A stretch of DNA of 64,000 bases. Origin: Rhizobium etli 8C-3 (lineage in GTDB: Bacteria; Pseudomonadota; Alphaproteobacteria; Rhizobiales; Rhizobiaceae). The notes beneath the pieces were generated by a model that saw only the letters and a program-made list of their open reading frames with translations, was not told the origin of the DNA and did not search any database. The stretch is taken from contig NZ_CP017244.1 of NCBI RefSeq assembly GCF_001908375.1, forward strand, positions 2,189,964 through 2,253,963. Direction: 5' to 3'. Positions within the stretch are counted from its first letter, which is position 1; each line of letters begins with the position of its first letter. Below, in pieces: positions 1 to 64,000 of the stretch. The translations under genes and the position numbers were made by a program.

Positions 1-592
1 TGGCGCGAAAGATCGGCGAGAGCGTGCGCGCCGTCCCGGGACCACCCATCGGTAAGGAGCGGTCGACGGCGTCGAGCCCGGCAACGCAGGCATCATAATA
101 GTTTGTGTAGCCCCGCTCACCGTAGGTCCACCAGCCGGAGTCCGCCTCATTGGTCGTCTCGAAAAACCAGCTGCGTAGCTCCTCTATGCCATAGCGCCCG
201 GCATAACGTTCCGCCACTGCCGTGACCAGGTCGCGCCACGCCTTGACCTGGTCGATGTTCTCATAATCGGTGAAGATGCCGGATGGATTGCCCATCAGTT
301 CGAAGAACGGTTTGAGCCGATGCTCGACCATCACGTCGAGTGCGCGGTCGAGCAGCGACCAGTCGTATCTGGGGTTTTCAATGCCTCCGGTCGCAGTCAG
401 CAGGTTGAGCAGATAGTGAACGCGCAGATAGCGGACGCCTTCATGCGGTACGCCGCCGAGATAGGCGACCATCTGGCGCATTTCCGGCTCCAGCAGCAGT
501 TCTGCCGGAGAAAAGCCCGTGCCGCGCCAGAAGCGTTTGAAAGGACGCACCGGCTTGCTCACGTCGACATCTATCTTTGTGCGCTGGCGCAT
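1..592 (-). CDS. GH39-like glycoside hydrolase, partial (C-terminal part outside window)
   Basis: The first 197 residues are visible and the 3' part runs off the left edge. The product resembles the TIM-barrel glycosidases of family GH39 (beta-xylosidase / alpha-L-iduronidase type). Residues 141-149 read SWFFETTNE, matching the acid/base Asn-Glu motif after a W/F-rich beta-strand (Glu149). The nucleophile would lie outside the window. The ATG is preceded by CCAAGGAGA, a good ribosome-binding site, and no signal peptide is seen, so a cytoplasmic enzyme acting on imported oligosaccharides is likely. It is the last visible gene of the leftward operon, 30 bases after the IolB-like gene. The exact substrate cannot be told. 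Confidence 0.7.
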   Translation of the reverse strand, partial: MRQRTKIDVDVSKPVRPFKRFWRGTGFSPAELLLEPEMRQMVAYLGGVPHEGVRYLRVHYLLNLLTATGGIENPRYDWSLLDRALDVMVEHRLKPFFELMGNPSGIFTDYENIDQVKAWRDLVTAVAERYAGRYGIEELRSWFFETTNEADSGWWTYGERGYTNYYDACVAGLDAVDRSLPMGGPGTARTLSPIFRA

Positions 593-622
593 TCGCGCAA
601 TCTCCTTGGTTGGTTAAAGAGG

Positions 623-1462
623 CTATTTGAATTTGGCGCGCATTGCGTCGATGCCTGGAATGACCCCGGTCAGGTGCTCATGCTTCGGGTCGAAGCGCTG
701 GATAAGACCACGGCGATGCTTGCCGACGAGGATGGTGAAGATGTAGCTGCGGTGTCCGGGCGACGTAACCGTCGGATGATAGCCGCGGTCGAGCAGGAAC
801 GTGTCGCCGCTGCGGGTCATGAATGTCTCGACCGGCCCGTTCTCTTCATAGACGATCTGTCCACCGAAACCGGTCTCCGGCAGGAAGCGGTAATGGTAGA
901 GCTCTTCGTGACGACTTTCGACATCGCCGCACTCGGTGTCGTGCTTGTGGGGCGGGTAGCCTGACCAGCAACCGTCGCCGGCGTAGAGTTCGCTCACCAG
1001 GAGATGACCACAGCGCCCGTTCTGGCGTTGACCGAGCAGATGGGCTATGCGGCGCTGACTATGGGTCTCGAAGGAGCCGACATTGACCGCGTCGACCTCT
1101 TGAGGCGTGACGCGAAAAGCTGCATAGCGCCTCTCGCAGATCCCACCGGCCACGGCGATCTCGGCATTCCCGCTTGTTGCCGTGACAACGACGTCTGCGT
1201 CGACGGGCGCATAAACGCAATCGGCGTCACCTGACCAGATGTCGGCGCGTTGGCCGACCGCTTCGAAGCGAATGCCGTCGACCTCGATGTCGACCCTACC
1301 TGAGAGCACGACATAAAGGCTTTCATGCGCCGGCAGCCGTCTTCGCTCCTGACGGCCGCCAGAAAGCTTGAGAAGGTCGAAATAAATGAGCTCCAGGGTA
1401 GCCGACGACTGGTCGACGAGCGGGCGGGCGCGGATCTCGCTACGGGAAATGAGTTCTGGCAT
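623..1462 (-). CDS. IolB/KduI-family sugar-acid isomerase (5-deoxy-glucuronate isomerase-like)
   Basis: This 279-residue double-cupin protein resembles IolB, which isomerises 5-deoxy-D-glucuronate to 2-deoxy-5-keto-D-gluconate in myo-inositol breakdown. The metal-site residues of the family are visible: His172 and His174 in PPHKH, Glu186/187 in HEELYHYRF, and His229 in GYHP. Its ATG follows the TGA of the upstream ATPase gene directly (TGAATG), so it belongs to the transporter operon. No other iol gene is present in the window, so it may act on a related uronic or deoxy sugar from the imported glycan rather than in inositol catabolism. The family is clear but the substrate is not. Confidence 0.82.
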   Translation of the reverse strand: MPELISRSEIRARPLVDQSSATLELIYFDLLKLSGGRQERRRLPAHESLYVVLSGRVDIEVDGIRFEAVGQRADIWSGDADCVYAPVDADVVVTATSGNAEIAVAGGICERRYAAFRVTPQEVDAVNVGSFETHSQRRIAHLLGQRQNGRCGHLLVSELYAGDGCWSGYPPHKHDTECGDVESRHEELYHYRFLPETGFGGQIVYEENGPVETFMTRSGDTFLLDRGYHPTVTSPGHRSYIFTILVGKHRRGLIQRFDPKHEHLTGVIPGIDAMRAKFK

Positions 1463-2524
1463 TCAATGCAACTCCGCAAGTGGGTGCTCGTCGAAGGGCG
1501 TGAGCTTCAAGGTTTCGGCGTGGTGGCAAGCGACGGAATGGTCATCCGTCTTGACTGGCCGCAGTGGCGGTACATGGCTCTTGCAGAGGTCTGTGACGTA
1601 GCGGCAGCGGGGGTGGAACGGACAGCCTGAAGGAGGGTTCGCCGGATCGGCCACCTCGCCGGCAAGCCGGATGCGGCGGCCACGGCGGCGCAGCCTTGGA
1701 TCCGGGATGGGGACGGCCGAAAGAAGGGCTTCGGTATAAGGGTGGCGAGGGCTGGCGAAAATGGCGTTGGTCGGCGCCTTTTCCACGACTTTCCCCATAT
1801 ACATGACCGCAACGTTGTCGGAGATGTGACGCACGACCGAAAGGTCATGCGCCACGAAGAGGTAAGTCAGCCCGAAGCGCTCCTGCAGGTCTTGCAACAG
1901 GTTGATGGTCTGCGCCTGCACGCTCACATCCAGAGCCGAGACAGCCTCGTCGGCGATCACCAGGCGCGGTTCGGGCGCAAGCGCGCGGGCGATGCTGATG
2001 CGCTGCCTTTCTCCGCCGGAAAAGGCGTGCGGATAGCGGCGCATGAATTCGGGGCGAAGTCCGACGCTGCGCAGCAGCTCGGCGACCCGATCCACCAGTT
2101 CCGAGCCCGTTGCGATGCCATTCACCTTCAGCACCTCGCCGATGATGTCAATGACGCGCATGCGCGGGTTAAGCGAAGATTGCGGATCCTGAAAGACGAC
2201 GCGGATATCGCGGTGAATCTCTTTCAGCCCCGGTCCGGACAATCTCGCAAGATCGATGGGCGCACCGCTGCGCCCGGTATAGGCGATCTCGCCTGCCGTC
2301 GGGCGGTAGACGCGCAGGATGGTGCGCGCGAGCGTCGACTTTCCGCAACCGGATTCGCCGACGATGCCCAGCGTCTCGCCACTGTCGACGCTGAGAGACA
2401 CGCCGTCAACGGCCTTGATATGACCGACGACCCGTCGGAATGCACCTCGATGGATGGGGAAATGCATTTTGAGATCGTGCAACTCGAGCAGCGCGTTCTG
2501 TCGCCGGGGTGTGTCGGCCGTCAT
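1463..2524 (-). CDS. Oligopeptide/oligosaccharide ABC transporter ATP-binding protein (OppF/DppF type)
   Basis: This 353-residue ATPase is one of the two nucleotide-binding subunits of a peptide-class importer. Walker A GESGCGKS is at residues 56-63, followed by the signature FSGGERQR, Walker [13 protein letters not shown], and the C-terminal oligopeptide-transporter extension with a Cys-rich CPFHPRC segment. The ORF is open 40 codons further upstream, but ATG at 2524 overlaps the TGA of the partner ATPase (ATGA) and is taken as the start. Peptide-class transporters in rhizobia often carry plant oligosaccharides, which would fit the flanking hydrolases; this is inference. Confidence 0.9.
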
Positions 2525-3570
2525 CGGTTTTCTCCATGCAGAAGGCAGCTTGCAACGTGGCCTTTTGATATCGTGACCGGCTCGGGAGCCTTGCGGTCGC
2601 AAAGCCCTGCCACCGCCATTGCGCAGCGCGGGTGAAAACCGCATCCCTGCGGGCGGTCCAAAGGCGAAGGCACCATACCCTCGATGGTCGGGAGCCGCTT
2701 TGTTCCACCGCCATGCATTCGCGGAACCGATTGCAGGAGCGCCCTGGTGTAGGGATGTGCCGGCGCGTGGAAGATGGTGTCGACGTCGCCGGCCTCGACG
2801 ACCTTGCCCAGATACATGACGACCACCTCGTCGGCGATCTCGGACACCACGCCGAGGTCGTGGGTGACAAACAGCACCGAAAGATTGAAGTCGGCCTGCA
2901 GCGTCGAAAGCAGGTCGAGGATGTTGGCCTGCGTCGTCACGTCAAGTGCCGTGGTCGGCTCGTCGGCGATCAAGAGCTTTGGGCGACAGGAAAGCGCAAG
3001 TGCAATACAGACGCGCTGGCGCATGCCGCCGGAAAATTGGAAAGCGTAGCTCTCCATCCGCTCCCTCGGGCGGGGAATGCCGACAAGCGACAGCGTCTCG
3101 ATCGCATGCTCTTTCGCTTCGCGTCGGCCCATGTTCAGATGCAGGCGAATGACTTCGATCATCTGATTGCCAATCGTGTGGACCGGCGAGAGCGCGGCCA
3201 TCGGCTCCTGGCTGATCAGGGCGATCTGAGCGCCGCGAATCGCCCGCATATCCTTGCCGCGTGGATCGAGCGCGACAATGTCCACCGGCGGCTTGCCGGC
3301 GTCTGGCCTGTAGCGGATTGCGCCCGATACAATGCGCCCGCCGCGCGGAACCTGGTTCAGGATCGAGCGCCCGGTAATGCTCTTGCCGGAGCCGGATTCG
3401 CCCACGACGCACACCGTCCTGCCGCGCGGGATCGAGAAAGACACGCCGTCGACCGCCCGCACCAATCCCGCATTGCCGAAGAAATGGGTGTGAAGGTTGT
3501 CGACCTCGATCAGCGGGTCCGGCGCAGCGCTCCGGTCTGTCTCTTTGGCAGGCATGGGTTTAGTACTCAT
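2521..3570 (-). CDS. Oligopeptide/oligosaccharide ABC transporter ATP-binding protein (OppD/DppD type)
   Basis: This is the second ATPase of the importer, about 349 residues. It shows Walker A GESGSGKS, signature FSGGMRQR, Walker [13 protein letters not shown], the H-loop in FVTHDLG, and the C-terminal CGFHPRC segment typical of OppD/DppD. The ORF extends upstream inside the permease gene. The ATG at 3570 overlaps the permease stop by 11 bases and is chosen here; the ATG at 3555 is an alternative. Its 3' end overlaps the next ATPase by ATGA, so the two ATPases are translationally coupled and probably act as a heterodimer. Confidence 0.9.
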
Positions 3571-4702
3571 AGGGATCTGCAGCATCGCGAATTCCATCAC
3601 CAAGGAAGTTGAGCGCAAGGACCGTGATGATCACCGCCAGTCCGGGCAGGAACAGCCAGGGCGCGTTAGAGACAGCCAGGATGTTCTGCGCCTCCTGCAG
3701 CAGGACACCCCAGCTCACCACCGGAGGTCTGAGCCCGATGCCGAGGAAAGACAGTGCCGTCTCGGCCAGGATCATGGTAGGGATCGCCAGCGTCACCGAG
3801 GCGATGATATGGCTCATGAATGACGGCACCATGTGTCGCCAGATGATGCGCATCTTCGAACAGCCGTCGAGCTCTGCGGCAATCACGAAATCCTCAGACT
3901 TGAGCGACAGGAAGCGCCCACGCACCACGCGCGCCATGTCAGTCCAGCCGATCAGCGACAGGATGACGGTGATCCAGAGGTAGACAACGATCGGGTCGGT
4001 GCTGATCGGAACGGCCGCCGCCAGTCCCATCCACAGCGGAATGGTTGGTATCGACTTCAAAAGCTCGATGCCGCGCTGGATGACATCATCCACCCAACCG
4101 CCGTAAAGACCCGATATGCCGCCTAAAAGAATACCGAGGATCAGACTGATGGTCACGCCGATCAGGCCCACCGACATCGAGATGCGGGTTCCATGGATGG
4201 TTCTGCTGAGCACGTCGCGGCCAAGCCGGTCAGCACCAAACAGGTAAAAAGGCTGACCCGGTTCGAACGGACCGATCAGGTGGCGGTTGGTCTCGAACAG
4301 GCCCCAGAACCGGTAGGGCTCGCCCTTGACGAAGAAACCCACCGGGATGAGCGTGTTCGGATCAGGTTCATAGGTACGGCTGAGCGCAATCGGGTCGACC
4401 TTGGCAAGGTAGCCGTTCACATAGAGCATGTGGAACGCGCCGTTGGCGTCATGGCCCGCAAACCTGAGCCGTTGCGGCGGGGCATAGGTGAAGCGTGGAT
4501 CATAAGCCTGCTCCGACATCGGCGCCAGGAACTCGGCAAAGGCGGCAATCAGATAGACCAGCACGATGACGGCACCCGAAGCCAAAGCCACCCGGTGCTG
4601 GCAAAACCGCCACCAGATCAGCCGCCATTGCCCTGCCGATGCGTTTGCGTGCTTGGCGGGCTTGATCTTTGGGATGGCCGTTGCCACGGTTTGATCGGCC
4701 AT
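3560..4702 (-). CDS. Oligopeptide/oligosaccharide ABC transporter permease (OppC/DppC type)
   Basis: This inner-membrane permease of about 380 residues has a long cytoplasmic N-terminus and one transmembrane helix. A periplasmic segment of about 100 residues follows and ends in FGADRLGRDVLSRTIHGTR, then the usual five-helix BPD_transp_1 core. The EAA-type ATPase-contact loop is visible as ELDGCSKMRIIWRHMVP. The start at 4702 is preceded by GAGGAGGCAACTGCA. The long insertion is typical of the larger C-type permeases of this class. It lies 16 bases downstream of the partner permease in the leftward operon. Confidence 0.9.
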   Translation of the reverse strand: MADQTVATAIPKIKPAKHANASAGQWRLIWWRFCQHRVALASGAVIVLVYLIAAFAEFLAPMSEQAYDPRFTYAPPQRLRFAGHDANGAFHMLYVNGYLAKVDPIALSRTYEPDPNTLIPVGFFVKGEPYRFWGLFETNRHLIGPFEPGQPFYLFGADRLGRDVLSRTIHGTRISMSVGLIGVTISLILGILLGGISGLYGGWVDDVIQRGIELLKSIPTIPLWMGLAAAVPISTDPIVVYLWITVILSLIGWTDMARVVRGRFLSLKSEDFVIAAELDGCSKMRIIWRHMVPSFMSHIIASVTLAIPTMILAETALSFLGIGLRPPVVSWGVLLQEAQNILAVSNAPWLFLPGLAVIITVLALNFLGDGIRDAADPYEY

Positions 4703-4718
4703 TGCAGTTGCCTCCTCT

Positions 4719-5705
4719 TCAACCGTTGCGGATGCGCGGATCGAGCCATGCAAGAAGCAGGTCGGAGATCAGCGTACCGATGAGGGTAAGGATGCTCATG
4801 AGCAGAATGATGCTGCCGGCCAGATACATGTCCTGGGCAAAAAGCGCGCTGAGCAGCAGCGGCCCGGTTGTCGGCAGGCTGAGCACGATCGACACCACGA
4901 CCGCACCGGAGACGAGGTGCGGCAGCACCCAGCCAAGCGTTGAGACGAACGGATTGAGCGCCACGCGCACCGGATATTTCAGGAGGAGCCTGGTCTCGCT
5001 GAGACCGCGGGCGCGTGCCATGTCGACATAGGGCTTGTTGAGCTCGTCCAGCAGGTTTGCTCGCATGATGCGGATGAGGGCTGCCGTCGCGCCGGTGCCG
5101 AGCACGATGACGGGGATCCACATATGCTTCATGAGATCCCAAAGCTTGCCCCAGCTCCAGGCGGCGTTCATGTATTGAGGCGAGAACAGTCCACCGATGC
5201 TCAGCCCGAAATAGTGAGCGCTGAAATACATCAGCACCAGCGCCAGCAGGAAGCTTGGAATGGCAAGGCCGAGGAAGCCGAAGAAGGTGGCGATGTAGTC
5301 GCCCACCGAATATTGCCGCACGGCCGAATAGATGCCGATCGGGAATGCCACCGCCCATACGAAGATCAGCGTGATGAGCGAAACCACCATCGTCAGGTTC
5401 AGGCGCGACCAGATAAGCTCGCTGACCGGTTTGTTCCAGTCGAAGGACTGCCCGAAATCGCCGCGCAGCAAAATGCCGCTGATCCACTTCCAGTATTGGA
5501 CGACCAACGGCTGGTCGAGCCCATAGCGCTCGCGCAGGCCAGCGATCACCCCGGGATCGATGGTTTCGTTCTGCGACGCCAGCCGGGCGGTCAAAGCGGT
5601 CAGGAAATCGCCCGGCGGAAGCTGGATGATGATGAAGGTGACGATCGAAATCACAAACATCATCGGGATCATGTAGAGCAGGCGTCTGATCATGAATCCG
5701 GCCAT
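4719..5705 (-). CDS. Oligopeptide/oligosaccharide ABC transporter permease (OppB/DppB type)
   Basis: This six-helix inner-membrane permease of about 328 residues begins MAGFMIRRLLYMIP, the classic DppB/OppB N-terminus, followed by VISIVTFIIIQLPPGDF. The EAA loop reads ARARGLSETRLLLKYPVR. The longest ORF starts 17 codons earlier, but ATG 5705 is preceded by AAGGAGCGAAGAA and gives the conserved N-terminus. It is encoded 89 bases after the binding protein and forms the translocation pore with the OppC-type partner. Confidence 0.9.
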   Translation of the reverse strand: MAGFMIRRLLYMIPMMFVISIVTFIIIQLPPGDFLTALTARLASQNETIDPGVIAGLRERYGLDQPLVVQYWKWISGILLRGDFGQSFDWNKPVSELIWSRLNLTMVVSLITLIFVWAVAFPIGIYSAVRQYSVGDYIATFFGFLGLAIPSFLLALVLMYFSAHYFGLSIGGLFSPQYMNAAWSWGKLWDLMKHMWIPVIVLGTGATAALIRIMRANLLDELNKPYVDMARARGLSETRLLLKYPVRVALNPFVSTLGWVLPHLVSGAVVVSIVLSLPTTGPLLLSALFAQDMYLAGSIILLMSILTLIGTLISDLLLAWLDPRIRNG

Positions 5706-5794
5706 TTCTTCGCTCCTTGCGATGTTTGTGGGCAGATCGCCCGCCACAAGACACAAGGGCGGCGACAGGTCCTGTCGCCGTCCGGTTCGGAAGG

Positions 5795-7723
5795 TCAGTT
5801 TTCGTAGTAGAAGGTCTCGGGCTTAACCGGCCCGGGGATCATATAGAAAGAGGTGCTCGGGATCACGTCGGGCACGTTGCGCATATTCTTCTTGGCGATG
5901 CCCACGCGGTCGGGTTCGAGGTTGGTACCGATGATGTAGAATTGGTCGCGTGTAATGGCGAGCAGTTCCTTCATGGCCGCGAGCTGCTGCTCAAGTGTCG
6001 CGCTCTGCTGCACCTTCCGGTACAGATCCATCTGCTTCTTGGCTTCCTCGCTCGGCTCCTCGGCATTCGGATCGTTGGGGTTCTGGTAGTAAAGACCCCA
6101 GGCGGTAGCGAAGCTCGATTCATATTCATGCGGGAAGTACCATTTGGGATCGAGCAGTCCCAGAAAATCGTAGCCTCCGCCGCCAACCCAGCCGATGCCA
6201 TCGTTCTCATTGGTCTGGAGACGGGCGAAGATGAGCGAGCGCTCGGTCGGTCGCGGCTGCATATCGATGCCGACCTTCCTCCAGTAGCGCTGGATCAGTT
6301 CGAGCGCGTCGCTTTGGATCGGACTGCCCGTCAGTACGTCAATGGCGAAGGTGACGCGCCTGCCGTCCGGCCCCAGTCTGTATCCTTCGCCGTCACGGGT
6401 GGTCAGTCCCGCCTTGTCGAGATACCGGTTGGCAAGATCGACGTCATACGTGAGGTACTGGGTCGCCATCTGCTCGTCATAGAGCGCACTGCCCTCACGC
6501 GGAGCGGCCTGGTATGGCTTCGACTGGCCGGCGTAGATGAGCTGGTTGAGCTCCTCGCGGTTGATCGCATGGCTGAGACCGATGCGAAAGTTTTTGTCGG
6601 AGAAGATCTTGCGCAGCACCTTGTTCTTGTGGGTCTGGTTCAGTGTGATAAGCAAGGCGTTGGACCAGGCCGGCCGCGCGATGAAAAGCCTGTATCCGCC
6701 CTTTTCCTGGTTCTGAACGATGACCGGGCGGGCATCCGTGGTCTCGATGAAACGGTTCTGCATATCGATCTCGCCATTGATCGCCTTCAGAATGATCGCC
6801 TGGGTGTCTTCCATCACGTCGATGGTGACCTTGTCGAGATAGGGAAGCTGGTTGCCGGCGGTGTCGACCTTGGCATAGTAAGGGTTGCGCTCTGACACGA
6901 CCTGCGATGTGCCGACATAGGGGGCGGTCAGCATCCAGGCGTCGAGCACCGGGCGGCCGACGTCACGCCAGCGGCCCGGGAACGAGATCTTGTTGTTGAA
7001 GAGCTGCGCCCAGTCTGCAGCGCCGGCCTGCTTGACCAGCGCAGCGATGCCTTCTGGATTGAAATCCTTGTGGAATTTCTTGAGGTAGTGCGCCGGCGCA
7101 GCGGCAAGGATATCGGCGCCGCGGATGGTGGCCATGTTCATCAGGAACAGGCCGTTGGGCGCCTTGAACTTGAACACGACCTTGTAGTCACCAAACTTTT
7201 CGACTTTGACGGGCTCGCCGCCTGCCGTCAGCCATGCCGGGGGCGAGGGCGTGATTTCCTTGTTGCGCAGGACATGCTCGTCCCAGAAGATCAGGTCGTC
7301 GGCGCTGAAAGGTTCGCCGTCCGACCAGCGAGTGCCTTCGCGCAGAGTGAACGTGTATTCCGTGGCGTCGGCATTGACCTCGAAGCTCTCGGCGATATCG
7401 GGAATGACCTCAGTCCATTCGGGGTTCCAGCGAACAAGCCGGGTATAGCCGATCGAGCGCTCGATCTCGCTGTCGCCGCCGCCGAAAGTGGCGGTGCGCC
7501 AGGTGCCGCCGTAGCTGCCAACCGACTGGAGCGGCGTGAGTACGAGGGGCTTTGCCGGGAGGCGCTTGTCAACAGGGGGCAATTTTCCCGCATCGACGAG
7601 CGCCTTGAGCTGCGGAGACTCCTGAAATGCGACTGCAGCCCCGGCCCAGCCGGCGCCAACAACAAGTGCGAGAACGGCAGCACGAGCGGCTTGCCGTTGC
7701 AGATCTTTGACGAGCTTCATCAT
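5795..7723 (-). CDS. ABC transporter substrate-binding protein, family 5 (SBP_bac_5)
   Basis: This 642-residue periplasmic solute-binding protein is first in the leftward operon. It has an N-terminal signal peptide (charged MMKLVKDLQRQ, then a hydrophobic stretch and an AVA-F cleavage region near residue 33). The family-5 block NADATEYTFTLREGTRWSDG is followed by FSADDLIFW. It is longer than the usual 500-550 residues of peptide binders, as in the large rhizobial members linked to glycan loci. The start is preceded by GGGAGGAA. The LacI-type repeats at 7782-7889 lie just upstream, suggesting sugar-responsive control. The ligand is unknown. Confidence 0.9.
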   Translation of the reverse strand: MMKLVKDLQRQAARAAVLALVVGAGWAGAAVAFQESPQLKALVDAGKLPPVDKRLPAKPLVLTPLQSVGSYGGTWRTATFGGGDSEIERSIGYTRLVRWNPEWTEVIPDIAESFEVNADATEYTFTLREGTRWSDGEPFSADDLIFWDEHVLRNKEITPSPPAWLTAGGEPVKVEKFGDYKVVFKFKAPNGLFLMNMATIRGADILAAAPAHYLKKFHKDFNPEGIAALVKQAGAADWAQLFNNKISFPGRWRDVGRPVLDAWMLTAPYVGTSQVVSERNPYYAKVDTAGNQLPYLDKVTIDVMEDTQAIILKAINGEIDMQNRFIETTDARPVIVQNQEKGGYRLFIARPAWSNALLITLNQTHKNKVLRKIFSDKNFRIGLSHAINREELNQLIYAGQSKPYQAAPREGSALYDEQMATQYLTYDVDLANRYLDKAGLTTRDGEGYRLGPDGRRVTFAIDVLTGSPIQSDALELIQRYWRKVGIDMQPRPTERSLIFARLQTNENDGIGWVGGGGYDFLGLLDPKWYFPHEYESSFATAWGLYYQNPNDPNAEEPSEEAKKQMDLYRKVQQSATLEQQLAAMKELLAITRDQFYIIGTNLEPDRVGIAKKNMRNVPDVIPSTSFYMIPGPVKPETFYYEN

Positions 7724-7781
7724 TTCCTCCCAATGTGAACCCGCAGACGTCTGTCGTTATCCTCTAGTCCTTCTCCTCGTT

Positions 7782-7807
7782 GATTTACGTTATCGTTACC
7801 GTAAATC
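7782..7807. promoter_or_regulatory. Candidate LacI-family operator (8-bp inverted repeat)
   Basis: GATTTACG (7782-7789), a 10-base spacer and CGTAAATC (7800-7807) form a perfect 8-bp inverted repeat. It lies in the 190-base region between the divergent binding-protein and LacI-regulator genes. Part of it, TATCGTTACC (7791-7800), recurs exactly at 7880-7889, closer to the regulator. The placement suits control of both promoters by the adjacent LacI protein. Binding is inferred. Confidence 0.5.
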
Positions 7808-7879
7808 GATGTCAAATGGTATTCTCTCGGCACCTCGGATTGCGGTATTTTATCTGGATTTTACCCTATATGTGTGCGA

Positions 7880-7889
7880 TATCGTTACC
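7880..7889. promoter_or_regulatory. Second TATCGTTACC element upstream of the LacI-type gene
   Basis: This is an exact 10-base repeat of 7791-7800, 25 bases before the TTG start of the LacI-type gene. The position suggests an autoregulatory half-site or second operator. It rests on the repeat alone. Confidence 0.35.
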
Positions 7890-7913
7890 ATCAGTTTGCA
7901 GTGAGACGAGCAT

Positions 7914-8921
7914 TTGACCCGGCCAAAGGATTTCGAATCGAAGACCACCATCGCCGACGTGGCCCGCGCGGCGGGCGTGTCGCCGATGACCGTTTCACGC
8001 GTGCTGAACGGCCATGGCGGCGCCAGTGCCGAAACCAGCGAGCGCGTTGTCTCGGCTGCCAGCGCGCTGAACTACCGGCCCAATCCTTTCGCACGCGGGC
8101 TGCGGTCCGATCGATCGAGAACCATCGGATTTCTGGTTCCGGACATTACCAACCCGTTCTTCCCCGAGATCATCCGCGGTGCGGAAGACGCAGCCAATGC
8201 CGCCGGCTACAATCTGCTCTTGTCGAACGTCGTGGAAAGCAGCAAGCGCGAGGCCGAGTTGATCGATGCGTTCCTGGTGCATCGCGTCGATGGAATCATC
8301 GTGTGCAGCGCGCGCCTGCCAGACGCGGCGCTGCACAAGGCGCTCGGCCCACATCGCGCAGCGGTGCTCATCAACCGTGAGGCGCCGAAGGATGTCGCCG
8401 GGACCATAATGACCGACTATGAGCACGGGGCTTCGCAGGCGGTCAATCACCTCGTGGCACGTGGCCGGCGCAAGATTGCAATCATCGCCGGTCCTCGCAA
8501 TTCCTATGGCGGTAAATGTCGTCTGATCGGCATCGGCAAGACCTTGGCCGAACACGGGCTGAAGGCGCCTGAGCCGGTCTACTGCGACCCAACGGTTGCC
8601 GGCGGGCGTATTGCAGCGGAAGAGCTGTTAGGCACCAAGCCAGGTTTCGACGCGCTGGTCTGCTACAACGATCTCAACGCCATCGGCGCCATGAAGGCCT
8701 GCCGGGCGGCGGGCATCACCGTGCCGCATCAAATGGCCCTGGTCGGCTTCGACGACATACCGATTGCCGAGCTGATGTCTCCGGCCTTGACGACCCTTCG
8801 CGTGCACAAGCGCGAGATGGGCGAAGCGGCGGTCGAACTGCTGCTCAGCCGTATCGTCACGAAGAACAGGCAGCACGGGGTCGTAATCGAACCGGAGCTC
8901 ATGATCCGCGAGACGACCTGA
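7914..8921 (+). CDS. LacI-family transcriptional regulator
   Basis: This 335-residue repressor-type protein starts at TTG (GTGAGACGAG upstream). The HTH is visible at about residues 12-32 (TIADVARAAGVSPMTVSRVL) with the hinge NYRPNPFARGLRS. The periplasmic-binding-protein-like effector domain follows (IGFLVPDITNPFFPEIIRGAE and GFDDIPIAELMSPALTTLRV). It is divergent from the ABC transporter operon and 21 bases upstream of the alpha-fucosidase gene, so it probably senses a sugar released from the imported glycan and controls both units. The inducer is unknown. Confidence 0.92.
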   Translation: MTRPKDFESKTTIADVARAAGVSPMTVSRVLNGHGGASAETSERVVSAASALNYRPNPFARGLRSDRSRTIGFLVPDITNPFFPEIIRGAEDAANAAGYNLLLSNVVESSKREAELIDAFLVHRVDGIIVCSARLPDAALHKALGPHRAAVLINREAPKDVAGTIMTDYEHGASQAVNHLVARGRRKIAIIAGPRNSYGGKCRLIGIGKTLAEHGLKAPEPVYCDPTVAGGRIAAEELLGTKPGFDALVCYNDLNAIGAMKACRAAGITVPHQMALVGFDDIPIAELMSPALTTLRVHKREMGEAAVELLLSRIVTKNRQHGVVIEPELMIRETT

Positions 8922-8942
8922 TCGACAGAGGAGGAGATTTCG

Positions 8943-10256
8943 ATGAATATAGAGACCCTGCCAGCCCTGACGCTGCCGCATGAAAAGAAGGCTTGGTTTG
9001 TTCATGACCGCTTCGGCCTTTTCGTGCACTGGGGTCTCTACTCGCTGCCGGCGAGGCACGAATGGGTGAAAAGCCGCGAAGAGCTGAGCGACGCCGACTA
9101 TCAGAACTATTTCGACCATTTCGATCCGGATCTTTACGATCCCCGCGACTGGGCCCGGCGCGCCCGCGCCGCAGGCATGAAATATGTCGTGCTGACCTCC
9201 AAGCACCATGAAGGCTTTTGTCTCTGGGATACCAAGACCACCGACTACAAGGTAACCAACACGCCCTACGGACGGGATCTGCTTCTTCCCTTCGTCAAGG
9301 CGTTTCGAGCCGAGGGACTGAAGATAGGCTTCTACTATTCGCTGATCGACTGGCACCATCCAGATTTCACGATCGACCCGCGGCATCCTCAGCGCAACCA
9401 TCCCGATGCCGTGAAAATCAATGAAGGGCGCGACATTCGTCGCTATGCCGGCGTCATGCGCGAACAGGTCCGCGAACTGCTTACCGACTTCGGACCGGTC
9501 GATGTCATGTGGTTCGACTTCTCCTACCCGCAGTGGAAGCAGGGCGATCTCGTCGGCAAAGGACAGAAGGACTGGGAGAGCGAAACGCTGGTACGCCTGG
9601 TGCGCGAACTGGCGCCGGATACGATCATCAACAACCGGCTCGATCTTGCCGACCTCGTGCCCGATATCGTGACGCCGGAGCAATATGTGCCACGTGCCTG
9701 GCCTGAACGAGACGGCAAACGGATGACCTGGGAGGCGTGCCACACCTTCAGCGGCTCATGGGGTTATCACCGGGACGAGGATAGTTGGAAAAGCCCCGAG
9801 CAGCTGATCCAGCTCCTGATCGGCAGTGTGGCGATGGGCGGTAACTTGCTGATGAACGTCGGTCCGACGGCGCGCGGCACGCTTGATGATCGCGCCAAGG
9901 CTGCGCTCGGCGCCTATGAAGAATGGATCGCGCTGCATGGGCGCAGCATCTATGGATGCACGCAGTCTGAGTTCTTGGCGCCGCTCGACTGCAGGCTGAC
10001 GCAAAATGGCAGCCGGCTCTACATCCACCTCTTCAACTGGCCGTTCCGTCACCTGCATTTCGACGCGCTGGCGGGCAAGATCGAGTATGCCCAGTTTCTA
10101 CATGATGGCAGCGAGGTGACCTGGCTCAAGCCATCCGGAAATACCCTTTGGAAGAACAGCCAGTTTCCCGTCGGCGAAGATGCCATAAGCTTCGTATTGC
10201 CGGTACGCCGCCCGTCGGTCACCGTGCCGGTCATTGAAGTCTTCCTGAAGACCTGA
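8943..10256 (+). CDS. Alpha-L-fucosidase, glycoside hydrolase family 29
   Basis: This 437-residue enzyme lacks a signal peptide. The GH29 landmarks are visible: FGLFVHWGLYSLPA near residues 24-37, AGMKYVVLTSKHHEGFCLWD near 78-98, GFYYSLIDWHHPDF, and VDVMWFDFSYP, whose Asp is in the position of the family nucleophile. It would hydrolyse terminal alpha-L-fucosyl residues in the cytoplasm after uptake of fucosylated oligosaccharides. It follows the LacI gene by 21 bases with RBS AGGAGGAG. The C-terminal beta-domain seems short, as in many bacterial GH29 proteins. Plant cell-wall fucosylated glycans are a likely source, by inference. Confidence 0.9.
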   Translation: MNIETLPALTLPHEKKAWFVHDRFGLFVHWGLYSLPARHEWVKSREELSDADYQNYFDHFDPDLYDPRDWARRARAAGMKYVVLTSKHHEGFCLWDTKTTDYKVTNTPYGRDLLLPFVKAFRAEGLKIGFYYSLIDWHHPDFTIDPRHPQRNHPDAVKINEGRDIRRYAGVMREQVRELLTDFGPVDVMWFDFSYPQWKQGDLVGKGQKDWESETLVRLVRELAPDTIINNRLDLADLVPDIVTPEQYVPRAWPERDGKRMTWEACHTFSGSWGYHRDEDSWKSPEQLIQLLIGSVAMGGNLLMNVGPTARGTLDDRAKAALGAYEEWIALHGRSIYGCTQSEFLAPLDCRLTQNGSRLYIHLFNWPFRHLHFDALAGKIEYAQFLHDGSEVTWLKPSGNTLWKNSQFPVGEDAISFVLPVRRPSVTVPVIEVFLKT

Positions 10257-10352
10257 GGCTGGCAACATCGGGCCAAATGATTGTGGCGCGTCGAACCAAG
10301 GCGTTATGAACTCGCTCGGCGAGGATTTGCTGAGAAGCCTCGTCCGGCCGCT

Positions 10353-10733
10353 TCAGTTCCATGTGTGCAGGCACGTCTTCCAGGAACCGTCGCGTTGTTT
10401 TCTGAAGATCGTGACGATCGTGCCCTCGTAGCGTTGCTCCTTTCCGTCTTCTCCCAGACCGGACGCCCACCACTTGCCGCTGGAATAGGCAATGTCACCC
10501 CCGTCATGGGCTTCCAGCAGTTCAATCCCGTGGTCTTTGACCCCGGCCGAGATCATTCCGGCCCAGAAGTCGGAGATTGCCGCCTGCCCTTTTACGATTG
10601 CATGAGTGTGCGGCAGAACGGTTGCGTCTTCGGTGTAGAGTGCCGCTATCGAAGCTGAATCTCCACTGTTGAAAGCTTGATTCCAGCGGTCGTGAGCGTC
10701 CTTGGCTATCGCGGCGATATCCTTTTGCGGCAT
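10353..10733 (-). CDS. SnoaL-like / DUF4440 NTF2-fold protein
   Basis: This 126-residue protein is of the cone-shaped NTF2-like fold. It has HDRWNQAFNSGDSASIAALYTED near the N-terminus, then HTHAIVKGQAAISDFW, and a terminal strand DGSWKTCLHTWN. Proteins of this family include ketosteroid-isomerase-like enzymes and stress-related proteins, so no reaction can be assigned. It lies 20 bases downstream of the large cyclase gene on the same strand and may be cotranscribed. Its 3' end is convergent with the fucosidase gene. Confidence 0.8.
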   Translation of the reverse strand: MPQKDIAAIAKDAHDRWNQAFNSGDSASIAALYTEDATVLPHTHAIVKGQAAISDFWAGMISAGVKDHGIELLEAHDGGDIAYSSGKWWASGLGEDGKEQRYEGTIVTIFRKQRDGSWKTCLHTWN

Positions 10734-10753
10734 GACCTTCTCCTTGCTGTGGG

Positions 10754-13700
10754 CTAAGCTGCTCCTGCCGTGTGTCCGCTTAGCAATTGCGCGTTCTTGA
10801 GATCTGGCAATGCCGTACCCTCTGTGAAACTTTCACAGATTTGGGCAAGCTGTTCACGCGCGGCGCCTTCGTTGTCAATCCGCGCAAGGCTCGTTGCTGC
10901 CCTCAGTTCCCAAAAGCGTGCGCCCTGTGCTCGGGCAGTGGCCAGCGCTTCGCCGAAGCGCTCGGCAGCCATCGTTTTGCGTTCGGGATCGATTTGCAGC
11001 ATGGCCTCTCCCTGAAGTCGGAAAACCTCGGCCGCAAACCAGCGCTCGTTGGTACGCTCGATGACCTGCTGTGCTTCCACAAGCAGGGCGAGGGCCGCAT
11101 TCGGATGTCCGGCTTTGATGTCGATCTGCGCTTGAACCGCCGTGAAATAGGGCAACATGTACTTCGCGCCGGTGCGACGCCATTCTTCAATGCCCCTCAA
11201 CAAATCGGATCTGCCGCGATCTGTTTCGCCCTCCTCGGCAATTGCCCAGGCCTGCAGGATCATTGCTCCTGCCTGCCAGAAGCGAAATCCGGCCTCTTCT
11301 GATATTTCCGAGAGTTCACAGGCCCGACTTTTCACGGCCTGCCGATTGCCGAGTATCTGATGGACAACGCCACCGAAAAACAAGGGCAGAGCGAGACTGT
11401 TGCGGTGTCCCAGGCTCCTCGCTTCCCGAACCGCTTCATCATTGGCCGCGATCGCCTGATCGGGCAAACCAAGCGGCAAGAGAGTGCGGGCCAGATAATC
11501 GAGACAGACGACACGGGGGTCAAAGGCATACACGAATGCTTCAGACCGATGCTCCTGCGGGTCATAAAGTGACAGCGCTTCCTTCAAATGGGCGCGAGCA
11601 CGCAAAAATTCGCCGGCTGGAAGCGCGCTGACACCAGCTGCCCGATGGGCGAAGAAAGAAAGGCCGCGATCATTGCTGTGACCTGCCAGCTCCAGCAGCT
11701 TGTCGGCGGCGCGACGTGCCTCGTCAAGCTCGGCCGCATAGAGATGGTAGAGGCACAGGCCGTAAAGGACCGGGAACAGCTGGCGCATCTCATCAAGCTC
11801 TTCGCACAGCTCCTGTGCCCGCAGGTAGGCCGCTCCTGTTTCCGGCGCGGCAAAGCCATGCGCTGCCACTTGCGTGCTGCCGAGCGCGACCTGAATTCCC
11901 AGTTCTCGCCGCAATCGCTCCCGGGAAGGCGGGAGAGCTGCCAATCCGTTCAGGGCGTTGCGGAACCGGACAAGCGCTTCCGATATCGAGGAGCGCAAAA
12001 GCGCCCGCCTTCCGGCCAGTTCGTTATACTCGACGGCCTTGTCCAAAAGAGAGGCCTGGTTGAAATGATGCGCAAGCAACTCAGGCTCAGCTTCCACCTT
12101 TTCAGGAAAGCTTTCCTCCATGATGTGGGCAATGCGCGCGTGCAACTGTTGGCGTCGGCTCAATAAAAGGCTGCCGTAAGCGGCATCTTGAACCAATGCG
12201 TGTTTGAAGGCGTAGCTGACGTCGCCGCCTCCACCACGGCGGAATACCAGGCCTGCAGCCACAAGCTGGTCAGTCGCCCTCTCCAGCTCGGGTTCTGCCA
12301 GTCCGGCGGCAGCAGCCAGCAATTCGTGGCTGAATTCCCGGCCGATTACTGCACCGATCTGGGCAACCTCCCTGACAGAGGCCAGCCGGTCGAGCCTTGC
12401 CATCAAGGAGTCGTGCAGCGTGGCGGGTACTGCCAGAGGAGGCAAGGGGCCGGACAGTTTGTAGTCCTCGCCTGTATCGCTCAGCATGCCTGATTCCAGG
12501 ATGAGCTTGGTCATTTCCTCGATGAAAAGCGGCACGCCCTCGGTTTTTGAGAGGATTTGGTCGAGAACCGGTGATGGAAGGCTCTTTCCTCCTGTCATCG
12601 CCGCGATGATCGAGGCCGCCTGCGCACGGCTCAATCGGTTCAGTGTCAATAAAGTAGCGTGCCGAAGGCCGTTCCACCGAACCACACCTTCCGGGCGGGA
12701 CGTGGCGACCAAAAGGATGGGAAGCTTTTGGATCCGATCGACGATCACATCGAAGAGCTCGGCCGATACCGGATCAAGATAATGCGCATCCTCAAGCAGC
12801 ATGAGGATCGGCTTTGCTCGCGCCAGGGCCACCAGTTGGTCGACCAGGACCTCGAATGTGCGCGTTTTCACCTTCTGCGGCATCAGATCGGGTTTGGGAT
12901 AACGGTCTCCCGTGGGGATCGACAGCAAGGTGGCAATGAGCGGCACTTCCTCCTGCGGATTGTTGGTCGCTGCAAGCACTCCTTCGAGAAAGGCCAGCTG
13001 TCGTTCCGGCGGATCCGTCCGTGAAATGCTGGCAGCCCGCAGCAACTGGTCTATGACTGGAAAAAGTGCACTTTGCGTATGATACGGTGAGCAGAAATAA
13101 CGCAGGTATGTGACGTTCTCCTCCTTCAACCGTTCGCGAAGTTCCTGGAGAATGCGTGACTTTCCGATCCCAGCTTCGCCAAATAGCTCGACGACCTGAC
13201 CTTCCCCCGACGCTGCGAGGTTCCATCGCTCGGTCAACAAGGCCAGGTCGAGATCTCGCCCCGCCAGCGGCGCAGTGCCACCCTCGTGGAGAGCGTCGAA
13301 ACGGCTTTCCGCCCGGCCCTCCCCGATCACTTGGTAGGAATTGGTGGGGGTATCGAAACCGTGCAGTTTCTGCGGGCGAATACGCTTCACTTCGAAGAGC
13401 TTGCCTGTCAGTCGGAACGTGAGTTCAGAAATCAGCACTGTGTTCGGTTCGGCAAGAGCTTGCAGTCTGGCAGCAAGATTTGGCGTCTCGCCGACAACTG
13501 CATTCTCCTGAGCGGCGCCGAAGCCGACGAGGTCGCCGACGACCACCAGTCCGGTCGCAATCCCGACGCGCACCGAGAGTTGCTGGCCGCCCTTGGTCGA
13601 CAAGCCCTTGATGGTCTCTACAACTGCAAGACCTGCCTTGACGGCTCGCTCGGCCTCGTCCTCATGGGTCTGCGGCCAGCCGAAATAACAAAGCACGCCA

Positions 13701-14134
13701 TCGCCCATCAGCTTCGCCACGTAGCCGTCAAAGCGGACGACGTCGCCCGCCACGGCATTTTGGAACTGACGCAACAGCGCGCCCATCTCCTCAGGGTCGA
13801 GCTGGGTGGAAAGGCCGGTAGAACCCACCAGGTCGACGAACATCACTGTCAGCTGGCGTCTTTCCGCCTCCCGGGGACGCGCCGGCGATGGTTGGTGGCG
13901 ACGAGGAGCGGCAGTGAGGTCCGCCTGCTTGCGCAGATGCCGGCCCTCTTGGCCGTCATCAAGCCCAGCAATTGCCTCGAGTATTTTCTTTCTGTGCGCA
14001 AGGGCGGCCACGCCGATCTCTTTGAGGTCGTCGGAGGTCAGCTTTGGCAGCATCTCCGCGTCGATCGCATTGATCTCGAAGGCCGAGGCATACTGCCCGC
14101 ATCCCAGGCTCTCCAGCCAGGAAGATATATTCAT
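10754..14134 (-). CDS. SAM-domain / class III nucleotidyl cyclase / AAA ATPase / TPR signalling protein
   Basis: This 1126-residue multidomain protein has a SAM domain (about 1-58), then a class III adenylate/guanylate cyclase domain (about 92-270) with MFVDLVGST (Asp101) and GYVAKLMGDGVLCYFGW (Asp145) carrying the two metal-binding Asp. An AAA/NB-ARC-like ATPase follows, with Walker A GEAGIGKS at 319-326 and Walker B ILMLLEDAHYLD. The last 500 residues are helical TPR-like repeats. This architecture is common in rhizobia, where dozens of such putative cyclases occur. The second messenger and the signal sensed are unknown. It has no signal peptide or membrane segment and heads a leftward unit with the SnoaL-like gene. 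Confidence 0.88.
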   Translation of the reverse strand: MNISSWLESLGCGQYASAFEINAIDAEMLPKLTSDDLKEIGVAALAHRKKILEAIAGLDDGQEGRHLRKQADLTAAPRRHQPSPARPREAERRQLTVMFVDLVGSTGLSTQLDPEEMGALLRQFQNAVAGDVVRFDGYVAKLMGDGVLCYFGWPQTHEDEAERAVKAGLAVVETIKGLSTKGGQQLSVRVGIATGLVVVGDLVGFGAAQENAVVGETPNLAARLQALAEPNTVLISELTFRLTGKLFEVKRIRPQKLHGFDTPTNSYQVIGEGRAESRFDALHEGGTAPLAGRDLDLALLTERWNLAASGEGQVVELFGEAGIGKSRILQELRERLKEENVTYLRYFCSPYHTQSALFPVIDQLLRAASISRTDPPERQLAFLEGVLAATNNPQEEVPLIATLLSIPTGDRYPKPDLMPQKVKTRTFEVLVDQLVALARAKPILMLLEDAHYLDPVSAELFDVIVDRIQKLPILLVATSRPEGVVRWNGLRHATLLTLNRLSRAQAASIIAAMTGGKSLPSPVLDQILSKTEGVPLFIEEMTKLILESGMLSDTGEDYKLSGPLPPLAVPATLHDSLMARLDRLASVREVAQIGAVIGREFSHELLAAAAGLAEPELERATDQLVAAGLVFRRGGGGDVSYAFKHALVQDAAYGSLLLSRRQQLHARIAHIMEESFPEKVEAEPELLAHHFNQASLLDKAVEYNELAGRRALLRSSISEALVRFRNALNGLAALPPSRERLRRELGIQVALGSTQVAAHGFAAPETGAAYLRAQELCEELDEMRQLFPVLYGLCLYHLYAAELDEARRAADKLLELAGHSNDRGLSFFAHRAAGVSALPAGEFLRARAHLKEALSLYDPQEHRSEAFVYAFDPRVVCLDYLARTLLPLGLPDQAIAANDEAVREARSLGHRNSLALPLFFGGVVHQILGNRQAVKSRACELSEISEEAGFRFWQAGAMILQAWAIAEEGETDRGRSDLLRGIEEWRRTGAKYMLPYFTAVQAQIDIKAGHPNAALALLVEAQQVIERTNERWFAAEVFRLQGEAMLQIDPERKTMAAERFGEALATARAQGARFWELRAATSLARIDNEGAAREQLAQICESFTEGTALPDLKNAQLLSGHTAGAA

Positions 14135-14351
14135 CGGGGTCTCCTCCCAGGCCGACCCTCAAGAAAATACTATAGCGCAGCCATCGGCAAAAAGCACTCG
14201 CCACAGAGTGTATGGCGACAGTATCGGAGGCGGGTTCAACCTCTGGATCGCTGAAGCTGCTGGATGATGCCCCCTTAGCAGCCTGCTCGGCGGCACGGAT
14301 GCAGCAAGCCCCTGGGTACGCCCTCCTTGCGGCAAGCCTCCGCGTGCGCAA

Positions 14352-14470
14352 TGAAAAGCCCGGCGCGGGAGGAGGTGCGCCGGGCTTCGATAGTGACTGG
14401 CAGCTTGGGAGGAGGAGCGCTGCCCGTCGGTCCGAAGCGGCTCGGGAGGAGGGTGAACCGCTTCGGATCA
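14352..14470 (-). ncRNA. Alpha-r14 / NfeR1 / 'cuckoo'-type sRNA with three anti-SD stem-loops
   Basis: On the minus strand three hairpins follow each other. The first has arms TCCGAAGCGG / CCGCTTCGGA (14431-14440 and 14458-14467). The second has GGCAGC / GCTGCC (14399-14404 and 14419-14424). The third has an 11-bp perfect stem (14356-14366 and 14377-14387) followed by TTTT, forming an intrinsic terminator. Every loop carries CCTCCTCCC, complementary to a Shine-Dalgarno sequence. Three such loops and a length near 120 nt match the rhizobial alpha-r14 family (NfeR1 of S. meliloti). Promoter-like TTGAAC (14498-14503) and TACCTT (14475-14480) with a 17-base spacer place the 5' end near 14468-14470. 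It lies in the 667-base gap between the cyclase and APC permease genes; the rest of that gap shows nothing recognisable. Confidence 0.9.
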
Positions 14471-14474
14471 CCAA

Positions 14475-14503
14475 AAGGTAATGCTGCAATGCAGCAAGTT
14501 CAA
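14475..14503 (-). promoter_or_regulatory. Predicted sigma70-type promoter of the anti-SD sRNA
   Basis: On the minus strand TTGAAC (14498-14503) and TACCTT (14475-14480) are separated by 17 bases. Initiation about 6 bases downstream would start the RNA just before its first stem. The call is from spacing and resemblance only. Confidence 0.55.
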
Positions 14504-14801
14504 GCCCGCATGTCGATGTTTCTACCTTCGGCATCAAATAGCAATCCCAGCCCTCCGACGTCGCTCGAAAGGGCGCCCGCCCTCGCCCTGGCGGCCCCCG
14601 AACAGGTTCGTTTTCGTCAGGCCGACGGCCCCATAAGCGGAGTTCGGCATCAGATCGAAAAAGGGGCTTGCAGGCGTGGCGCGTTTCTCGATGTCCCTCC
14701 CGCAAGAGAAGGCTCAACGACTGCTTTTCTTTCTTATTTCCCGCTCTAGTTGCCAAAAGCCGGGCCAATGCAGTCATCGTCGGACATTAGAAGGAGGGAG
14801 C

Positions 14802-16163
14802 ATGAGCGGGAAATCATTGGATAAGCTAGTCGAGCAGCCGGAACTGAAGCGGGTCATGGGATCCGGTCTGCTCCTGCTTTTCATCGTCGGCGATATTCTC
14901 GGGACGGGTATTTATGCGTTGACAGGACAAGTCGCCAAAGAGGTCGGCGGCGTGGTCTGGCTGCCGTTCCTGATTGCTTTCGTCGTCGCGCTGCTCACCG
15001 CCTTGAGCTATCTTGAACTGGTGACGAAATATCCGCGCGCCGCCGGTGCTGCACTCTATACGCACAAGGCATTCGGTATCCACTTCCTCACCTTCCTCGT
15101 TGCATTCGCCGTGATGTCTTCGGGGATAACGTCCGCGTCGACCGCCTCCCGCGCCTTTGCCGCCAACTTCTCGACAGCCTTCGGCTTCGATTTCGGCGGT
15201 TACGGCGTGACCCTCATCGCAGTTGTCTTCATCTCGATCGTCGCGGCGATCAACTTTCGCGGCGTCGGCGAGAGCGTCAGGCTCAACGTCGTGCTGACCG
15301 CGGTCGAACTCACCGGTCTTCTGATCATCATCGGTATCGGCTTTTGGGCGATCGCCGGCGGACAGGGCGACGTCTCCCGGGTTTGGACTTTCCAGCCGAG
15401 CGGCGATCGCGGCGTCATCTGGTCCGTCATCGCGGCAACGACGCTTGCCTTCTTCGCCATGGTCGGTTTCGAGGATTCGGTCAACATGGCCGAGGAATGC
15501 AAGGAACCGAACCGGATATTTCCGAAAGTGCTCCTCGGCGGTCTGGTGATCACCGGCACCATCTATATCCTTGTTGCGATTTCGGCCATCACACTGGTTT
15601 CTGCCGCCGCCCTCGGCGAAGGCGAAACGCCGCTCTTGAAAGTCGTGCAGGCCGGTGCGCCGAATTTCCCCGTCGGCATCTTCGGGATCATCACGATGTT
15701 TGCGGTTGCGAACTCCGCTCTGATCAACATGATGATGGCAAGTCGCTTGATCTACGGGATGAGCCGCGAGCACGTTCTGCCTGACGTGCTTGGAAAGGTC
15801 CACGCGACCAGAAAGACGCCTTTTGTGGCAATCATCTTCACCTCGCTTCTTGCCGTCGCGCTGATCGTCTTTTCAGGCGGCGTTCCGGCGCTTGGCGGCA
15901 CCACGGCCCTCCTGCTTTTATGCGTCTTTGCAGTGGTCAATATCGCCGCACTCGTGCTTCGACGCGACAGCGTCGGACATTCGCATTTCAAAGCACCGAC
16001 GTTTGCGCCTGTGCTGGGTTCGATCACCTGTGCGTTTCTCGCCGGACCCTGGACCGGGCGCGATCCCATCCAGTACCTAATCGCCGCCGTCCTTCTCGGC
16101 CTTGGCGTCGGATTGTGGTTCGTCACAGTCGGCATCATGCGCATCAACAGTAGGACGGCCTGA
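14802..16163 (+). CDS. APC-superfamily amino acid permease
   Basis: This inner-membrane transporter of about 453 residues has about 12 hydrophobic segments. Its first helix is GLLLLFIVGDILGTGIYALTG, with the unwound GTGIY substrate motif of APC carriers, and MVGFEDSVNMAEECKEPNR is the conserved TM6-TM7 loop. The ORF is open 42 codons upstream, but ATG 14802 follows AAGGAGGGAGC and gives a normal N-terminus. The gene stands alone after the sRNA region, 72 bases or more before the GntR regulator. Such carriers move amino acids, amines or related compounds; the substrate is not evident. Confidence 0.88.
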   Translation: MSGKSLDKLVEQPELKRVMGSGLLLLFIVGDILGTGIYALTGQVAKEVGGVVWLPFLIAFVVALLTALSYLELVTKYPRAAGAALYTHKAFGIHFLTFLVAFAVMSSGITSASTASRAFAANFSTAFGFDFGGYGVTLIAVVFISIVAAINFRGVGESVRLNVVLTAVELTGLLIIIGIGFWAIAGGQGDVSRVWTFQPSGDRGVIWSVIAATTLAFFAMVGFEDSVNMAEECKEPNRIFPKVLLGGLVITGTIYILVAISAITLVSAAALGEGETPLLKVVQAGAPNFPVGIFGIITMFAVANSALINMMMASRLIYGMSREHVLPDVLGKVHATRKTPFVAIIFTSLLAVALIVFSGGVPALGGTTALLLLCVFAVVNIAALVLRRDSVGHSHFKAPTFAPVLGSITCAFLAGPWTGRDPIQYLIAAVLLGLGVGLWFVTVGIMRINSRTA

Positions 16164-16214
16164 GGAGAGGTCACCGCTCCCTTGGCCATGTCTTGGCAAG
16201 GGATTTCGATTGAT

Positions 16215-16224
16215 ATACTAGTAT
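16215..16224. promoter_or_regulatory. ATACTAGTAT palindrome, candidate GntR operator
   Basis: This perfect 10-bp palindrome lies between the APC permease and the GntR regulator, 11 bases before the first plausible ATG. TA-rich palindromes of this kind are typical of FadR/UxuR-type GntR sites, so it may be the autoregulatory operator. Inference from position. Confidence 0.4.
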
Positions 16225-16235
16225 GCACGCAATTC

Positions 16236-16973
16236 ATGTTCAGGCAGTCCATGCGACAGGCATCCAGTTCCGAAGCGATCGATTTTCCGGCTCTCTTGGA
16301 AAGACCGGCGAGGCTCCGCCGCGTAACGACGGCGGATGCGATCTTCGACAGGCTTCATGCCGACATCGTTTCGCTGCGCATGCCGCCGGGGATTGCGCTT
16401 CAGGAAAAGCGCATCGCCGAGGAATTCGGCGTCAGCCGCACGCCGGTGCGTGAAGCGCTGCTTCGTCTTGCCGAAGGTGGCCTCGTGGAGATCTATCCAC
16501 AGTCCGGCACCGTCGTTTCGCGTATCCCCGTATCGGCAATCCCGGAAGCGGTTGTCGTTCGCAAAGCACTGGAAGGCACGACCGTCGAGAGTGCTGCCAG
16601 AATGGCCAAGCCGCACCACATTGTCCGGCTCGATGCCATCATCTCCCGGCAGAAAGCGCTTGCCGCCCTCGGCGACGTGTCGAGCTTCCATGAAGAGGAC
16701 GAAGCCTTTCACGAGGCGATAACCCAGATCGCCGGCTATCCCGGTATCTGGACCATCCTGAAAACGGTCAAGGTGCAGATCGACCGAGCCCGGCGGCTGA
16801 CGCTTCCGGCCCTCGGCCGCATGGACAATGTGGTTCCCGAACACTGCGCTATCCGCGATGCGATCGCGGCCCACGATCCGGAAGCCGCCCGCAACGCCAT
16901 GCTGCACCATCTGAGCGCCGTCATTCCCGATGTCGCGGAGCTTCGAACACGTTATCCCGATTATTTCTGCTGA
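16236..16973 (+). CDS. GntR-family regulator (FadR/FCD subfamily), likely regulator of the uxuA locus
   Basis: The winged-helix DNA-binding domain lies at about residues 30-95 (ADAIFDRLHADIVSLRMPPG, then EEFGVSRTPVREALLRLAEGG). The all-helical FCD ligand domain follows, with metal-ligand pattern residues in HEEDEAFHEAI and PEHCAIRDAIAAHDPEAAR. It is about 245 residues. The start is uncertain: ATG 16236 and ATG 16251 are both plausible, and an upstream in-frame ATG at 16182 would place the ATACTAGTAT palindrome inside the gene. It lies 48 bases upstream of mannonate dehydratase in the same direction, which suggests control of sugar-acid catabolism. Confidence 0.9.
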   Translation: MFRQSMRQASSSEAIDFPALLERPARLRRVTTADAIFDRLHADIVSLRMPPGIALQEKRIAEEFGVSRTPVREALLRLAEGGLVEIYPQSGTVVSRIPVSAIPEAVVVRKALEGTTVESAARMAKPHHIVRLDAIISRQKALAALGDVSSFHEEDEAFHEAITQIAGYPGIWTILKTVKVQIDRARRLTLPALGRMDNVVPEHCAIRDAIAAHDPEAARNAMLHHLSAVIPDVAELRTRYPDYFC

Positions 16974-17021
16974 AGCAGCCGGCAGAACCCTTAAAACAAC
17001 GAGACAGCAAGGAGGAAACAG

Positions 17022-18209
17022 ATGCGGCAAGGTTGGAGATGGTTTGGGCCCGAGGCTCCCGTCAGCCTGGACGACGTGCGCCAGACGGGCGCGACGAACA
17101 TCGTTTCCTCGCTGCATCAGGTTCCGATCGGCCGCCCCTGGACGGAAAGCGAAGTCAGCGAACGCAAGGCCATGATCGAAGATACGCCGCCCGGGCGCTC
17201 GTCCCTCACCTGGTCTGTCGTCGAAAGCATTCCGATCCCCGATGCAGTCAAACGCAAGGGCGGCCAGGCCAAGGCCGAAATAGAGGCCTGGATTGCAAGC
17301 CTCGAGGCCGTCGCCGCCTGCGGGATACCGATCATCTGCTACAACTTCATGCCCGTGGTCGACTGGACACGCACGGAGCTTGACTACGAGATACCAACGG
17401 GCGCGACCGCCATGCGCTTCGACCACGAACGCTTTGCCGCCTTCGACCTCTTCGTGCTGCAGCGTCAGGGCGCTGAAAAGGAATATTCAGCGGACGACCG
17501 GAATCGCGCTCGCGAAGTCTACGAGGCTATGCCGGAAGCCGAGATCGCCGAGATCACCCGCATCATAACCTCGGCGCTGCCCGGCTCGACGACCGAGCCT
17601 CTGACCATTCCCGGTTTCCGCGAAAAGCTGGCCGCCTATGCCGGCATCGATGCGGCCAGGCTGCGCCAGCACCTCGTCGAATTCCTTCAGGCCGTCACAC
17701 CGGCCGCCGAAGCGCGCGGCGTCAAGCTGACGCTCCATCCGGACGATCCGCCGCGTCCGCTCTTCGGCCTGCCGCGCATTGCCTCGACGGCCGACGACTA
17801 TGCTGCCCTTTTTAAGGCCATACCATCACAGGCAAACGGCATGTGCTACTGCACCGGCAGCCTCGGCGTGCGTGCCGACAACAACCTGCCCGAGATCGCC
17901 CGCCGCTTTGCCTCGCGCATCTACTTCGCGCATCTGCGTGCCACCAAGCGTGAAGGCGACGGCCGCTCCTTCCATGAAAGCGCACATCTGGAAGGTGATG
18001 TCGATATGGTCGCGGTTCTCAAGGAACTCGTGGCCGAGGACCGCAAGCGCAGCCCGAACGACGAAATCGTGTTCCGCTCCGACCATGGTCACCGTATGCT
18101 GGATGATCTGAACAAGACCGTCACGCCAGGCTATCCTGCAATCGGCCGCATGCGCGGGCTGGCGGAACTGCGCGGCATCCTGCACGCGCTCGGTGCCAGA
18201 CCATCCTGA
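17022..18209 (+). CDS. uxuA: Mannonate dehydratase
   Basis: This 395-residue TIM-barrel enzyme dehydrates D-mannonate to 2-keto-3-deoxy-D-gluconate in hexuronate catabolism. The N-terminus WRWFGPEAPVSLDDVRQTGA is characteristic, as are SLHQVPIG, CYNFMPVVDWTRT, the metal-binding HPDDPP, MCYCTGSLG and FRSDHGHRMLDD blocks. The length equals that of known UxuA proteins. RBS AAGGAGGAAAC precedes the ATG. No uxuB-type fructuronate reductase or uronate isomerase is adjacent, although the two Gfo/Idh/MocA enzymes beyond the pseudogene could feed the pathway. Confidence 0.96.
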   Translation: MRQGWRWFGPEAPVSLDDVRQTGATNIVSSLHQVPIGRPWTESEVSERKAMIEDTPPGRSSLTWSVVESIPIPDAVKRKGGQAKAEIEAWIASLEAVAACGIPIICYNFMPVVDWTRTELDYEIPTGATAMRFDHERFAAFDLFVLQRQGAEKEYSADDRNRAREVYEAMPEAEIAEITRIITSALPGSTTEPLTIPGFREKLAAYAGIDAARLRQHLVEFLQAVTPAAEARGVKLTLHPDDPPRPLFGLPRIASTADDYAALFKAIPSQANGMCYCTGSLGVRADNNLPEIARRFASRIYFAHLRATKREGDGRSFHESAHLEGDVDMVAVLKELVAEDRKRSPNDEIVFRSDHGHRMLDDLNKTVTPGYPAIGRMRGLAELRGILHALGARPS

Positions 18210-18211
18210 TC

Positions 18212-18570
18212 GTGAGAGACCCCTCCGGGCCCGCATTCCGATTTCCGGAGGAGTTCGCTAGCACGCTCGGGCTTACCCGCCGACAGGTTGCCGAGATCGA
18301 AACCGGCGCAGGGAACCCACCCTAGAGACGCTGGACAAGATTGGCAGGCTATTGGGCTTCGCAGTTGGATTTGTACCGAAAACGCCGCGCGACGATGAGC
18401 CAGGATCACTCCTGGCGCAAAGTCTCTCCGGCGCCGCCTGCTGGCGCGCCCGACTGTCTGGCCATCTGGCGGCCGCTCATGTGGGTTCTGCCCGGACAGG
18501 AGAGCCAATCGGAATTCCTGCCGAAAGGCTGGAGAAGGGGGCGTTGTACCCAGAAGCCTTGACCATCTAG
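18212..18570 (+). pseudogene. Decayed XRE/HipB-like helix-turn-helix gene, frameshifted
   Basis: From GTG 18212 the frame reads EFASTLGLTRRQVAEIETG and then AGNPP before a TAG. Shifting frame at that point continues TLETLDKIGRLLGFAVGFVP, which joined to the first part forms the end of a Cro/CI-type HTH domain as found in HipB-like antitoxins. A frameshift near 18315 therefore splits the domain. The N-terminal helices normally preceding are also missing, and no toxin gene is nearby. The downstream frame runs to 18570, touching the convergent GntR gene. It fills the interval after uxuA and looks like a relic of an acquired regulator. Confidence 0.6.
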
Positions 18571-19337
18571 CGCGATTTTCCATCATCCGCCTGCATGACT
18601 TCAGGCGCAAACCGTCCCCTTTCGTCAGCTTCCATCAGCTCGTTACTGACGTTGCGGATGTGGCGCGCCATCGCCTTGTAGGCAGCGTCCGGATTGCGCA
18701 GACGCAGAGCCGTAAGTATTGCATGGTGATCGCCGATCCAGAGCGGGCGCACGCTTGGCGCATGAATATGCTCATGCAGTTTTTTCCACATCAGCGACTC
18801 GTCGCGCTGAACCCAAAGCGCCTCGACGATCGAGACGATGATGGCATTTCCTGTCATGCGTGCAATCGTCACATGAAAATCGCGGTCGCCCTTTTCGTTG
18901 TTTAAGGTGACATCGGTCTCATGCTCCATTTGAGCGATACAGTCCTCGAGCACGGCAATATCGTAGTTCGTCGCGCGTTCGGCTGCCATCGCAGCAGCAC
19001 TTGCCTCGACTGCAAGCCGGGCTTCCAGAAGCTCGAACGGGCCGGGGCCGGCATCCGCGCTGATCTTGTCAAAATTGACCTGATTGCCGCGGACCGGCAG
19101 AACGACGATGCCGGCCCTGCCCTTGACTTCGACCAGGCCGCGCATCTCCAGCGCAATAACTGCCTCGCGTACGACCGGGCGGCTGACTTGGAGTTCTTCG
19201 GCGAGCTCGCGTTCGGAAGGCATGCGCCAGGCAGGGTTCTTGGCGTTTGCCTCGATCATGCGCGCAATGCGGCGTGCGACGATCTGATAAAGCCGCTGCT
19301 CGCCTTGAAGCCGAAGCGTTGGTACGGCTGCCCCCAT
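18567..19337 (-). CDS. GntR-family regulator (FadR/FCD subfamily)
   Basis: This regulator of about 256 residues has an N-terminal winged helix (LYQIVARRIARMIEANAKNP, then MPSERELAEELQVSRPVVREA) and a C-terminal FCD effector domain ending HIRNVSNELMEADERGRF. ATG 19337 is preceded by AAGGAGATATC; the longer ORF starts 7 codons upstream. It is the last gene of the leftward unit with two oxidoreductase genes, 55 bases after the second one. It is a good candidate to bind the TGGTNNNNCCAGAC sites at 21571 and 21694 that sit between this operon and the sugar ABC transporter. Confidence 0.9.
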   Translation of the reverse strand: MGAAVPTLRLQGEQRLYQIVARRIARMIEANAKNPAWRMPSERELAEELQVSRPVVREAVIALEMRGLVEVKGRAGIVVLPVRGNQVNFDKISADAGPGPFELLEARLAVEASAAAMAAERATNYDIAVLEDCIAQMEHETDVTLNNEKGDRDFHVTIARMTGNAIIVSIVEALWVQRDESLMWKKLHEHIHAPSVRPLWIGDHHAILTALRLRNPDAAYKAMARHIRNVSNELMEADERGRFAPEVMQADDGKSR

Positions 19338-19392
19338 GATATCTCCTTGCGGCGCCACCCTTAAGACGGGTGACGCATTGTCTGTTTGGCGC

Positions 19393-20490
19393 TCAGGCGC
19401 TGGCGGCCAGTTGCCGCTCTTCGTCCGGAAGCCACGAGTGATAAAGCGGATGCTCGGCGGTGATCGGCAGCGGCGTCGGCTTGCCGGTGCGCTGCGAATG
19501 ATAGGCAGCCGTCACCAGTTCCAGCGAATTGCGCGCGTCCTGCAGCGTTACCGGCGGCTCCTTGTCTTCAATGATCGCCTGGTGGAACAGCTCGAACTGT
19601 CGGGTGTAGCCGTCTTCCTTCACTTCGTAGCCGGCAAGCGCTTCGTCGACGCGCTTCTGGTGCTCCTCGGTGCCTGCGATGAAGCTCCACGGATCACGGC
19701 CCATCGTATAAGGTTCGAGAATGCTTTCGGCGACGAGATCATGGAAGCAGAAGCGCAGCCGCGAGATCTCCTTGCGTGAGCCGAGCGTCATGGAAAGTGC
19801 CGCCAGCGAGCCGTTCTGCATCTTGACGGAAAGCGCCATCGTATCTTCGACTTCGATCTTGTTGACCAGTGTCGCGCCATAGGCAAAGACTTCGGCGCAG
19901 GCGCCATGCACATAGTTCAGCATGTCGTGCGCGTGGATCGCGTGGCCAAGCAGGCCGCCGCCGAGTTCGCTCTTCCACTTTCCGCGCCAGGGAACTTCGT
20001 AGTAGGCAGGGCCACGCCACCAATGTGTCTCGATCGTCGTCAGGAAGGGACGCCCGGTCAGACCAAGTTCGATCAGCAGCTTCAGCTTCTGAAGGCCGGA
20101 GCCGTAGCGATACTGGAAGATCGGCATCAGTTTCTTGCCGCCCGAACGCGCGACAATGCGGCTCATCTCGTCGACGTCGGCAATCGAGCCGAAGAGTGGC
20201 TTTTCGCAGATCACATGTTTTCCCGATTCGATACCCTTCCTGCAGAGTTCGAAATGCGAATCCGGCGGCGTCGAAATATCGATGATGTCGAGATCGTTGC
20301 GGACAAAGAGATCGTCGACATTCTGGGTATATTCGCCAATGCCATGCTTTTGGCAAAGTTCGCGGCCGCGTTCTTCGTCCAGCGAGCAAAGCACCGGCAC
20401 ATCGAAAAGGTCCTTGTTCCAGTCGTAGCCGATCAGATGGCGCGAAGCGATGCCCGCGCCGATTACGCCAACGCGCAATTTCTTCGTCAT
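19393..20490 (-). CDS. Gfo/Idh/MocA-family NAD(P)-dependent oxidoreductase
   Basis: This 365-residue dehydrogenase has an N-terminal Rossmann fold (LRVGVIGAGIASRHLIGYD) and the CEKPLFGS motif with the family Lys near residue 97. A C-terminal alpha/beta domain begins around residue 125 (QYRYGSGLQKLKLLIELGLTG). These enzymes oxidise or reduce sugars, sugar acids and inositols; the particular substrate is unknown. It lies 11 bases downstream of a paralogous enzyme in the same operon, divergent from a sugar ABC importer, so it probably acts on the imported compound. Confidence 0.9.
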   Translation of the reverse strand: MTKKLRVGVIGAGIASRHLIGYDWNKDLFDVPVLCSLDEERGRELCQKHGIGEYTQNVDDLFVRNDLDIIDISTPPDSHFELCRKGIESGKHVICEKPLFGSIADVDEMSRIVARSGGKKLMPIFQYRYGSGLQKLKLLIELGLTGRPFLTTIETHWWRGPAYYEVPWRGKWKSELGGGLLGHAIHAHDMLNYVHGACAEVFAYGATLVNKIEVEDTMALSVKMQNGSLAALSMTLGSRKEISRLRFCFHDLVAESILEPYTMGRDPWSFIAGTEEHQKRVDEALAGYEVKEDGYTRQFELFHQAIIEDKEPPVTLQDARNSLELVTAAYHSQRTGKPTPLPITAEHPLYHSWLPDEERQLAASA

Positions 20491-20501
20491 GATATCTCCT
20501 C

Positions 20502-21512
20502 CTATCGTCCGCCGAGCCGGGCAGCCTTGGCCTGCGCCTCAAGCGAAAGGCGGCAGACCTCGTAGACGTGCGCCTGCGTCATCGCCGTTTCCGTGCGATC
20601 GCGCACGTCGGCAGTGAATGCTTCAAAATAGTCGAGCTTCTCGCTGCTGCAGTCGATGTAGGTATTTTCCTCGCCGTTGACGAGGAACAGATGATCCTTG
20701 CCGGGGCGGCCGGAAATATCGATGTATTTGCGAAGCTCGATATAGCCTTTGGTGCCTAAAATGGTCAGGCGTCCGTCACCCCAGGTCGGCAGCGCCTCGG
20801 GCGTAAACCAGTCGACGCGGACATAGCCAGACGCCTTGTCGGAGCGCAGCAATACCTCGCCGAAATCCTGGAATGCCGGCCTTTGCGGCATGCCGAAGTT
20901 GCCGATTGCGCTTGCGACGACTTCGCCGCTCGTCGAGCCGGTATAGAAGAGAAACTGGTCGATCTGATGCGAGGCGATGTCTACGATGATGCCACCAAAG
21001 GCTTCGGGATCGAAAAACCAGTCGGGCCGCGTCGGAAGCTGCAGCCGGTGCGGTCCCATGCCGAGCGTCTGGATAACCTGGCCGATCGCGCCTTGCTTGA
21101 CGAGTTTGGCTGCTTTGACCGCAGAGCGAACGCAATGGCGCTCCGAAAAGCAGATCGAGAAGATCTTGCCTGTCTCGGCGACGGTCTTCTTGACCTCCTC
21201 CAACTGCGCAAACGTCGTGAGGCCAGGCTTGTCCGTCATCACGTCCTTGCCGGCCCTCATGGCGCGGATCGCAAGACCGGCGCGATCGCGCGGAATGGCG
21301 GAGATGCAGATGACGTCGATCGACGAATCGGCGAAAATCGTCTCGCGGTCGATCTGCGGCGCATCCGGATATGTCTTCTTGAAATTTTCAAGGATCGCCG
21401 GAACAGAGGTCTTCGGGCAATAGCCAACGAACTCTCCACCCGCAGCTTGCAATCCCTTCACATGATCAAACGTATGCGAATGGTCGATTCCGACAACGGC
21501 AAATCTCAGCAT
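20502..21512 (-). CDS. Gfo/Idh/MocA-family oxidoreductase
   Basis: This protein of about 336 residues begins MLRFAVVGIDHSHTFDHVKG, a Rossmann start with Asp-His instead of the usual second glycines. The variant is known in a subgroup of the family. TDKPGLTT replaces the usual EKP motif, keeping the Lys. The upstream TTG at 21533 lies inside the Shine-Dalgarno sequence GCAGGAGGA, so ATG 21512 is the real start. It is first in the leftward operon. It is clearly divergent from the neighbouring family member, so the two probably catalyse successive steps. Confidence 0.87.
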   Translation of the reverse strand: MLRFAVVGIDHSHTFDHVKGLQAAGGEFVGYCPKTSVPAILENFKKTYPDAPQIDRETIFADSSIDVICISAIPRDRAGLAIRAMRAGKDVMTDKPGLTTFAQLEEVKKTVAETGKIFSICFSERHCVRSAVKAAKLVKQGAIGQVIQTLGMGPHRLQLPTRPDWFFDPEAFGGIIVDIASHQIDQFLFYTGSTSGEVVASAIGNFGMPQRPAFQDFGEVLLRSDKASGYVRVDWFTPEALPTWGDGRLTILGTKGYIELRKYIDISGRPGKDHLFLVNGEENTYIDCSSEKLDYFEAFTADVRDRTETAMTQAHVYEVCRLSLEAQAKAARLGGR

Positions 21513-21570
21513 TTGAATATCGTCCTCCTGCAAAAGCCGTGGGAGCTGCGGCTTCTCGTCTCCTCATAAT

Positions 21571-21584
21571 TGGTCAAACCAGAC
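21571..21584. promoter_or_regulatory. Operator copy 1, TGGTNNNNCCAGAC
   Basis: TGGTCAAACCAGAC lies 58 bases before the leftward oxidoreductase start. Its core TGGT-N3-ACCA is an interrupted palindrome of the FadR-like GntR type. The same 10 defined bases recur at 21694. It probably controls the leftward operon. Confidence 0.55.
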
Positions 21585-21693
21585 ACTCAAAGCTCCAACC
21601 TGTCAAGAATGTTTTTGCAATCGAAACCGCGGTAAAGAGGCCACATTAGCACTCGTTTTGACGAAAATTCTTTCGCCTTGCCGGTTGACAATC

Positions 21694-21707
21694 TGGTAAG
21701 TCCAGAC
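21694..21707. promoter_or_regulatory. Operator copy 2, TGGTNNNNCCAGAC
   Basis: TGGTAAGTCCAGAC lies 59 bases before the sugar-binding protein start, in the same orientation as copy 1. The inner palindrome is CTGG-N5-CCAG. The two copies sit almost symmetrically, one near each divergent gene, as expected for joint repression by a GntR protein. Confidence 0.55.
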
Positions 21708-21766
21708 ATGTTTATGGCAGATCGCCCCGGGCGGGAGGCGCCTCGCGATCGCTGGAGGATCTGGAT

Positions 21767-23044
21767 ATGAAACGCACCCGCATCGGCTTGTGGGCGGCCT
21801 CGACGCTGCTTGCAGCCACGGCGCTGACGGGTATTGCCCAGGCGCAGGAGCTCACCGTTTTTTGCGACGATATCGGCTTCGGCTGCCTGACCATGGATCC
21901 GGTGGTCAAACGATACGAATCCGAAAATCCAGGCGTCAAGGTCAAGCTCGAAACCGTTCCCTATCAGTCGCTCGTCGAAAGCCTGCCGGTGCAGCTCGAA
22001 TCCGGCGAAGGCCCCGATGCGGCGATCATCACCGACCTCGGCGGCCTCAGCCGTTACTATCTCGACCTGACGCCTTATGTGAACGCGGCGAATTTCGAGA
22101 AGGAATACAGCCAGACCCTGCAATGGCTGCGTGGCTCCAATCCGACGAGCAAGGCGATCAACGGCATGCCGACGACGCTCACTGTCAACGGCGCCTATGT
22201 CAATCTCACCTTGTTCGAGCAGGCGGGCGTTGCGGTCCCCAAGGAAGGCGCAACCTGGGCCGAATGGGCCGAAGCGACACGCAAGGTGGCCAAGGCCACC
22301 AACACCGAATACGCCATGGAGATGGACCGCTCTGGCCACCGCTTTGCAAGCCTTGCCATCAGCTACGGCGCCGAATTGGTCGATGACCAGGGCAAACCGG
22401 TCATCGACAAGGGGCTGAAGGACGCGGTCGAACAGTTCGTGGCCTGGCACAAGGACGGGACAATGCCGATGGACCTTTGGGGAGCGGTCGGCGGCGCAAC
22501 GCATCGCGAACTCTTCTCAGATTTCCTGAATGCCAAGACCGTGCTTTACTTCGGCGGCTCCTGGACACTCAGCCAGATGGACAAGGAAGTCGCAGACCTC
22601 TTCGACTGGCAGGTGGCACCTGCGCCTTGCGGGCCCTCGTCGTGCACCGTCATGCCGGGCGGCGGAGCGCTCGTCGGTTTCAAGCATACCAAGCAGCCCG
22701 AAGCGGTCGGCAAGCTGATCGACTATATCGCCCGCTCGAAGAACAACGCCGAAATCGTCTCGGCGGCCGTCGAGATTCCGGCGGCAAAATCGCTGATCGA
22801 AAATGGCGTGACCTATCCGGGCGCCTCTCAGCGTACGCAGCAATCGCTTTCGACCTTCATCGCCCAGATCCCGAAAATGGCGCCGGCCGCCTATCGTTTC
22901 CAGGGCTGGCGCTATCAGCGTGCCATGATGAACGCGCTGACGACGCGCATCAGCCAGGTCCTGAATGACGAATTGGAGGTCGACGCAGCACTTGACCGTG
23001 TCAAACAGGATGTCGAGCTCGCCATCAAGGCGGCCGGCCAATAG
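21767..23044 (+). CDS. Sugar ABC transporter substrate-binding protein, family 1
   Basis: This 425-residue periplasmic protein has a Sec signal peptide ending near residue 26 (TALTGIAQA-QE) and the extracellular solute-binding family 1 fold. It shows MDPVVKRYESENPGVKVKLE near the N-terminus, GPDAAIITDLGGLSRY and INGMPTTLTVNGAYVN. It is the first gene of a four-gene importer (binding protein, two permeases, ATPase) transcribed away from the oxidoreductase operon. Context with uxuA and sugar dehydrogenases suggests a uronic-acid or polyol-type ligand; this is inference. Confidence 0.93.
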   Translation: MKRTRIGLWAASTLLAATALTGIAQAQELTVFCDDIGFGCLTMDPVVKRYESENPGVKVKLETVPYQSLVESLPVQLESGEGPDAAIITDLGGLSRYYLDLTPYVNAANFEKEYSQTLQWLRGSNPTSKAINGMPTTLTVNGAYVNLTLFEQAGVAVPKEGATWAEWAEATRKVAKATNTEYAMEMDRSGHRFASLAISYGAELVDDQGKPVIDKGLKDAVEQFVAWHKDGTMPMDLWGAVGGATHRELFSDFLNAKTVLYFGGSWTLSQMDKEVADLFDWQVAPAPCGPSSCTVMPGGGALVGFKHTKQPEAVGKLIDYIARSKNNAEIVSAAVEIPAAKSLIENGVTYPGASQRTQQSLSTFIAQIPKMAPAAYRFQGWRYQRAMMNALTTRISQVLNDELEVDAALDRVKQDVELAIKAAGQ

Positions 23045-23070
23045 ACAGGCTGATCCGGAAGGAGAGCGGT

Positions 23071-24069
23071 ATGGCCACAAGGGCTCGACTTGCGACAGTT
23101 GCCGGCGGCGTCATCCTCCTGCCGGCAAGGCTCGCCGAGCCTTTGATGACGGGCCTGCAAAAGGTCCTGGGCATCGGGCGCATGCCGTGGGTCTTTCTTC
23201 TGCCGAACCTTCTCGCCGTTTTGTTTTTCTCGCTGCTTCCGGTCGCAATCAACGTCTTCTATTCTGTCACCGGCAGCGACCGTCTTTATCCGAGCGAGCG
23301 ACCCTTCATCGGTTCTGTCAATTACGAAACGCTGTTCGACTGCACCAACTACCTCGATGCATCCACCTGCTCGAGTGATCTCTTCTGGCGGGCGCTCGGC
23401 AACAGTCTCGTCTTCGTGCCGATCCAGGTGATCTGCATGATCGGCGTGGCGCTGCTTGCCGCTGTCTGCCTCAACCGCGAGATCCGCGGCCGCGGCTCCT
23501 TTCGCGCCGTCTTCTTCTTTCCCGTCATGCTTTCGCCTGTCGTCGTGGCGTTGACGTGGCAGTGGATCCTGCAGCGCAACGGCGCGCTGAACGGCATTCT
23601 GACATGGCTTGGACTTTCGCCCGTCAACTGGCTGGTATTTCCAAATACCGCCTTCTTCTGGTCGGTCTTCGTCACCGTCTGGGCGCATATGGGCTTTTAC
23701 ACGATCATTCTGCTCGCCGGTCTGCAGTCAATCCCGCGCGATGTCTACGAAGCTGCCAAGATGGACTCCGCCACCAACTGGCGGGTCTTCACGCGCATCA
23801 CGCTGCCGCTTCTAAAGCCCGTCCTGCTCGTCGTCTTCGTCCTCTGCGTCATTCGCTCGGTCCAGACCTTCGATGAGCTCTACGTGCTGACAGGCGGCGG
23901 GCCCGGATCTGCGACGATGCTGATCGTCCAATATATCTACGAGGTCGGTTTCGCCGTGCAGCCTCGCAATTTCGGTCTTGCGGCCGCAGCCTCGCTGCTG
24001 CTCGGCGTCGTGCTCTTGATCTTCACCGGCCTGCAGCTGCGACTGTCGAGGAATTCGCAACATGGCTGA
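23071..24069 (+). CDS. Sugar ABC transporter permease (MalF/UgpA type)
   Basis: This 332-residue inner-membrane protein has six main transmembrane segments after an N-terminal extension. The first is near residues 40-68 (PWVFLLPNLLAVLFFSLLPV). The EAA motif YEAAKMDSATNWRVFTRITLPLLKPV lies before the last helices. The periplasmic loop includes the Cys-containing DCTNYLDASTC region. It overlaps the next permease by 8 bases, so translation is coupled. Start ATG with RBS GGAAGGAGAGCGG. Confidence 0.93.
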   Translation: MATRARLATVAGGVILLPARLAEPLMTGLQKVLGIGRMPWVFLLPNLLAVLFFSLLPVAINVFYSVTGSDRLYPSERPFIGSVNYETLFDCTNYLDASTCSSDLFWRALGNSLVFVPIQVICMIGVALLAAVCLNREIRGRGSFRAVFFFPVMLSPVVVALTWQWILQRNGALNGILTWLGLSPVNWLVFPNTAFFWSVFVTVWAHMGFYTIILLAGLQSIPRDVYEAAKMDSATNWRVFTRITLPLLKPVLLVVFVLCVIRSVQTFDELYVLTGGGPGSATMLIVQYIYEVGFAVQPRNFGLAAAASLLLGVVLLIFTGLQLRLSRNSQHG

Positions 24070-25150
24070 CGTTGCCCTGTCCAAATCCGGAGCTGTCATG
24101 CGCGGTCTGCTCTTTGCCCGGCGCGGGCGCAACCGGCTCGACGTGACAGATTGGCTCACCTATGGCTTCCTCGTCCTTGGGCTGCTCATCATGTTCACGC
24201 CGGTTGCCTGGGTGGTCCTGTCGTCTTTCAAGACGCAAGCGAATCTGCAGGAATTTCCCCCGAGCATTCTGCCCTATTCCAGTGAGACAGCCGTGGTTGA
24301 AGGTTTCGACCAGCCGCTGCCGCTCTTCGACGTAAACTTGAAGGACGGCACGAAGGCGCGACTTGCGCAGATCCGCCGCGTTGGCAGAAATGCACAGATG
24401 ATCAGTCCGGACAATCCTGGCGCCGGCCGGCTCACCGTTGCCGTGACGGATGCCGTCCCCGTCCGCAAGGTGCGGCTTGCGATCGAGAACTACACCAACC
24501 TCATTGCTAGTTCCGGCCAGGCGATGGGCCGCTATCTCTACAACAGTCTTTTCATCACCATTGTTGCGACCATCATCACGCTGGTGATGAATTCCATGGC
24601 TGCCTTTGCGCTTTCTAAATACCGTTTCGCAGGCAGCAGCGTCGCCTTGATTTCGATCCTGTCGACGCTGATGATCCCGGCAACCGTGGTTCTCGTGCCG
24701 ACCTACCTCATCGTTTCCGAGCTCGGCCTTGTCGGAAACCTCTGGGGTGTCATCCTGCCGACCGTCGCGACGCCGACCGGCGTCTTCCTGCTCCGCCAAT
24801 ACATGCTGACCATCCCTGACGAACTGATCGAAGCAGCGCGCATGGATCATGCCAGCGAGTGGCGCATCTTCTGGCGGATCGTCCTGCCGCTTTCCAGCCC
24901 GGCGCTTGCCGTCGTGGCGATCTTCTCGATCCTGTCGCGCTGGAACGACTTCCTGCTGCCCTTGATCGTCCTCAATCGCCGCGAGGTCTATACGCTGCAG
25001 CTGGCGCTCAACTCTTTCCAGAGCGAGTTCGAGGTCCGATACGATCTGATGCTCGCCATGACGACCCTGACGGCGCTGCCGCTTGCCTGCGCCTTCATCT
25101 TTCTGCAGCGCTACATCACCACCGGCATCGCATCCACGGGCATCAAGTGA
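24062..25150 (+). CDS. Sugar ABC transporter permease (MalG/UgpE type)
   Basis: This 362-residue permease has an EAA loop IEAARMDHASEWRIFWRIVLP and conserved C-terminal helices. Between the first and second transmembrane segments there is a periplasmic insertion of about 100 residues (roughly 58-155). MalG-type proteins usually carry a much shorter loop, though longer loops do occur in some subfamilies. The 8-base overlap with the upstream permease supports a heterodimeric channel. The next gene, the ATPase, follows by 9 bases. Confidence 0.92.
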   Translation: MADVALSKSGAVMRGLLFARRGRNRLDVTDWLTYGFLVLGLLIMFTPVAWVVLSSFKTQANLQEFPPSILPYSSETAVVEGFDQPLPLFDVNLKDGTKARLAQIRRVGRNAQMISPDNPGAGRLTVAVTDAVPVRKVRLAIENYTNLIASSGQAMGRYLYNSLFITIVATIITLVMNSMAAFALSKYRFAGSSVALISILSTLMIPATVVLVPTYLIVSELGLVGNLWGVILPTVATPTGVFLLRQYMLTIPDELIEAARMDHASEWRIFWRIVLPLSSPALAVVAIFSILSRWNDFLLPLIVLNRREVYTLQLALNSFQSEFEVRYDLMLAMTTLTALPLACAFIFLQRYITTGIASTGIK

Positions 25151-25159
25151 GTTTCGTTC

Positions 25160-26236
25160 ATGGCCAATCTCGTACTTGAAAATGTCAACAAATCCTTCGG
25201 CACGCTGCAGGTGATCCCCGATATCAATCTCGATATCAGGGATGGCGAATTCGTCGTCTTCGTCGGCCCGTCCGGCTGCGGAAAGTCGACGCTGCTTAGA
25301 ATGATTGCCGGGCTCGAAGAGGCAACGGGCGGCGACATCCGCATTAACGGCGAAAGCGTCATCGACACGCCGGCGGCCGATCGCGGCGTCGCCATGGTCT
25401 TCCAGTCCTACGCTCTTTATCCCCACATGACCGTTCGCCAGAACCTGAGCTTCGGACTTGAGAATATCCGGATGCCGAAGGACGAAATCGACCGCCGCGT
25501 TGAAGCAGCCGGCAAGCTTTTGCAGATCGACACGCTGCTCGACCGGCGCCCCCGCCAGCTGTCCGGCGGTCAGCGCCAGCGCGTCGCAATTGGTCGCGCC
25601 ATCACCCGCGACCCGAAGATATTCCTGTTCGACGAGCCGCTTTCCAACCTCGATGCAGAACTGCGGGTGCTGATGCGCGTCGAGATTACCAAGCTGCACG
25701 AGCGGCTCGGCAATACGATGATTTACGTGACGCATGACCAGATCGAGGCGATGACGATGGCAGATAAGATCGTCGTCCTTCGCAAGGGCGTCATCGAGCA
25801 GGTCGGTGCGCCGCTTGATCTTTATAATCGCCCGCACAACACTTTCGTGGCCGGCTTCATCGGCTCGCCGCGCATGAACCTCGTCGAAGGGACAATCGGC
25901 ACTTCGACCAACGGGACGCTCGCCTTCGAGGGCGCCGGGTTGCCGCCATTGGAATTGCCCCTTGAAGCCGGGCTTGCAGGCATACGGAAAGCAACACTCG
26001 GTGTGCGGCCCGAAGATCTCCTGGTCGGCGAAAGCGGCTGGCCAGCCGAGGTCGCCGTTGCCGAACAGCACGGCGCCAACAGCTACCTGCATTGCATCCT
26101 TTTAAACGGCGAGCCGATCCTGGTGCACCAGCAGGGCCAGAGCCGGGTTGCGCGCGGCGATGTCCTCAACATCGCACCCCGTGCGGGCCATTGGCACCTG
26201 TTCGATGAAACAGGCCTGCGGATCAAGATCGACTGA
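25160..26236 (+). CDS. Sugar ABC transporter ATP-binding protein (UgpC/MalK type)
   Basis: This 358-residue ATPase has Walker A GPSGCGKS near residues 37-44, Q-loop [12 protein letters not shown], signature [14 protein letters not shown], Walker [13 protein letters not shown] and H-loop [11 protein letters not shown]-terminal TOBE/regulatory domain of about 120 residues includes LGVRPEDL. The gene closes the sugar-importer operon. ATPases of this class also receive regulatory input through the C-terminal domain. Confidence 0.95.
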
Positions 26237-26266
26237 GCCTGCCGCGACAGTCCTTCGACTGAAGGC

Positions 26267-27181
26267 TCAATGTCCGTCCGGCGGAACGACGTCCGGCGTG
26301 ATCGTGTCCCTGAGGTTTTTCCGATGGAAGATGAAAAGCCCTGCAAAGACGATGATCGCCGCGCCGATCAGGATCTGCATATCGGGTACGTCATCGAAAA
26401 AGACCATGCCAAGCACGATCGCCCATATGAGAAGCGTGTATTGCAGCGGTGCCAGCAGCGATGCCGGGGCAAGTTTCAGCGATCGGGTAATCAGCAGATG
26501 GGCGCAGGAGGCGACGACGCCCAGAAGCAGCATGCCACAGTAGTCGAGAAGCGTCGCCTGACGCCAGTGGCCGATACTGAGAATGATCCCGGCAATGAGA
26601 GCAGCAATCGTCTGCCAGGTGACGAGCGTGGTGTCGCTTGTCGCGCGCAAGGAGCGGTTCATCACCAGCGTGAGCGCGAAGGCGAGACTGCCCGTCAGAC
26701 CGAAAAGAGATGGCAGGGACAGCATCGCAGACGATGGACGGAGCGCTACGACGACACCGGCAAAGCCGATGAAAACCGCAAGCCAGCGGCGCCAGCCGAT
26801 CTTCTCGCCGAGGAAGAAGTGCGATAGCGCGGCGACATAGATTGGCCCCGCCATATAGAAGGTCATGACATCGGCAAGCGGCAGATAGGCGACGGCCGCA
26901 TAAAACAGGCTGACATCGCAGGTCGTCATGACGACGCGCATCAGCTGCTGCCCCTTTTGCTCGACATTGAAGAGCTGCCGCGTCCCTTGCCGGACGATCA
27001 TCGGACCGAGCACGATGAAAGCGCCGACCGAGCGGATCACCAGCACCTGGCCGACGGCGAAACTCGCAACCAGCCATTTGCCCATCGCATCGTTGAGCGC
27101 AAAGAGGAAATCGCCGAGCAGCATCAACAAGACGCCCGTCAAGATCACGTTCGAACCGACGGCAACGGTACTGCGCTTCAT
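26267..27181 (-). CDS. EamA/DMT-superfamily membrane transporter
   Basis: This 304-residue protein has about ten hydrophobic segments arranged as two EamA repeats. The first is near residues 10-140 (LLMLLGDFLFALNDAMGKWL) and the second near 155-290 (GLTGSLAFALTLVMNRSLR). The drug/metabolite transporter superfamily exports or imports small metabolites; no substrate can be given. It is convergent with the sugar ABC operon, with only 30 bases between stops, and is followed upstream by a 380-base gap. Confidence 0.88.
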   Translation of the reverse strand: MKRSTVAVGSNVILTGVLLMLLGDFLFALNDAMGKWLVASFAVGQVLVIRSVGAFIVLGPMIVRQGTRQLFNVEQKGQQLMRVVMTTCDVSLFYAAVAYLPLADVMTFYMAGPIYVAALSHFFLGEKIGWRRWLAVFIGFAGVVVALRPSSAMLSLPSLFGLTGSLAFALTLVMNRSLRATSDTTLVTWQTIAALIAGIILSIGHWRQATLLDYCGMLLLGVVASCAHLLITRSLKLAPASLLAPLQYTLLIWAIVLGMVFFDDVPDMQILIGAAIIVFAGLFIFHRKNLRDTITPDVVPPDGH

Positions 27182-27561
27182 CCTGACCTTCCTTGATACG
27201 ACACTGCGAGGCAGCCGAGTGCGGCTTCCGATTTAACAGCCTCGATGTCAAGGTCAGGCTGAAGCTTAAAGCGCCTCAGCGGCGCGATTCGATCACCATG
27301 CGAACTAGCAAGTCCTCCAGGGACTGTTGCCGCACCATGCGCTAGGCCCGATCCAGGCCGGCCGTTCGCCGAGACAAAACGTGATGGACCCGGCAGAAAG
27401 CGCAATGAGTGCGCTGACGCTGATCGCGATCTAAGTAAAGCCGACGCGATCGATGGCACAAAGAGCTGCCGACCTGCGGGTTCACGAATTACGGCAGCAG
27501 TGAGAAATGGACGGATCACAATCTAAAGCCGCAGCAACTTCCGCCCACGGCACAGCCGTTG
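27182..27561. other. Intergenic stretch without recognisable feature
   Basis: This is 380 bases between the EamA gene (transcribed away) and the end of the CDP-alcohol phosphotransferase gene. A 113-codon minus-strand frame crosses it but has no family resemblance and no convincing ribosome-binding site. No strong hairpin or repeat was seen. It should contain the promoter of the EamA gene. Confidence 0.5.
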
Positions 27562-28209
27562 TCAGTTCGAACTTTTCATGGACCGGATCAGGCGCAAGCT
27601 GCGCCGGGCCGCGGTTGCGGCGGCACCGACAAGCACAATCCAAAGTCCGAGCCAAAGGACATGGTTTTGCAGATCCCAGTAAGGTTCGCCGATCGAAATG
27701 ACAGCGGCCGCGGTGATGATCGCCATGCGGTGCTGCTTGGCCATCGGGCCTGAAAAATCACTGCCGTGACCCGTGGCCCGGCCAAGTTCGCGCACATAGG
27801 CCGTCAGCACTGCGAATGCTGCTGCCGCCCAGCCAAGGCCGGGATGGCCGATACCGAGACCGATGCCTGCAAAAATCAGCATGTCGGCGGCGCGGTCTGG
27901 AAATTCGTTCCAGAAAGGACCGTCGGCCTCTGCCTTGCCCCCTTCCACCGCCACCATGCCGTCAAACAGATTGCACAGAAGTCTCACCTGGCAAAAAAGT
28001 GCCGCAAGAGCGAGAAGAACCATGCGCGAATAGCCGGCGTCGCGTCCGGCGGCAAAGAACAAGAGACCGGCAATGAAGGCAGCGGCGATGCTTGCCTGGG
28101 ATATCTGGTTCGGCGTGACGGACCTCGTCGCGACCTTCTGGGCGATCGCCCTTGCCCACCAGCTGTTCCGGCTATTCAAGGGGCGACGATCTTGAGTGTC
28201 AGTCATCAC
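27562..28209 (-). CDS. CDP-alcohol phosphatidyltransferase-family membrane protein
   Basis: This 215-residue protein has about six transmembrane segments. The catalytic signature region reads CNLFDGMVAVEGG, later NEFPDRAADM. It keeps DG and the final D-x3-D, but the first Asp is Asn and the usual AR is AV. Family members transfer a phosphatidyl (or similar) group from a CDP-lipid to an alcohol. It ends the operon PlsC / CdsA / membrane protein / this gene. Starts at GTG 28209 or ATG 28206, both overlapping the preceding stop. The acceptor alcohol is unknown. Confidence 0.83.
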   Translation of the reverse strand: MMTDTQDRRPLNSRNSWWARAIAQKVATRSVTPNQISQASIAAAFIAGLLFFAAGRDAGYSRMVLLALAALFCQVRLLCNLFDGMVAVEGGKAEADGPFWNEFPDRAADMLIFAGIGLGIGHPGLGWAAAAFAVLTAYVRELGRATGHGSDFSGPMAKQHRMAIITAAAVISIGEPYWDLQNHVLWLGLWIVLVGAAATAARRSLRLIRSMKSSN

Positions 28210-28595
28210 TTACCTTTCCCGGTCAAAAGCGAATAATTGTAAATCGCCGCATAGCTGGTGGAGACGGCAAGTGGCACCGCAACGGTCCTTAATATTTCCG
28301 GTGTTGCGGCGAGTGCGTGAATGGCGATGAGGATGCTTGCAGAACCGAGACAGGCGATGAGAGGCGGCGCAATCAGTGCGGCAGAACCCTTGAAGCGCGT
28401 GGAAAATATTTCGACCGCCGATTTCAAGTACAGGGTGAGGCAGGCAGACAGCGTGCCCTGAACGAGGCCGGCAAGCAGCATGCGCGGTAAAGGATGAACG
28501 CGATTGGCAAACAGCGCCCAGCTTCCCATGGCGAGAAAGGCGAAACTCACGTGCACGGTGCTGCTGCGTCCAATCCGCCCGACCCATCCACTCAT
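28206..28595 (-). CDS. Small integral membrane protein of the lipid cassette
   Basis: This 129-residue protein has about four hydrophobic helices (VSFAFLAMGSWALFANRV, MLLAGLVQGTLSACLTLYL, APPLIACLGSASILIAIHAL and a final one). Its ATG overlaps the cdsA-like stop (ATGA) and its TGA overlaps the next start, so it is an integral part of the operon. The longer open frame upstream lies within the cdsA-like gene and was dropped. I do not recognise a defined family. The position suggests a role as a partner or flippase-like subunit for the lipid product. Confidence 0.72.
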   Translation of the reverse strand: MSGWVGRIGRSSTVHVSFAFLAMGSWALFANRVHPLPRMLLAGLVQGTLSACLTLYLKSAVEIFSTRFKGSAALIAPPLIACLGSASILIAIHALAATPEILRTVAVPLAVSTSYAAIYNYSLLTGKGK

Positions 28596-29542
28596 GTCAG
28601 TGACCACCAGTAGCGGACAAGGTGAAAGAAGATTGGTGCCGAAAACACCACCGAATCGAGGCGGTCGATCAGTCCGCCATGACCCTCGATGAGATTGCCC
28701 CAATCCTTGACACCCCGGTCGCGCTTGATAGCCGACATCACCAGACCGCCGAAGAAGCCCATCAGCGTGATGACCAGCGAAAGCAGTCCCGCCTGCAACG
28801 GCGTGAACGGTGTGATCCACCAGAGCGACGCGCCGATCAAAGTCGCACTGGCAACACCGCCCGCAAAGCCCTCGACCGTCTTCGACGGCGAGAGTTTCGG
28901 GGCAATCTTCGTTCGCCCGAAAAGCTTGCCCCAGACATACTGCAAGACGTCGCTGAGCTGCACGACGATGACCAAGAATGCGATGAGCAGAACATTGCGG
29001 CCCTCGTAGCCGGGAATGTTCAACGTCAGCAGCGCCGGCACGTGCGAAGCGCAGAAGACGCAGATCATCAAGGCCCATTGCACTTCGGCGATGCGGATGA
29101 GGAACCGTTCGGTATCGCCCCGAAGCACGGAAATGATCGGCATCAGCAAAAACGCGTAAACCGGAACGAAAATCGAATAGATTCCGTATTCTTCAGCCCA
29201 CAACAAATAATACTGAATGGGAAGGACCACGAAAAAGGCCGAGGCGAGCGCCCAGTGATCAGCCCGCTTCGTGTTTGTCAGCGTGATGAATTCTCGAAGT
29301 GCCGCAAAGGAGCAGAAGGCGAAAAGAATGATGACGCCGGCACGACCGGCCAGAAACGCAATGCCGATGAAGATCACCATGATCCACCAGGCCTTGATGC
29401 GGGCATTCAGGTTCTCGACGGCGCTGTTCGAGCCATCCGGCGAAAGGCGCCGATGCAGGACATAGCCAACCAGTGAGGCGAGGATCAGCACGGCGAAAAC
29501 GCCGAGCACCAGCGTAATGAGATCGGACCGCGCGTCGTTCAT
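28592..29542 (-). CDS. CdsA-like phosphatidate cytidylyltransferase
   Basis: This 316-residue polytopic membrane protein has the CdsA signature near the C-terminus: SAIKRDRGVKDWGNLIEGHGGLIDRLDS lies in about residues 272-299. Earlier VQLSDVLQYVWGKLFGRTKI and KLSPSKTVEG are further conserved CdsA blocks. The enzyme forms CDP-diacylglycerol or a related CDP-lipid from phosphatidate and CTP. As an extra plasmid-borne copy between PlsC-like and CDP-alcohol transferase genes, it resembles the E. coli YnbB arrangement rather than the housekeeping gene. ATGA overlaps occur at both ends. Confidence 0.92.
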   Translation of the reverse strand: MNDARSDLITLVLGVFAVLILASLVGYVLHRRLSPDGSNSAVENLNARIKAWWIMVIFIGIAFLAGRAGVIILFAFCSFAALREFITLTNTKRADHWALASAFFVVLPIQYYLLWAEEYGIYSIFVPVYAFLLMPIISVLRGDTERFLIRIAEVQWALMICVFCASHVPALLTLNIPGYEGRNVLLIAFLVIVVQLSDVLQYVWGKLFGRTKIAPKLSPSKTVEGFAGGVASATLIGASLWWITPFTPLQAGLLSLVITLMGFFGGLVMSAIKRDRGVKDWGNLIEGHGGLIDRLDSVVFSAPIFFHLVRYWWSLT

Positions 29543-30192
29543 TCGCTGTTGCCTGCATGTTTTGGAGAAAGGGAAATCAAGGCGGCCCTTGCCCTTGACA
29601 GAAAACCATCCTTGGTCTCGCCGGGATCAAGACGGATCGGGCTGCCGAAGGTTACTGTGCAGATCAGTGGAATTGGCACGATCTCGCCCTTCGGCATGAC
29701 GCGATTGAGGTTGTTGATCCAGACCGGCACGAGATCGATCCCCGGGCGCAATACGGCAAGATGGAAGAGGCCGCCCTTGAAAGGCAGAAGCGGCTCGTCG
29801 GTCTGGTTGCGCGTGCCTTCGGGAAACAGGATCAGCGACGAGCCGGCGTCGATTGCCGCCGCCATCTGCTCGATCGGATCCTGCGTGCGCCTCTCACGGT
29901 CGCGCTCGATCAGCACGGCATTGAAGACTTCGCGGCCAATGAAAGTGGTAAGCGGCGATTTCAGCCAGTAGTCTGCTCCGGCCACAGGCCGTGCTCGCCG
30001 GCGAAGACGCGGCGGCAGGACCGCCCAGATCAGGATGAAATCGCCATGGCTCGAATGGTTGGCAAAATAGATGCAGCGCCGGGGCGGTAAACCGTCATTC
30101 GCCCAGATCGCCCGCACCGCCGTGATTGCGCGGGCAAACAGCACGATTGCGATCGCCACAGGCTTTGCGATCAGGCTGTGCATCTGCTTCAT
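29539..30192 (-). CDS. PlsC-like 1-acylglycerol-3-phosphate O-acyltransferase
   Basis: This acyltransferase of about 217 residues has NHSSHGD (the H-x4-D catalytic motif) near residue 45 and FPEGTR near residue 126, preceded by one N-terminal hydrophobic segment. The longest frame begins 58 codons upstream, but that part is not protein-like; ATG 30192 after GGAATTGGGCTA is preferred. It starts the four-gene lipid operon and would supply phosphatidate to the CdsA-like enzyme. Confidence 0.9.
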   Translation of the reverse strand: MKQMHSLIAKPVAIAIVLFARAITAVRAIWANDGLPPRRCIYFANHSSHGDFILIWAVLPPRLRRRARPVAGADYWLKSPLTTFIGREVFNAVLIERDRERRTQDPIEQMAAAIDAGSSLILFPEGTRNQTDEPLLPFKGGLFHLAVLRPGIDLVPVWINNLNRVMPKGEIVPIPLICTVTFGSPIRLDPGETKDGFLSRARAALISLSPKHAGNSE

Positions 30193-30295
30193 TAGCCCAA
30201 TTCCCGCATCACGATTGCAGGAACGTAGCCGCGTTTTTGACAAAGCGGAAGACGGTTGCAAAGCCGGATAAAGATTTCCACATGGAGCGGAGGGA

Positions 30296-31597
30296 TCAAG
30301 TCGTCCGCTCCTCGCCTTCGACAAGCTCCCGCGAGACGAGGATCTTGTCGACGCGGCGGCCGTCAAGATCGACGACTTCGAAGCGCCAGCCGTCTTTCAC
30401 GAAGCTTTCGCCGAGGTCGGGCAGGTGTTTCAGCTCTTCCAGCACAAGGCCGGCGACGGTCTGGAACCCGATGTCATCTGGCAACTTAAAGTTCATGAAC
30501 TCGGCGAATTCGTCGATCGGCGTCCAGCCGGAAACAAGATAGGAACCATCGGCGCGGCGAATAATTGCCTGCTCGTCGGCAGGTCCCTCCTGCAATGCGC
30601 CCATGATCGCCTCCATGATGTCGCCGGAAGAGACGATTCCCTCGAAGTGGCCGTATTCGTCGTAGACAAGCACCATGTGGACCGGCGATCTGCGGATGGC
30701 CTGGATGACATGCGTTGCCGTCGAAAGATCCGAGATCACCGGAACTTCATGGGCAAGCGACTGGATGTCGGCATGGCCATGTGCGTCGAGCGAATCGTAA
30801 AAGTCCTTCACGAAGAGCACGCCAAGCATCTCGTCAGAACTGTTTCGCCGCACGGGCAGGCGCGAGCGGTGCGTTCGATGCAGTTGCTTGCGAATGTCTT
30901 CGATACTGTCTTCGATGTCGACGACCTCGACGTCGCGGCGCGGAGTCATCAAGGCTCTCGCCGTGCGGTCGGCAAGCCGCATGACACCGGATATCATCGC
31001 CGATTCCTCGCTCTCGATCACCCCGGCGCTCTGCGCCTCGGCAAGCACCGTCTTGATCTCTTCGTCGCTCACCCCGTCGCTGCCTTTTCCGGACTGACCA
31101 AGAAGCGTAAGCACAAGCTTGCCGGACGCGTCGAGAAGCCAGACGAGCGGCAAGGCAAGCTTGGAAAGCAGGACCATGGCCGGGGCAACCTTGCTTGCGA
31201 CCACTTCAGGTTCGCGAAGCGCAATCTGCTTCGGCACCAGTTCGCCTATAATCAGCGAAAGATAGGTAATGGCAACGACCACCGTGCCGACGCCAAGCGC
31301 ATCGGAAACGGCAGAGGAAACGCCTTGTGCGCTGAGCCAGGCCGAAAGACGACCGCCCAGCGTGGCGCCCGAAAAGGCACCCGATAGAACGCCGACAAGG
31401 GTAATTCCGATCTGAACGGATGACAGGAAGCGGCCGGGATGTTCGGCAAGTTTGATGGCTTGGGCAGCCCCCCGGCTCCCATGATCGGCAAGGACCCTCA
31501 GACGGGCCGGACGTGATGAAACGACAGCAAGTTCAGACATTGCGAGCACACCGTTGAAGATAGTGAGCAGCACAATGATTGTGATCTCCAGAAACAA
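30296..31597 (-). CDS. CNNM/CorC-HlyC-family membrane protein with tandem CBS domains
   Basis: This protein of about 433 residues has a DUF21/CNNM membrane domain (1-190, beginning FLEITIIVLLTIFNGVLAMSELAVV), two CBS domains (about 205-320, MTPRRDVEVVDI onward), and a C-terminal CorC_HlyC domain (SWTPIDEFAEFMNFKLPDD to the end). The family is tied to Mg2+/Co2+ homeostasis and was earlier annotated as hemolysin-like. No ATG fits: a TTG at 31597, preceded by ATAGG, yields the conserved start; the frame also opens at TTG 31630. It lies 103 bases upstream of the PlsC-like gene's opposite end and seems monocistronic. Confidence 0.9.
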   Translation of the reverse strand: MFLEITIIVLLTIFNGVLAMSELAVVSSRPARLRVLADHGSRGAAQAIKLAEHPGRFLSSVQIGITLVGVLSGAFSGATLGGRLSAWLSAQGVSSAVSDALGVGTVVVAITYLSLIIGELVPKQIALREPEVVASKVAPAMVLLSKLALPLVWLLDASGKLVLTLLGQSGKGSDGVSDEEIKTVLAEAQSAGVIESEESAMISGVMRLADRTARALMTPRRDVEVVDIEDSIEDIRKQLHRTHRSRLPVRRNSSDEMLGVLFVKDFYDSLDAHGHADIQSLAHEVPVISDLSTATHVIQAIRRSPVHMVLVYDEYGHFEGIVSSGDIMEAIMGALQEGPADEQAIIRRADGSYLVSGWTPIDEFAEFMNFKLPDDIGFQTVAGLVLEELKHLPDLGESFVKDGWRFEVVDLDGRRVDKILVSRELVEGEERTT

Positions 31598-31723
31598 ATG
31601 AAGCCTATGACATTGACAGCGATGCCTCAAAATAGGGCCAAAGCGCCGACAATGAAAGCAAGGCTTTCATCCTGCTTCGGCTATTTTTGCTCGGCGCTCC
31701 TTTATGGCCGAGCTTGGGCCCCG

Positions 31724-33058
31724 TCAATGTGCCGAAGCCGGCGTGACCCGCCATATCGTGTTGCCGACGTCATCGGCAACAAGCAATGCACCCTTGATGT
31801 CGATTGCGACGCCGACAGGTCGGCCAAAGGCCCTGTCGTCGGCCCCGATAAAGCCCGTCAAGACATCGCGCGGCGGGCCGGATGGCTTGCCATCGGCGAA
31901 AGGCACGAAGATCACCTTGTAGCCGCTGCGCGGCCTGCGGTTCCAGGAGCCGTGCTGGCCGACGAAGGCGCCGCCGACATAATCTGGACCAAACAGGTTG
32001 CTCGTGTTGAAGGACAGGCCGAGCGAGGCGGTATGAGGACCAAGGGCATAATCGGGGACGATGGCGCTTGCTACCATTTCAGGGTTCTGCGGCTTTGCCC
32101 GACCATCGATATGCTGGCCGAAATAGCTGTAGGGCCAGCCATAAAAGCCGCCTTCCTTCACCGAGGTCATATAGTCGGGAACAAGATCGCTGCCGAGTTC
32201 GTCGCGTTCGTTGACTGCCACCCACAGTGCCCCCGTCCGCGGCTGCCATGCAAGTCCATTTGGATTGCGCAAGCCGCTTGCAAAGACGCGAACAGCCTTT
32301 GTGGCAAGATCGATTTCGAGGATAGAGGCACGGTTTTTTTCCGCATCCATGCCGTTTTCCCCGACATTGCTGTTGGAGCCCACGGTGGCATAGAGCTTGG
32401 TGCCGTCAGGGCTGGCGATCACGTCCTTCGTCCAATGCTGGTTGATCGGACCTGCTGGAAGATCGGCGATTTTCGCGCCCGGCGTGGTGATCACCGTTTC
32501 ACCTTCCTTATAGGCAAAAGCCATGACCCCATCGGTATTGGCGACATAGAGCACGTCCTTCGAATATGCCATGCCGAAGGGCGAATTGAGATCCTTCAGG
32601 AGAACGGTGCGCATCTCGGCGGCACCGTTATTGTCGGCATCGCGCAGCAGCGTGATGCGGTTTGCACTTTTGACCTCGGCGCCGGCCCGGCTCATGAGCA
32701 GAGTTTCGAACCAGCCACGGATGCTGAACCCGGCGTCTTCACCCTTTGGCGGCTTGTTGCTTTCGGCAACAAGAACATCGCCGTTCGGCAGGACATGGAT
32801 CCAGCGCGGGTGGTCCAGGCCCTTTGCAAAAGCGTTCACCTTCAGCCCCTGTGCGGCTTTTGGAGTGGCGCCTACTGGCCAGCTCGCCGCTTTAGCGACA
32901 TTGACGGTCGGGATCAGCGTCGGGTTCGGCGCAGGCAGCGTCGGTGAGGGACCGTAGCCTTCCTCGATCGGGACTGTCGCGGATTCACGCTCAAAGACGA
33001 ATATCCACCCGCCCGCAACAAGGACGAGAAGAAGGACGACAAGGATGAACTTCTTCAT
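31724..33058 (-). CDS. PQQ/sorbosone-dehydrogenase-type beta-propeller protein
   Basis: This exported protein of about 444 residues has an N-terminal hydrophobic segment ([19 protein letters not shown]) serving as signal or anchor. The six-bladed propeller fold of L-sorbosone/soluble glucose dehydrogenase-like proteins follows: [20 protein letters not shown], the central [23 protein letters not shown] and [10 protein letters not shown]. It would act in the periplasm, possibly as a quinoprotein sugar dehydrogenase. PQQ dependence cannot be confirmed from sequence alone. ATG 33058 with GGAGATCATTC upstream was chosen over the longer frame. Divergent from the ECF sigma gene. Confidence 0.83.
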
Positions 33059-33354
33059 GAATGATCTCCAATAAAAGACCGTGCTAACGGCCTGGCTCGT
33101 TATGGGTTTCAACGCTCTCCAGAGTTCGAAACGATCGCAAGGTGCGCAAGGTTCGAGATTTCAATGGCGCTGCCGCATTTCTTGACCGGCGTCTTTGATC
33201 ATGGCCCTTTTCGATGCGACAAAACCACAGAGGACGAACTTGAGCGATCACACAGCATGCCGGGCGATCTTGAGGCATTTGCCCAAACCGACAGCCTGAC
33301 ACTTTCGGGCTCCGACCGTCCCATTGTACGATTGCGGACCTATGAAGTTTATGG

Positions 33355-33380
33355 GGAACTTCACCGAGTGGGACGGCATT
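33355..33380 (+). promoter_or_regulatory. Possible ECF (EcfG-like) promoter GGAAC-N17-CATT
   Basis: GGAAC at 33355-33359 and CATT at 33377-33380 resemble the GGAAC / CGTT promoter elements used by alphaproteobacterial general-stress ECF sigma factors, with one mismatch. It sits 25 bases before the sigma gene start, in the 347-base divergent gap that otherwise shows only the SD hairpin. Confidence 0.35.
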
Positions 33381-33383
33381 AAT

Positions 33384-33401
33384 TCCTCCGTAGAAGGAGG
33401 A
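33384..33401 (+). promoter_or_regulatory. Hairpin masking the sigma-factor Shine-Dalgarno sequence
   Basis: TCCTCC (33384-33389), loop GTAGAA and GGAGGA (33396-33401) form a perfect 6-bp stem that contains the ribosome-binding site of the ATG at 33406. It could limit translation or act as a simple RNA thermometer. Structure is visible; function is inferred. Confidence 0.5.
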
Positions 33402-33405
33402 CGCC

Positions 33406-33936
33406 ATGCCAACAGTCACCGTTGCAAAAGCTTGCAGCGCTCAGGCAGAAATCATCTCGCTTCTTCCAGCTCTCAAAGCCTTTGCGAGGCGATTCGAGCG
33501 TGTTGAAAGCGACGCCGACGATCTCGTTCAAGAAACGGTCTCCAAGGCACTTTGTCACATCGAGCAGTTCCAGGACGGCACGAGCCTCAAATCCTGGCTC
33601 TTTACGATCATGCGCAATACCTATTGCAGCAGCTACAAACGCCGCAAGCGCGAGCCGGTGGGCTGCGTCGGCGACCTGACTGACTGTCAGATGCCGGTCA
33701 AATCGACGCAGGAATGGTCGGTAAGAGCCCTTGACGTGCAGGCGGCGATCGACAAGCTCGGAGCCTCGCACCGCCATGCCCTGATGCTCGTCGTGAACGG
33801 GACAAGCTACGAAGAAGCAGCTGCAATCTGTGACTGCCAGGTGGGCACCATCAAAAGCCGGGTGAGCCGCGCGCGCAACCATCTTCTGGAAATGCTCGGC
33901 GAGACGCAGTCTTCCGAAGCAGCCTCGTTACACTAG
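33406..33936 (+). CDS. ECF-type RNA polymerase sigma factor
   Basis: This 176-residue sigma-70 family protein has region 2 (LLPALKAFARRFERVESDADDLVQETVSKAL, then GTSLKSWLFTIMRNTYC) and region 4 with HTH (GTSYEEAAAICDCQVGTIKSRVSRARNHL). The length is typical of group IV factors. The RBS lies in a hairpin. No anti-sigma factor or NepR-like gene is adjacent; a DUF2934 gene follows 16 bases downstream. It is divergent from the sorbosone-dehydrogenase-like gene. A role in stress response is plausible, by comparison with other rhizobial ECF factors. Confidence 0.92.
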   Translation: MPTVTVAKACSAQAEIISLLPALKAFARRFERVESDADDLVQETVSKALCHIEQFQDGTSLKSWLFTIMRNTYCSSYKRRKREPVGCVGDLTDCQMPVKSTQEWSVRALDVQAAIDKLGASHRHALMLVVNGTSYEEAAAICDCQVGTIKSRVSRARNHLLEMLGETQSSEAASLH

Positions 33937-33952
33937 GAAGGGACGCGGAGCG

Positions 33953-34195
33953 ATGAGCCGCCACGACAGAAACGAATGGATCGCCAAGAGGGCCTATGCA
34001 CTTTGGGAAGCGTGCGGTCGTCAAGATGGGCGCGATGGAGAGCACTGGGCACAGGCTGTGCGCGAGCGCGACGAGCTGGAACGCACGCAGGCTTCGGCCG
34101 ACGGGCGCGAGGTGCTGATCCGGTTCAGACCAAGACCACCGGCTGCGACGTCTTCGAAACGCGCGGTGAGCCCGGCCTCTCGTGCAACCGGCTGA
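33953..34195 (+). CDS. DUF2934-family small protein
   Basis: This 80-residue protein has the DUF2934 core IAKRAYALWEACGRQDGRDGEHWAQA at residues 10-35, followed by a charged linker and a Pro/Ser/Arg-rich tail. The domain is common in rhizobia, often near stress genes; its function is unknown. RBS GGGACGCGGAGC precedes it. It is 16 bases after the ECF sigma gene and probably cotranscribed. A second member lies at 38477. Confidence 0.85.
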   Translation: MSRHDRNEWIAKRAYALWEACGRQDGRDGEHWAQAVRERDELERTQASADGREVLIRFRPRPPAATSSKRAVSPASRATG

Positions 34196-34258
34196 AGGAA
34201 CACTTCATTCAAGCCCTGAAATCTGCACTTTCAGGCGATGAGAAGTCGCCGGTTCTCA

Positions 34259-36502
34259 TCAGCCGAGACCGGTTGCTTCCTTTACCTTGTTGCGCGATAG
34301 CGGCAGATCGACCAGCCGCTTTCCCGTCGCATTGCGGATTGCATTGGCGAGCGCTGCACAGGTCGGTCCCTGCGCAGCCTCGCCTGTGCCGAGGAAGGGC
34401 TGACCGGGCCGATCGAGAACATGCACCTCGACGCTTTCTGGGACGCTGCCGAAGCGCAGTATCGGATAACTCGACCAATCAGTGCTGGTAATACGAGTGC
34501 GATCGAAGGTGACGGCTTCATAAAGCGTCCAGCTGATCGATTGCAGGATGCCGCCCTCCGTCTGGTTGCGGATGCCGTCAGGATTGACGGCCTGACCGGC
34601 ATCGATAGCACCGACGGCACGCAGCACCTGCACACGGCCGGTTTCGCGCTCGACCTTGGCTTCCAGTGCGACCGCCAGATAGGCGGCACGGTTCTTGTAA
34701 CGCGCAAAGGCAAAGCCACGCCCGTGACCGGAAGGAACTTCGCTCCTGCCCCAGCCGAATTTCTCCGCAGCAAGCTTCACGACATCGCTGGCACGATGAT
34801 CTTCCAGATGACGCAGGCGGAATTCGACCGGATCGGCCTTGGCGGCAATAGCCAGCTCGTCCATGGTGCTTTCGATCGAAAATACATTGGCATAAGCACC
34901 AAGGCCGCGTAGCGCCGAAACCCTGAGCGGCATGTCGGGCAGGAAATGCCACAACACCCGGCGGTTCGGGATCGCATAGACAGGGTCGGCGTTCCGATCG
35001 CCGCTGCCATTGGGACTGATGCTGAGCTTCGGCACCTCCAGGGGCGTCGGCTGTTCCTTGGCGCGCCCGGCAATGAGCGAGCCGGAACTTCCGGGGCGCG
35101 TGCTGTGGGTATTGCTCCACACATCATAGGTCCAGTTGTCGATCCTGCCGTTTGCATCAAGCGACGCCCGGACCTTGCATACCATGCCAGGCCCGTAAGG
35201 TTCCCACATATGCTCCTGCTCGCGCATCCACTGGACACGCACGGGACGGCCGGGAATTTTCATGGCGATGAGTGCTGCGTCGGCAGCTGCGTCGTCGGCG
35301 CCGTTGTGCCCGTAGCAGCCGGACCCTTCCATGTGGATGACACGCACCTTCTCCTCCGGCATCGCCAGCATTTGGGCAATCGCACTCCGATCGGGGAAGA
35401 CTCCTTGCGTGTGCGACCAGATATCAAGGCTGCCGTCGGCCTTCAGATGCGCGAGCGCACAGGACGGACCGATCGAAGCGTGCATCTGATAGGGGCGCGT
35501 GAAGGTTGCCTCGTAGATTGGGCCGTTCGGGAAGCTCGGATTGCCGGATTCGGCCACGGTGCCGACATCCTTTTCCAGAGCGACGAGAGCGGCGGCCAGA
35601 TCGGCCTGTTCTGGAAGCGTTGCAGGCTCGTCCCACCGCGCCGCTTTTTCAACCGCGCGCATGGCCTTGACCGCCTGCCATTCTTTCTCCGCCACCACGG
35701 CAAGGAAACTGCCGTCGCGGATCACCGAGATGACGCCGGGCATGGCGGCAGCGGCCGTGGCGTCGATGTCTTTCAATGTTGCACCATAGCTCGGCGGACG
35801 GATCACGCGAGCGTGCACCATTCCTTCCAGGCGCAAGTCCTGGACATAAGCTGCAGCGCCGGTAACCTTGCCCGGGATGTCGATGCGCTGCACATCACGG
35901 CCGATGATGCTCAGTCCATCAGGCTGCTTCAGTTTCGATTGCGGCTGGGCTTGGACGTGCAGGAACTGGCCCGATACCAGCTCGCCATAGGTCGCCGAGC
36001 TGCCTTGCGGCCCGAAGACGCTTTTCTTTTTCGCCCTGAGCTGGTCTGGCGGCAGGCTAAAACGGCGCGCTGCCTCGGTGATCAGCAGCTCGCGAACCTG
36101 CGCGGCTGCGTTGCGGATCGCAGTACCGCTGTTCTGCATCGACTGGCTGCCTGCCGTAAACCCTTCGTCGGGTGTACGCCCGGTGTCAGCGGTCACGAGT
36201 GCAATGTCTGCGGGATCGACTTCCAGCTCCTCTGCGGCAACCTGGATGAGGGCCGTGCGGATCCCCTGTCCAAGTTCCACCTTGCCGGTGAACACGGTGA
36301 TCGTGCCGTCAGCATCTATTCTTATCCAGCTATCGAGATAGCCGTCGTCATCCAGGCTGCCCGGCAATTTCGGCTTTTCAGGCGCCGCAGCCGGCATCCC
36401 TTGCGCCAGCGCACCGATGGTGGAGAAGCTGACGATGAGAGAGCCGGTGCCCGCAAGCAGGCAGCGCCGGCTCATTCGATGTCCGGTGAGAATATCCATC
36501 AT
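34259..36502 (-). CDS. Xanthine-dehydrogenase-family molybdopterin subunit (IorB type)
   Basis: This 747-residue large subunit is of a two-subunit molybdenum hydroxylase. The N-terminus MSRRCLLAGTGSLIVSFSTIG is a twin-arginine-like export signal, so the enzyme is periplasmic. KVELGQGIRTALIQVAAEELEVD is the first molybdopterin-domain block. The C-terminal FLGTGEAAQGPTCAALANAI carries the catalytic Glu. The family oxidises aldehydes or N-heterocycles (isoquinoline 1-oxidoreductase group). Its ATG overlaps the iron-sulfur gene stop. A cytochrome c gene upstream supplies the electron acceptor. Substrate unknown. Confidence 0.92.
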   Translation of the reverse strand: MMDILTGHRMSRRCLLAGTGSLIVSFSTIGALAQGMPAAAPEKPKLPGSLDDDGYLDSWIRIDADGTITVFTGKVELGQGIRTALIQVAAEELEVDPADIALVTADTGRTPDEGFTAGSQSMQNSGTAIRNAAAQVRELLITEAARRFSLPPDQLRAKKKSVFGPQGSSATYGELVSGQFLHVQAQPQSKLKQPDGLSIIGRDVQRIDIPGKVTGAAAYVQDLRLEGMVHARVIRPPSYGATLKDIDATAAAAMPGVISVIRDGSFLAVVAEKEWQAVKAMRAVEKAARWDEPATLPEQADLAAALVALEKDVGTVAESGNPSFPNGPIYEATFTRPYQMHASIGPSCALAHLKADGSLDIWSHTQGVFPDRSAIAQMLAMPEEKVRVIHMEGSGCYGHNGADDAAADAALIAMKIPGRPVRVQWMREQEHMWEPYGPGMVCKVRASLDANGRIDNWTYDVWSNTHSTRPGSSGSLIAGRAKEQPTPLEVPKLSISPNGSGDRNADPVYAIPNRRVLWHFLPDMPLRVSALRGLGAYANVFSIESTMDELAIAAKADPVEFRLRHLEDHRASDVVKLAAEKFGWGRSEVPSGHGRGFAFARYKNRAAYLAVALEAKVERETGRVQVLRAVGAIDAGQAVNPDGIRNQTEGGILQSISWTLYEAVTFDRTRITSTDWSSYPILRFGSVPESVEVHVLDRPGQPFLGTGEAAQGPTCAALANAIRNATGKRLVDLPLSRNKVKEATGLG

Positions 36503-36993
36503 CCGGCACTCCTTTTGGCGCCCACAAGCCCGGAAGCTTCCATCAGTTCACCCGCGCGCCTGATGGCGGCAAGGATGCGCATATGCGTGCCGCAGCGACA
36601 GAGATTGGTCCGTAACGCCGATCTGATTTCCTCATCGCTCGGCGTCGCATTCTGCTTCAGAAGCACCGCTGCGCTCATCATCATGCCGGCAATGCAGTAG
36701 CCGCATTGGGCCGCCTGTTTCTCGATGAAGGCCGCCTGCAGCGGTCCGGGCTTTTCGGCTGTTCCAAGCCCTTCCACGGTGACGATTTCCTTGCCTTCGA
36801 CCACGACGATCGGCGTCACGCACGAAAGTACCGCCTGGCCGTCGACCATGACGGTGCAGGCGCCGCATTGGCCTAGGCCGCAACCAAATTTTGCGGCGTT
36901 GAGTCCAAGATCATTGCGAAGCACGTAAAGTAGTGGCGTGTCGGGCTCGCTTTCGACCTCGTGGGTCTGTCCATTGACCTTAAGGCTTGTCAT
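36499..36993 (-). CDS. (2Fe-2S) small subunit of molybdenum hydroxylase (IorA type)
   Basis: This 164-residue protein has a plant-type ferredoxin domain (CGLGQCGACTVMVDGQAVLSC near residues 38-60). A C-terminal all-helical (2Fe-2S) domain follows, with CGYCIAGMMMSA and the CRCGTHMRI cluster motif. It accepts electrons from the molybdenum subunit. ATGA overlaps join it to the cytochrome c gene before it and the large subunit after it. It carries no signal of its own, so export presumably occurs in complex with the Tat-signal-bearing large subunit. Confidence 0.95.
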   Translation of the reverse strand: MTSLKVNGQTHEVESEPDTPLLYVLRNDLGLNAAKFGCGLGQCGACTVMVDGQAVLSCVTPIVVVEGKEIVTVEGLGTAEKPGPLQAAFIEKQAAQCGYCIAGMMMSAAVLLKQNATPSDEEIRSALRTNLCRCGTHMRILAAIRRAGELMEASGLVGAKRSAG

Positions 36994-38387
36994 CTCGGCT
37001 CCTTCGCGCCGACATTGGAGGGCGCTCGTTCAATTCCGTCCGAGGGGCGGACGGCGACAAAATATTCACCGGAGCGTGTGCGGTTGACCCGTTCCAGCAG
37101 ATCGGGCCAAGGACCGCGCGTCGTAAAGCGCTGCCGCATGAAATCGAGCAGGTCGGCGATCTGCTGGTCGTTCAGTGCCCCGGCAAAACCCGGCATCACG
37201 GCACTTGGCTCACCGTCGGCAGGTGGCAGGCCGAAAAGCACGACATTGACGATGTTTTGCGGATTGGGCGCGTTGACGGCGGTGCTGAGATTGAAATTCA
37301 GCCCCCCGAAGGGCGCAGCGCGACCGGACTCATGACAGGTCGCACAAGCCGCACCATAGATGGCTGCACCCGGGTGAGCGGTAAGTTCGGCCGACGCCTT
37401 GTTCTCGTCAATCGCCGCCGTCACCACGCCATCCTGCTCGGGAAGGAACTGCTTTTTCAGCTTTTCGGCCCATTGAAGGCGTTCGGCAGACGGTTCGCCC
37501 ATGATCGAGGCGACATAGGCAGCGATGGCGTTGATATCGCTGTCGGGAAGGACCCCGAGATTGCCGGTGACCTCAGCCATCGGACCGCGCGAGACGCCGT
37601 GGAAGACATGGTAGCCATGACGCAGATAGAACGCGAGCGACTCCTTGTCCCACGGGATCGGCGAGGGGTTTTGCGCATTGATCGCATAAGCCTGCCAGCC
37701 TTCCGCCTCGCCGCCGCCGAAGTGCTTGCCGCGCTCCTCGGCACCAAAGGCGTTGCGAGGCGTGTGGCAAGCCCCGCAGTGACCGAGGCCTTCGGCAAGA
37801 TAGGCACCGCGGTTCCATTCCTCGCTTTTGTTCGGATCAGGCGCGAAAGCGCCCTGGTCGAAGAAGACCAGTTTCCAGGCGGCAAGAATGGGGCGGACAT
37901 GCAGGAGGTACGGCAGCTCGTTTCGGGGCGAACTCGCCCTGACGGGCGTGCGCGTCATCAAGAAGGCATAGAGGGCCTTGTTGTCCTCGTCGGTGACGCG
38001 GGTGAAATGATCATAGGGAAATGCCGGATAAAGATGATCGCCTTTTCGGTCTACTCCTTCACGCATGGCCCGCTTGAAGGCAGCCTCGCTCCAGCGCCCG
38101 ATACCGGTTTCATCGTCCGGTGTGATGTTCGTCGAATAAATGGTACCGAAAGGTGTCGGCAGTTTGAGGCCCCCCGAAAAGGCCTGCTTTCCCGGGACCG
38201 TATGACAGGCAATGCAGTTTCCAACCGCTGCGAGGCTGGCTCCCTTGGCGATCAATGCGTTATCGAAAGGCCCGGCCTGCGAGGCATTTCGGGCCTCGAT
38301 TTCGGGGCGCCAGGCAAGAAAAAAGAATGCGAGACCGAAAACGATGAAGAGGGTGAGGATCGTCGACAGCAGTCTGATGGCTCGCAT
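36990..38387 (-). CDS. Three-haem cytochrome c (alcohol-dehydrogenase-type)
   Basis: This 465-residue periplasmic electron carrier has an N-terminal membrane segment (LLSTILTLFIVFGLAFFFLAW) and three CXXCH haem sites: CIACH (near residue 58), CGACH (near 206) and CATCH (near 355). The layout matches the cytochrome subunit of membrane-bound alcohol/aldehyde dehydrogenases, delivering electrons from the molybdenum enzyme to the respiratory chain. It is the first gene in the cyt c / 2Fe-2S / Mo subunit operon. A small DUF2934 gene precedes it by 90 bases. Confidence 0.93.
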   Translation of the reverse strand: MRAIRLLSTILTLFIVFGLAFFFLAWRPEIEARNASQAGPFDNALIAKGASLAAVGNCIACHTVPGKQAFSGGLKLPTPFGTIYSTNITPDDETGIGRWSEAAFKRAMREGVDRKGDHLYPAFPYDHFTRVTDEDNKALYAFLMTRTPVRASSPRNELPYLLHVRPILAAWKLVFFDQGAFAPDPNKSEEWNRGAYLAEGLGHCGACHTPRNAFGAEERGKHFGGGEAEGWQAYAINAQNPSPIPWDKESLAFYLRHGYHVFHGVSRGPMAEVTGNLGVLPDSDINAIAAYVASIMGEPSAERLQWAEKLKKQFLPEQDGVVTAAIDENKASAELTAHPGAAIYGAACATCHESGRAAPFGGLNFNLSTAVNAPNPQNIVNVVLFGLPPADGEPSAVMPGFAGALNDQQIADLLDFMRQRFTTRGPWPDLLERVNRTRSGEYFVAVRPSDGIERAPSNVGAKEPR

Positions 38388-38476
38388 TGCCGATATGACC
38401 CTCCCAGGAGTGCAGACCGAACCGCATAAAACGCAAGGGATCAGGACTTTGTTCCCGGATCAGGTGTTGGTATCGC

Positions 38477-38731
38477 TTAAGGCTTGGCGATGGTTGAGCG
38501 CTCCTGAACGATCCGAGCCCGGTCTTTGTCGCTCTCGCGCATAAGGCGACCGGTGACGCGCAGCATCGCGATGAGGTCGGTTCCGTCGATGGACGCCTTT
38601 GTCATTTGGAGCTGTTCGAACTCGGCCGCCGCCTGCTGCCAGTTTTCGGTCTCGCGCCCAAAGGGGCATCCTTCCTCCTCCCAAATGGCGTATGCGCGCT
38701 GGCTGATCCAATCGTCCTTGTTGTAAACCAT
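38477..38731 (-). CDS. DUF2934-family small protein (second copy)
   Basis: This protein of about 84 residues begins MVYNKDDWISQRAYAIWEEE, then GCPFGRETENWQQAAAEFEQ, the DUF2934 core. The frame opens slightly earlier at 38740 and 38744. Its tail differs from that of the 33953 copy. It lies upstream of the cytochrome c gene on the same strand. Function unknown; together with the other copy it brackets the molybdenum hydroxylase operon. Confidence 0.82.
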   Translation of the reverse strand: MVYNKDDWISQRAYAIWEEEGCPFGRETENWQQAAAEFEQLQMTKASIDGTDLIAMLRVTGRLMRESDKDRARIVQERSTIAKP

Positions 38732-38842
38732 GATACCCAACCAAAAATGGAGAAAAATGTTCGTCTTGAGGTTGTCAGATTTCGTTTACGGAGTTGTTAC
38801 TTCCGCAAGCGTCTGCGGTGATCGCGCCGCAACAGCAGTGCG

Positions 38843-39262
38843 TCAGATAGTGCTGTTGCCTGCCTCGATTGACCGCTCGGCGAGCTCGATGAGGATGCCG
38901 TCGGGATCGCGCAGAAAAGCGACCTTGTGCAGAACCTCGGAATTGTAAGCAAGGCGCGGGCGCTCCTTCACTTCAACCCCGGCGGCTTCGAGCCTTGCGA
39001 AGGTTTCAGCGACGCTGGCGAACAGGAACGTGAGATGGCGAAGACCGGCAGTACCCTCGGGAACGTCGCTTGCCCGCACTGCCCCGCCTGCAGGCGCAAA
39101 GACTTCCAGCATACCGCCTCCGGCATCGAGAAAAGCAACCTGCGAGCCATCCGGCATCGCCTTGCGCAGATGCAGCCGAAGGCCAAGCAGGCCGCAATAA
39201 AAGGCAACGGCGCGGTCCATGTCGCTGACAGTCATGCCGATATGTTCAAAGGATTTCAGCAT
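38843..39262 (-). CDS. VOC-superfamily (glyoxalase/dioxygenase fold) protein
   Basis: This 139-residue protein has paired beta-alpha-beta modules. FEHIGMTVSDMDRAVAFYCGLLG is at the N-terminus (His as metal ligand) and KVAFLRDPDGILIELAER near the C-terminus carries the Glu ligand. Lactoylglutathione-lyase, epimerase or resistance functions share the fold, so the activity is open. The long upstream frame runs through the ThuA-like gene and is not used: ATG 39262 has RBS CGGGAGGAATTTTC. It is divergent from the ThuA-like gene. Confidence 0.85.
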   Translation of the reverse strand: MLKSFEHIGMTVSDMDRAVAFYCGLLGLRLHLRKAMPDGSQVAFLDAGGGMLEVFAPAGGAVRASDVPEGTAGLRHLTFLFASVAETFARLEAAGVEVKERPRLAYNSEVLHKVAFLRDPDGILIELAERSIEAGNSTI

Positions 39263-39431
39263 TGAAAATTCCTCCCGCCGACAATGCTCGAACTGACTGC
39301 GGTCGCTTGCCGTCGTCAAGTCGAAATCGTGTGATGGCAATCGACAAGACCTGGCTTGCGGTCGATGAAATGGGGCGCTATCTGGTTGGAAAGGCCACGA
39401 CTTAAGACCATCGAAAGCCGGGAGGCAGGGC

Positions 39432-40076
39432 ATGCGCAAAGCGATCATCGTTTGGGGCGGCTGGCAGGGCCACGAACCTGAAGCATGCGCAGCCACCGTC
39501 GGAGAACTTTTGCGCGAGGACGGCTTTTCGGTGGATATTACCGGCGATCTCGACATCTTCGGCTCGCCGGTAATTGCCAATGCCGATCTTCTCGTTCCGA
39601 TCATCACCGGGGAGCAGTTGGAAAAGGCGCATGCCAACGCGCTGGTCACGGCTGTTCGTGACGGTCTTGGCCTCGGCGGCCACCACGGTGCACTCGCGAC
39701 ATCCTTCAAGGAAAGTGCTCCGTTCCGCTATGTTTGCGGCGTCACCTGGGTCTCTCATCCTGGCAACATCATCGACTTCCGTGTGAACGTCAGCCGACAA
39801 AACGATCCGCTGATGCAAGGCATTCCGGACTTCGACTACCACTCGGAGCAGTATTACCTGCACTACGATCCGTCCGTTGAAATTCTGGCGACCACCACGT
39901 TCACCGGCGAATATGACGAGGCGGCCCGCAATGTCATCATGCCGGTGGTCTTCAAGCGGCACTTTGGCGCGGGCCGCGTCTTTTATTCGGCACTCGGCCA
40001 TGTCGCAGCCGAATTCGACCATCCCTACATGCGACTTATTCTTCGCCGCGGTCTTGCCTGGGCTGCACGCCGCTAA
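39432..40076 (+). CDS. ThuA-like trehalose-utilisation-domain protein
   Basis: This 214-residue protein has the flavodoxin/class I glutamine-amidotransferase-like fold of the ThuA family. It has AIIVWGGWQGHEPEACA at the N-terminus, GLGLGGHHGALATSFKE centrally, and PVVFKRHFGAGRVFYSALGHVAAEFD near the end. ThuA is linked to trehalose/disaccharide 3-keto metabolism in Sinorhizobium, but the wider family has varied roles. RBS GGGAGGCAGGGC precedes the ATG. It is convergent with the GntR gene, 26 bases apart. Confidence 0.86.
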   Translation: MRKAIIVWGGWQGHEPEACAATVGELLREDGFSVDITGDLDIFGSPVIANADLLVPIITGEQLEKAHANALVTAVRDGLGLGGHHGALATSFKESAPFRYVCGVTWVSHPGNIIDFRVNVSRQNDPLMQGIPDFDYHSEQYYLHYDPSVEILATTTFTGEYDEAARNVIMPVVFKRHFGAGRVFYSALGHVAAEFDHPYMRLILRRGLAWAARR

Positions 40077-40102
40077 TGCAGCGCAGTGCGGCGCCGTATC
40101 GG

Positions 40103-40735
40103 TCAGCTCTGAACGATATGCTGCCTCACCAGTCGCTTGAGCTCTTCTGCATCCTTGAGCTGAATGGCTTCGATCATCAAGTGATGTTCGCAGCCGGACT
40201 GTTCGATGCGGGCGCGCGTTCGCCATTGAGCGACGGGCGCTGACGGGGTTCGCTGGCGAATTTCGGTAATGAGGTCGACCAGTTCCTGATTGCCGCCAAG
40301 AACCAGAAGTTGCCTGTGAAAGGCCAGATTGGCTTCGTAAAGGTCCAGCATCGTACCATCAAGGACCATGCGGTCGAAATGGATCGCCAGCTTCCGCAGG
40401 ATATCGAGATCGTCGGCAGAGGCATTTTCCACGATCGTATCGGCAATCGCCGTCTCAAGAATGATGCGGATTTCGCTGACCTCCCTGGCACGGCGGCCGT
40501 CGGGCGCGTAGACGTGGTAGCCGCGATTGGGGACATGCTCGACCAGCCGCTTCTGGGCAAGGCGATCGAGCGCACGGCGTACTTCCGGGCGGGTGCAGTT
40601 GTAGCGTCGTTCAAGATCGATCTGCTTCAGCCATGTGCCAGGTAGAAGCACGCCCGCCAGGATATCCTGGAGGACAAGGTCGGTCACGTCCTTCGAATTT
40701 TCGATCTCCGGCTGCCCCATCGAAACGTCTGCCAT
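40103..40735 (-). CDS. GntR-family regulator (FCD, short)
   Basis: This 210-residue regulator has a winged helix (LVLQDILAGVLLPGTWLKQIDLERRYNCTRPEVRRALDRLAQKRL) and a compact FCD domain (RAREVSEIRIILETAIADTI, ending EELKRLVRQHIVQS). It is divergent from the peptidase/ABC operon with the palindrome AAATTGGCGCCAATTT in between, and is the likely regulator of that operon. It is shorter than most FCD regulators (about 230-250 residues). Confidence 0.9.
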   Translation of the reverse strand: MADVSMGQPEIENSKDVTDLVLQDILAGVLLPGTWLKQIDLERRYNCTRPEVRRALDRLAQKRLVEHVPNRGYHVYAPDGRRAREVSEIRIILETAIADTIVENASADDLDILRKLAIHFDRMVLDGTMLDLYEANLAFHRQLLVLGGNQELVDLITEIRQRTPSAPVAQWRTRARIEQSGCEHHLMIEAIQLKDAEELKRLVRQHIVQS

Positions 40736-40853
40736 TCAAGACTCCCTTTTCGAAACGGATATCACGGCACCGACAGTTTCTGTAGGCGGCCCGATTCCGG
40801 CCTGTCTAAAATTTATTCATGCCTGCGGATTGCGCAAAAGTTTTTTGTAGCCT

Positions 40854-40869
40854 AAATTGGCGCCAATTT
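40854..40869. promoter_or_regulatory. 16-bp perfect palindrome AAATTGGCGCCAATTT, candidate operator
   Basis: This perfect palindrome lies between the divergent GntR and M20-family genes. It is preceded by an AT-rich, promoter-like stretch (TTTTTTGTAG). It covers a possible TTG start of the M20 gene, which argues that translation starts downstream and that the site works as an operator overlapping the promoter or 5' leader. Confidence 0.6.
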
Positions 40870-40904
40870 TGGATACTAAGCGAAAAGAAGCCCTTTTGAA
40901 AGCC

Positions 40905-42329
40905 ATGAAAAACTCAGACAGCGTGTGGGACATCGTCGAAGGCAAGCGCGAAATCTTCTTTGCGCTCAGCGATCTGATCTGGGATCTGCCGGAAACGAAC
41001 TATCAGGAGTATCGATCGGCAGACGAACATGCGCGGCTCCTGCAACAGGAAGGCTTTCGCGTCGAACGCGGCCTTGCCGGCCTGCCGACAGCGGTCATGG
41101 GAGAGGCCGGCGAGGGCGGACCGGTCATTGCAATTCTCGGCGAGTTCGATGCGCTGCCGGGCCTCAGCCAGGTTGCAGGCCTTGCCGAAGAGCGCGAAGC
41201 GGTCGCCGGCGGCAATGGCCATGGTTGCGGTCACAATCTTCTGGGTGCCGGCTCGATGCTCGCGGCCGCCGCGGTCAAGGATTTCCTTGCACAGAACGGT
41301 CTGAAAGGACGCGTGCGCTATTATGGCTGCCCGGCCGAAGAAGGCGGCTCCTCCAAGGGCTTTATGGTGCGCGCCGGCGTCTTCGATGACGTCGATGTCG
41401 CCATTTCGTGGCATCCGGCTGCCTTTGCCGGCGTCAACAATCCGATCTCGCTTGCCTGCAACGAACTCAACTTCCATTTCACAGGCCGCGCCTCGCATGC
41501 CTCCGCGACACCGCACCTTGGCCGCAGTGCGCTCGATGCCGTCGAGCTGATGAATGTCGGCGTCAATTACATGCGAGAGCATATGCCATCGACAGCCCGC
41601 ATTCATTACGCCGTTACCGATACCGGAGGTGCTGCCCCGAACGTCGTCCAGGCCCGCGCGACTGTTCGTTATCTCATCCGCGCCCGCACTCTGCCCGAAC
41701 TTTTGTCGCTTGTCGCACGCGTCAAGAAAGTCGCCGAGGGGGCGGCGCTGATGACCGAGACGTCGGTCCGCAGCGAGATCCTCAGCGGCGACGCGAACCT
41801 GATCGGCAATACCCCCCTGGAGGAACGCATGTTTGCCCATCTCCAGCGTCTCGGCCCTCCGGTCTTCGACGAAAGTGACCGGCAGACCGCCCGCACGTTC
41901 CAGCAGACGATGAGCGCGGAGGATATTGCTGCTTCCTATAATCGCTTCGGCTTGAAAGCCAATAAGGATCAACCGCTTTGCGAGGAGATCGTGCCGCTTT
42001 ATTCCGGAGACGGCTCGATTGTCGGCTCGACCGATGTCGGCAGCGTGAGCTGGGTCGTTCCGACCGTGCAGATGCGCGGCGCGACCTATGCGATCGGGAC
42101 ACCCGGCCATTCCTGGCAGCTGGTTGCGCAGGGCAAGCTTCCGGCTGCCCATAAGGGCACCGAACATGCAGCAAAGGTGATGGCAAGCACGGCCGTTGAT
42201 CTGATCTTGGACCCCTCGCTCATCGATGCCGCCAAGGCCGATCTCAAAGCCCGCCTCGACGGGACACCCTTCGTCAATCCCATCCCGGATGACGTTGAGC
42301 CGCCGCTGCCGGAAAAACGACATGGCTGA
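40905..42329 (+). CDS. M20-family amidohydrolase/peptidase (AbgB/HmrA-like)
   Basis: This metal-dependent amidohydrolase of about 474 residues has AILGEFDALPGLSQ (metal-binding Asp), GHGCGHNLLGAG, CPAEEGGSSK (Glu pair) and a lid domain near residues 195-310. It resembles p-aminobenzoyl-glutamate or N-acyl amino acid hydrolases. The open frame starts with TTG 40857 inside the palindrome; ATG 40905 or TTG 40896 is more likely. It overlaps the M28 gene by 8 bases and heads an operon that continues to an amino-acid-type ABC importer. Confidence 0.9.
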   Translation: MKNSDSVWDIVEGKREIFFALSDLIWDLPETNYQEYRSADEHARLLQQEGFRVERGLAGLPTAVMGEAGEGGPVIAILGEFDALPGLSQVAGLAEEREAVAGGNGHGCGHNLLGAGSMLAAAAVKDFLAQNGLKGRVRYYGCPAEEGGSSKGFMVRAGVFDDVDVAISWHPAAFAGVNNPISLACNELNFHFTGRASHASATPHLGRSALDAVELMNVGVNYMREHMPSTARIHYAVTDTGGAAPNVVQARATVRYLIRARTLPELLSLVARVKKVAEGAALMTETSVRSEILSGDANLIGNTPLEERMFAHLQRLGPPVFDESDRQTARTFQQTMSAEDIAASYNRFGLKANKDQPLCEEIVPLYSGDGSIVGSTDVGSVSWVVPTVQMRGATYAIGTPGHSWQLVAQGKLPAAHKGTEHAAKVMASTAVDLILDPSLIDAAKADLKARLDGTPFVNPIPDDVEPPLPEKRHG

Positions 42330-44004
42330 CGAGCCCAACAATGCGGATGTCGGGCACCTGATGGCGCATCTTCGGGAGTTTTCCCGACGCGTCAAGCTGT
42401 CGGGAACGCCTGAGGAGCTGGAAAGCTTCGGCTACCTCGAAAGGCAGATGACAAGCTATGGCTATCGCACCGAGCTGCTGTTTCATGAGGCCTTCATCAG
42501 CCTGCCGGGACAGGCAAAGGTGGAAATCGATGGCGTAGCGCTTCGCTGCATCACCCATTCGATGGCCGCTTCCAGTCCGCCTGGAGGCATCAGCGGCGAA
42601 CTCGTTCATGTCGGCGAAGGCACAGAAGCCGATTTTTCGCAGGCCGAGGTGGCTGGAAAGATCGTTGTCGTGGACGGCATTGCAACCGAAGAGGTCGCAG
42701 CGCTTGCAAGTGCGGCCGGCGCGCGCGGCCAGCTCCATATCAGTCCCACCGAGCATCTTCATGAAATGTGCGTGTCGCCCGTGTGGGGAAATCCCTCCCA
42801 GCATACCCGCGACCAGCTCCCTGCGACCGTTATCTGCTCGATCGGCAATCATGACGGTGCCGCGTTGCGCCAGCGCCTTGCAGCCGGCCAAAACGTCAAG
42901 ACCTGGTTGTTTGCCGAAGTCGACACCCGTTGGACCAAGACACCTTTGCTGGTGGCCGAGATGCCTGCTCAAGGTGGCGCGGCAGACGATCCTTTCATAC
43001 TTTTGTCGGGTCATCACGACACCTGGCACTACGGGGTCATGGACAATGGCGGTGCGAATGCGACGATGCTGGAGGCAGCACGACTGCTTGGCCAAACGGC
43101 GTCCAGCTGGAAGCGCGGGTTGCGCATCTGCTTCTGGTCGGGTCATTCGCATGGGCGCTATTGCGGCTCGGCCTGGTATGCCGACGAGTATTTCGATGAT
43201 CTCGAGCGCCGTTGCGCCGTCCATGTCAATGTCGACTCCACCGGTGGGAAGGGCGCGGCGATCTTGAGCAATTCCAGCGTAGTCGACGAACTTCGACCGC
43301 TGGCGGCCGAGGCGATCGAGAAAATTACCGGCCAGCGCCATGCCGGCCGGCGTCACGGCCGCGCGGCCGACCAATCCTTCTGGGGTGTCGGTATTCCTTC
43401 GATGTTCGGCAGCCTGAGCCATCAGCCTGCCGGACCGGCAAAGATGCTGACGGCGCTCGGTTGGTGGTGGCATACTCCCCATGACACCATCGAACATATC
43501 GACCCGGACAATCTGCGGCGCGACACACAGATCATCATCGAAGTTCTCGAACGCCTGCTTGTCTCGCCCGTCCTGCCACTGGACTACACAGTCTATGCCG
43601 CCTCGCTTGAAGAGGAGCTGACACGGCTGAGGAGCGCCATTGGCGAGCGGCTCGATCTCTCATCGATTGCCGGCGAGATTGCCGAGCTCCGGTCGAATGC
43701 CCAGGCAGTCCTGGCAGCAAGCGATGGCTGCCTGAAGCAGGCCGAGCGTCTCAACGCAGCGCTGATGGCCGCGTCCCGCCAGCTCGTGCCGTTGAACTAT
43801 ACCCATGGCGATCGCTTCCTTCACGATAGAGCCCTCCCGCATCCGCCATGGCCGGCCTTGGCAGGCCTGCGCGAGCTGGCCGGCCTGCCAAAGCACGCAT
43901 CCGATACGGCATTTTATGTCGTTCACGCTCGGCAGACGCGCAATCGCATTGCTCATGCACTTCGCAACGCCAATGCCGCATTGCGATCTGCATTTGATAC
44001 CTGA
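42322..44004 (+). CDS. M28-family peptidase-like protein with altered active site
   Basis: This protein of about 560 residues has a PA-type insert (about 80-200) and the M28 core: LLSGHHDTWHYGVMDNGGANATM with the first His and Asp ligands. Where M28 enzymes usually show a Glu pair, it reads ICFWSGHSHGRYCGSAWYAD, so catalytic Glu is missing or moved. TPHDTIEHID keeps the last His region. No signal peptide is seen. The start ATG 42322 overlaps the M20 gene stop (ATGGCTGA), so the two enzymes are coupled and perhaps form successive steps on one substrate. Confidence 0.86.
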   Translation: MADEPNNADVGHLMAHLREFSRRVKLSGTPEELESFGYLERQMTSYGYRTELLFHEAFISLPGQAKVEIDGVALRCITHSMAASSPPGGISGELVHVGEGTEADFSQAEVAGKIVVVDGIATEEVAALASAAGARGQLHISPTEHLHEMCVSPVWGNPSQHTRDQLPATVICSIGNHDGAALRQRLAAGQNVKTWLFAEVDTRWTKTPLLVAEMPAQGGAADDPFILLSGHHDTWHYGVMDNGGANATMLEAARLLGQTASSWKRGLRICFWSGHSHGRYCGSAWYADEYFDDLERRCAVHVNVDSTGGKGAAILSNSSVVDELRPLAAEAIEKITGQRHAGRRHGRAADQSFWGVGIPSMFGSLSHQPAGPAKMLTALGWWWHTPHDTIEHIDPDNLRRDTQIIIEVLERLLVSPVLPLDYTVYAASLEEELTRLRSAIGERLDLSSIAGEIAELRSNAQAVLAASDGCLKQAERLNAALMAASRQLVPLNYTHGDRFLHDRALPHPPWPALAGLRELAGLPKHASDTAFYVVHARQTRNRIAHALRNANAALRSAFDT

Positions 44005-44038
44005 ACAGCGAACCGCAATAAAAAAGGGGAATGATGTC

Positions 44039-44893
44039 ATGAAAAGAAAATATCTGCATTTCTTCGTCCTGGCGGCCGTTTTGAACTCGGCTGCAAGTGC
44101 TGCCGAAGCCAGGGACCGGACAGATGTGAAGGTCGGCATAGAAGGCGCCTTTCCACCCTGGAACATGATGGATTCCAGCGGCAAGCTCGCCGGCTTCGAT
44201 ATCGACCTGATCAACGATCTCTGCGCCCGGGCAAAAGTCAAATGCGAGCTCATCCCCGGCGAGTGGACCGCCATGATCCCGAGCCTCAATGCCGGCAAGT
44301 TCGATCTGGTGATGACGCTTGGCATCAATGAAAAGCGCCGGCAGGTCGTCGACTTCACCGTTCCCTACGCCAGTGGCGTTGCAAGCTTCATTCTGCAGAA
44401 GAACGGTCCTGTGGCCCCGCTGCCGATGACCGGGCAGAAGCTCAATCTCAACGACAAGGACAAGGCCGATCCAGTCATGGCCAAGATCGGCGAGGCATTG
44501 GACGGCAAGACGGTCGGCGTTGTCCAGTCCACCAGCCAGGAACAATTGATCAATGCCTACTACGGCAGCAATGTCACGGTGCGCGCCTACAAGAATTCCG
44601 GCGAACGCGACCTCGACCTGAAGGCAGGCCGCATTGATGCCGGTTTCGACAGCGGCGTCTATGCGACCTCCATACTCGCAAAATCCGCAAACGGCGAACT
44701 GATGATGTCGGGACCGCTGATAAAGGGCGCCATGCTCGCCACCGAAGTCGCCCTTGGCATGCGCAAGGGCGAAGCAGATCTGAAGGCGAGATTCGACGAA
44801 GCCATCAAATCCGCGGCAAAGGACGGCACTATCAACAAGCTCTCCGAACACTGGAGCAGGATCGATCTCACGCCATCCTTCGAGCCGAATTGA
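44039..44893 (+). CDS. Polar amino acid ABC transporter binding protein, family 3 (copy 1)
   Basis: This periplasmic protein of 284 residues has a signal peptide (MKRKYLHFFVLAAVLNSAASA). The family 3 fold shows VGIEGAFPPWNMMDSSGKLAGFDIDL, ALNAGKFDLVMTLGINEKR and GIGEALDGKTVGVVQST-type blocks. The longer frame begins inside the M28 gene; ATG 44039 has RBS AAAGGGGAATGATGTC. It is cotranscribed with the peptidases and is followed by two permeases and an ATPase. The ligand is probably an amino acid or an amino acid conjugate. Confidence 0.93.
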   Translation: MKRKYLHFFVLAAVLNSAASAAEARDRTDVKVGIEGAFPPWNMMDSSGKLAGFDIDLINDLCARAKVKCELIPGEWTAMIPSLNAGKFDLVMTLGINEKRRQVVDFTVPYASGVASFILQKNGPVAPLPMTGQKLNLNDKDKADPVMAKIGEALDGKTVGVVQSTSQEQLINAYYGSNVTVRAYKNSGERDLDLKAGRIDAGFDSGVYATSILAKSANGELMMSGPLIKGAMLATEVALGMRKGEADLKARFDEAIKSAAKDGTINKLSEHWSRIDLTPSFEPN

Positions 44894-45003
44894 TCTTGAG
44901 CCAGGCGGCGGCAGCAGACCGTCGCCTTATTCCGCCACCGACTTTTCCATGATGGGTGACATGTCGTTTCCACCTCCTCGAAAGAATGCAAAAGGCAGGC
45001 GCC

Positions 45004-45723
45004 ATGAACCAGCCCGGCATCCTTGAACTGGTCAGTTTCGGCCCGCAAGGCTGGGGCAAGGCACTGCTTGCCGGTGCATGGATGACGGTTCTGATCGCAC
45101 TTGCCGGCTATTCGATCGGCGCAGCTATCGGGTCCTTCGGAGCCTGGGCCAAGATATCGGGAAGCCGCGGGCTGCGTATTGCGGCCGACACCTATACGAC
45201 CGTGTTGCGCGGAATTCCCGATCTCTTGGTCATCTATCTCTTCTATTTCGGCGGCAGTGCTGTTGTCACCGCCGTCGGCCAGCTCTTCGGTGCCCAGGGC
45301 TTCGTCGGCTTTCCCGGCTTCCTCGCCGGATCGCTCGCCGTCGCGGTCACTTCCGGGGCCCAGTTTACTGAGGTCTTCCGTGGCGCGTTCAAGGCAGTGC
45401 ATGCCGGCGAGATCGAAGCGGCGATCGCATGCGGCATGGGCCGATGGCTGCGCTTTCGACGGATCGTCGCGCCGCTGACGCTGCGCCACGCATTGCCGGG
45501 GCTCGGCAATGTCTGGCAAGTGGTACTGAAGGAATCGGCACTCGTCTCCATCACCGGTGTCGCCGAGCTTTTGCGCCAGACCCAGGTGGCGGCGGGATCG
45601 ACCGGCCTGCCATTCGATTTTTATCTCATCGCCGGCGCAATCTACCTGCTGATCTCGACGGGGTCCGGTCTCTTCATGCGCCGGGCCGAACAGCATTTTT
45701 CGCGCGGCGTGAGGAGAAGCTGA
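45004..45723 (+). CDS. Polar amino acid ABC transporter permease (HisQ/ArtQ type)
   Basis: This inner-membrane protein of about 239 residues has five helices. Its first helix follows GAWMTVLIALAGYSIGAAIG, and the EAA loop reads IEAAIACGMGRWLRFRRIVAPL. The frame opens at 44956, but ATG 45004 (GGCAGGCGCC upstream) gives the family N-terminus MNQPGILELVSFG. Its stop shares bases with the next permease start (TGATG). Confidence 0.9.
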   Translation: MNQPGILELVSFGPQGWGKALLAGAWMTVLIALAGYSIGAAIGSFGAWAKISGSRGLRIAADTYTTVLRGIPDLLVIYLFYFGGSAVVTAVGQLFGAQGFVGFPGFLAGSLAVAVTSGAQFTEVFRGAFKAVHAGEIEAAIACGMGRWLRFRRIVAPLTLRHALPGLGNVWQVVLKESALVSITGVAELLRQTQVAAGSTGLPFDFYLIAGAIYLLISTGSGLFMRRAEQHFSRGVRRS

Positions 45724-46463
45724 TGGATTGGCAATTTCTCTTCGAAACCTTCTTGAGCCTCATTTCGGCAATCCCGCTGAGCCTGGAGCTTGCCGCGACC
45801 TCGATCATACTGGGGGCAATCTGCGCGCTTGCCCTGGCACTTTGCCGGCTCTCTGGCATCCCCGCTCTCGACTGGTTTGCACGAAGCTACGTCTTCATCG
45901 TTCGCGGCACGCCGCTGCTCGTACAGATCTTCCTGATCTACTACGGTCTGGGGCAGTTTCCAGCAGTCCGCCACAGCCTGTTGTGGCCCTTTCTGCGCGA
46001 ACCCTACTGGTGCGCCGTTCTGGCGCTGACAATGAACACCGCCGCCTATGGCAGCGAGATCATCCGCGGCGGCCTCCTGTCGGTGCCTTTCGGGCAGATC
46101 GAGGCAGCCCGGGCCTGCGGCATGCCGCGCATGATGCAGTTCCGACGCATCCTCCTGCCGCTTGCCATTCGGCAAGCGCTGCCCGGCTACAGCAATGAAA
46201 TGATATCGATGGTCAAGGCAACGTCGCTTGCCTCCATCATAACACTCATGGAGGTAACCGGTGTTGCCGCCAAAATTATCTCCGAGACCTACCGTGCCAT
46301 CGAGGTCTTCATCGTCGCCGGTGCCATCTATCTGGCAATCAACTTCCTGCTGACGCGGCTGGTCCATCTTCTCGAATACTGGCTGAGCCCGCACCTGCGC
46401 CAGCCTGTCCCACATCCTGCGGCAGGCCTTGCCCCCGCGCCCATTGAAGGAGACGCGCGATGA
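45723..46463 (+). CDS. Polar amino acid ABC transporter permease (HisM/ArtM type)
   Basis: This is a 246-residue partner permease. The first helix ISAIPLSLELAATSIILGAI is followed by FIVRGTPLLVQIFLIYYGLG, a hallmark of this class, and by EAA loop IEAARACGMPRMMQFRRILLPLA. Start ATG at 45723 overlaps the preceding TGA, and the 3' end overlaps the ATPase start (ATGA). The open frame upstream is inside the previous permease. Confidence 0.93.
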   Translation: MDWQFLFETFLSLISAIPLSLELAATSIILGAICALALALCRLSGIPALDWFARSYVFIVRGTPLLVQIFLIYYGLGQFPAVRHSLLWPFLREPYWCAVLALTMNTAAYGSEIIRGGLLSVPFGQIEAARACGMPRMMQFRRILLPLAIRQALPGYSNEMISMVKATSLASIITLMEVTGVAAKIISETYRAIEVFIVAGAIYLAINFLLTRLVHLLEYWLSPHLRQPVPHPAAGLAPAPIEGDAR

Positions 46464-47242
46464 CCGCGGCAATCCCCTCCCCTTCGCCGATCGCACTCAG
46501 CGTCAAGGACATGCATAAGAGCTTCGGTCCCGTCGAAGTGTTGAAGGGCATCTCCCTCGATGCCCACGAAGGCGACGTCGTTTCCATTCTCGGTTCCTCC
46601 GGTTCCGGCAAATCGACCTTTCTGCGCTGCATCAACCTGCTCGAAACGCCCAATTCCGGCGTGGTCACCGTGGCCGGTGAGACGATCCGTATGGCGCCTG
46701 ACGGCAGGGGTGGCAGCCGTCCGGCCGATCGCAGACAGGTCGACCGCATCCGCTCGCAGCTCGGTATGGTCTTTCAGAGCTTCAATCTCTGGTCCCACAA
46801 GAGCGTGCTTGAAAATGTCATCGAGGCGCCCATCCACGTCCAGGGCCGGCCCCGAGCCGAATGCATCGAAGAGGCCGAGGCGCTGCTTGCCAAGGTCGGC
46901 ATTGCCGAGAAACGGAATTTCTATCCCGCCCATCTTTCCGGCGGCCAGCAGCAGCGCGCAGCCATCGCCCGGGCGCTGGCGATGCGGCCGAAGGTCATGC
47001 TTTTCGACGAACCCACCTCTGCGCTCGATCCGGAACTCGTTGGTGAGGTCCTGCGCGTCATGCGAGCGCTCGCTGAGGAAGGACGCACAATGCTGGTGGT
47101 CACGCACGAAATGGGCTTTGCCCGCGACGTCTCCAGCCGTGTCGTCTTCCTTCACAAGGGTCTCGTCGAGGAAGATGGCAAGCCGCAGGAGGTGTTTTCC
47201 AGTTCGAAATCGGATCGTTTCCGGCAATTCATCAGCAAATGA
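46460..47242 (+). CDS. Polar amino acid ABC transporter ATP-binding protein (HisP/GlnQ type)
   Basis: This 260-residue ATPase has Walker A GSSGSGKS near residues 45-52, Q-loop MVFQSFNLWSHKSVLENV, signature LSGGQQQRAAIARAL, Walker B VMLFDEPTSALDPE and H-loop VVTHEMGFARDV. The length fits GlnQ/HisP. Coupled by ATGA to the permease, it drives uptake for both neighbouring binding proteins. Confidence 0.96.
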   Translation: MTAAIPSPSPIALSVKDMHKSFGPVEVLKGISLDAHEGDVVSILGSSGSGKSTFLRCINLLETPNSGVVTVAGETIRMAPDGRGGSRPADRRQVDRIRSQLGMVFQSFNLWSHKSVLENVIEAPIHVQGRPRAECIEEAEALLAKVGIAEKRNFYPAHLSGGQQQRAAIARALAMRPKVMLFDEPTSALDPELVGEVLRVMRALAEEGRTMLVVTHEMGFARDVSSRVVFLHKGLVEEDGKPQEVFSSSKSDRFRQFISK

Positions 47243-47277
47243 AGCTTCAACCCAAATAAAGGAAAAGGGGAACCCAA

Positions 47278-48135
47278 ATGAAATCTTCCAGTCGAATCCT
47301 GGTGGCGGTTTGCGCCGTTACCATGCTGGCCGTTTCGACGGTCGCACATGCCGAAGAAAAGAAGTGGACGACGGTCACCATCGCCACCGAAGGCGCGTTC
47401 AAGCCTTACAACTTTACCAAGCCGGACGGCACGCTGGACGGCTATGAAATCGAACTCACCAAGTATTTCTGCGACCACATGAAGGTGGAGTGCAAGATCG
47501 TCGTCCAGAACTTCGACGGCATGATCCCGGCACTCAATGCCGGCAAGTTCGATGCGATCATCTCCGGCATGTCGGCAACCGCCAAGCGCGAGGAAGTCAT
47601 TGCGTTCAGCGACTCCTATGGCTCGACGGGCCAGGCATTTGCAACATCCAAGTCCAGCGATCTCGCACACATGCCCGAGAAGGGCCAGATCTTCTCGCTT
47701 GCAAGCGACGAGGCAGGTGCGGCTGCCGAAATTGACAAGCTGAAGCCGATGCTTGAAGGCAAGACGATCGGCGTGCAGACCGCATCGACGGCCGCTGCCT
47801 TTGTTGACAGATATCTGAAGGATGTCGTCCAGGTTCGCGAATATAAAACGACCGAAGAGCACGACCTCGATCTCAAGGCCGGCCGTGTCGACCTCGTCAT
47901 GGCCTCCATGGCCTATCTGACCACGGCATCGCAAAAACCCGGCAACGAAGACATGACAACCACCGGCCCACGCTTTCAGGGCGGCTTTCTTGGCCGCGGC
48001 AGCTCGGTTGGCATGCGCAAGAGCGATTCGAAGCTGAAAGAGGAGTTCAACAAGGCGATCGCCGCCGCCAAGGCCGACGGCACCATCAAGACGCTCTCGG
48101 AAAAGTGGTTCGGCTTCGACGTAACACCGAAATGA
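47278..48135 (+). CDS. Polar amino acid ABC transporter binding protein, family 3 (copy 2)
   Basis: This 285-residue periplasmic binding protein has a signal peptide (ILVAVCAVTMLAVSTVAHA). VTIATEGAFKPYNFTKPDGTLDGYEIEL and LNAGKFDAIISGMSATAKREEV are family 3 blocks. It differs clearly from the copy at 44039, which flanks the same permease/ATPase set. The two proteins probably deliver different ligands to one channel. A strong terminator follows at 48146. Confidence 0.93.
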   Translation: MKSSSRILVAVCAVTMLAVSTVAHAEEKKWTTVTIATEGAFKPYNFTKPDGTLDGYEIELTKYFCDHMKVECKIVVQNFDGMIPALNAGKFDAIISGMSATAKREEVIAFSDSYGSTGQAFATSKSSDLAHMPEKGQIFSLASDEAGAAAEIDKLKPMLEGKTIGVQTASTAAAFVDRYLKDVVQVREYKTTEEHDLDLKAGRVDLVMASMAYLTTASQKPGNEDMTTTGPRFQGGFLGRGSSVGMRKSDSKLKEEFNKAIAAAKADGTIKTLSEKWFGFDVTPK

Positions 48136-48145
48136 CCCTGCGAAG

Positions 48146-48184
48146 GCCGGCGGCGTCATCACACAGCGCCGCCGGCTTCATTTT
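48146..48184 (+). terminator. Rho-independent terminator of the ABC/peptidase operon
   Basis: GCCGGCGGCG (48146-48155), an 11-base loop and CGCCGCCGGC (48167-48176) give a perfect 10-bp GC stem followed by TTCATTTT, 10 bases after the stop of the second binding-protein gene. Confidence 0.85.
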
Positions 48185-48324
48185 GCTGCAGACTTGACGA
48201 GTCGCTGCCGGCGGTATTTTTGACCTTGCCCCGCCCGGACAGATGTGATCGATTTCCGGCGCTGCTGGAGGGCGGCGAATGACAAATCACCTGAGCAAAA
48301 GCTCGACTGCGACGGAGGGTCATC

Positions 48325-49485
48325 ATGTCTCAGCTTCTCGACGACGCCTCATCAGGCGGCCTGTTTGTCGGCCGCGTCTGGAATCCGCAGGCAGCCGGTC
48401 CGGCGATTGTGACGATCCGTGACGGAGAAATAGTCGACATAACGTCCAGTCAAGCCCCGACATTGAGCGCACTTCTGGAGAAAGCCGACCCGACAGATTT
48501 CGTGCGCGAGGCGGATGGCAAACGGCTTGCTTCACTCGAGATGGTGGCAGCAAACAGCACCGGCAGGCCGGACGCTGCCCGACCCTATCTCTTGGCGCCG
48601 GCAGATCTTCAGGCCGTCAAGGCCTGCGGTGTAACCTTTGCTCAATCGATGATCGAGCGCGTCATCGAAGAAAAGGCTGCCGGCAATCCGGATCGTGCAG
48701 CCTCGATCCGCAGCCGCGTTGGCACTCTGATCGGCGGCAGCCTCGCCAACATCAAAGCAGGCTCTGCGGAAGCGGCAAAGGTCAAGCAGGCGTTGATCGA
48801 CGAAGGCATGTGGTCGCAATATCTCGAAGTCGGCATCGGCCCGGATGCCGAGGTCTTTACCAAGTCGCCTGTGCTTTCCTCCGTCGGCTGGGGGGCCGAT
48901 GTTGGCCTGCATCCGATTTCGACCTGGAACAATCCGGAACCGGAAATCGTGCTTGCGGTCAACAGCCGCGGCGAAATCAAGGGTGCGACCCTCGGTAACG
49001 ACGTCAACCTGCGCGATGTCGAGGGCCGCTCGGCTCTGCTGCTCGGCAAGGCGAAGGACAACAACGCCTCCTGCTCCATCGGGCCTTTCCTTCGCCTGTT
49101 CGACGCCACCTACGGCCTCGAGGATGTCCGCAAGGCCGAGCTTGACCTGAAGGTCACCGGCCAAGACGGCTTCGTTCTCAACGGAAAGAGCTCAATGTCG
49201 AAGATCAGCCGCGACCCGACCGATCTCGTCAGGCAGACCTGCGGGGCTCATCATCAGTATCCGGATGGCTTCATGCTGTTCCTCGGCACGCTGTTTGCCC
49301 CGACACAGGACCGCGACGCCCCCAACCAGGGTTTTACGCACAAGGTCGGCGATGTCGTCGAAATCTCCGCATCCGGGCTCGGCACGCTTGTCAATACCGT
49401 TCGCCTTTCCACCGAATGCCCCCCATGGACGTTCGGGATTTCGGCGTTGATGACAAACCTCGCCGCCCGAGGGCTGCTCGCCTGA
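48325..49485 (+). CDS. Fumarylacetoacetate hydrolase-family protein
   Basis: This 386-residue protein shows the FAH fold landmarks. GPDAEVFTKSPVLSSVGWGADVGLHP near residues 172-197 is followed by WNNPEPEIVLAVNSRGEIKGATLGNDVNLRDVEG with the metal-binding Glu pair and Asp. It resembles the FAH-family dehydratases/hydrolases acting on 2-keto-3-deoxy sugar acids or acylpyruvates. RBS CGGAGGGTCATC is upstream. It is separated from the ABC operon by a terminator, so it has its own promoter. Exact reaction unknown. Confidence 0.85.
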   Translation: MSQLLDDASSGGLFVGRVWNPQAAGPAIVTIRDGEIVDITSSQAPTLSALLEKADPTDFVREADGKRLASLEMVAANSTGRPDAARPYLLAPADLQAVKACGVTFAQSMIERVIEEKAAGNPDRAASIRSRVGTLIGGSLANIKAGSAEAAKVKQALIDEGMWSQYLEVGIGPDAEVFTKSPVLSSVGWGADVGLHPISTWNNPEPEIVLAVNSRGEIKGATLGNDVNLRDVEGRSALLLGKAKDNNASCSIGPFLRLFDATYGLEDVRKAELDLKVTGQDGFVLNGKSSMSKISRDPTDLVRQTCGAHHQYPDGFMLFLGTLFAPTQDRDAPNQGFTHKVGDVVEISASGLGTLVNTVRLSTECPPWTFGISALMTNLAARGLLA

Positions 49486-49598
49486 TCGGCCAGCCTGGCC
49501 GCATGAATCGGACTGCCAATCGGGCTCGTTTGTTTGTGCACTGCAGCAATCGTCCCTATATTGATCCTTGGCGCCTTTTTTGGCTCAAGGAGAAGCAT

Positions 49599-50663
49599 GT
49601 GTCCTTTCGAGATTCACCAGACGAACGCCTAGTTGAAATCGCATCATTCGGATCCAATCCCGGCGCGCTCAAGGCCTGGCTGTTCCTCCCCACAGACATG
49701 GATGAGCGTGCCCCACTCGTCGTAGCCCTCCATGGCTGCACCCAGACAGCCAAGGGATACGCACTCGGCTCTGGATGGTCGCAGCTCGCTGAGCGGCGGG
49801 GATTTGCGGTTCTCTATCCAGAACAACAGCACTCGAACAACCCGAACCTCTGTTTCAATTGGTTCGAGCCCGCAGATGCACGACGCGGTGCAGGCGAAGC
49901 CGCATCCATCAGCCAGATGGTCGCACATGTCGTTCAGTCACAGGGCATCGATCAGAACCGGATTTTCGTGACCGGTCTTTCAGCAGGTGGCGCCATGGCG
50001 AACGCTATGCTGTCGACCTATCCTGAGATCTTCGCCGGCGGCGCGATCATCGCAGGTCTTCCCTATGGCGTGGCGGCCAATGTTGCAGAAGCCTTCGCAC
50101 AAATGCAGGGGCGAAATCCTTCGAACGCCCCGAAGCTACGCTCCGCGTTGAGGCGTGCCGGACATCACGCGGGTCCCTGGCCGACTGTCTCGGTGTGGCA
50201 TGGAACACATGATCAGACAGTGCGACCGAGGAATGCAGACCAGATCGTGGATCAGTGGAGCGGCGTACATGCGACAGGCAAAGAGCCGGATCGCATGGAA
50301 GTGGTAAACGGGCACCAGCACAAGGTCTGGCTAGACGCCGATGGGCGAATGGTCATCGAAACCTATTCCATCAAAGGTATGGCCCATGGCCTTCCACTTG
50401 CAATCCGAGGCGATACCTCGTTCGGCCGAGCAGGGCCCTACATGCTTGAGGCTGGTATTTCGTCAACGGCGCGCATCGCGCGCAGCTGGGGGCTTGCTTT
50501 CGATTCCGATGTCGAAGCAACGGAGTTCGTCGCAGCCGAGGTGTCTGGGGAGTTGAAACTGGCTGGCAATGGCAAGCGACGAAGCCCTCGAGCGGGACCC
50601 GGTGACAATCGGGTCGGCAAAATCATCAATGACGCGCTTCGTGCAGCCGGGCTCCTTCGCTAG
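49599..50663 (+). CDS. PHB-depolymerase-family esterase (LpqC type)
   Basis: This alpha/beta-hydrolase of about 354 residues shows PLVVALHGCTQTAKGYALGSGW (oxyanion-hole HG and conserved Cys), FAVLYPEQQHSNNPNLCFNWFEP, and lipase box GLSAGGAMA (nucleophile Ser near residue 127). VWHGTHDQTV carries the acid Asp. The frame is open from 49416, but GTG 49599 preceded by AAGGAGAAGCAT is the best start. No signal peptide is seen, suggesting intracellular or non-classical location. Substrate could be short-chain PHB or another ester. Confidence 0.87.
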   Translation: MSFRDSPDERLVEIASFGSNPGALKAWLFLPTDMDERAPLVVALHGCTQTAKGYALGSGWSQLAERRGFAVLYPEQQHSNNPNLCFNWFEPADARRGAGEAASISQMVAHVVQSQGIDQNRIFVTGLSAGGAMANAMLSTYPEIFAGGAIIAGLPYGVAANVAEAFAQMQGRNPSNAPKLRSALRRAGHHAGPWPTVSVWHGTHDQTVRPRNADQIVDQWSGVHATGKEPDRMEVVNGHQHKVWLDADGRMVIETYSIKGMAHGLPLAIRGDTSFGRAGPYMLEAGISSTARIARSWGLAFDSDVEATEFVAAEVSGELKLAGNGKRRSPRAGPGDNRVGKIINDALRAAGLLR

Positions 50664-50928
50664 CCTGCTGCCGCCGGCCATGGCCATGGCCGCCAGTCGC
50701 CGCCCTACCATCAGTTCCTCGAAGCCGATGCAGCAAGGCGAAACCTGGTGCGCCATCCCGGCGGTCTCCTCCACGGCAGCCGGCGAAACAGAAAAGGCTT
50801 GGGCCCGGGATATCCGCCAAGCGATGTGCGGTCGGCGATTTTCGCTTCCGGCCTGACTTGCCGGTTTCAGGAATTATCGCAGCAAGATCCGCCCGACCAC
50901 CCGCAGCAGCAGTCAATGCGGGCCAGAT

Positions 50929-53067
50929 CTACTGATTGCGCCGGATTCCCTGCATGAGATCCAGCACGGAGTTGGCCGCGTCGAGCACATTCGTGCCGGG
51001 GCCGAAAACGGCAGAAACACCGTGATCAGCCAGAAACTGATAGTCCTGGCGCGGGATGACCCCGCCGCAGATGACGATGACATCGCCGCCGCCCTTTGCT
51101 TTCAGCATATCGACAAGCTGCGGCAGCAGCGTCTTGTGGCCGGCGGCAAGCGACGAGACGCCGATGACGTTGACGTTTTCGCCGACAGCCATCTGCGCTG
51201 CCTCTTCCGGCGTCTGGAAAAGCGGACCGGCAAGCACGTCGAACCCGATGTCGCCGAATGCCGATGCTATCACCTTGGCGCCGCGGTCATGGCCGTCCTG
51301 GCCAAGTTTGGCGACCATGATCTTCGGCCTGCGGCCAAGCGCCGCGCTGACCTCCGACATGCGGCTTTTCAAGACCGAAAGCTCGGGCTCGTCACGATAG
51401 GCTTCGCCATAGACGCCCATGATCACCTTTGGCGTGGCGGCGTGATCGCCGAAGGCTTTCCGCATGGCATCGGAGATCTCGCCGACGGTGGCGCGCGCAC
51501 GGGCCGCCTCGACGGCCGCAGCCAGGAGATTGCCTTTTCCGCTGTGGGCGATCTCGACAAGCGCAGTGAGCGTTTGGGTAACCTTGGCGCTGTCACGCCG
51601 GCGCTTCGTCTCTTCGATGCGACTGATTTGCGCCGCTCTTACGGCACTGTTGTCGATTTCCAGGATGTCGATCGGCTCTTCGTTTTCGAGGCGGTACTTG
51701 TTGACGCCAACGATAACCTCATCGCCCTTGTCGACGGCGGCTTGCCGCCGCGCGGCAGCTTCCTCGATCAACCGCTTCGGCAGGCCTTCGTTGACTGCGC
51801 GTGTCATTCCGCCAAGTGCCTCGACCTCCTCGATCAGCGCCCATGCCTTGTCGGCCAGTTCCTTCGTCAGGCTCTCGACATAATAGGAGCCGGCGAGTGG
51901 GTCGACGACCTTGGTGACACCTGTCTCATGGCTCAGGATCAGTTGCGTATTGCGGGCGATGCGGGCGGAAAATTCCGTCGGCAGCGCGATCGCCTCGTCG
52001 AAGGAATTGGTGTGCAGCGACTGCGTGCCGCCGAGCACGGCCGACATCGCCTCATAAGCCGTGCGGATGATATTGTTATAGGGATCCTGCTCCTGCAGCG
52101 ACACACCCGAGGTCTGGCAATGGGTGCGCAGCATCAGCGAAGAGGATTGCTTCGGCTCGAACTCCTCCATGATCCGCGTCCAGAGCAGCCGCGCGGCGCG
52201 CAGCTTTGCGGCTTCCATGAAGAAGTTCATGCCGATTGCAAAGAAGAAGGAGAGACGCCCGGCAAAGTCATCGACGCTGAGGCCCTTGGCGATTGCCGCC
52301 CTGACATATTCGCGGCCATCAGCCAGTGTGAAGGCAAGCTCCTGAACCAGTGTCGCACCCGCCTCCTGCATGTGATAGCCGGAGATCGAGATCGAATTGA
52401 ACTTCGGCATTTCCTTGGCCGTATACTCGATGATGTCTGCGACGATCCGCATCGAAGGTTCTGGCGGATAGATATAGGTGTTGCGGACCATGAACTCCTT
52501 GAGGATGTCGTTCTGGATGGTCCCGGAGAGTTCCGCGCGCGAACAGCCCTGCTCCTCGCCGGCGACGATGAAGGAGGCCAGAATCGGAATGACCGCGCCG
52601 TTCATGGTCATCGACACGGACATTTCGTTCAACGGGATGCCGTCAAAGAGGATCTTCATGTCTTCGACCGAGTCGATTGCGACACCGGCCTTGCCGACGT
52701 CACCCTCGACGCGTGGATGGTCGCTGTCATAGCCGCGATGGGTGGCGAGATCGAAGGCGACGGAAAGGCCCTTCTGGCCGGCGGCGAGATTGCGACGGTA
52801 AAAGGCGTTGGATTCCTCGGCCGTCGAAAAACCGGCATACTGGCGGATCGTCCAGGGCCTGCCGGCATACATCGTCGCGCGCGGCCCCCGGACGAAGGGT
52901 TCAAATCCCGGAAGGGAATCGAGATGCCCGGCTCCTTCGAGATCGGCGGCCGTGTAAAGCGGCTTGACGTCAATGCCTTCCGGGGTATGCCAGGTCAGCG
53001 TCTCCGGCGGGGCGCGCAGCTCCTTCTGCGCCAATGCCGCCCAATCCGCGGTCGTCTTCTTGACCAT
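50929..53067 (-). CDS. Methylmalonyl-CoA mutase (B12-dependent)
   Basis: This 712-residue enzyme interconverts methylmalonyl-CoA and succinyl-CoA. The substrate-binding barrel includes [38 protein letters not shown] and [10 protein letters not shown]. The C-terminal cobalamin domain has the lower-ligand motif [23 protein letters not shown] 53067 with CCGGAGGAAGAC is the start; the 65-codon upstream extension is not used. The size matches single-chain mutases such as rhizobial BhbA. Neither propionyl-CoA carboxylase nor the MeaB/ArgK chaperone is in the window. It forms its own leftward unit with a 279-base upstream region. Confidence 0.96.
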
Positions 53068-53346
53068 GTCTTCCTCCGGAATTTCCTTTTGGATGCACGC
53101 TATCACTCGAACCGCTTGGGGCGCGATAGGGCCTTGGGATAATTTACGCAGGAAACTGCCGATTTCCATGCCTGGCGTGGCGCCTGTCGCCGCTGGCCCG
53201 GCCGCGAGCGCAAGAGATAGGTTCGACGGCAGGGGCGAGACGGCTGAGCGAGAAGCCCGCAAGGCCAGGAACGAATACGCCTAGCGCTTAAGGCTCTTCA
53301 AAGTTGGCCGGCAAAGCATTGCGGCGAAGATCGGGGGCCGGATCAA

Positions 53347-54549
53347 TCAGACGGCCCGGTGCCTCGGAATGCGCGGCAGGAAAACCGTGAGCAGGCCGAG
53401 CAGCGGCAGATACGAGCAGATCCGGTAGACGAACTCAATACCGTGGCTGTCGGCGAAATCGCCGAGGAAGGCAGCACCCAGTCCCCCCGCCCCGAAGGCG
53501 AAGCCGAAGAAGACGCCGGCGATCAGGCCAACGCGTCCGGGCACCAGTTCCTGCGCAAAGACGACGATTGCCGAAAACGCTGAGGCAAAAACAAGGCCGA
53601 TGACGACACTGAGGATGCCGGTCCAGAAGAGGTTGGCATAAGGCAGCAGCAATGCGAAGGGAATAACCCCGAGGATCGAGAACCAGATTACGAAACGGGA
53701 ACCGAAGCGATCGCCGATCGGCCCGCCGAGGAAGGTGCCGACGGCCACCGAACCGAGGAAGAGGAACAGCATCAGCTGGGCCTGCTGCACATCGAGCTGG
53801 AACCTGTCGATGACGTAGAATGTGAAGTAGCTCGACACGCTCGCCATGTAGACGTTCTTCGTCGCCGTCAAAAGGACGAGAATGATGAGCGCAATGATCA
53901 CCTTGTTCTGTGGCAGGGGCAACGCACGGCTTACCGCAGGCTTTCCGGCATTCTGCCGGCGGTGGCTCATGAACCACTTGCCGACCCAGCCGAGCACGAC
54001 GATGCCGATCATGGCGATGGCGGAGAGCCAGGAGACGCTGTGCTGGCCGAGCGGCAGCACGATAAAGGCGGCAATCAGAGGGCCGATCGCCTGGCCGGCA
54101 TTGCCTCCGACCTGGAAGAAGGATTGCGCAAACCCGTGACGGCCGCCTGAGGCAAGACGCGCAACGCGCGAAGATTCCGGATGAAAGACGGCCGAGCCGA
54201 AACCGATGAGGCTCGCAGCCACCAGCAACAATTCGAAGCTTGCGGCATTGCCGAGCAGGATCAGGCCGCAAAAGGTGCTCGCCATGCCGACCGGCAGAGA
54301 ATAAGGCATCGGCCAGCGGTCGGTGACGATCCCCACAAAGGGCTGCAACAGCGAAGCCGTGACCTGGAACGTCATCGTCAGAAGTCCGATCTGGACAAAA
54401 TCGAGATCGTAGTTTGCCTTGAAGAGCGGATAAAGAGAGGAAAGCAGCGACTGCATGATGTCGTTCAGCATATGGCAGAAGCTGACAGCCACGAGGATCG
54501 ACATCGTCGTCTTCTCGAAGCGGGGGGAAGTCTCGCTCAGTACTGCCAT
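53347..54549 (-). CDS. MFS transporter, fosmidomycin-resistance (Fsr) type
   Basis: This membrane protein of about 400 residues has 12 predicted helices. SFCHMLNDIMQSLLSSLYPLFK at the N-terminus and the HPESSRVARLASGGRHGFAQSFFQVGGN loop are distinctive of Fsr-type efflux pumps. ATG 54549 with AGGAGAAATGCCT fits better than ATG 54555, which lies too near the Shine-Dalgarno. Divergent from the PraR-like regulator. It might export antimicrobial or plant compounds. Confidence 0.92.
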   Translation of the reverse strand: MAVLSETSPRFEKTTMSILVAVSFCHMLNDIMQSLLSSLYPLFKANYDLDFVQIGLLTMTFQVTASLLQPFVGIVTDRWPMPYSLPVGMASTFCGLILLGNAASFELLLVAASLIGFGSAVFHPESSRVARLASGGRHGFAQSFFQVGGNAGQAIGPLIAAFIVLPLGQHSVSWLSAIAMIGIVVLGWVGKWFMSHRRQNAGKPAVSRALPLPQNKVIIALIILVLLTATKNVYMASVSSYFTFYVIDRFQLDVQQAQLMLFLFLGSVAVGTFLGGPIGDRFGSRFVIWFSILGVIPFALLLPYANLFWTGILSVVIGLVFASAFSAIVVFAQELVPGRVGLIAGVFFGFAFGAGGLGAAFLGDFADSHGIEFVYRICSYLPLLGLLTVFLPRIPRHRAV

Positions 54550-54655
54550 AGGCATTTCTCCTGCGGATCGCTGCGCGTGCCGCTGATCACGTCTTCACAA
54601 GATGATTGCGGAACTGGAGCCTTCGGAAGCCTCGGCGGCCGCAGGAGAGCATCTA

Positions 54656-54668
54656 GCGCAACTTGCGC
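54656..54668. promoter_or_regulatory. GCGCAA-C-TTGCGC palindrome in the fsr/XRE intergenic region
   Basis: This 13-base perfect inverted repeat lies in the 314-base gap between the divergent Fsr and XRE genes, about 107 bases from the pump start. It might be an operator for the XRE regulator. Nothing else striking is seen in that gap. Confidence 0.3.
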
Positions 54669-54863
54669 GTCAGTTACAGCCCAGTTTTCCCGAGTTTGGT
54701 ACGCTGATGGGTCAATTATGCCGAGAAGCCTGTATTGCTGCACGAATGATTCCGCCACAAGAAAGTAGTAATTGAATTTCCCTATGTGCTCATACACTAT
54801 CATTCTGCCCGAAGTGCCGCCCCGAAAGGGCGCCCCGTCAACACAGTCCATGGAAACTTAAAA

Positions 54864-55325
54864 ATGAACGCAAAAGCTCCGAATGCAATCGACATCTACG
54901 TGGGCTCGCGCGTGAGGATGCGTAGACTGCTGCTAGGGTTTAGCCAGGAGCGGCTGGCCGACCAGATCGGCGTTACCTTTCAGCAGGTGCAGAAGTACGA
55001 AAAGGGCATGAACCGCATCGGCGCAAGCCGGCTGCAAAAGATTGCCGAAGTCCTTGCTGTACCCCCGAGCTTCTTTTTCCAGCAGGACGCCGCGCAGCCG
55101 CTGAGCCTGGAGGGACTGGAGCCTTCCGAAAACTTCGATCCGGTCGGAGAATTCCTGCGGTCGAAGGAAGGACTGGCGCTTAATCGCGCTTTCTTGAAGA
55201 TCACCGATCCAACCGTGCGTGAAAAGGTCCTTTCCCTCGTCAAGGCGATGGCCCAGGCCGGAGAGCGCCGCGATCTGGACGTCGATCCGGCAAGCTCTGA
55301 GACGGGCGCTACGCTCGAGGCTTGA
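54864..55325 (+). CDS. XRE-family regulator, PraR/PhrR-like
   Basis: This 153-residue protein has an N-terminal Cro/CI HTH. IDIYVGSRVRMRRLLLGFSQERLADQ begins at residue 8 and GVTFQQVQKYEKGMNRIGASRL contains the recognition helix. PPSFFFQQD and a helical C-terminal part with LNRAFLKITDPTVREKVLSLVKAMA follow. The pattern is that of rhizobial PraR/PhrR paralogues, which modulate quorum sensing, stress or adhesion. ATG 54864 is used; the frame opens 26 codons earlier. It is divergent from the Fsr pump gene. Confidence 0.9.
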   Translation: MNAKAPNAIDIYVGSRVRMRRLLLGFSQERLADQIGVTFQQVQKYEKGMNRIGASRLQKIAEVLAVPPSFFFQQDAAQPLSLEGLEPSENFDPVGEFLRSKEGLALNRAFLKITDPTVREKVLSLVKAMAQAGERRDLDVDPASSETGATLEA

Positions 55326-55336
55326 TGAAAACCGCT

Positions 55337-55364
55337 GCCAGGGGAACCTGAAAAGCTCCCTGGC
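55337..55364. terminator. Possible bidirectional hairpin between convergent genes
   Basis: GCCAGGG (55337-55343) and CCCTGGC (55358-55364) form a 7-bp stem with a 14-base loop between the convergent XRE and molybdopterin-subunit genes. There is no clear T-run, so termination is only suggested. Confidence 0.35.
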
Positions 55365-55388
55365 GCCGGCCCTGCCGCAGCACGCGGC

Positions 55389-57683
55389 CTAGATGAGCTT
55401 CTCCAGCGTGATCGGCAACGACCGGATTCGCTTGCCGGTCGCGTGGAAGACGGCGTTGGCGATCGCAGGTGCCACCCCGACGATCGGCAATTCGCCGACA
55501 GCCTTGCCGCCGAGCACCGAGGCATGGTGATCGGGGATGCCGACGGAAATCACCTGAAGGTCGGGCACGTCCGAATTGGTCGGTACCAGATAGTCGGCCA
55601 GATTGTTGTTGATGACGCGGGCATGCCGTTCGTCGACAATACCTTCCTCCAGCAACGCCTGGCCAATGCCCATGATAATGCCGCCGCGCCACTGGCTTTC
55701 GGCGAGTTTCGGGTTGTAGAGCCTTCCTGAATCGAGCGCCGAAACCATGCGCGAGACACGGACGGTGCCGAAATCCTCATCGACGCGAACCTCGACGAAA
55801 TGCGCACACCAGCTATGGAGCGAATAGCCGCCTTCAGTCGGCGCCTTCATTGTCATCATCGTCGTGAAGTTGTCGTAGCGGTCCTTTCCATCTCGCCTGT
55901 CTTCCGGCAGCGTGTCACGCAGCGTCTCGATCTTCTCTCGGCCGATCTGCCGCATGAAGTCTGCAATCGCAACGCCATCACCTTCCCCCCTCGGCGGCAA
56001 GATCCGGCCCTCGAAGATCGTCAGCGTATTGGCCTGCGCCTCCCGGAACGGCGAATTGACATCGTTGAGAGCAAGCCCGATCAACTCGTCGCGGGCGGCA
56101 AGGGCGGCCTTATGAACGGCCCCCGTCATCAGATTTGCAAGCTGCGAGCCGCCAGCGACGGGCGCCCGCGGCAAGGCCGAGTCGCCAAGCTTGACGTGGA
56201 TCTTGTCGACGGGGATGCCAAGTACCTCAGAGGCAGTCTGGGCGATGATGGTATAGGTCCCCTGTCCCATGTCGATGCCGCTGCTTGCAATTTCGGCCGT
56301 TCCATCGGCAAGCACCCGCACAAGCGCCTCACCGGGCGTGCGGCGCACCGGATATGTACCTGCTGCCACACCCCAACCGATCAGCGCATTGCCGTCGCGC
56401 ATGGAACGCGGCTTTGGCGAGCGCTTCGACCAGCCGAAGGCCTCGCCGCCCACGGCAAAGGCTTCGCGCAGTTGTCTTGTCGACCACGGGATCTTGGCAT
56501 GCGGGTCTCGCTCGGCATAGTTCAGCAAACGGATCTCGACGGGGTCGATGCCGACGGCATAGGAAAGTTCATCGATTGCCGACTCCAGACCCCATGCACT
56601 GGGATTTTCGCCAGGAGCACGAAGCGCGCCCGGCAGAACCGTATGCACAGGCACGATGTTCTGCCTCGAGCTGAAGTTCGGCACGTCATACATGATGGAG
56701 GTGACGGCACCGAGCGGCTCGACGGCCACACCCGTCATCGCCGTTTCATTGGCGCCTCGCTGGACGATCGAAAGCAGCTTTCCTTCCTTCGTGGCGCCGA
56801 GCCCCAGCGTTTGCCGGGTGGCGGGGCGGCCGCCGAAGGCGGTAAATGTCTGCGCGCGGGTGAGCGCCAGCTTGACGGGACGGGCGAGCTTTCTTGCAGC
56901 CATGATCGCAAGCGCTGCATGCGGCAACGAGAGTGCCTTGGAACCGAAGCCGCCGCCGATATAGGGCGAGATGATCCGCACATTCTCGAAGGGCAATTCG
57001 AACCACTCGGCATAGCTGCGCGCCATGCCGTCAACCCATTGGCTGCCTTCCCAAAGCGTCAGCACATCGCCGTCCCATTTGGCGATCAGCCCATGGGGTT
57101 CGATCGGCACGTTGTATTCACGCGGTGTCTTGTATTCGGCTTCGATCCGAACAGGAGCTTCAGCCAGCGCCTGTTCGGCGTTGCCCCACTCAATCGTCAT
57201 TTTCTCGACCGCAATACCCTCCCCGGCCCGTTCGTCATCGAGGCCGAAGATGGCCTGCTTCTCGTCGTAGCTCACCTCAATCAACGCCGCGGCCGCGGTC
57301 GCCTGTTCCAGCGTTTCGGCGATCACGGCTGCAACATGCTGTCCGCTGAAGGTAATCTCGTTGGTCAGCGCGAGATAGGGACCTTCAGGACCGGGCGTGC
57401 CGGCCCAGGTGGTTGCCGATTTCAGCTGGGTGATGTTGTCCGGCGTCAGCACGAGCAGCACGCCAGGTGATGCCTCAGCTGCAGAGATGTCCATCGTGCT
57501 GATTGTGCCTGCCGCAATCGTGCTTTGGACCATCACGGCGTGAACGACGCCTTCGATCTGGTGTTCGAGCGCATAACTTGCCTTGCCGGTAATCTTTGCC
57601 GGTCCATCCAGGCGCGACAGGCGGCCCCCGAGCACGCCATCGGCTGCATCACCGCGTTTGATTTTCCCTTCGATGACGGTCAT
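55389..57683 (-). CDS. Aldehyde oxidoreductase molybdenum-binding subunit (PaoC/YagR type)
   Basis: This 764-residue catalytic subunit is of a three-subunit xanthine-oxidase-family enzyme. ITGKASYALEHQIEGVVHAVMV is the N-terminal aldehyde-oxidase hammerhead block. YIGGGFGSKALSLPHAALA, GIDMGQGTYTIIAQTASEVLG and the C-terminal VGELPIVGVAPAIANAVFHATGKR (catalytic Glu in GELP) match PaoC. The start at 57683 overlaps the FAD-subunit stop (ATGA). No signal peptide is seen on this subunit; E. coli PaoABC is exported by Tat through the small subunit. Aromatic or other aldehydes are the likely substrates. Confidence 0.92.
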   Translation of the reverse strand: MTVIEGKIKRGDAADGVLGGRLSRLDGPAKITGKASYALEHQIEGVVHAVMVQSTIAAGTISTMDISAAEASPGVLLVLTPDNITQLKSATTWAGTPGPEGPYLALTNEITFSGQHVAAVIAETLEQATAAAALIEVSYDEKQAIFGLDDERAGEGIAVEKMTIEWGNAEQALAEAPVRIEAEYKTPREYNVPIEPHGLIAKWDGDVLTLWEGSQWVDGMARSYAEWFELPFENVRIISPYIGGGFGSKALSLPHAALAIMAARKLARPVKLALTRAQTFTAFGGRPATRQTLGLGATKEGKLLSIVQRGANETAMTGVAVEPLGAVTSIMYDVPNFSSRQNIVPVHTVLPGALRAPGENPSAWGLESAIDELSYAVGIDPVEIRLLNYAERDPHAKIPWSTRQLREAFAVGGEAFGWSKRSPKPRSMRDGNALIGWGVAAGTYPVRRTPGEALVRVLADGTAEIASSGIDMGQGTYTIIAQTASEVLGIPVDKIHVKLGDSALPRAPVAGGSQLANLMTGAVHKAALAARDELIGLALNDVNSPFREAQANTLTIFEGRILPPRGEGDGVAIADFMRQIGREKIETLRDTLPEDRRDGKDRYDNFTTMMTMKAPTEGGYSLHSWCAHFVEVRVDEDFGTVRVSRMVSALDSGRLYNPKLAESQWRGGIIMGIGQALLEEGIVDERHARVINNNLADYLVPTNSDVPDLQVISVGIPDHHASVLGGKAVGELPIVGVAPAIANAVFHATGKRIRSLPITLEKLI

Positions 57684-58663
57684 TGCAGACCTCCCAAACT
57701 TTCCATGGCGCGGGCAACGACACGTGGCGCCAGGTCGATCTTGTACCGGTTGGCGCCATGGTCGATGGCGCCCTCGATGGCAAACAGGCTTGCTTTTGCA
57801 ATCGCCGCGGGTTCGGCGGTCTTGCCGATCAAGGCGCGTTCGACTGCACGGGCGCGCCACGGCTTCGTCGCAACGCCCCCAAGCGCAACGCGAAGGTCGC
57901 GGATCGTTTTGCCATCGTCTTCCAGCTCGAGGCCGACGGCGGCGCTGGCGGCAGCAAACTCGTAGGATTGCCGGTCGCGAACCTTGAGATAGATCGATCG
58001 ACGGGCTGCCTGTGAGGCGGGGACGAAAATGGCGGTGATAAGTTCACCGCGTTCAATCTTGTGTTCCAGTTGCGGCGTGTTGCCCGGAGCCAGGAAGAAG
58101 TCGTCGACAGCAATCTGGCGCACGCCCAGATGGATCACCGCGTCGAACGCGACGAGCGCCACCGCGAGATCGCCGGGATTGCTCGCGATGCAGTGGTCGC
58201 TGGTGCCGAGCACTGCATGGTTGCGGGTCACTCCGCCGATCGCCGAACACCCCGAACCCGGCTCGCGCTTGTTGCAGGCCGTAAAGACCGCCGGGTCGCG
58301 GAAATACGGACAGCGGGTGCGCTGCAGAAGGTTGCCACCGATCGTCGCCATGTTGCGAAGCTGAGCTGATGCCGCCAGCGACAGCGATTGCGAGATCGCC
58401 GGGAACGCTTCTTTTATCACCCGATGCTCAGCGACGTCGCTCATCTTGGCGAGCGCGCCGATCGTGACACCTGACTGCGTCGACGAGACTGCGTCCAGTC
58501 CGGGAAGAAATGTGATATCGACGACCGATTCCGGTGCGGCAATGCCGCATTTGGCAAGATCGAGCAGGGTCGTGCCGCCTGCAATGACCATCGCGCCTTG
58601 CCTGGCGGCCGCCTCACGGGCTTGATCGGCCGACGATGGGCGAAAATAGGAAAACTCTTTCAT
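57680..58663 (-). CDS. Aldehyde oxidoreductase FAD-binding subunit with 4Fe-4S motif (PaoB/YagS type)
   Basis: This 327-residue medium subunit has the FAD-binding fold (AMVIAGGTTLLDLAKCGIAAPESVVDI and MATIGGNLLQRTRCPYF). The segment CPYFRDPAVFTACNKREPGSGCSAIGG up to HAVLGTSDHC holds four Cys, as in PaoB-type proteins that bind an extra 4Fe-4S cluster. It mediates electron transfer between the 2Fe-2S centres and the final acceptor. ATGA overlaps flank it at both ends. The longest frame begins 19 codons upstream and is not used. Confidence 0.92.
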   Translation of the reverse strand: MKEFSYFRPSSADQAREAAARQGAMVIAGGTTLLDLAKCGIAAPESVVDITFLPGLDAVSSTQSGVTIGALAKMSDVAEHRVIKEAFPAISQSLSLAASAQLRNMATIGGNLLQRTRCPYFRDPAVFTACNKREPGSGCSAIGGVTRNHAVLGTSDHCIASNPGDLAVALVAFDAVIHLGVRQIAVDDFFLAPGNTPQLEHKIERGELITAIFVPASQAARRSIYLKVRDRQSYEFAAASAAVGLELEDDGKTIRDLRVALGGVATKPWRARAVERALIGKTAEPAAIAKASLFAIEGAIDHGANRYKIDLAPRVVARAMESLGGLQ

Positions 58664-59136
58664 CTCGCCAGCTCCGCAGCTTCGCGCACCGCCGCAACGA
58701 TGCCGTTGTGGGCGCCGCACCGACAGAGATTGCCGGACATATATTCACGGATCTCGCTGTCAGAGCCCGTATGACCCTCGAAAATGCAGCCAACCGCCGA
58801 CATGATCTGGCCAGGCGTGCAATAGCCGCACTGGAAAGCATCGTGCTCAAGGAACGCAGCCTGAACCGGATGCAGGCTGCCGTCTGCCGCGGCAAGGCCT
58901 TCGATTGTCGTTACTTGCCGCCCCTCGGCCTGGGCCGCAAGCGTGAGACAGGCAAGCACGCGCCTGCCGTCGATGTGGACGGTGCAAGCGCCGCACTGCC
59001 CCTGGTCGCAGCCTTTCTTCGTGCCGGTCAGCGCCAGGTTTTCACGCAATGCATCGAGCAGCGTCGCGCGTGGATCGACAGCAAGCACGTGCGATGTACC
59101 GTTAATGTTAAGCTTCAGGTTGATTGTCCGGGTCAT
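58660..59136 (-). CDS. Aldehyde oxidoreductase (2Fe-2S) subunit (PaoA/YagT type)
   Basis: This 158-residue protein has a plant-type ferredoxin domain (CDQGQCGACTVHIDGRRVLAC) and a second cluster domain (CGYCTPGQIMSAVGC, CRCGAHNGI). ATG 59136 follows AGGAGAACTCC. In contrast to E. coli PaoA no twin-arginine signal is present, so this complex is probably cytoplasmic. First gene of the leftward three-gene operon, divergent from the TetR gene. No PaoD/XdhC-type cofactor-insertion gene is adjacent. Confidence 0.95.
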   Translation of the reverse strand: MTRTINLKLNINGTSHVLAVDPRATLLDALRENLALTGTKKGCDQGQCGACTVHIDGRRVLACLTLAAQAEGRQVTTIEGLAAADGSLHPVQAAFLEHDAFQCGYCTPGQIMSAVGCIFEGHTGSDSEIREYMSGNLCRCGAHNGIVAAVREAAELAR

Positions 59137-59325
59137 GGAGTTCTCCTGCCTCGACGGAGGATCTTGCGCCGTCATTGAAATAGCCGGGTCTTGAACTGCA
59201 AAGCGCCTGCCCCAGCTAGAATCTGGGTTCGGTCTCTGCGGGTCTTGCCTTCACCTCATGGCGCCTGCGCAATTGAGACATGACATTCCGCCTCTTTCTG
59301 CGATAACAGGTGCAAGGCCCTCAAG

Positions 59326-59349
59326 TTAAACGGAGGCGCCTCCGATTAA
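59326..59349. promoter_or_regulatory. TetR-type operator: CGGAGGCGCCTCCG flanked by TTAA
   Basis: A perfect 14-bp palindrome (59331-59344) lies at the centre of a 24-base site whose outer TTAA boxes (59326-59329, 59346-59349) are also symmetrical. Only one base pair breaks the symmetry. It lies 50 bases before the TetR start and about 190 from the divergent aldehyde-oxidoreductase start. Binding by the adjacent TetR protein is inferred. Confidence 0.65.
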
Positions 59350-59398
59350 ACTAGCGGCTTGCACGGCAGCGTCAAGCCCTCATCCGCAGGAGAGGCTT

Positions 59399-60013
59399 TT
59401 GACCGGAAAGGCAATAGCCGCAAGCGAGACGAAACCTGAAAAGCGCATGCGTGCCGATGCATTGCGCAACCGCGACAAACTGATTGCAGTTGCCGCCGAG
59501 GTCTTTGCCGATCATGGCGTCGAAGGTTCGCTGGAGGAGGTCGCCCGGCGTGCCGGCGTCGGTATCGGCACGCTCTACCGGCACTTTCCGACGCGCGAAC
59601 ATCTGGTCGAAGTTGTCTATCGGCGGGAACTGCAGAATTTGGCGACGGCCGCCAGCGATCTTGCGACAACGCATCCGGCCGACGAGGCCCTTGAAGAATG
59701 GATGCACCGTTTCGTCAACTATATTGCCGCCAAGCGCGGCATGGCACAGAGCCTGCGCATTTTGCTCGGCTGCAACTCTGAGCTCTTTGCCGAAAGTGCC
59801 GGCATCATTTCCGGGGCTCTTGGACAATTGGTGGACAACGCTGCCGCAAAGGGCATGATCCGCAGCGACGTGGAGAGCACCGACCTCCTGCATGCGCTTT
59901 CCAGCATCTATTCGATGCCCGACTCGCCGGAATGGCGGCAGCGCTCCCGCAGGCTGATTCGCCTGTTGATGGACGGACTTAAATGGGGTGCAAGAATGGG
60001 ATCGGCCGAGTAG
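59399..60013 (+). CDS. TetR-family transcriptional regulator
   Basis: This 204-residue repressor starts at TTG 59399, preceded by GCAGGAGAGGCTT. HTH: RNRDKLIAVAAEVFADHGVEGSLEEVARRAGVGIGTLYRHFPTREHLVEVVY (about residues 24-75). The C-terminal ligand domain is typical (MHRFVNYIAAKRGMAQSLR). Divergent from the aldehyde oxidoreductase operon with a strong palindrome in between. It likely represses that operon until an aldehyde or related inducer is bound. Confidence 0.93.
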   Translation: MTGKAIAASETKPEKRMRADALRNRDKLIAVAAEVFADHGVEGSLEEVARRAGVGIGTLYRHFPTREHLVEVVYRRELQNLATAASDLATTHPADEALEEWMHRFVNYIAAKRGMAQSLRILLGCNSELFAESAGIISGALGQLVDNAAAKGMIRSDVESTDLLHALSSIYSMPDSPEWRQRSRRLIRLLMDGLKWGARMGSAE

Positions 60014-60078
60014 GGTCTGAGACCACTGATTCGGCTGGCGACCTTGGCGCCTTGAAAGCTAATGCGCTGATATGATTT

Positions 60079-60100
60079 GCTTCCGCTTCAATACGGAAGC
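60079..60100. repeat. Inverted repeat GCTTCCG-N8-CGGAAGC upstream of repA
   Basis: A perfect 7-bp inverted repeat with an 8-base spacer lies 182 bases before repA. It lacks a T-run, so it is not a typical terminator of the TetR gene. It may be a protein-binding site of the replicon. Confidence 0.4.
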
Positions 60101-60139
60101 TAAAAAGAGGTTCATTTCCGCAAGTCATGCTTTGATCCT

Positions 60140-60158
60140 TCGGGCAAGTATTGCCCGA
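60140..60158. promoter_or_regulatory. Palindrome TCGGGCAA-GTA-TTGCCCGA, candidate RepA operator
   Basis: A perfect 8-bp inverted repeat with a 3-base centre lies 123 bases upstream of repA. In repABC systems RepA with RepB represses its own operon by binding a palindrome in this region, so this is the best operator candidate. Inferred from position and symmetry. Confidence 0.5.
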
Positions 60159-60177
60159 TAAAGCCCGCTGAGAGGCA

Positions 60178-60196
60178 GCTTAACGCCCTGTTAAGC
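60178..60196. promoter_or_regulatory. Inverted repeat GCTTAAC-N5-GTTAAGC upstream of repA
   Basis: A perfect 7-bp inverted repeat lies 85 bases before repA and 19 bases after the preceding palindrome. It could be a second RepA/RepB site or a parS-like centromere. It does not fit the usual repABC parS consensus exactly. Confidence 0.45.
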
Positions 60197-60281
60197 CCAT
60201 GGCCTTGCAAGAAAATGAGAATCGGCGCTAAATGCGCTTTCATTGGCCTCACGGCGTTAAAATCGCATTTTCGAGATTTCC

Positions 60282-61496
60282 ATGAATATGGCACCTACAA
60301 TTGGTAAAGCAATTTCTGATGTCGATCAGCTGATCATCGGCCAGGCACAGGAACTGTCCGACAAGTTGAAGCAGCATCGCCTGGAAATGTTTCCGCCCCG
60401 TGCGATGAAAAGCCTGCGCGAATTCCAGCTTGCCGAAGTGGCGCGCTTTCTTGGCGTCACGAGCGGCTATCTTCGCAATCTCTCGCTGGAGGGCAAGGGG
60501 CCTCTGCCGCAGGTGACGCCATCGGGGCGCAGATCCTATACCGCCAGGCAGATGGATGAAATGCGCCTGTTCTTGGATCAGAATGCCAGAGGCAGCACGC
60601 GTTACGTCCCGCACCGCACGGGCAATGAACACCTGCAGGTCATCGCCGTCGTGAATTTCAAGGGCGGCAGCGGCAAAACCACGAGTGCTGCCCATCTCGC
60701 CCAGCATCTGGCGCTGACTGGCCACCGTGTTCTTGCCGTCGACCTCGACCCGCAGGCCTCGCTTTCGGCGATCCACGGCTTTCAGCCGGAATTCGACGTC
60801 GACGAAAACGAGACGCTTTATGCGGCAATCCGTTACGACGACGAGCGGCGACCGCTGAGGGAGATCATTCGCAAGACCAATTTCCCCAATCTCGATCTGG
60901 TTCCAGGCAATCTCGAATTGATGGAATTCGAGCATGATACGCCGCGCGTGCTTGCCCAGGGCAAGGCCAGCGACTACGGCCGCATCTTCTTTGCCCGCCT
61001 TGACGAGGCGCTGTCTTCCGTCGCCGACGACTATGATGTCGTCGTCATCGACTGCCCTCCCCAGCTCGGCTTCCTGACGATGAGCGCCATCTGCAGCGCA
61101 ACCGCCGTGCTCATCACCGTTCATCCGCAAATGCTCGACGTGATGTCGATGTGCCAGTTCCTGCAGATGCTGGGCGAGGTGCTGAACACGCTGAAAGGTG
61201 CCGGCGGCAACATGAATCTCGACTGGTTGCGCTATCTCGTGACGCGCTACGACCCGCAGGATGGGCCACAGACGCAGATGGTCGCCTTCATGCGCTCGAT
61301 GTTCCGCAATCACGTGCTCACCAATCCGATGCTGCGAAGCGTGGCGATTTCGGATGCTGCCATGACCAACCAGACCCTCTACGAGGTGGAGCGCAATCAG
61401 TTTACCCGCGCGACCTATGACCGCGCCATGGAGGCCATGAGCGCGGTAAATGGCGAAATCGCCGAGCTCATCCATAAGGCATGGGGGCGCAGATGA
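60282..61496 (+). CDS. repA: Plasmid partitioning protein RepA (ParA-type ATPase)
   Basis: This 404-residue protein has an N-terminal HTH-like domain (LREFQLAEVARFLGVTSGYLRNLSLEG) and the deviant Walker A KGGSGKTT at 127-134. YDVVVIDCPPQLGFLTMSA is the second ATPase motif. It segregates the replicon together with RepB and autorepresses the operon. RepB follows 51 bases downstream. Both the length and the N-terminal region match rhizobial RepA of repABC plasmids. The RBS is weak (CGAGATTTCC). Confidence 0.97.
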   Translation: MNMAPTIGKAISDVDQLIIGQAQELSDKLKQHRLEMFPPRAMKSLREFQLAEVARFLGVTSGYLRNLSLEGKGPLPQVTPSGRRSYTARQMDEMRLFLDQNARGSTRYVPHRTGNEHLQVIAVVNFKGGSGKTTSAAHLAQHLALTGHRVLAVDLDPQASLSAIHGFQPEFDVDENETLYAAIRYDDERRPLREIIRKTNFPNLDLVPGNLELMEFEHDTPRVLAQGKASDYGRIFFARLDEALSSVADDYDVVVIDCPPQLGFLTMSAICSATAVLITVHPQMLDVMSMCQFLQMLGEVLNTLKGAGGNMNLDWLRYLVTRYDPQDGPQTQMVAFMRSMFRNHVLTNPMLRSVAISDAAMTNQTLYEVERNQFTRATYDRAMEAMSAVNGEIAELIHKAWGRR

Positions 61497-61547
61497 CGGC
61501 ACACAGACTGACCGCAACCAACCGTTCAACCGCCGGGAGGAGAAAGA

Positions 61548-62588
61548 ATGGCACGTAAGAATATCCTCTCGGGCCTGATGGACGATTCCAAAAAGTTTAC
61601 CGCCGTAAACAGCGAGCCCGTAAACGACCCCGACAAGCAGCAGATCAATTTCAAGGGAATTGGCGCCCTCGGTGCCGTTACCCGCAGTATCGATGCCCTG
61701 GCCGCACGGGCGGACGCTGCGCGCGAAATCGAAGAAATGCTCGCCCATGGCGAAACCGTGATTGATCTCGACACCGCACTCATTGAAGATTCCTTCGTCA
61801 GCGATCGCCTCGGGCACAATGATGAGCAGTTTCAGGAATTGGTGGAAGCCATTCGCCTTCGAGGTCAGGATTCACCCATTCTTGTCCGCCCGCATCCGCA
61901 AAAGGATGGGAAGTACCAGATCGCCTTCGGCCATCGCCGCGCGCGCGCTGCCAAGGAACTTGGCCGGCCGGTTCGCGCCGTCGTCAAGAAGCTTGCCGAC
62001 CGCGATCATGTCATTGCCCAGGGACAAGAAAACTCCGCACGCGCGGATCTCTCCTTCATCGAACGGACGATGTTTGCCGACAAGCTCGACAAGCTGGGCT
62101 TCGATCGGGAGACGATCATGGCAGCGCTCAATGCCGACAAGACGACGATCTCCAAGATGCTGTCCGTCACCCGGCGCATTCCGGCCGAGATTCTGTCGGC
62201 AATCGGCGCAGCGCGCGCAACTGGCCGCGACCGTTGGCATGACCTTTCGGCGAAATTTGAAGAAGACAATGCTGCCGAGCGGGCGATGCTGTTTATCGAA
62301 ACGCCAGCCTTCGAAGCTGCCGGGCCGGACGCCCGGTTCGACATGCTTGCGGCATTCCTCAGCAAGAAGCCGGCACCAGCCGTCCAGACCACAACGCCGT
62401 CTTCGGCCGTGACCCAGTGGCAGCGCCGGGACGTCAAGGCGAAGATCAAGGATGACGGGAAGCAGTTCACCATCGCGCTGAGGGCAGGGAAGGCGTCAGC
62501 CTTCGGCACCTATATCGCAGACAATCTCGATCGTCTCTATGAGGCGTTCGAAGACAGCAGGACGACAGGAAAGAACGGAGATCAATAG
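61548..62588 (+). CDS. repB: Plasmid partitioning protein RepB (ParB-type)
   Basis: This 346-residue centromere-binding protein has the ParB/Srx domain (FQELVEAIRLRGQDSPILVRPH, FGHRRARAAKELG). A helix-turn-helix KorB-like domain follows (FDRETIMAALNADKTTISKMLSVTRRI). RBS GGGAGGAGAAAGA is strong. It should bind parS and assist RepA in partitioning and repression. Its stop is next to the ctRNA terminator on the opposite strand. Confidence 0.97.
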   Translation: MARKNILSGLMDDSKKFTAVNSEPVNDPDKQQINFKGIGALGAVTRSIDALAARADAAREIEEMLAHGETVIDLDTALIEDSFVSDRLGHNDEQFQELVEAIRLRGQDSPILVRPHPQKDGKYQIAFGHRRARAAKELGRPVRAVVKKLADRDHVIAQGQENSARADLSFIERTMFADKLDKLGFDRETIMAALNADKTTISKMLSVTRRIPAEILSAIGAARATGRDRWHDLSAKFEEDNAAERAMLFIETPAFEAAGPDARFDMLAAFLSKKPAPAVQTTTPSSAVTQWQRRDVKAKIKDDGKQFTIALRAGKASAFGTYIADNLDRLYEAFEDSRTTGKNGDQ

Positions 62589-62589
62589 C

Positions 62590-62642
62590 AAAAGAAAAGG
62601 CCCCCGAACGTTGCCGTAGCGGAAGCCCTCTCTGATCTAGAC
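62590..62642 (-). ncRNA. Counter-transcribed RNA (ctRNA/incA) of the repABC cassette
   Basis: In the repB-repC gap the minus strand reads TTGACT (62672-62677), 17 bases, GATTCT (62649-62654), then a transcript. It ends in the stem GGCTTCCG / CGGGGGCC followed by TTTTCTTTT (62598-62590). The layout equals the small antisense RNA that limits repC expression and sets copy number and incompatibility in repABC plasmids. Length about 53 nt is close to the 55-59 nt of known ctRNAs. Confidence 0.88.
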
Positions 62643-62648
62643 ACCCAG

Positions 62649-62677
62649 AGAATCACATTTCCGCACAATATAGTCAA
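62649..62677 (-). promoter_or_regulatory. Promoter of the ctRNA
   Basis: TTGACT and GATTCT on the minus strand, with a 17-base spacer, drive the antisense RNA in the repB-repC gap. The assignment follows from the conserved position in repABC systems. Confidence 0.7.
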
Positions 62678-62737
62678 GAGTCTCCGGCACCTATTTTCGG
62701 TGAGCTGATATCTTTTGCCTTGAAGAAGGCGAAGAAA

Positions 62738-64000
62738 ATGGAAAGCGGAAGTGTGACGACGCCCTTTGGGCGGCGGCCGATGACACTTGGCATGCTCGCA
62801 AGTCAGGTCACCAGCCACAAAATTGAGCCAGGCGCCTCAATCGACAAATGGAAAATCTATCGTGCGCTTTGTGAAGCCAAGCCTCTGCTCGACATATCCG
62901 ACAGAGCGCTCACGGTATTGAACGCGCTTTTGAGCTTCTACCCGAAAGCCGAGCTTGCAGCAGACGACAGTCTTGTCGTCTTTCCCTCCAATACGCAGCT
63001 ATCGCTTCGCTGCCATGGCATGGCCGAGCAAACGATAAGGCGGCATATGGCCGTCCTCGTGGCCGCCGGTCTCGTGATCCGCAAGGACAGCCCCAACGGC
63101 AAGCGCTACGCTCGCAAGAGCTGCAATGGCGAGATCCACGACGCTTTTGGATTCTCACTCGCGCCTCTGCTTGCGCGCGCCTGCGAAATCGAACGCATGG
63201 CCGCGAAAGTCTCTGCCGACCGTCTCTACATCCAAACGCTCAAGGAACGTCTCACGCTCACCCGCCGCGACATCTCAAAGCTTGTCCAGGCAGCGATCAG
63301 TGAAGAGCTTCCCGGAGACTGGCAAGCGGTGAACGGACGGTTTCACGATATCCTGAACCAATTGCCGCGCAAAGCCGGCGCCCATGCGGTTGCCTCCACA
63401 TTGGATCTCCTCGACGCATTGCGCGATGAAATCGTCAAGCGACTGGAAACACTGATTAAAACGGACGATCTGAGCGCCAATGACTCACAAAATGAGCGGC
63501 ACATACAGATAACAGAATCCGAATCTAATCTTGAATCTGAAGCCGCGGTTAAGATTCCGACCCCTGAGTTGACTGCAGTAAACTCGGCAATGATTGAGGC
63601 AGCAAACGAAGGACACGGTGAACTCCCTCGACTTCCGGCAGGAACCAACACCACATCCACACTATTTCCACTCTCCCTCGTTCTGCAGGCATGCCCGGAA
63701 GCGCGCAGCTACGGACCTGATGGAACTGTCAGAACATGGCAGGACCTCATTGCAGCAGGCGCTATCGTCAGTTCAATGCTTCATATCAGTCCCTCCGCAT
63801 ACAGGGACGCCTGCAGGGTCATGGGTCCGCAAGCGGCCTCAGCCGTGCTTGCCTGCATTTTTGAACGGTCGGGGACGATCAATTCAGCCGGCGGTTATTT
63901 GCGCGACCTCACCCGACGTGCCCAACGCGGAGAGTTTGCAATCGGATCAATGCTAAGAGCACTCGCAAGGACACAGGAACATCATGACGCCCCTCACTGA
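62738..64000 (+). CDS. repC: Replication initiator protein RepC
   Basis: This protein of about 420 residues has the RepC start MESGSVTTPFGRRPMTLGMLASQ (VTTPFGRRPMTL is diagnostic). A winged-helix region FPSNTQLSLRCHGMAEQTIRRHMA and a C-terminal domain with RTWQDLIAAGAIVSSMLHIS follow. A TTG at 62720 would add six residues; ATG 62738 is the conventional start. The stop codon ends exactly at the window edge. RepC is the essential initiator, and the origin is thought to lie within its own coding sequence. Expression is limited by the ctRNA upstream. Confidence 0.95.
   Translation: MESGSVTTPFGRRPMTLGMLASQVTSHKIEPGASIDKWKIYRALCEAKPLLDISDRALTVLNALLSFYPKAELAADDSLVVFPSNTQLSLRCHGMAEQTIRRHMAVLVAAGLVIRKDSPNGKRYARKSCNGEIHDAFGFSLAPLLARACEIERMAAKVSADRLYIQTLKERLTLTRRDISKLVQAAISEELPGDWQAVNGRFHDILNQLPRKAGAHAVASTLDLLDALRDEIVKRLETLIKTDDLSANDSQNERHIQITESESNLESEAAVKIPTPELTAVNSAMIEAANEGHGELPRLPAGTNTTSTLFPLSLVLQACPEARSYGPDGTVRTWQDLIAAGAIVSSMLHISPSAYRDACRVMGPQAASAVLACIFERSGTINSAGGYLRDLTRRAQRGEFAIGSMLRALARTQEHHDAPH
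63460..63600. other. AT-richer segment inside repC, probable origin region
   Basis: This part of repC is poorer in GC than its surroundings (from AAACGGACGATC to the AAGATTCC region) and encodes a variable Glu/Ser-rich linker. In repABC plasmids the replication origin lies inside repC in an AT-rich stretch. The extent given here is approximate. Confidence 0.4.

What the first reader, a model, noticed from the sequence alone, without database searches (positions are those of the whole stretch)
14352..14470. Plasmid-borne anti-Shine-Dalgarno sRNA with three CCTCCTCCC loops
The minus strand carries three successive stem-loops, each presenting CCTCCTCCC, and ends in a terminator. This matches the alpha-r14/NfeR1 ('cuckoo') sRNA family of Alphaproteobacteria, known to act on many ABC transporter mRNAs. 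This replicon is rich in ABC operons with GGAGG-type ribosome-binding sites, so the plasmid may carry both regulator and targets. The gene lies in a gap that would normally be called empty.
Basis: partly seen in the sequence, partly recalled or inferred. Interest (0 to 1): 0.75.

Follow-up and report, generated by a model that had tools for sequence, protein, structure and literature searches.

The report
Plasmid copy of ribosome-site-blocking small RNA
This is a small regulatory RNA gene of a known rhizobial family that blocks ribosome-binding sites; it is one of about ten copies in this genome, and its one unusual feature is a control region laid out differently from that of the well-studied chromosomal copies.

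Summary
The minus strand at 14471-14351 folds into three hairpins with CCUCCUCCC in each loop and matches Rfam ar14 over its full length (102.5 bits, cut-off 58.8). It is a plasmid member of the alpha-r14/cuckoo family; plasmid-borne members have been in print since 2010-2011, so the kind is known. The own genome holds 10 copies over the cut-off. In nine few-contig genomes the 54 copies over the cut-off split cleanly: three fixed classes on chromosomes, two accessory classes elsewhere. That the plasmid carries its own ABC-transporter targets is not supported: ABC genes of the window pair no better than others. What I did not find described is the promoter. Chromosomal classes A and B carry an LsrB-type box about 55 bases upstream, as do most four-hairpin plasmid copies at the equivalent place; the window type lacks it and has a 15-base palindrome between its proposed -35 and -10 elements, as do Rhizobium and Sinorhizobium relatives. 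This hints at different, perhaps opposite, control. Nothing here shows transcription, and of five such copies in those nine genomes only the window's keeps all three loops intact.

The parts
14351..14471 (-). ar14 (alpha-r14/cuckoo) sRNA gene, three hairpins; RNA 5' end expected near 14471
   Evidence: Rfam RF02344 102.5 bits, full model; fold z = -8.26
14444..14452 (-). anti-Shine-Dalgarno motif CCTCCTCCC, loop 1
14407..14415 (-). anti-Shine-Dalgarno motif CCTCCTCCC, loop 2
14367..14375 (-). anti-Shine-Dalgarno motif CCTCCTCCC, loop 3 (last hairpin, followed by TTTTC)
14499..14504 (-). proposed -35 element CTTGAA
   Evidence: present at this place in all 14 class-E copies that were found by other means (5 by Rfam, 9 by BLAST) and in 2 of 3 Sinorhizobium candidates; 15 more were found by a pattern that required it. 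Promoter role is inference
14482..14496 (-). 15-base palindrome TGCTGCA-T-TGCAGCA between the proposed -35 and -10; proposed operator
   Evidence: perfect here; with up to 1 mismatch at 4 places in 7.3 Mb (control pattern 2), 3 of them upstream of ar14 copies, the fourth inside an apparent coding sequence
14475..14480 (-). proposed -10 element TACCTT (weak)
   Evidence: sequence and spacing against CTTAGAC-N17-CTATAT of PMC10746234; inference
10754..14134 (-). neighbour downstream on the same strand: SAM domain + adenylate/guanylate cyclase + AAA ATPase protein; its ribosome site GGGAGGAG is the second-best 9-mer pairing of the 49 genes
   Evidence: Pfam; pairing; GGGAGGGG instead in 4 of 5 relatives
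14802..16163 (+). divergent neighbour: amino acid permease
   Evidence: Pfam AA_permease_2

Best explanation
The locus is a plasmid-borne alpha-r14 (ar14/cuckoo) small RNA of the sub-class here called E. Transcribed leftwards from about 14471, it would fold into three hairpins that hold CCUCCUCCC unpaired and pair with GGAGG-type ribosome sites of many mRNAs, stopping translation, as reported for NfeR1 in S. meliloti. Shown: sequence, predicted structure, family, replicon, sub-class, promoter anatomy. Inferred: transcription, target repression, and control through the palindrome in the promoter spacer rather than through the LsrB box of the NfeR1-type copies.
For: Rfam match; fold; across 78 copies 178 of 183 CUCCUCCC motifs lie in hairpin loops of the predicted fold, against 147 of 918 when the flanks are shuffled; the RNA-body tree puts all 25 class-E rows and one S. 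fredii row on one branch with SH-aLRT 100. LsrB consensus GCAT-N3-TG-N3-T (quoted in PMC8844928): 18 of 18 chromosomal A/B copies at -55/-56, 16 of 22 four-hairpin-class copies at -91 to -97, 0 of 9 class C, 0 of 29 class E (window included), 0 of 3 Sinorhizobium candidates; control stretches 23 of 1026. The ORF directly upstream of ntrC in the own genome, taken as ntrB by position, has GGGAGG before its start (-12.0 kcal/mol with the 9-mer).
Against: No transcript evidence of any kind. PMC7143759 says that of six S. meliloti copies only one was reliably detected by Northern in the conditions tested. The -10 is weak and the sigma-70 scan found no promoter. Loops are not kept uniformly in class E: 25 class-E rows hold 40 CUCCUCCC motifs instead of 75, and of the 5 class-E copies in the nine genomes only the window's has all three.
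Confidence: 0.9

Rival explanations
1. The copy is a silent or decaying duplicate: family sequence without a working promoter, kept for a time on a large plasmid.
For: Weak -10, no sigma-70 scan hit; degraded loops in most class-E copies seen; only one of six S. meliloti copies reliably detected by Northern (PMC7143759).
Against: In this lineage all three loops are perfect, and CTTGAA, palindrome, stems and loops also align in L018-L021, where the DNA further upstream no longer aligns. Another plasmid-borne member, SmelA075 on pSymA, was detected and strongly induced by heat (PMC2873474); it is of another promoter type.
Confidence: 0.15
2. The spacer palindrome is not an operator but a small upstream terminator or part of a longer transcript.
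For: The terminator scan lists it as stem 6, loop 3 followed by TTACCTTTTG.
Against: A GCTGCANTGC core lies at a fixed distance upstream of most class A, B and four-hairpin copies, in the region where PMC10746234 maps regulator binding upstream of the NfeR1 start; in many relatives the palindrome is followed by TACCTCGTG with no T run.
Confidence: 0.2
3. The sRNA is a plasmid self-regulator that targets repB of its own replicon.
For: repB has the strongest 9-mer pairing of the 49 window genes (GGGAGGAG, -16.6 kcal/mol); two other repB starts, in G023 and G026, pair almost as well (-15.8).
Against: GGGAGGAG stands before 1 of 25 repB starts printed (19 of them plausible starts), that one being the window's own, so it is no shared feature of repABC plasmids.
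Confidence: 0.05

Closest known systems
NfeR1 (SmelC397, S. meliloti chromosome; founding alpha-r14 member)
   Same: Three hairpins, three CCUCCUCCC loops, about 123 nt, same family (PMC10746234)
   Different: NfeR1 has an LsrB motif at -72 to -60 and an NtrC site further up; the window copy lacks the LsrB consensus and has a palindrome inside the core promoter instead. NfeR1 itself was not put on the tree; class A is taken as its type from the promoter
SmelA075 (S. meliloti pSymA)
   Same: Plasmid-borne, three identical loops, ar14 match of 89.9 bits; detected, heat-induced, 5' end confirmed by RACE (PMC2873474 passages)
   Different: Carries GCAATGCTGCGATGC upstream of the core promoter rather than a palindrome inside it; its place on the tree is unsure (long branch)
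SmelA099 / four-hairpin members
   Same: Same loops; described in 2011 (PMC3927594); 16 of 22 copies of this class in nine genomes show the exact extra 5' motif
   Different: The window copy has three hairpins
AbcR1/AbcR2
   Same: aSD pairing with transporter mRNAs, a shared target with NfeR1 (PMC8844928 passages)
   Different: Hfq-binding, another family; no such Rfam match at the locus at the gathering threshold

Membership tests
ar14 / alpha-r14 / cuckoo (RF02344) | Covariance-model score over the gathering cut-off | tested here: met
   102.5 against 58.8 bits, positions 1-123
ar14 / alpha-r14 / cuckoo (RF02344) | Three hairpins with CCUCCUCCC unpaired in each loop | tested here: met
   (predicted fold)
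ar14 / alpha-r14 / cuckoo (RF02344) | Stems variable, loops constant among relatives | tested here: met
   many different stem arms per class, 178 of 183 motifs in loops; but within class E many relatives have lost one or two motifs
ar14 / alpha-r14 / cuckoo (RF02344) | Sigma-70 promoter CTTAGAC-N17-CTATAT | tested here: inconclusive
   CTTGAAC-N17-TACCTT: -35 close, -10 weak; generic scan negative. CTTGAA also equals the -35 of the RpoH1 consensus quoted in PMC8844928
ar14 / alpha-r14 / cuckoo (RF02344) | Expressed as an Hfq-independent RNA of about 120 nt | not testable with these tools
   no expression data
NfeR1 orthologue proper | LsrB-type box upstream of the core promoter | tested here: not met
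   absent in the window copy and in all 29 class-E copies checked, against 18 of 18 A/B copies with it
NfeR1 orthologue proper | Represses ABC-transporter or ntrB mRNAs | not testable with these tools
   only pairing energies:

The most novel reading that the evidence does not exclude
Rhizobial plasmids carry a distinct class of anti-Shine-Dalgarno sRNA whose promoter logic is reversed: a palindrome sharing the core of the activator box found on the chromosomal copies sits between -35 and -10, so that the regulator which switches the chromosomal copies on, or a relative of it, would switch the plasmid copy off. A cell would then use one loop sequence but deploy chromosomal and plasmid copies in opposite conditions.
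Probability: 0.25. Interest if true: 0.55.

Novelty: new member of a known kind. Interest (0 to 1): 0.33.

Why it matters
The sRNA itself is a further member of a described family. The useful part is the inventory: in nine genomes three fixed chromosomal classes, and two accessory plasmid classes with their own promoter arrangements. If loops, and so probably targets, are shared while promoters differ, the question why rhizobia keep up to ten near-redundant anti-SD RNAs becomes testable with promoter fusions.

Tried and rejected
ABC-target enrichment in the window: not found. repB as a conserved plasmid target: strongest 9-mer pairing in the window, but GGGAGGAG at 1 of 25 repB starts printed. 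Cyclase gene 10754-14134 as a conserved target: pairing stays fairly strong in 5 relatives (-12.7 to -15.4 kcal/mol), but that is simply a strong ribosome site and I give it no weight. Cold-shock gene as a fixed partner: upstream in 2 plasmids (L020, L021), not found by a motif search within 1.5 kb of the 13 own-genome matches, nor in L014-L019 or L022. Phage origin: no match in 50,697 phage records. Palindrome sites elsewhere in the genome: with up to 1 mismatch one further place, inside a coding sequence that I read as glucose-6-phosphate isomerase from recall, not from a call. The 2015 cuckoo paper (PMC4615179) is not held and the 2017 NfeR1 paper was not looked up, so I cannot say whether promoter classes were described there; searches listed no paper that I could see describing them, but of the papers only passages, one section each of PMC10746234 and PMC3927594, or listings were read.

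Rows dropped or imperfect: 11 matches below the Rfam cut-off (3 own, 4, 4), several of them on chromosomes, are left out of all class counts. Class labels were typed by hand for E, C and the four-hairpin class; of the 22 four-hairpin-class copies 16 show the exact extra motif, 4 a variant (L007, L040, L062, L065), and L010 and L070 belong there by the tree only. L064 was labelled A by a rule but groups with B in the tree; I count it as B. One search's rule put L005 in E because of a chance CTTGAA; it has four hairpins and is counted so here. Of the 22 loci, 6 come from unrelated organisms and are taken as chance; of the 16 Rhizobium loci, L087 was read but is not in the count of 29. Many class-E rows are close relatives, so their counts are not independent events. 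One search was given 26 of 30 loci and stopped with an error on the last; in 6 of the 25 printed rows the start chosen is internal and invalid. One search's alignment has two rows cut at wrong places and supports no statement. Gene starts were chosen by a rule that favours strong ribosome sites, the same for all genes, and the gene list was made by a rough method with three genes added and two removed by hand. The four R. gallicum-type records H1-H4 have 1-2 annotated features in all, so 'none' under their match means nothing.

Full report
What is there. The minus strand of 14351-14471 contains CCTCCTCCC three times, and one further copy lies elsewhere in the window; whole-window shuffles average 0.62, and 1 of 100 reached 4. 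The 121 nt fold into three hairpins with the motif in each loop, far better than shuffles (z -8.26). Rfam's ar14 model matches from first to last position at 102.5 bits. This settles the family. The two other Rfam matches of the window, ctRNA_p42d and the S-element, with ParA-, RepB- and RepC-type proteins at 60.3-64.0 kb, show that the window lies on a repABC replicon, 2.25 Mb long. The closest named records are megaplasmids of Rhizobium gallicum and relatives; that the window comes from that group is inference. Something similar is found in 250 and 254 of 72,556 plasmid records, counts that include other sub-classes.

Copies in this and related genomes. The own genome has 13 matches, 10 over the cut-off, on all four contigs. 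In 61 genomes searched with stricter filters, all 37 of its genus (own included) have 3 to 12 matches, the own genome most (12); of the 24 genomes of other genera, 9 have 1 to 3 matches and 15 none; 38 of 61 genomes have a match over the cut-off. For the own genome and eight others with 3-7 contigs I read all 54 copies over the cut-off. I took one contig per genome as chromosome by the size of match coordinates; these nine are also contigs on which one search found no RepB relative, whereas it found them on other contigs of every one of the nine genomes. Over the cut-off each chromosome holds exactly three copies, one each of classes A, B and C (27 in all); the 27 other copies are of the four-hairpin class (22) or window-type class E (5). 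The tree of RNA bodies, 78 rows and 125 columns, agrees broadly: E plus one S. fredii row on one branch (SH-aLRT 100), C one branch (84), the four-hairpin class one branch but weakly (58), A and B apart once L064 is moved to B. With so few columns 35 of 71 inner branches are unresolved.

Promoters. PMC10746234 (section 5 and passages) reports that LsrB activates and NtrC represses NfeR1 and places the LsrB motif at -72 to -60; PMC8844928 (passages) quotes GCAT-N3-TG-N3-T as the LsrB consensus of Brucella and Agrobacterium. That consensus occurs at -55/-56 of the Rfam start in 18 of 18 class A and B copies, and at -91 to -97 in 16 of 22 four-hairpin-class copies, about the same place once the extra 5' hairpin of some 38 nt is counted. 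It is absent in 9 of 9 class C, in 29 of 29 class E and in 3 of 3 Sinorhizobium candidates; control stretches have it in 23 of 1026. The stretch scanned was -130 to +5 and about -93 to +7 for the 29. Positions are relative to the Rfam match, not to mapped starts, so the likeness of -56 to the published site is approximate.

Class E has instead CTTGAA, then a palindrome, then a weak -10. In the window the palindrome is perfect, TGCTGCA-T-TGCAGCA (14482-14496). In relatives it reads TGCTGCG-TTGCAGCA, TGCCGCA-TTGCGGCA and others; both arms change together in some (T..A to C..G) and not in others (for example L081, L047). Of 16 distinct 18-base spacers, 10 show at least 6 of 8 complementary positions, reached by about 2.4% of shuffles; the spacers are related, so this is no probability. 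In the own genome the 15-mer with up to one mismatch occurs at 4 places, against 2 for the reversed control pattern: the window, upstream of two four-hairpin copies, and one apparent coding sequence. pSymB copies of S. meliloti and S. medicae (L098, L099) have the same layout, CTTGAA-GATGCTGCACTGCAGCAT-TATTAT in S. meliloti, although their RNA bodies group with class A in the tree: shared ancestry blurred by a short alignment, promoter exchange, or convergence.

Loops in class E. The window, its R. gallicum-type relatives and a few others keep all three loops, but most class-E copies do not: 25 class-E rows hold 40 CUCCUCCC motifs, not 75, and of the 5 class-E copies in the nine genomes the other four (L044, L047, L068, L072) have one each. 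This speaks against strong selection on three loops across the class.

How it most likely works. By analogy with NfeR1, whose three motifs act redundantly and which also silences ntrB (PMC10746234 passages), the RNA blocks ribosome sites. Which mRNAs it hits cannot be read from the loops alone: any strong GGAGG site will pair. Of 49 window genes the best 9-mer pairings are repB, the adjacent cyclase gene and a ThuA-type gene; ABC genes do not stand out. A regulator bound to a palindrome between -35 and -10 would most simply hinder RNA polymerase; that the regulator is LsrB or a relative is a guess from the shared GCTGCANTGC core, and class E lacks the GCAT half of the LsrB consensus. The -35 CTTGAA also equals that of the RpoH1 consensus quoted in PMC8844928, so a heat-shock sigma factor is possible; PMC3616915 (passages) notes that sigma-70 and RpoH predictions overlap.

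What was known. PMC2873474 (passages) describes pSymA-borne SmelA075 with three stem-loops and identical loop motifs, heat-induced, 5' end confirmed by RACE; PMC3927594 (section 21 and passages) describes three- and four-hairpin members, copies on each replicon, and proposes one family. The window's gene is thus an ordinary member. The class inventory and the class-E promoter I did not find in what I saw of the papers, but the 2015 cuckoo paper and the 2017 NfeR1 paper were not read.

Noticed in passing
L003, L005, L006, L009 and others, about 20 bases before the Rfam match: A fourth 5' hairpin with the same loop lies outside the Rfam ar14 match; 16 of 22 copies of this class have the exact CTCCTCCC there. 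Known in principle as SmelA099 type.
   Followed up: partly
L020 and L021 (pT136c, pSF45436d): Class-E copies lie about 80-90 bases downstream of a cold-shock protein gene on the same strand, near repC.
   Followed up: partly
L022, L044, L047, L068, L072, L078-L081, L083, L086, L087, L089-L091, L093, L095, L096: In these class-E copies the loop 1 motif is degraded (such as CCCCTCCTAG), and often loop 3 too, while CTTGAA, stems and mostly the palindrome are kept.
   Followed up: no
window 14510-14800: Between sRNA and amino acid permease the window is about 140-160 bases shorter than three R. gallicum-type relatives (H1-H3).
   Followed up: no
window 10754-14134 (-): Protein with SAM, adenylate/guanylate cyclase and AAA ATPase domains next to the sRNA.
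   Followed up: no
window 38674-38682 (+): One further CCTCCTCCC outside any ar14 match.
   Followed up: no
window 62588-62740: ctRNA_p42d and S-element of the repABC system between repB and repC.
   Followed up: no
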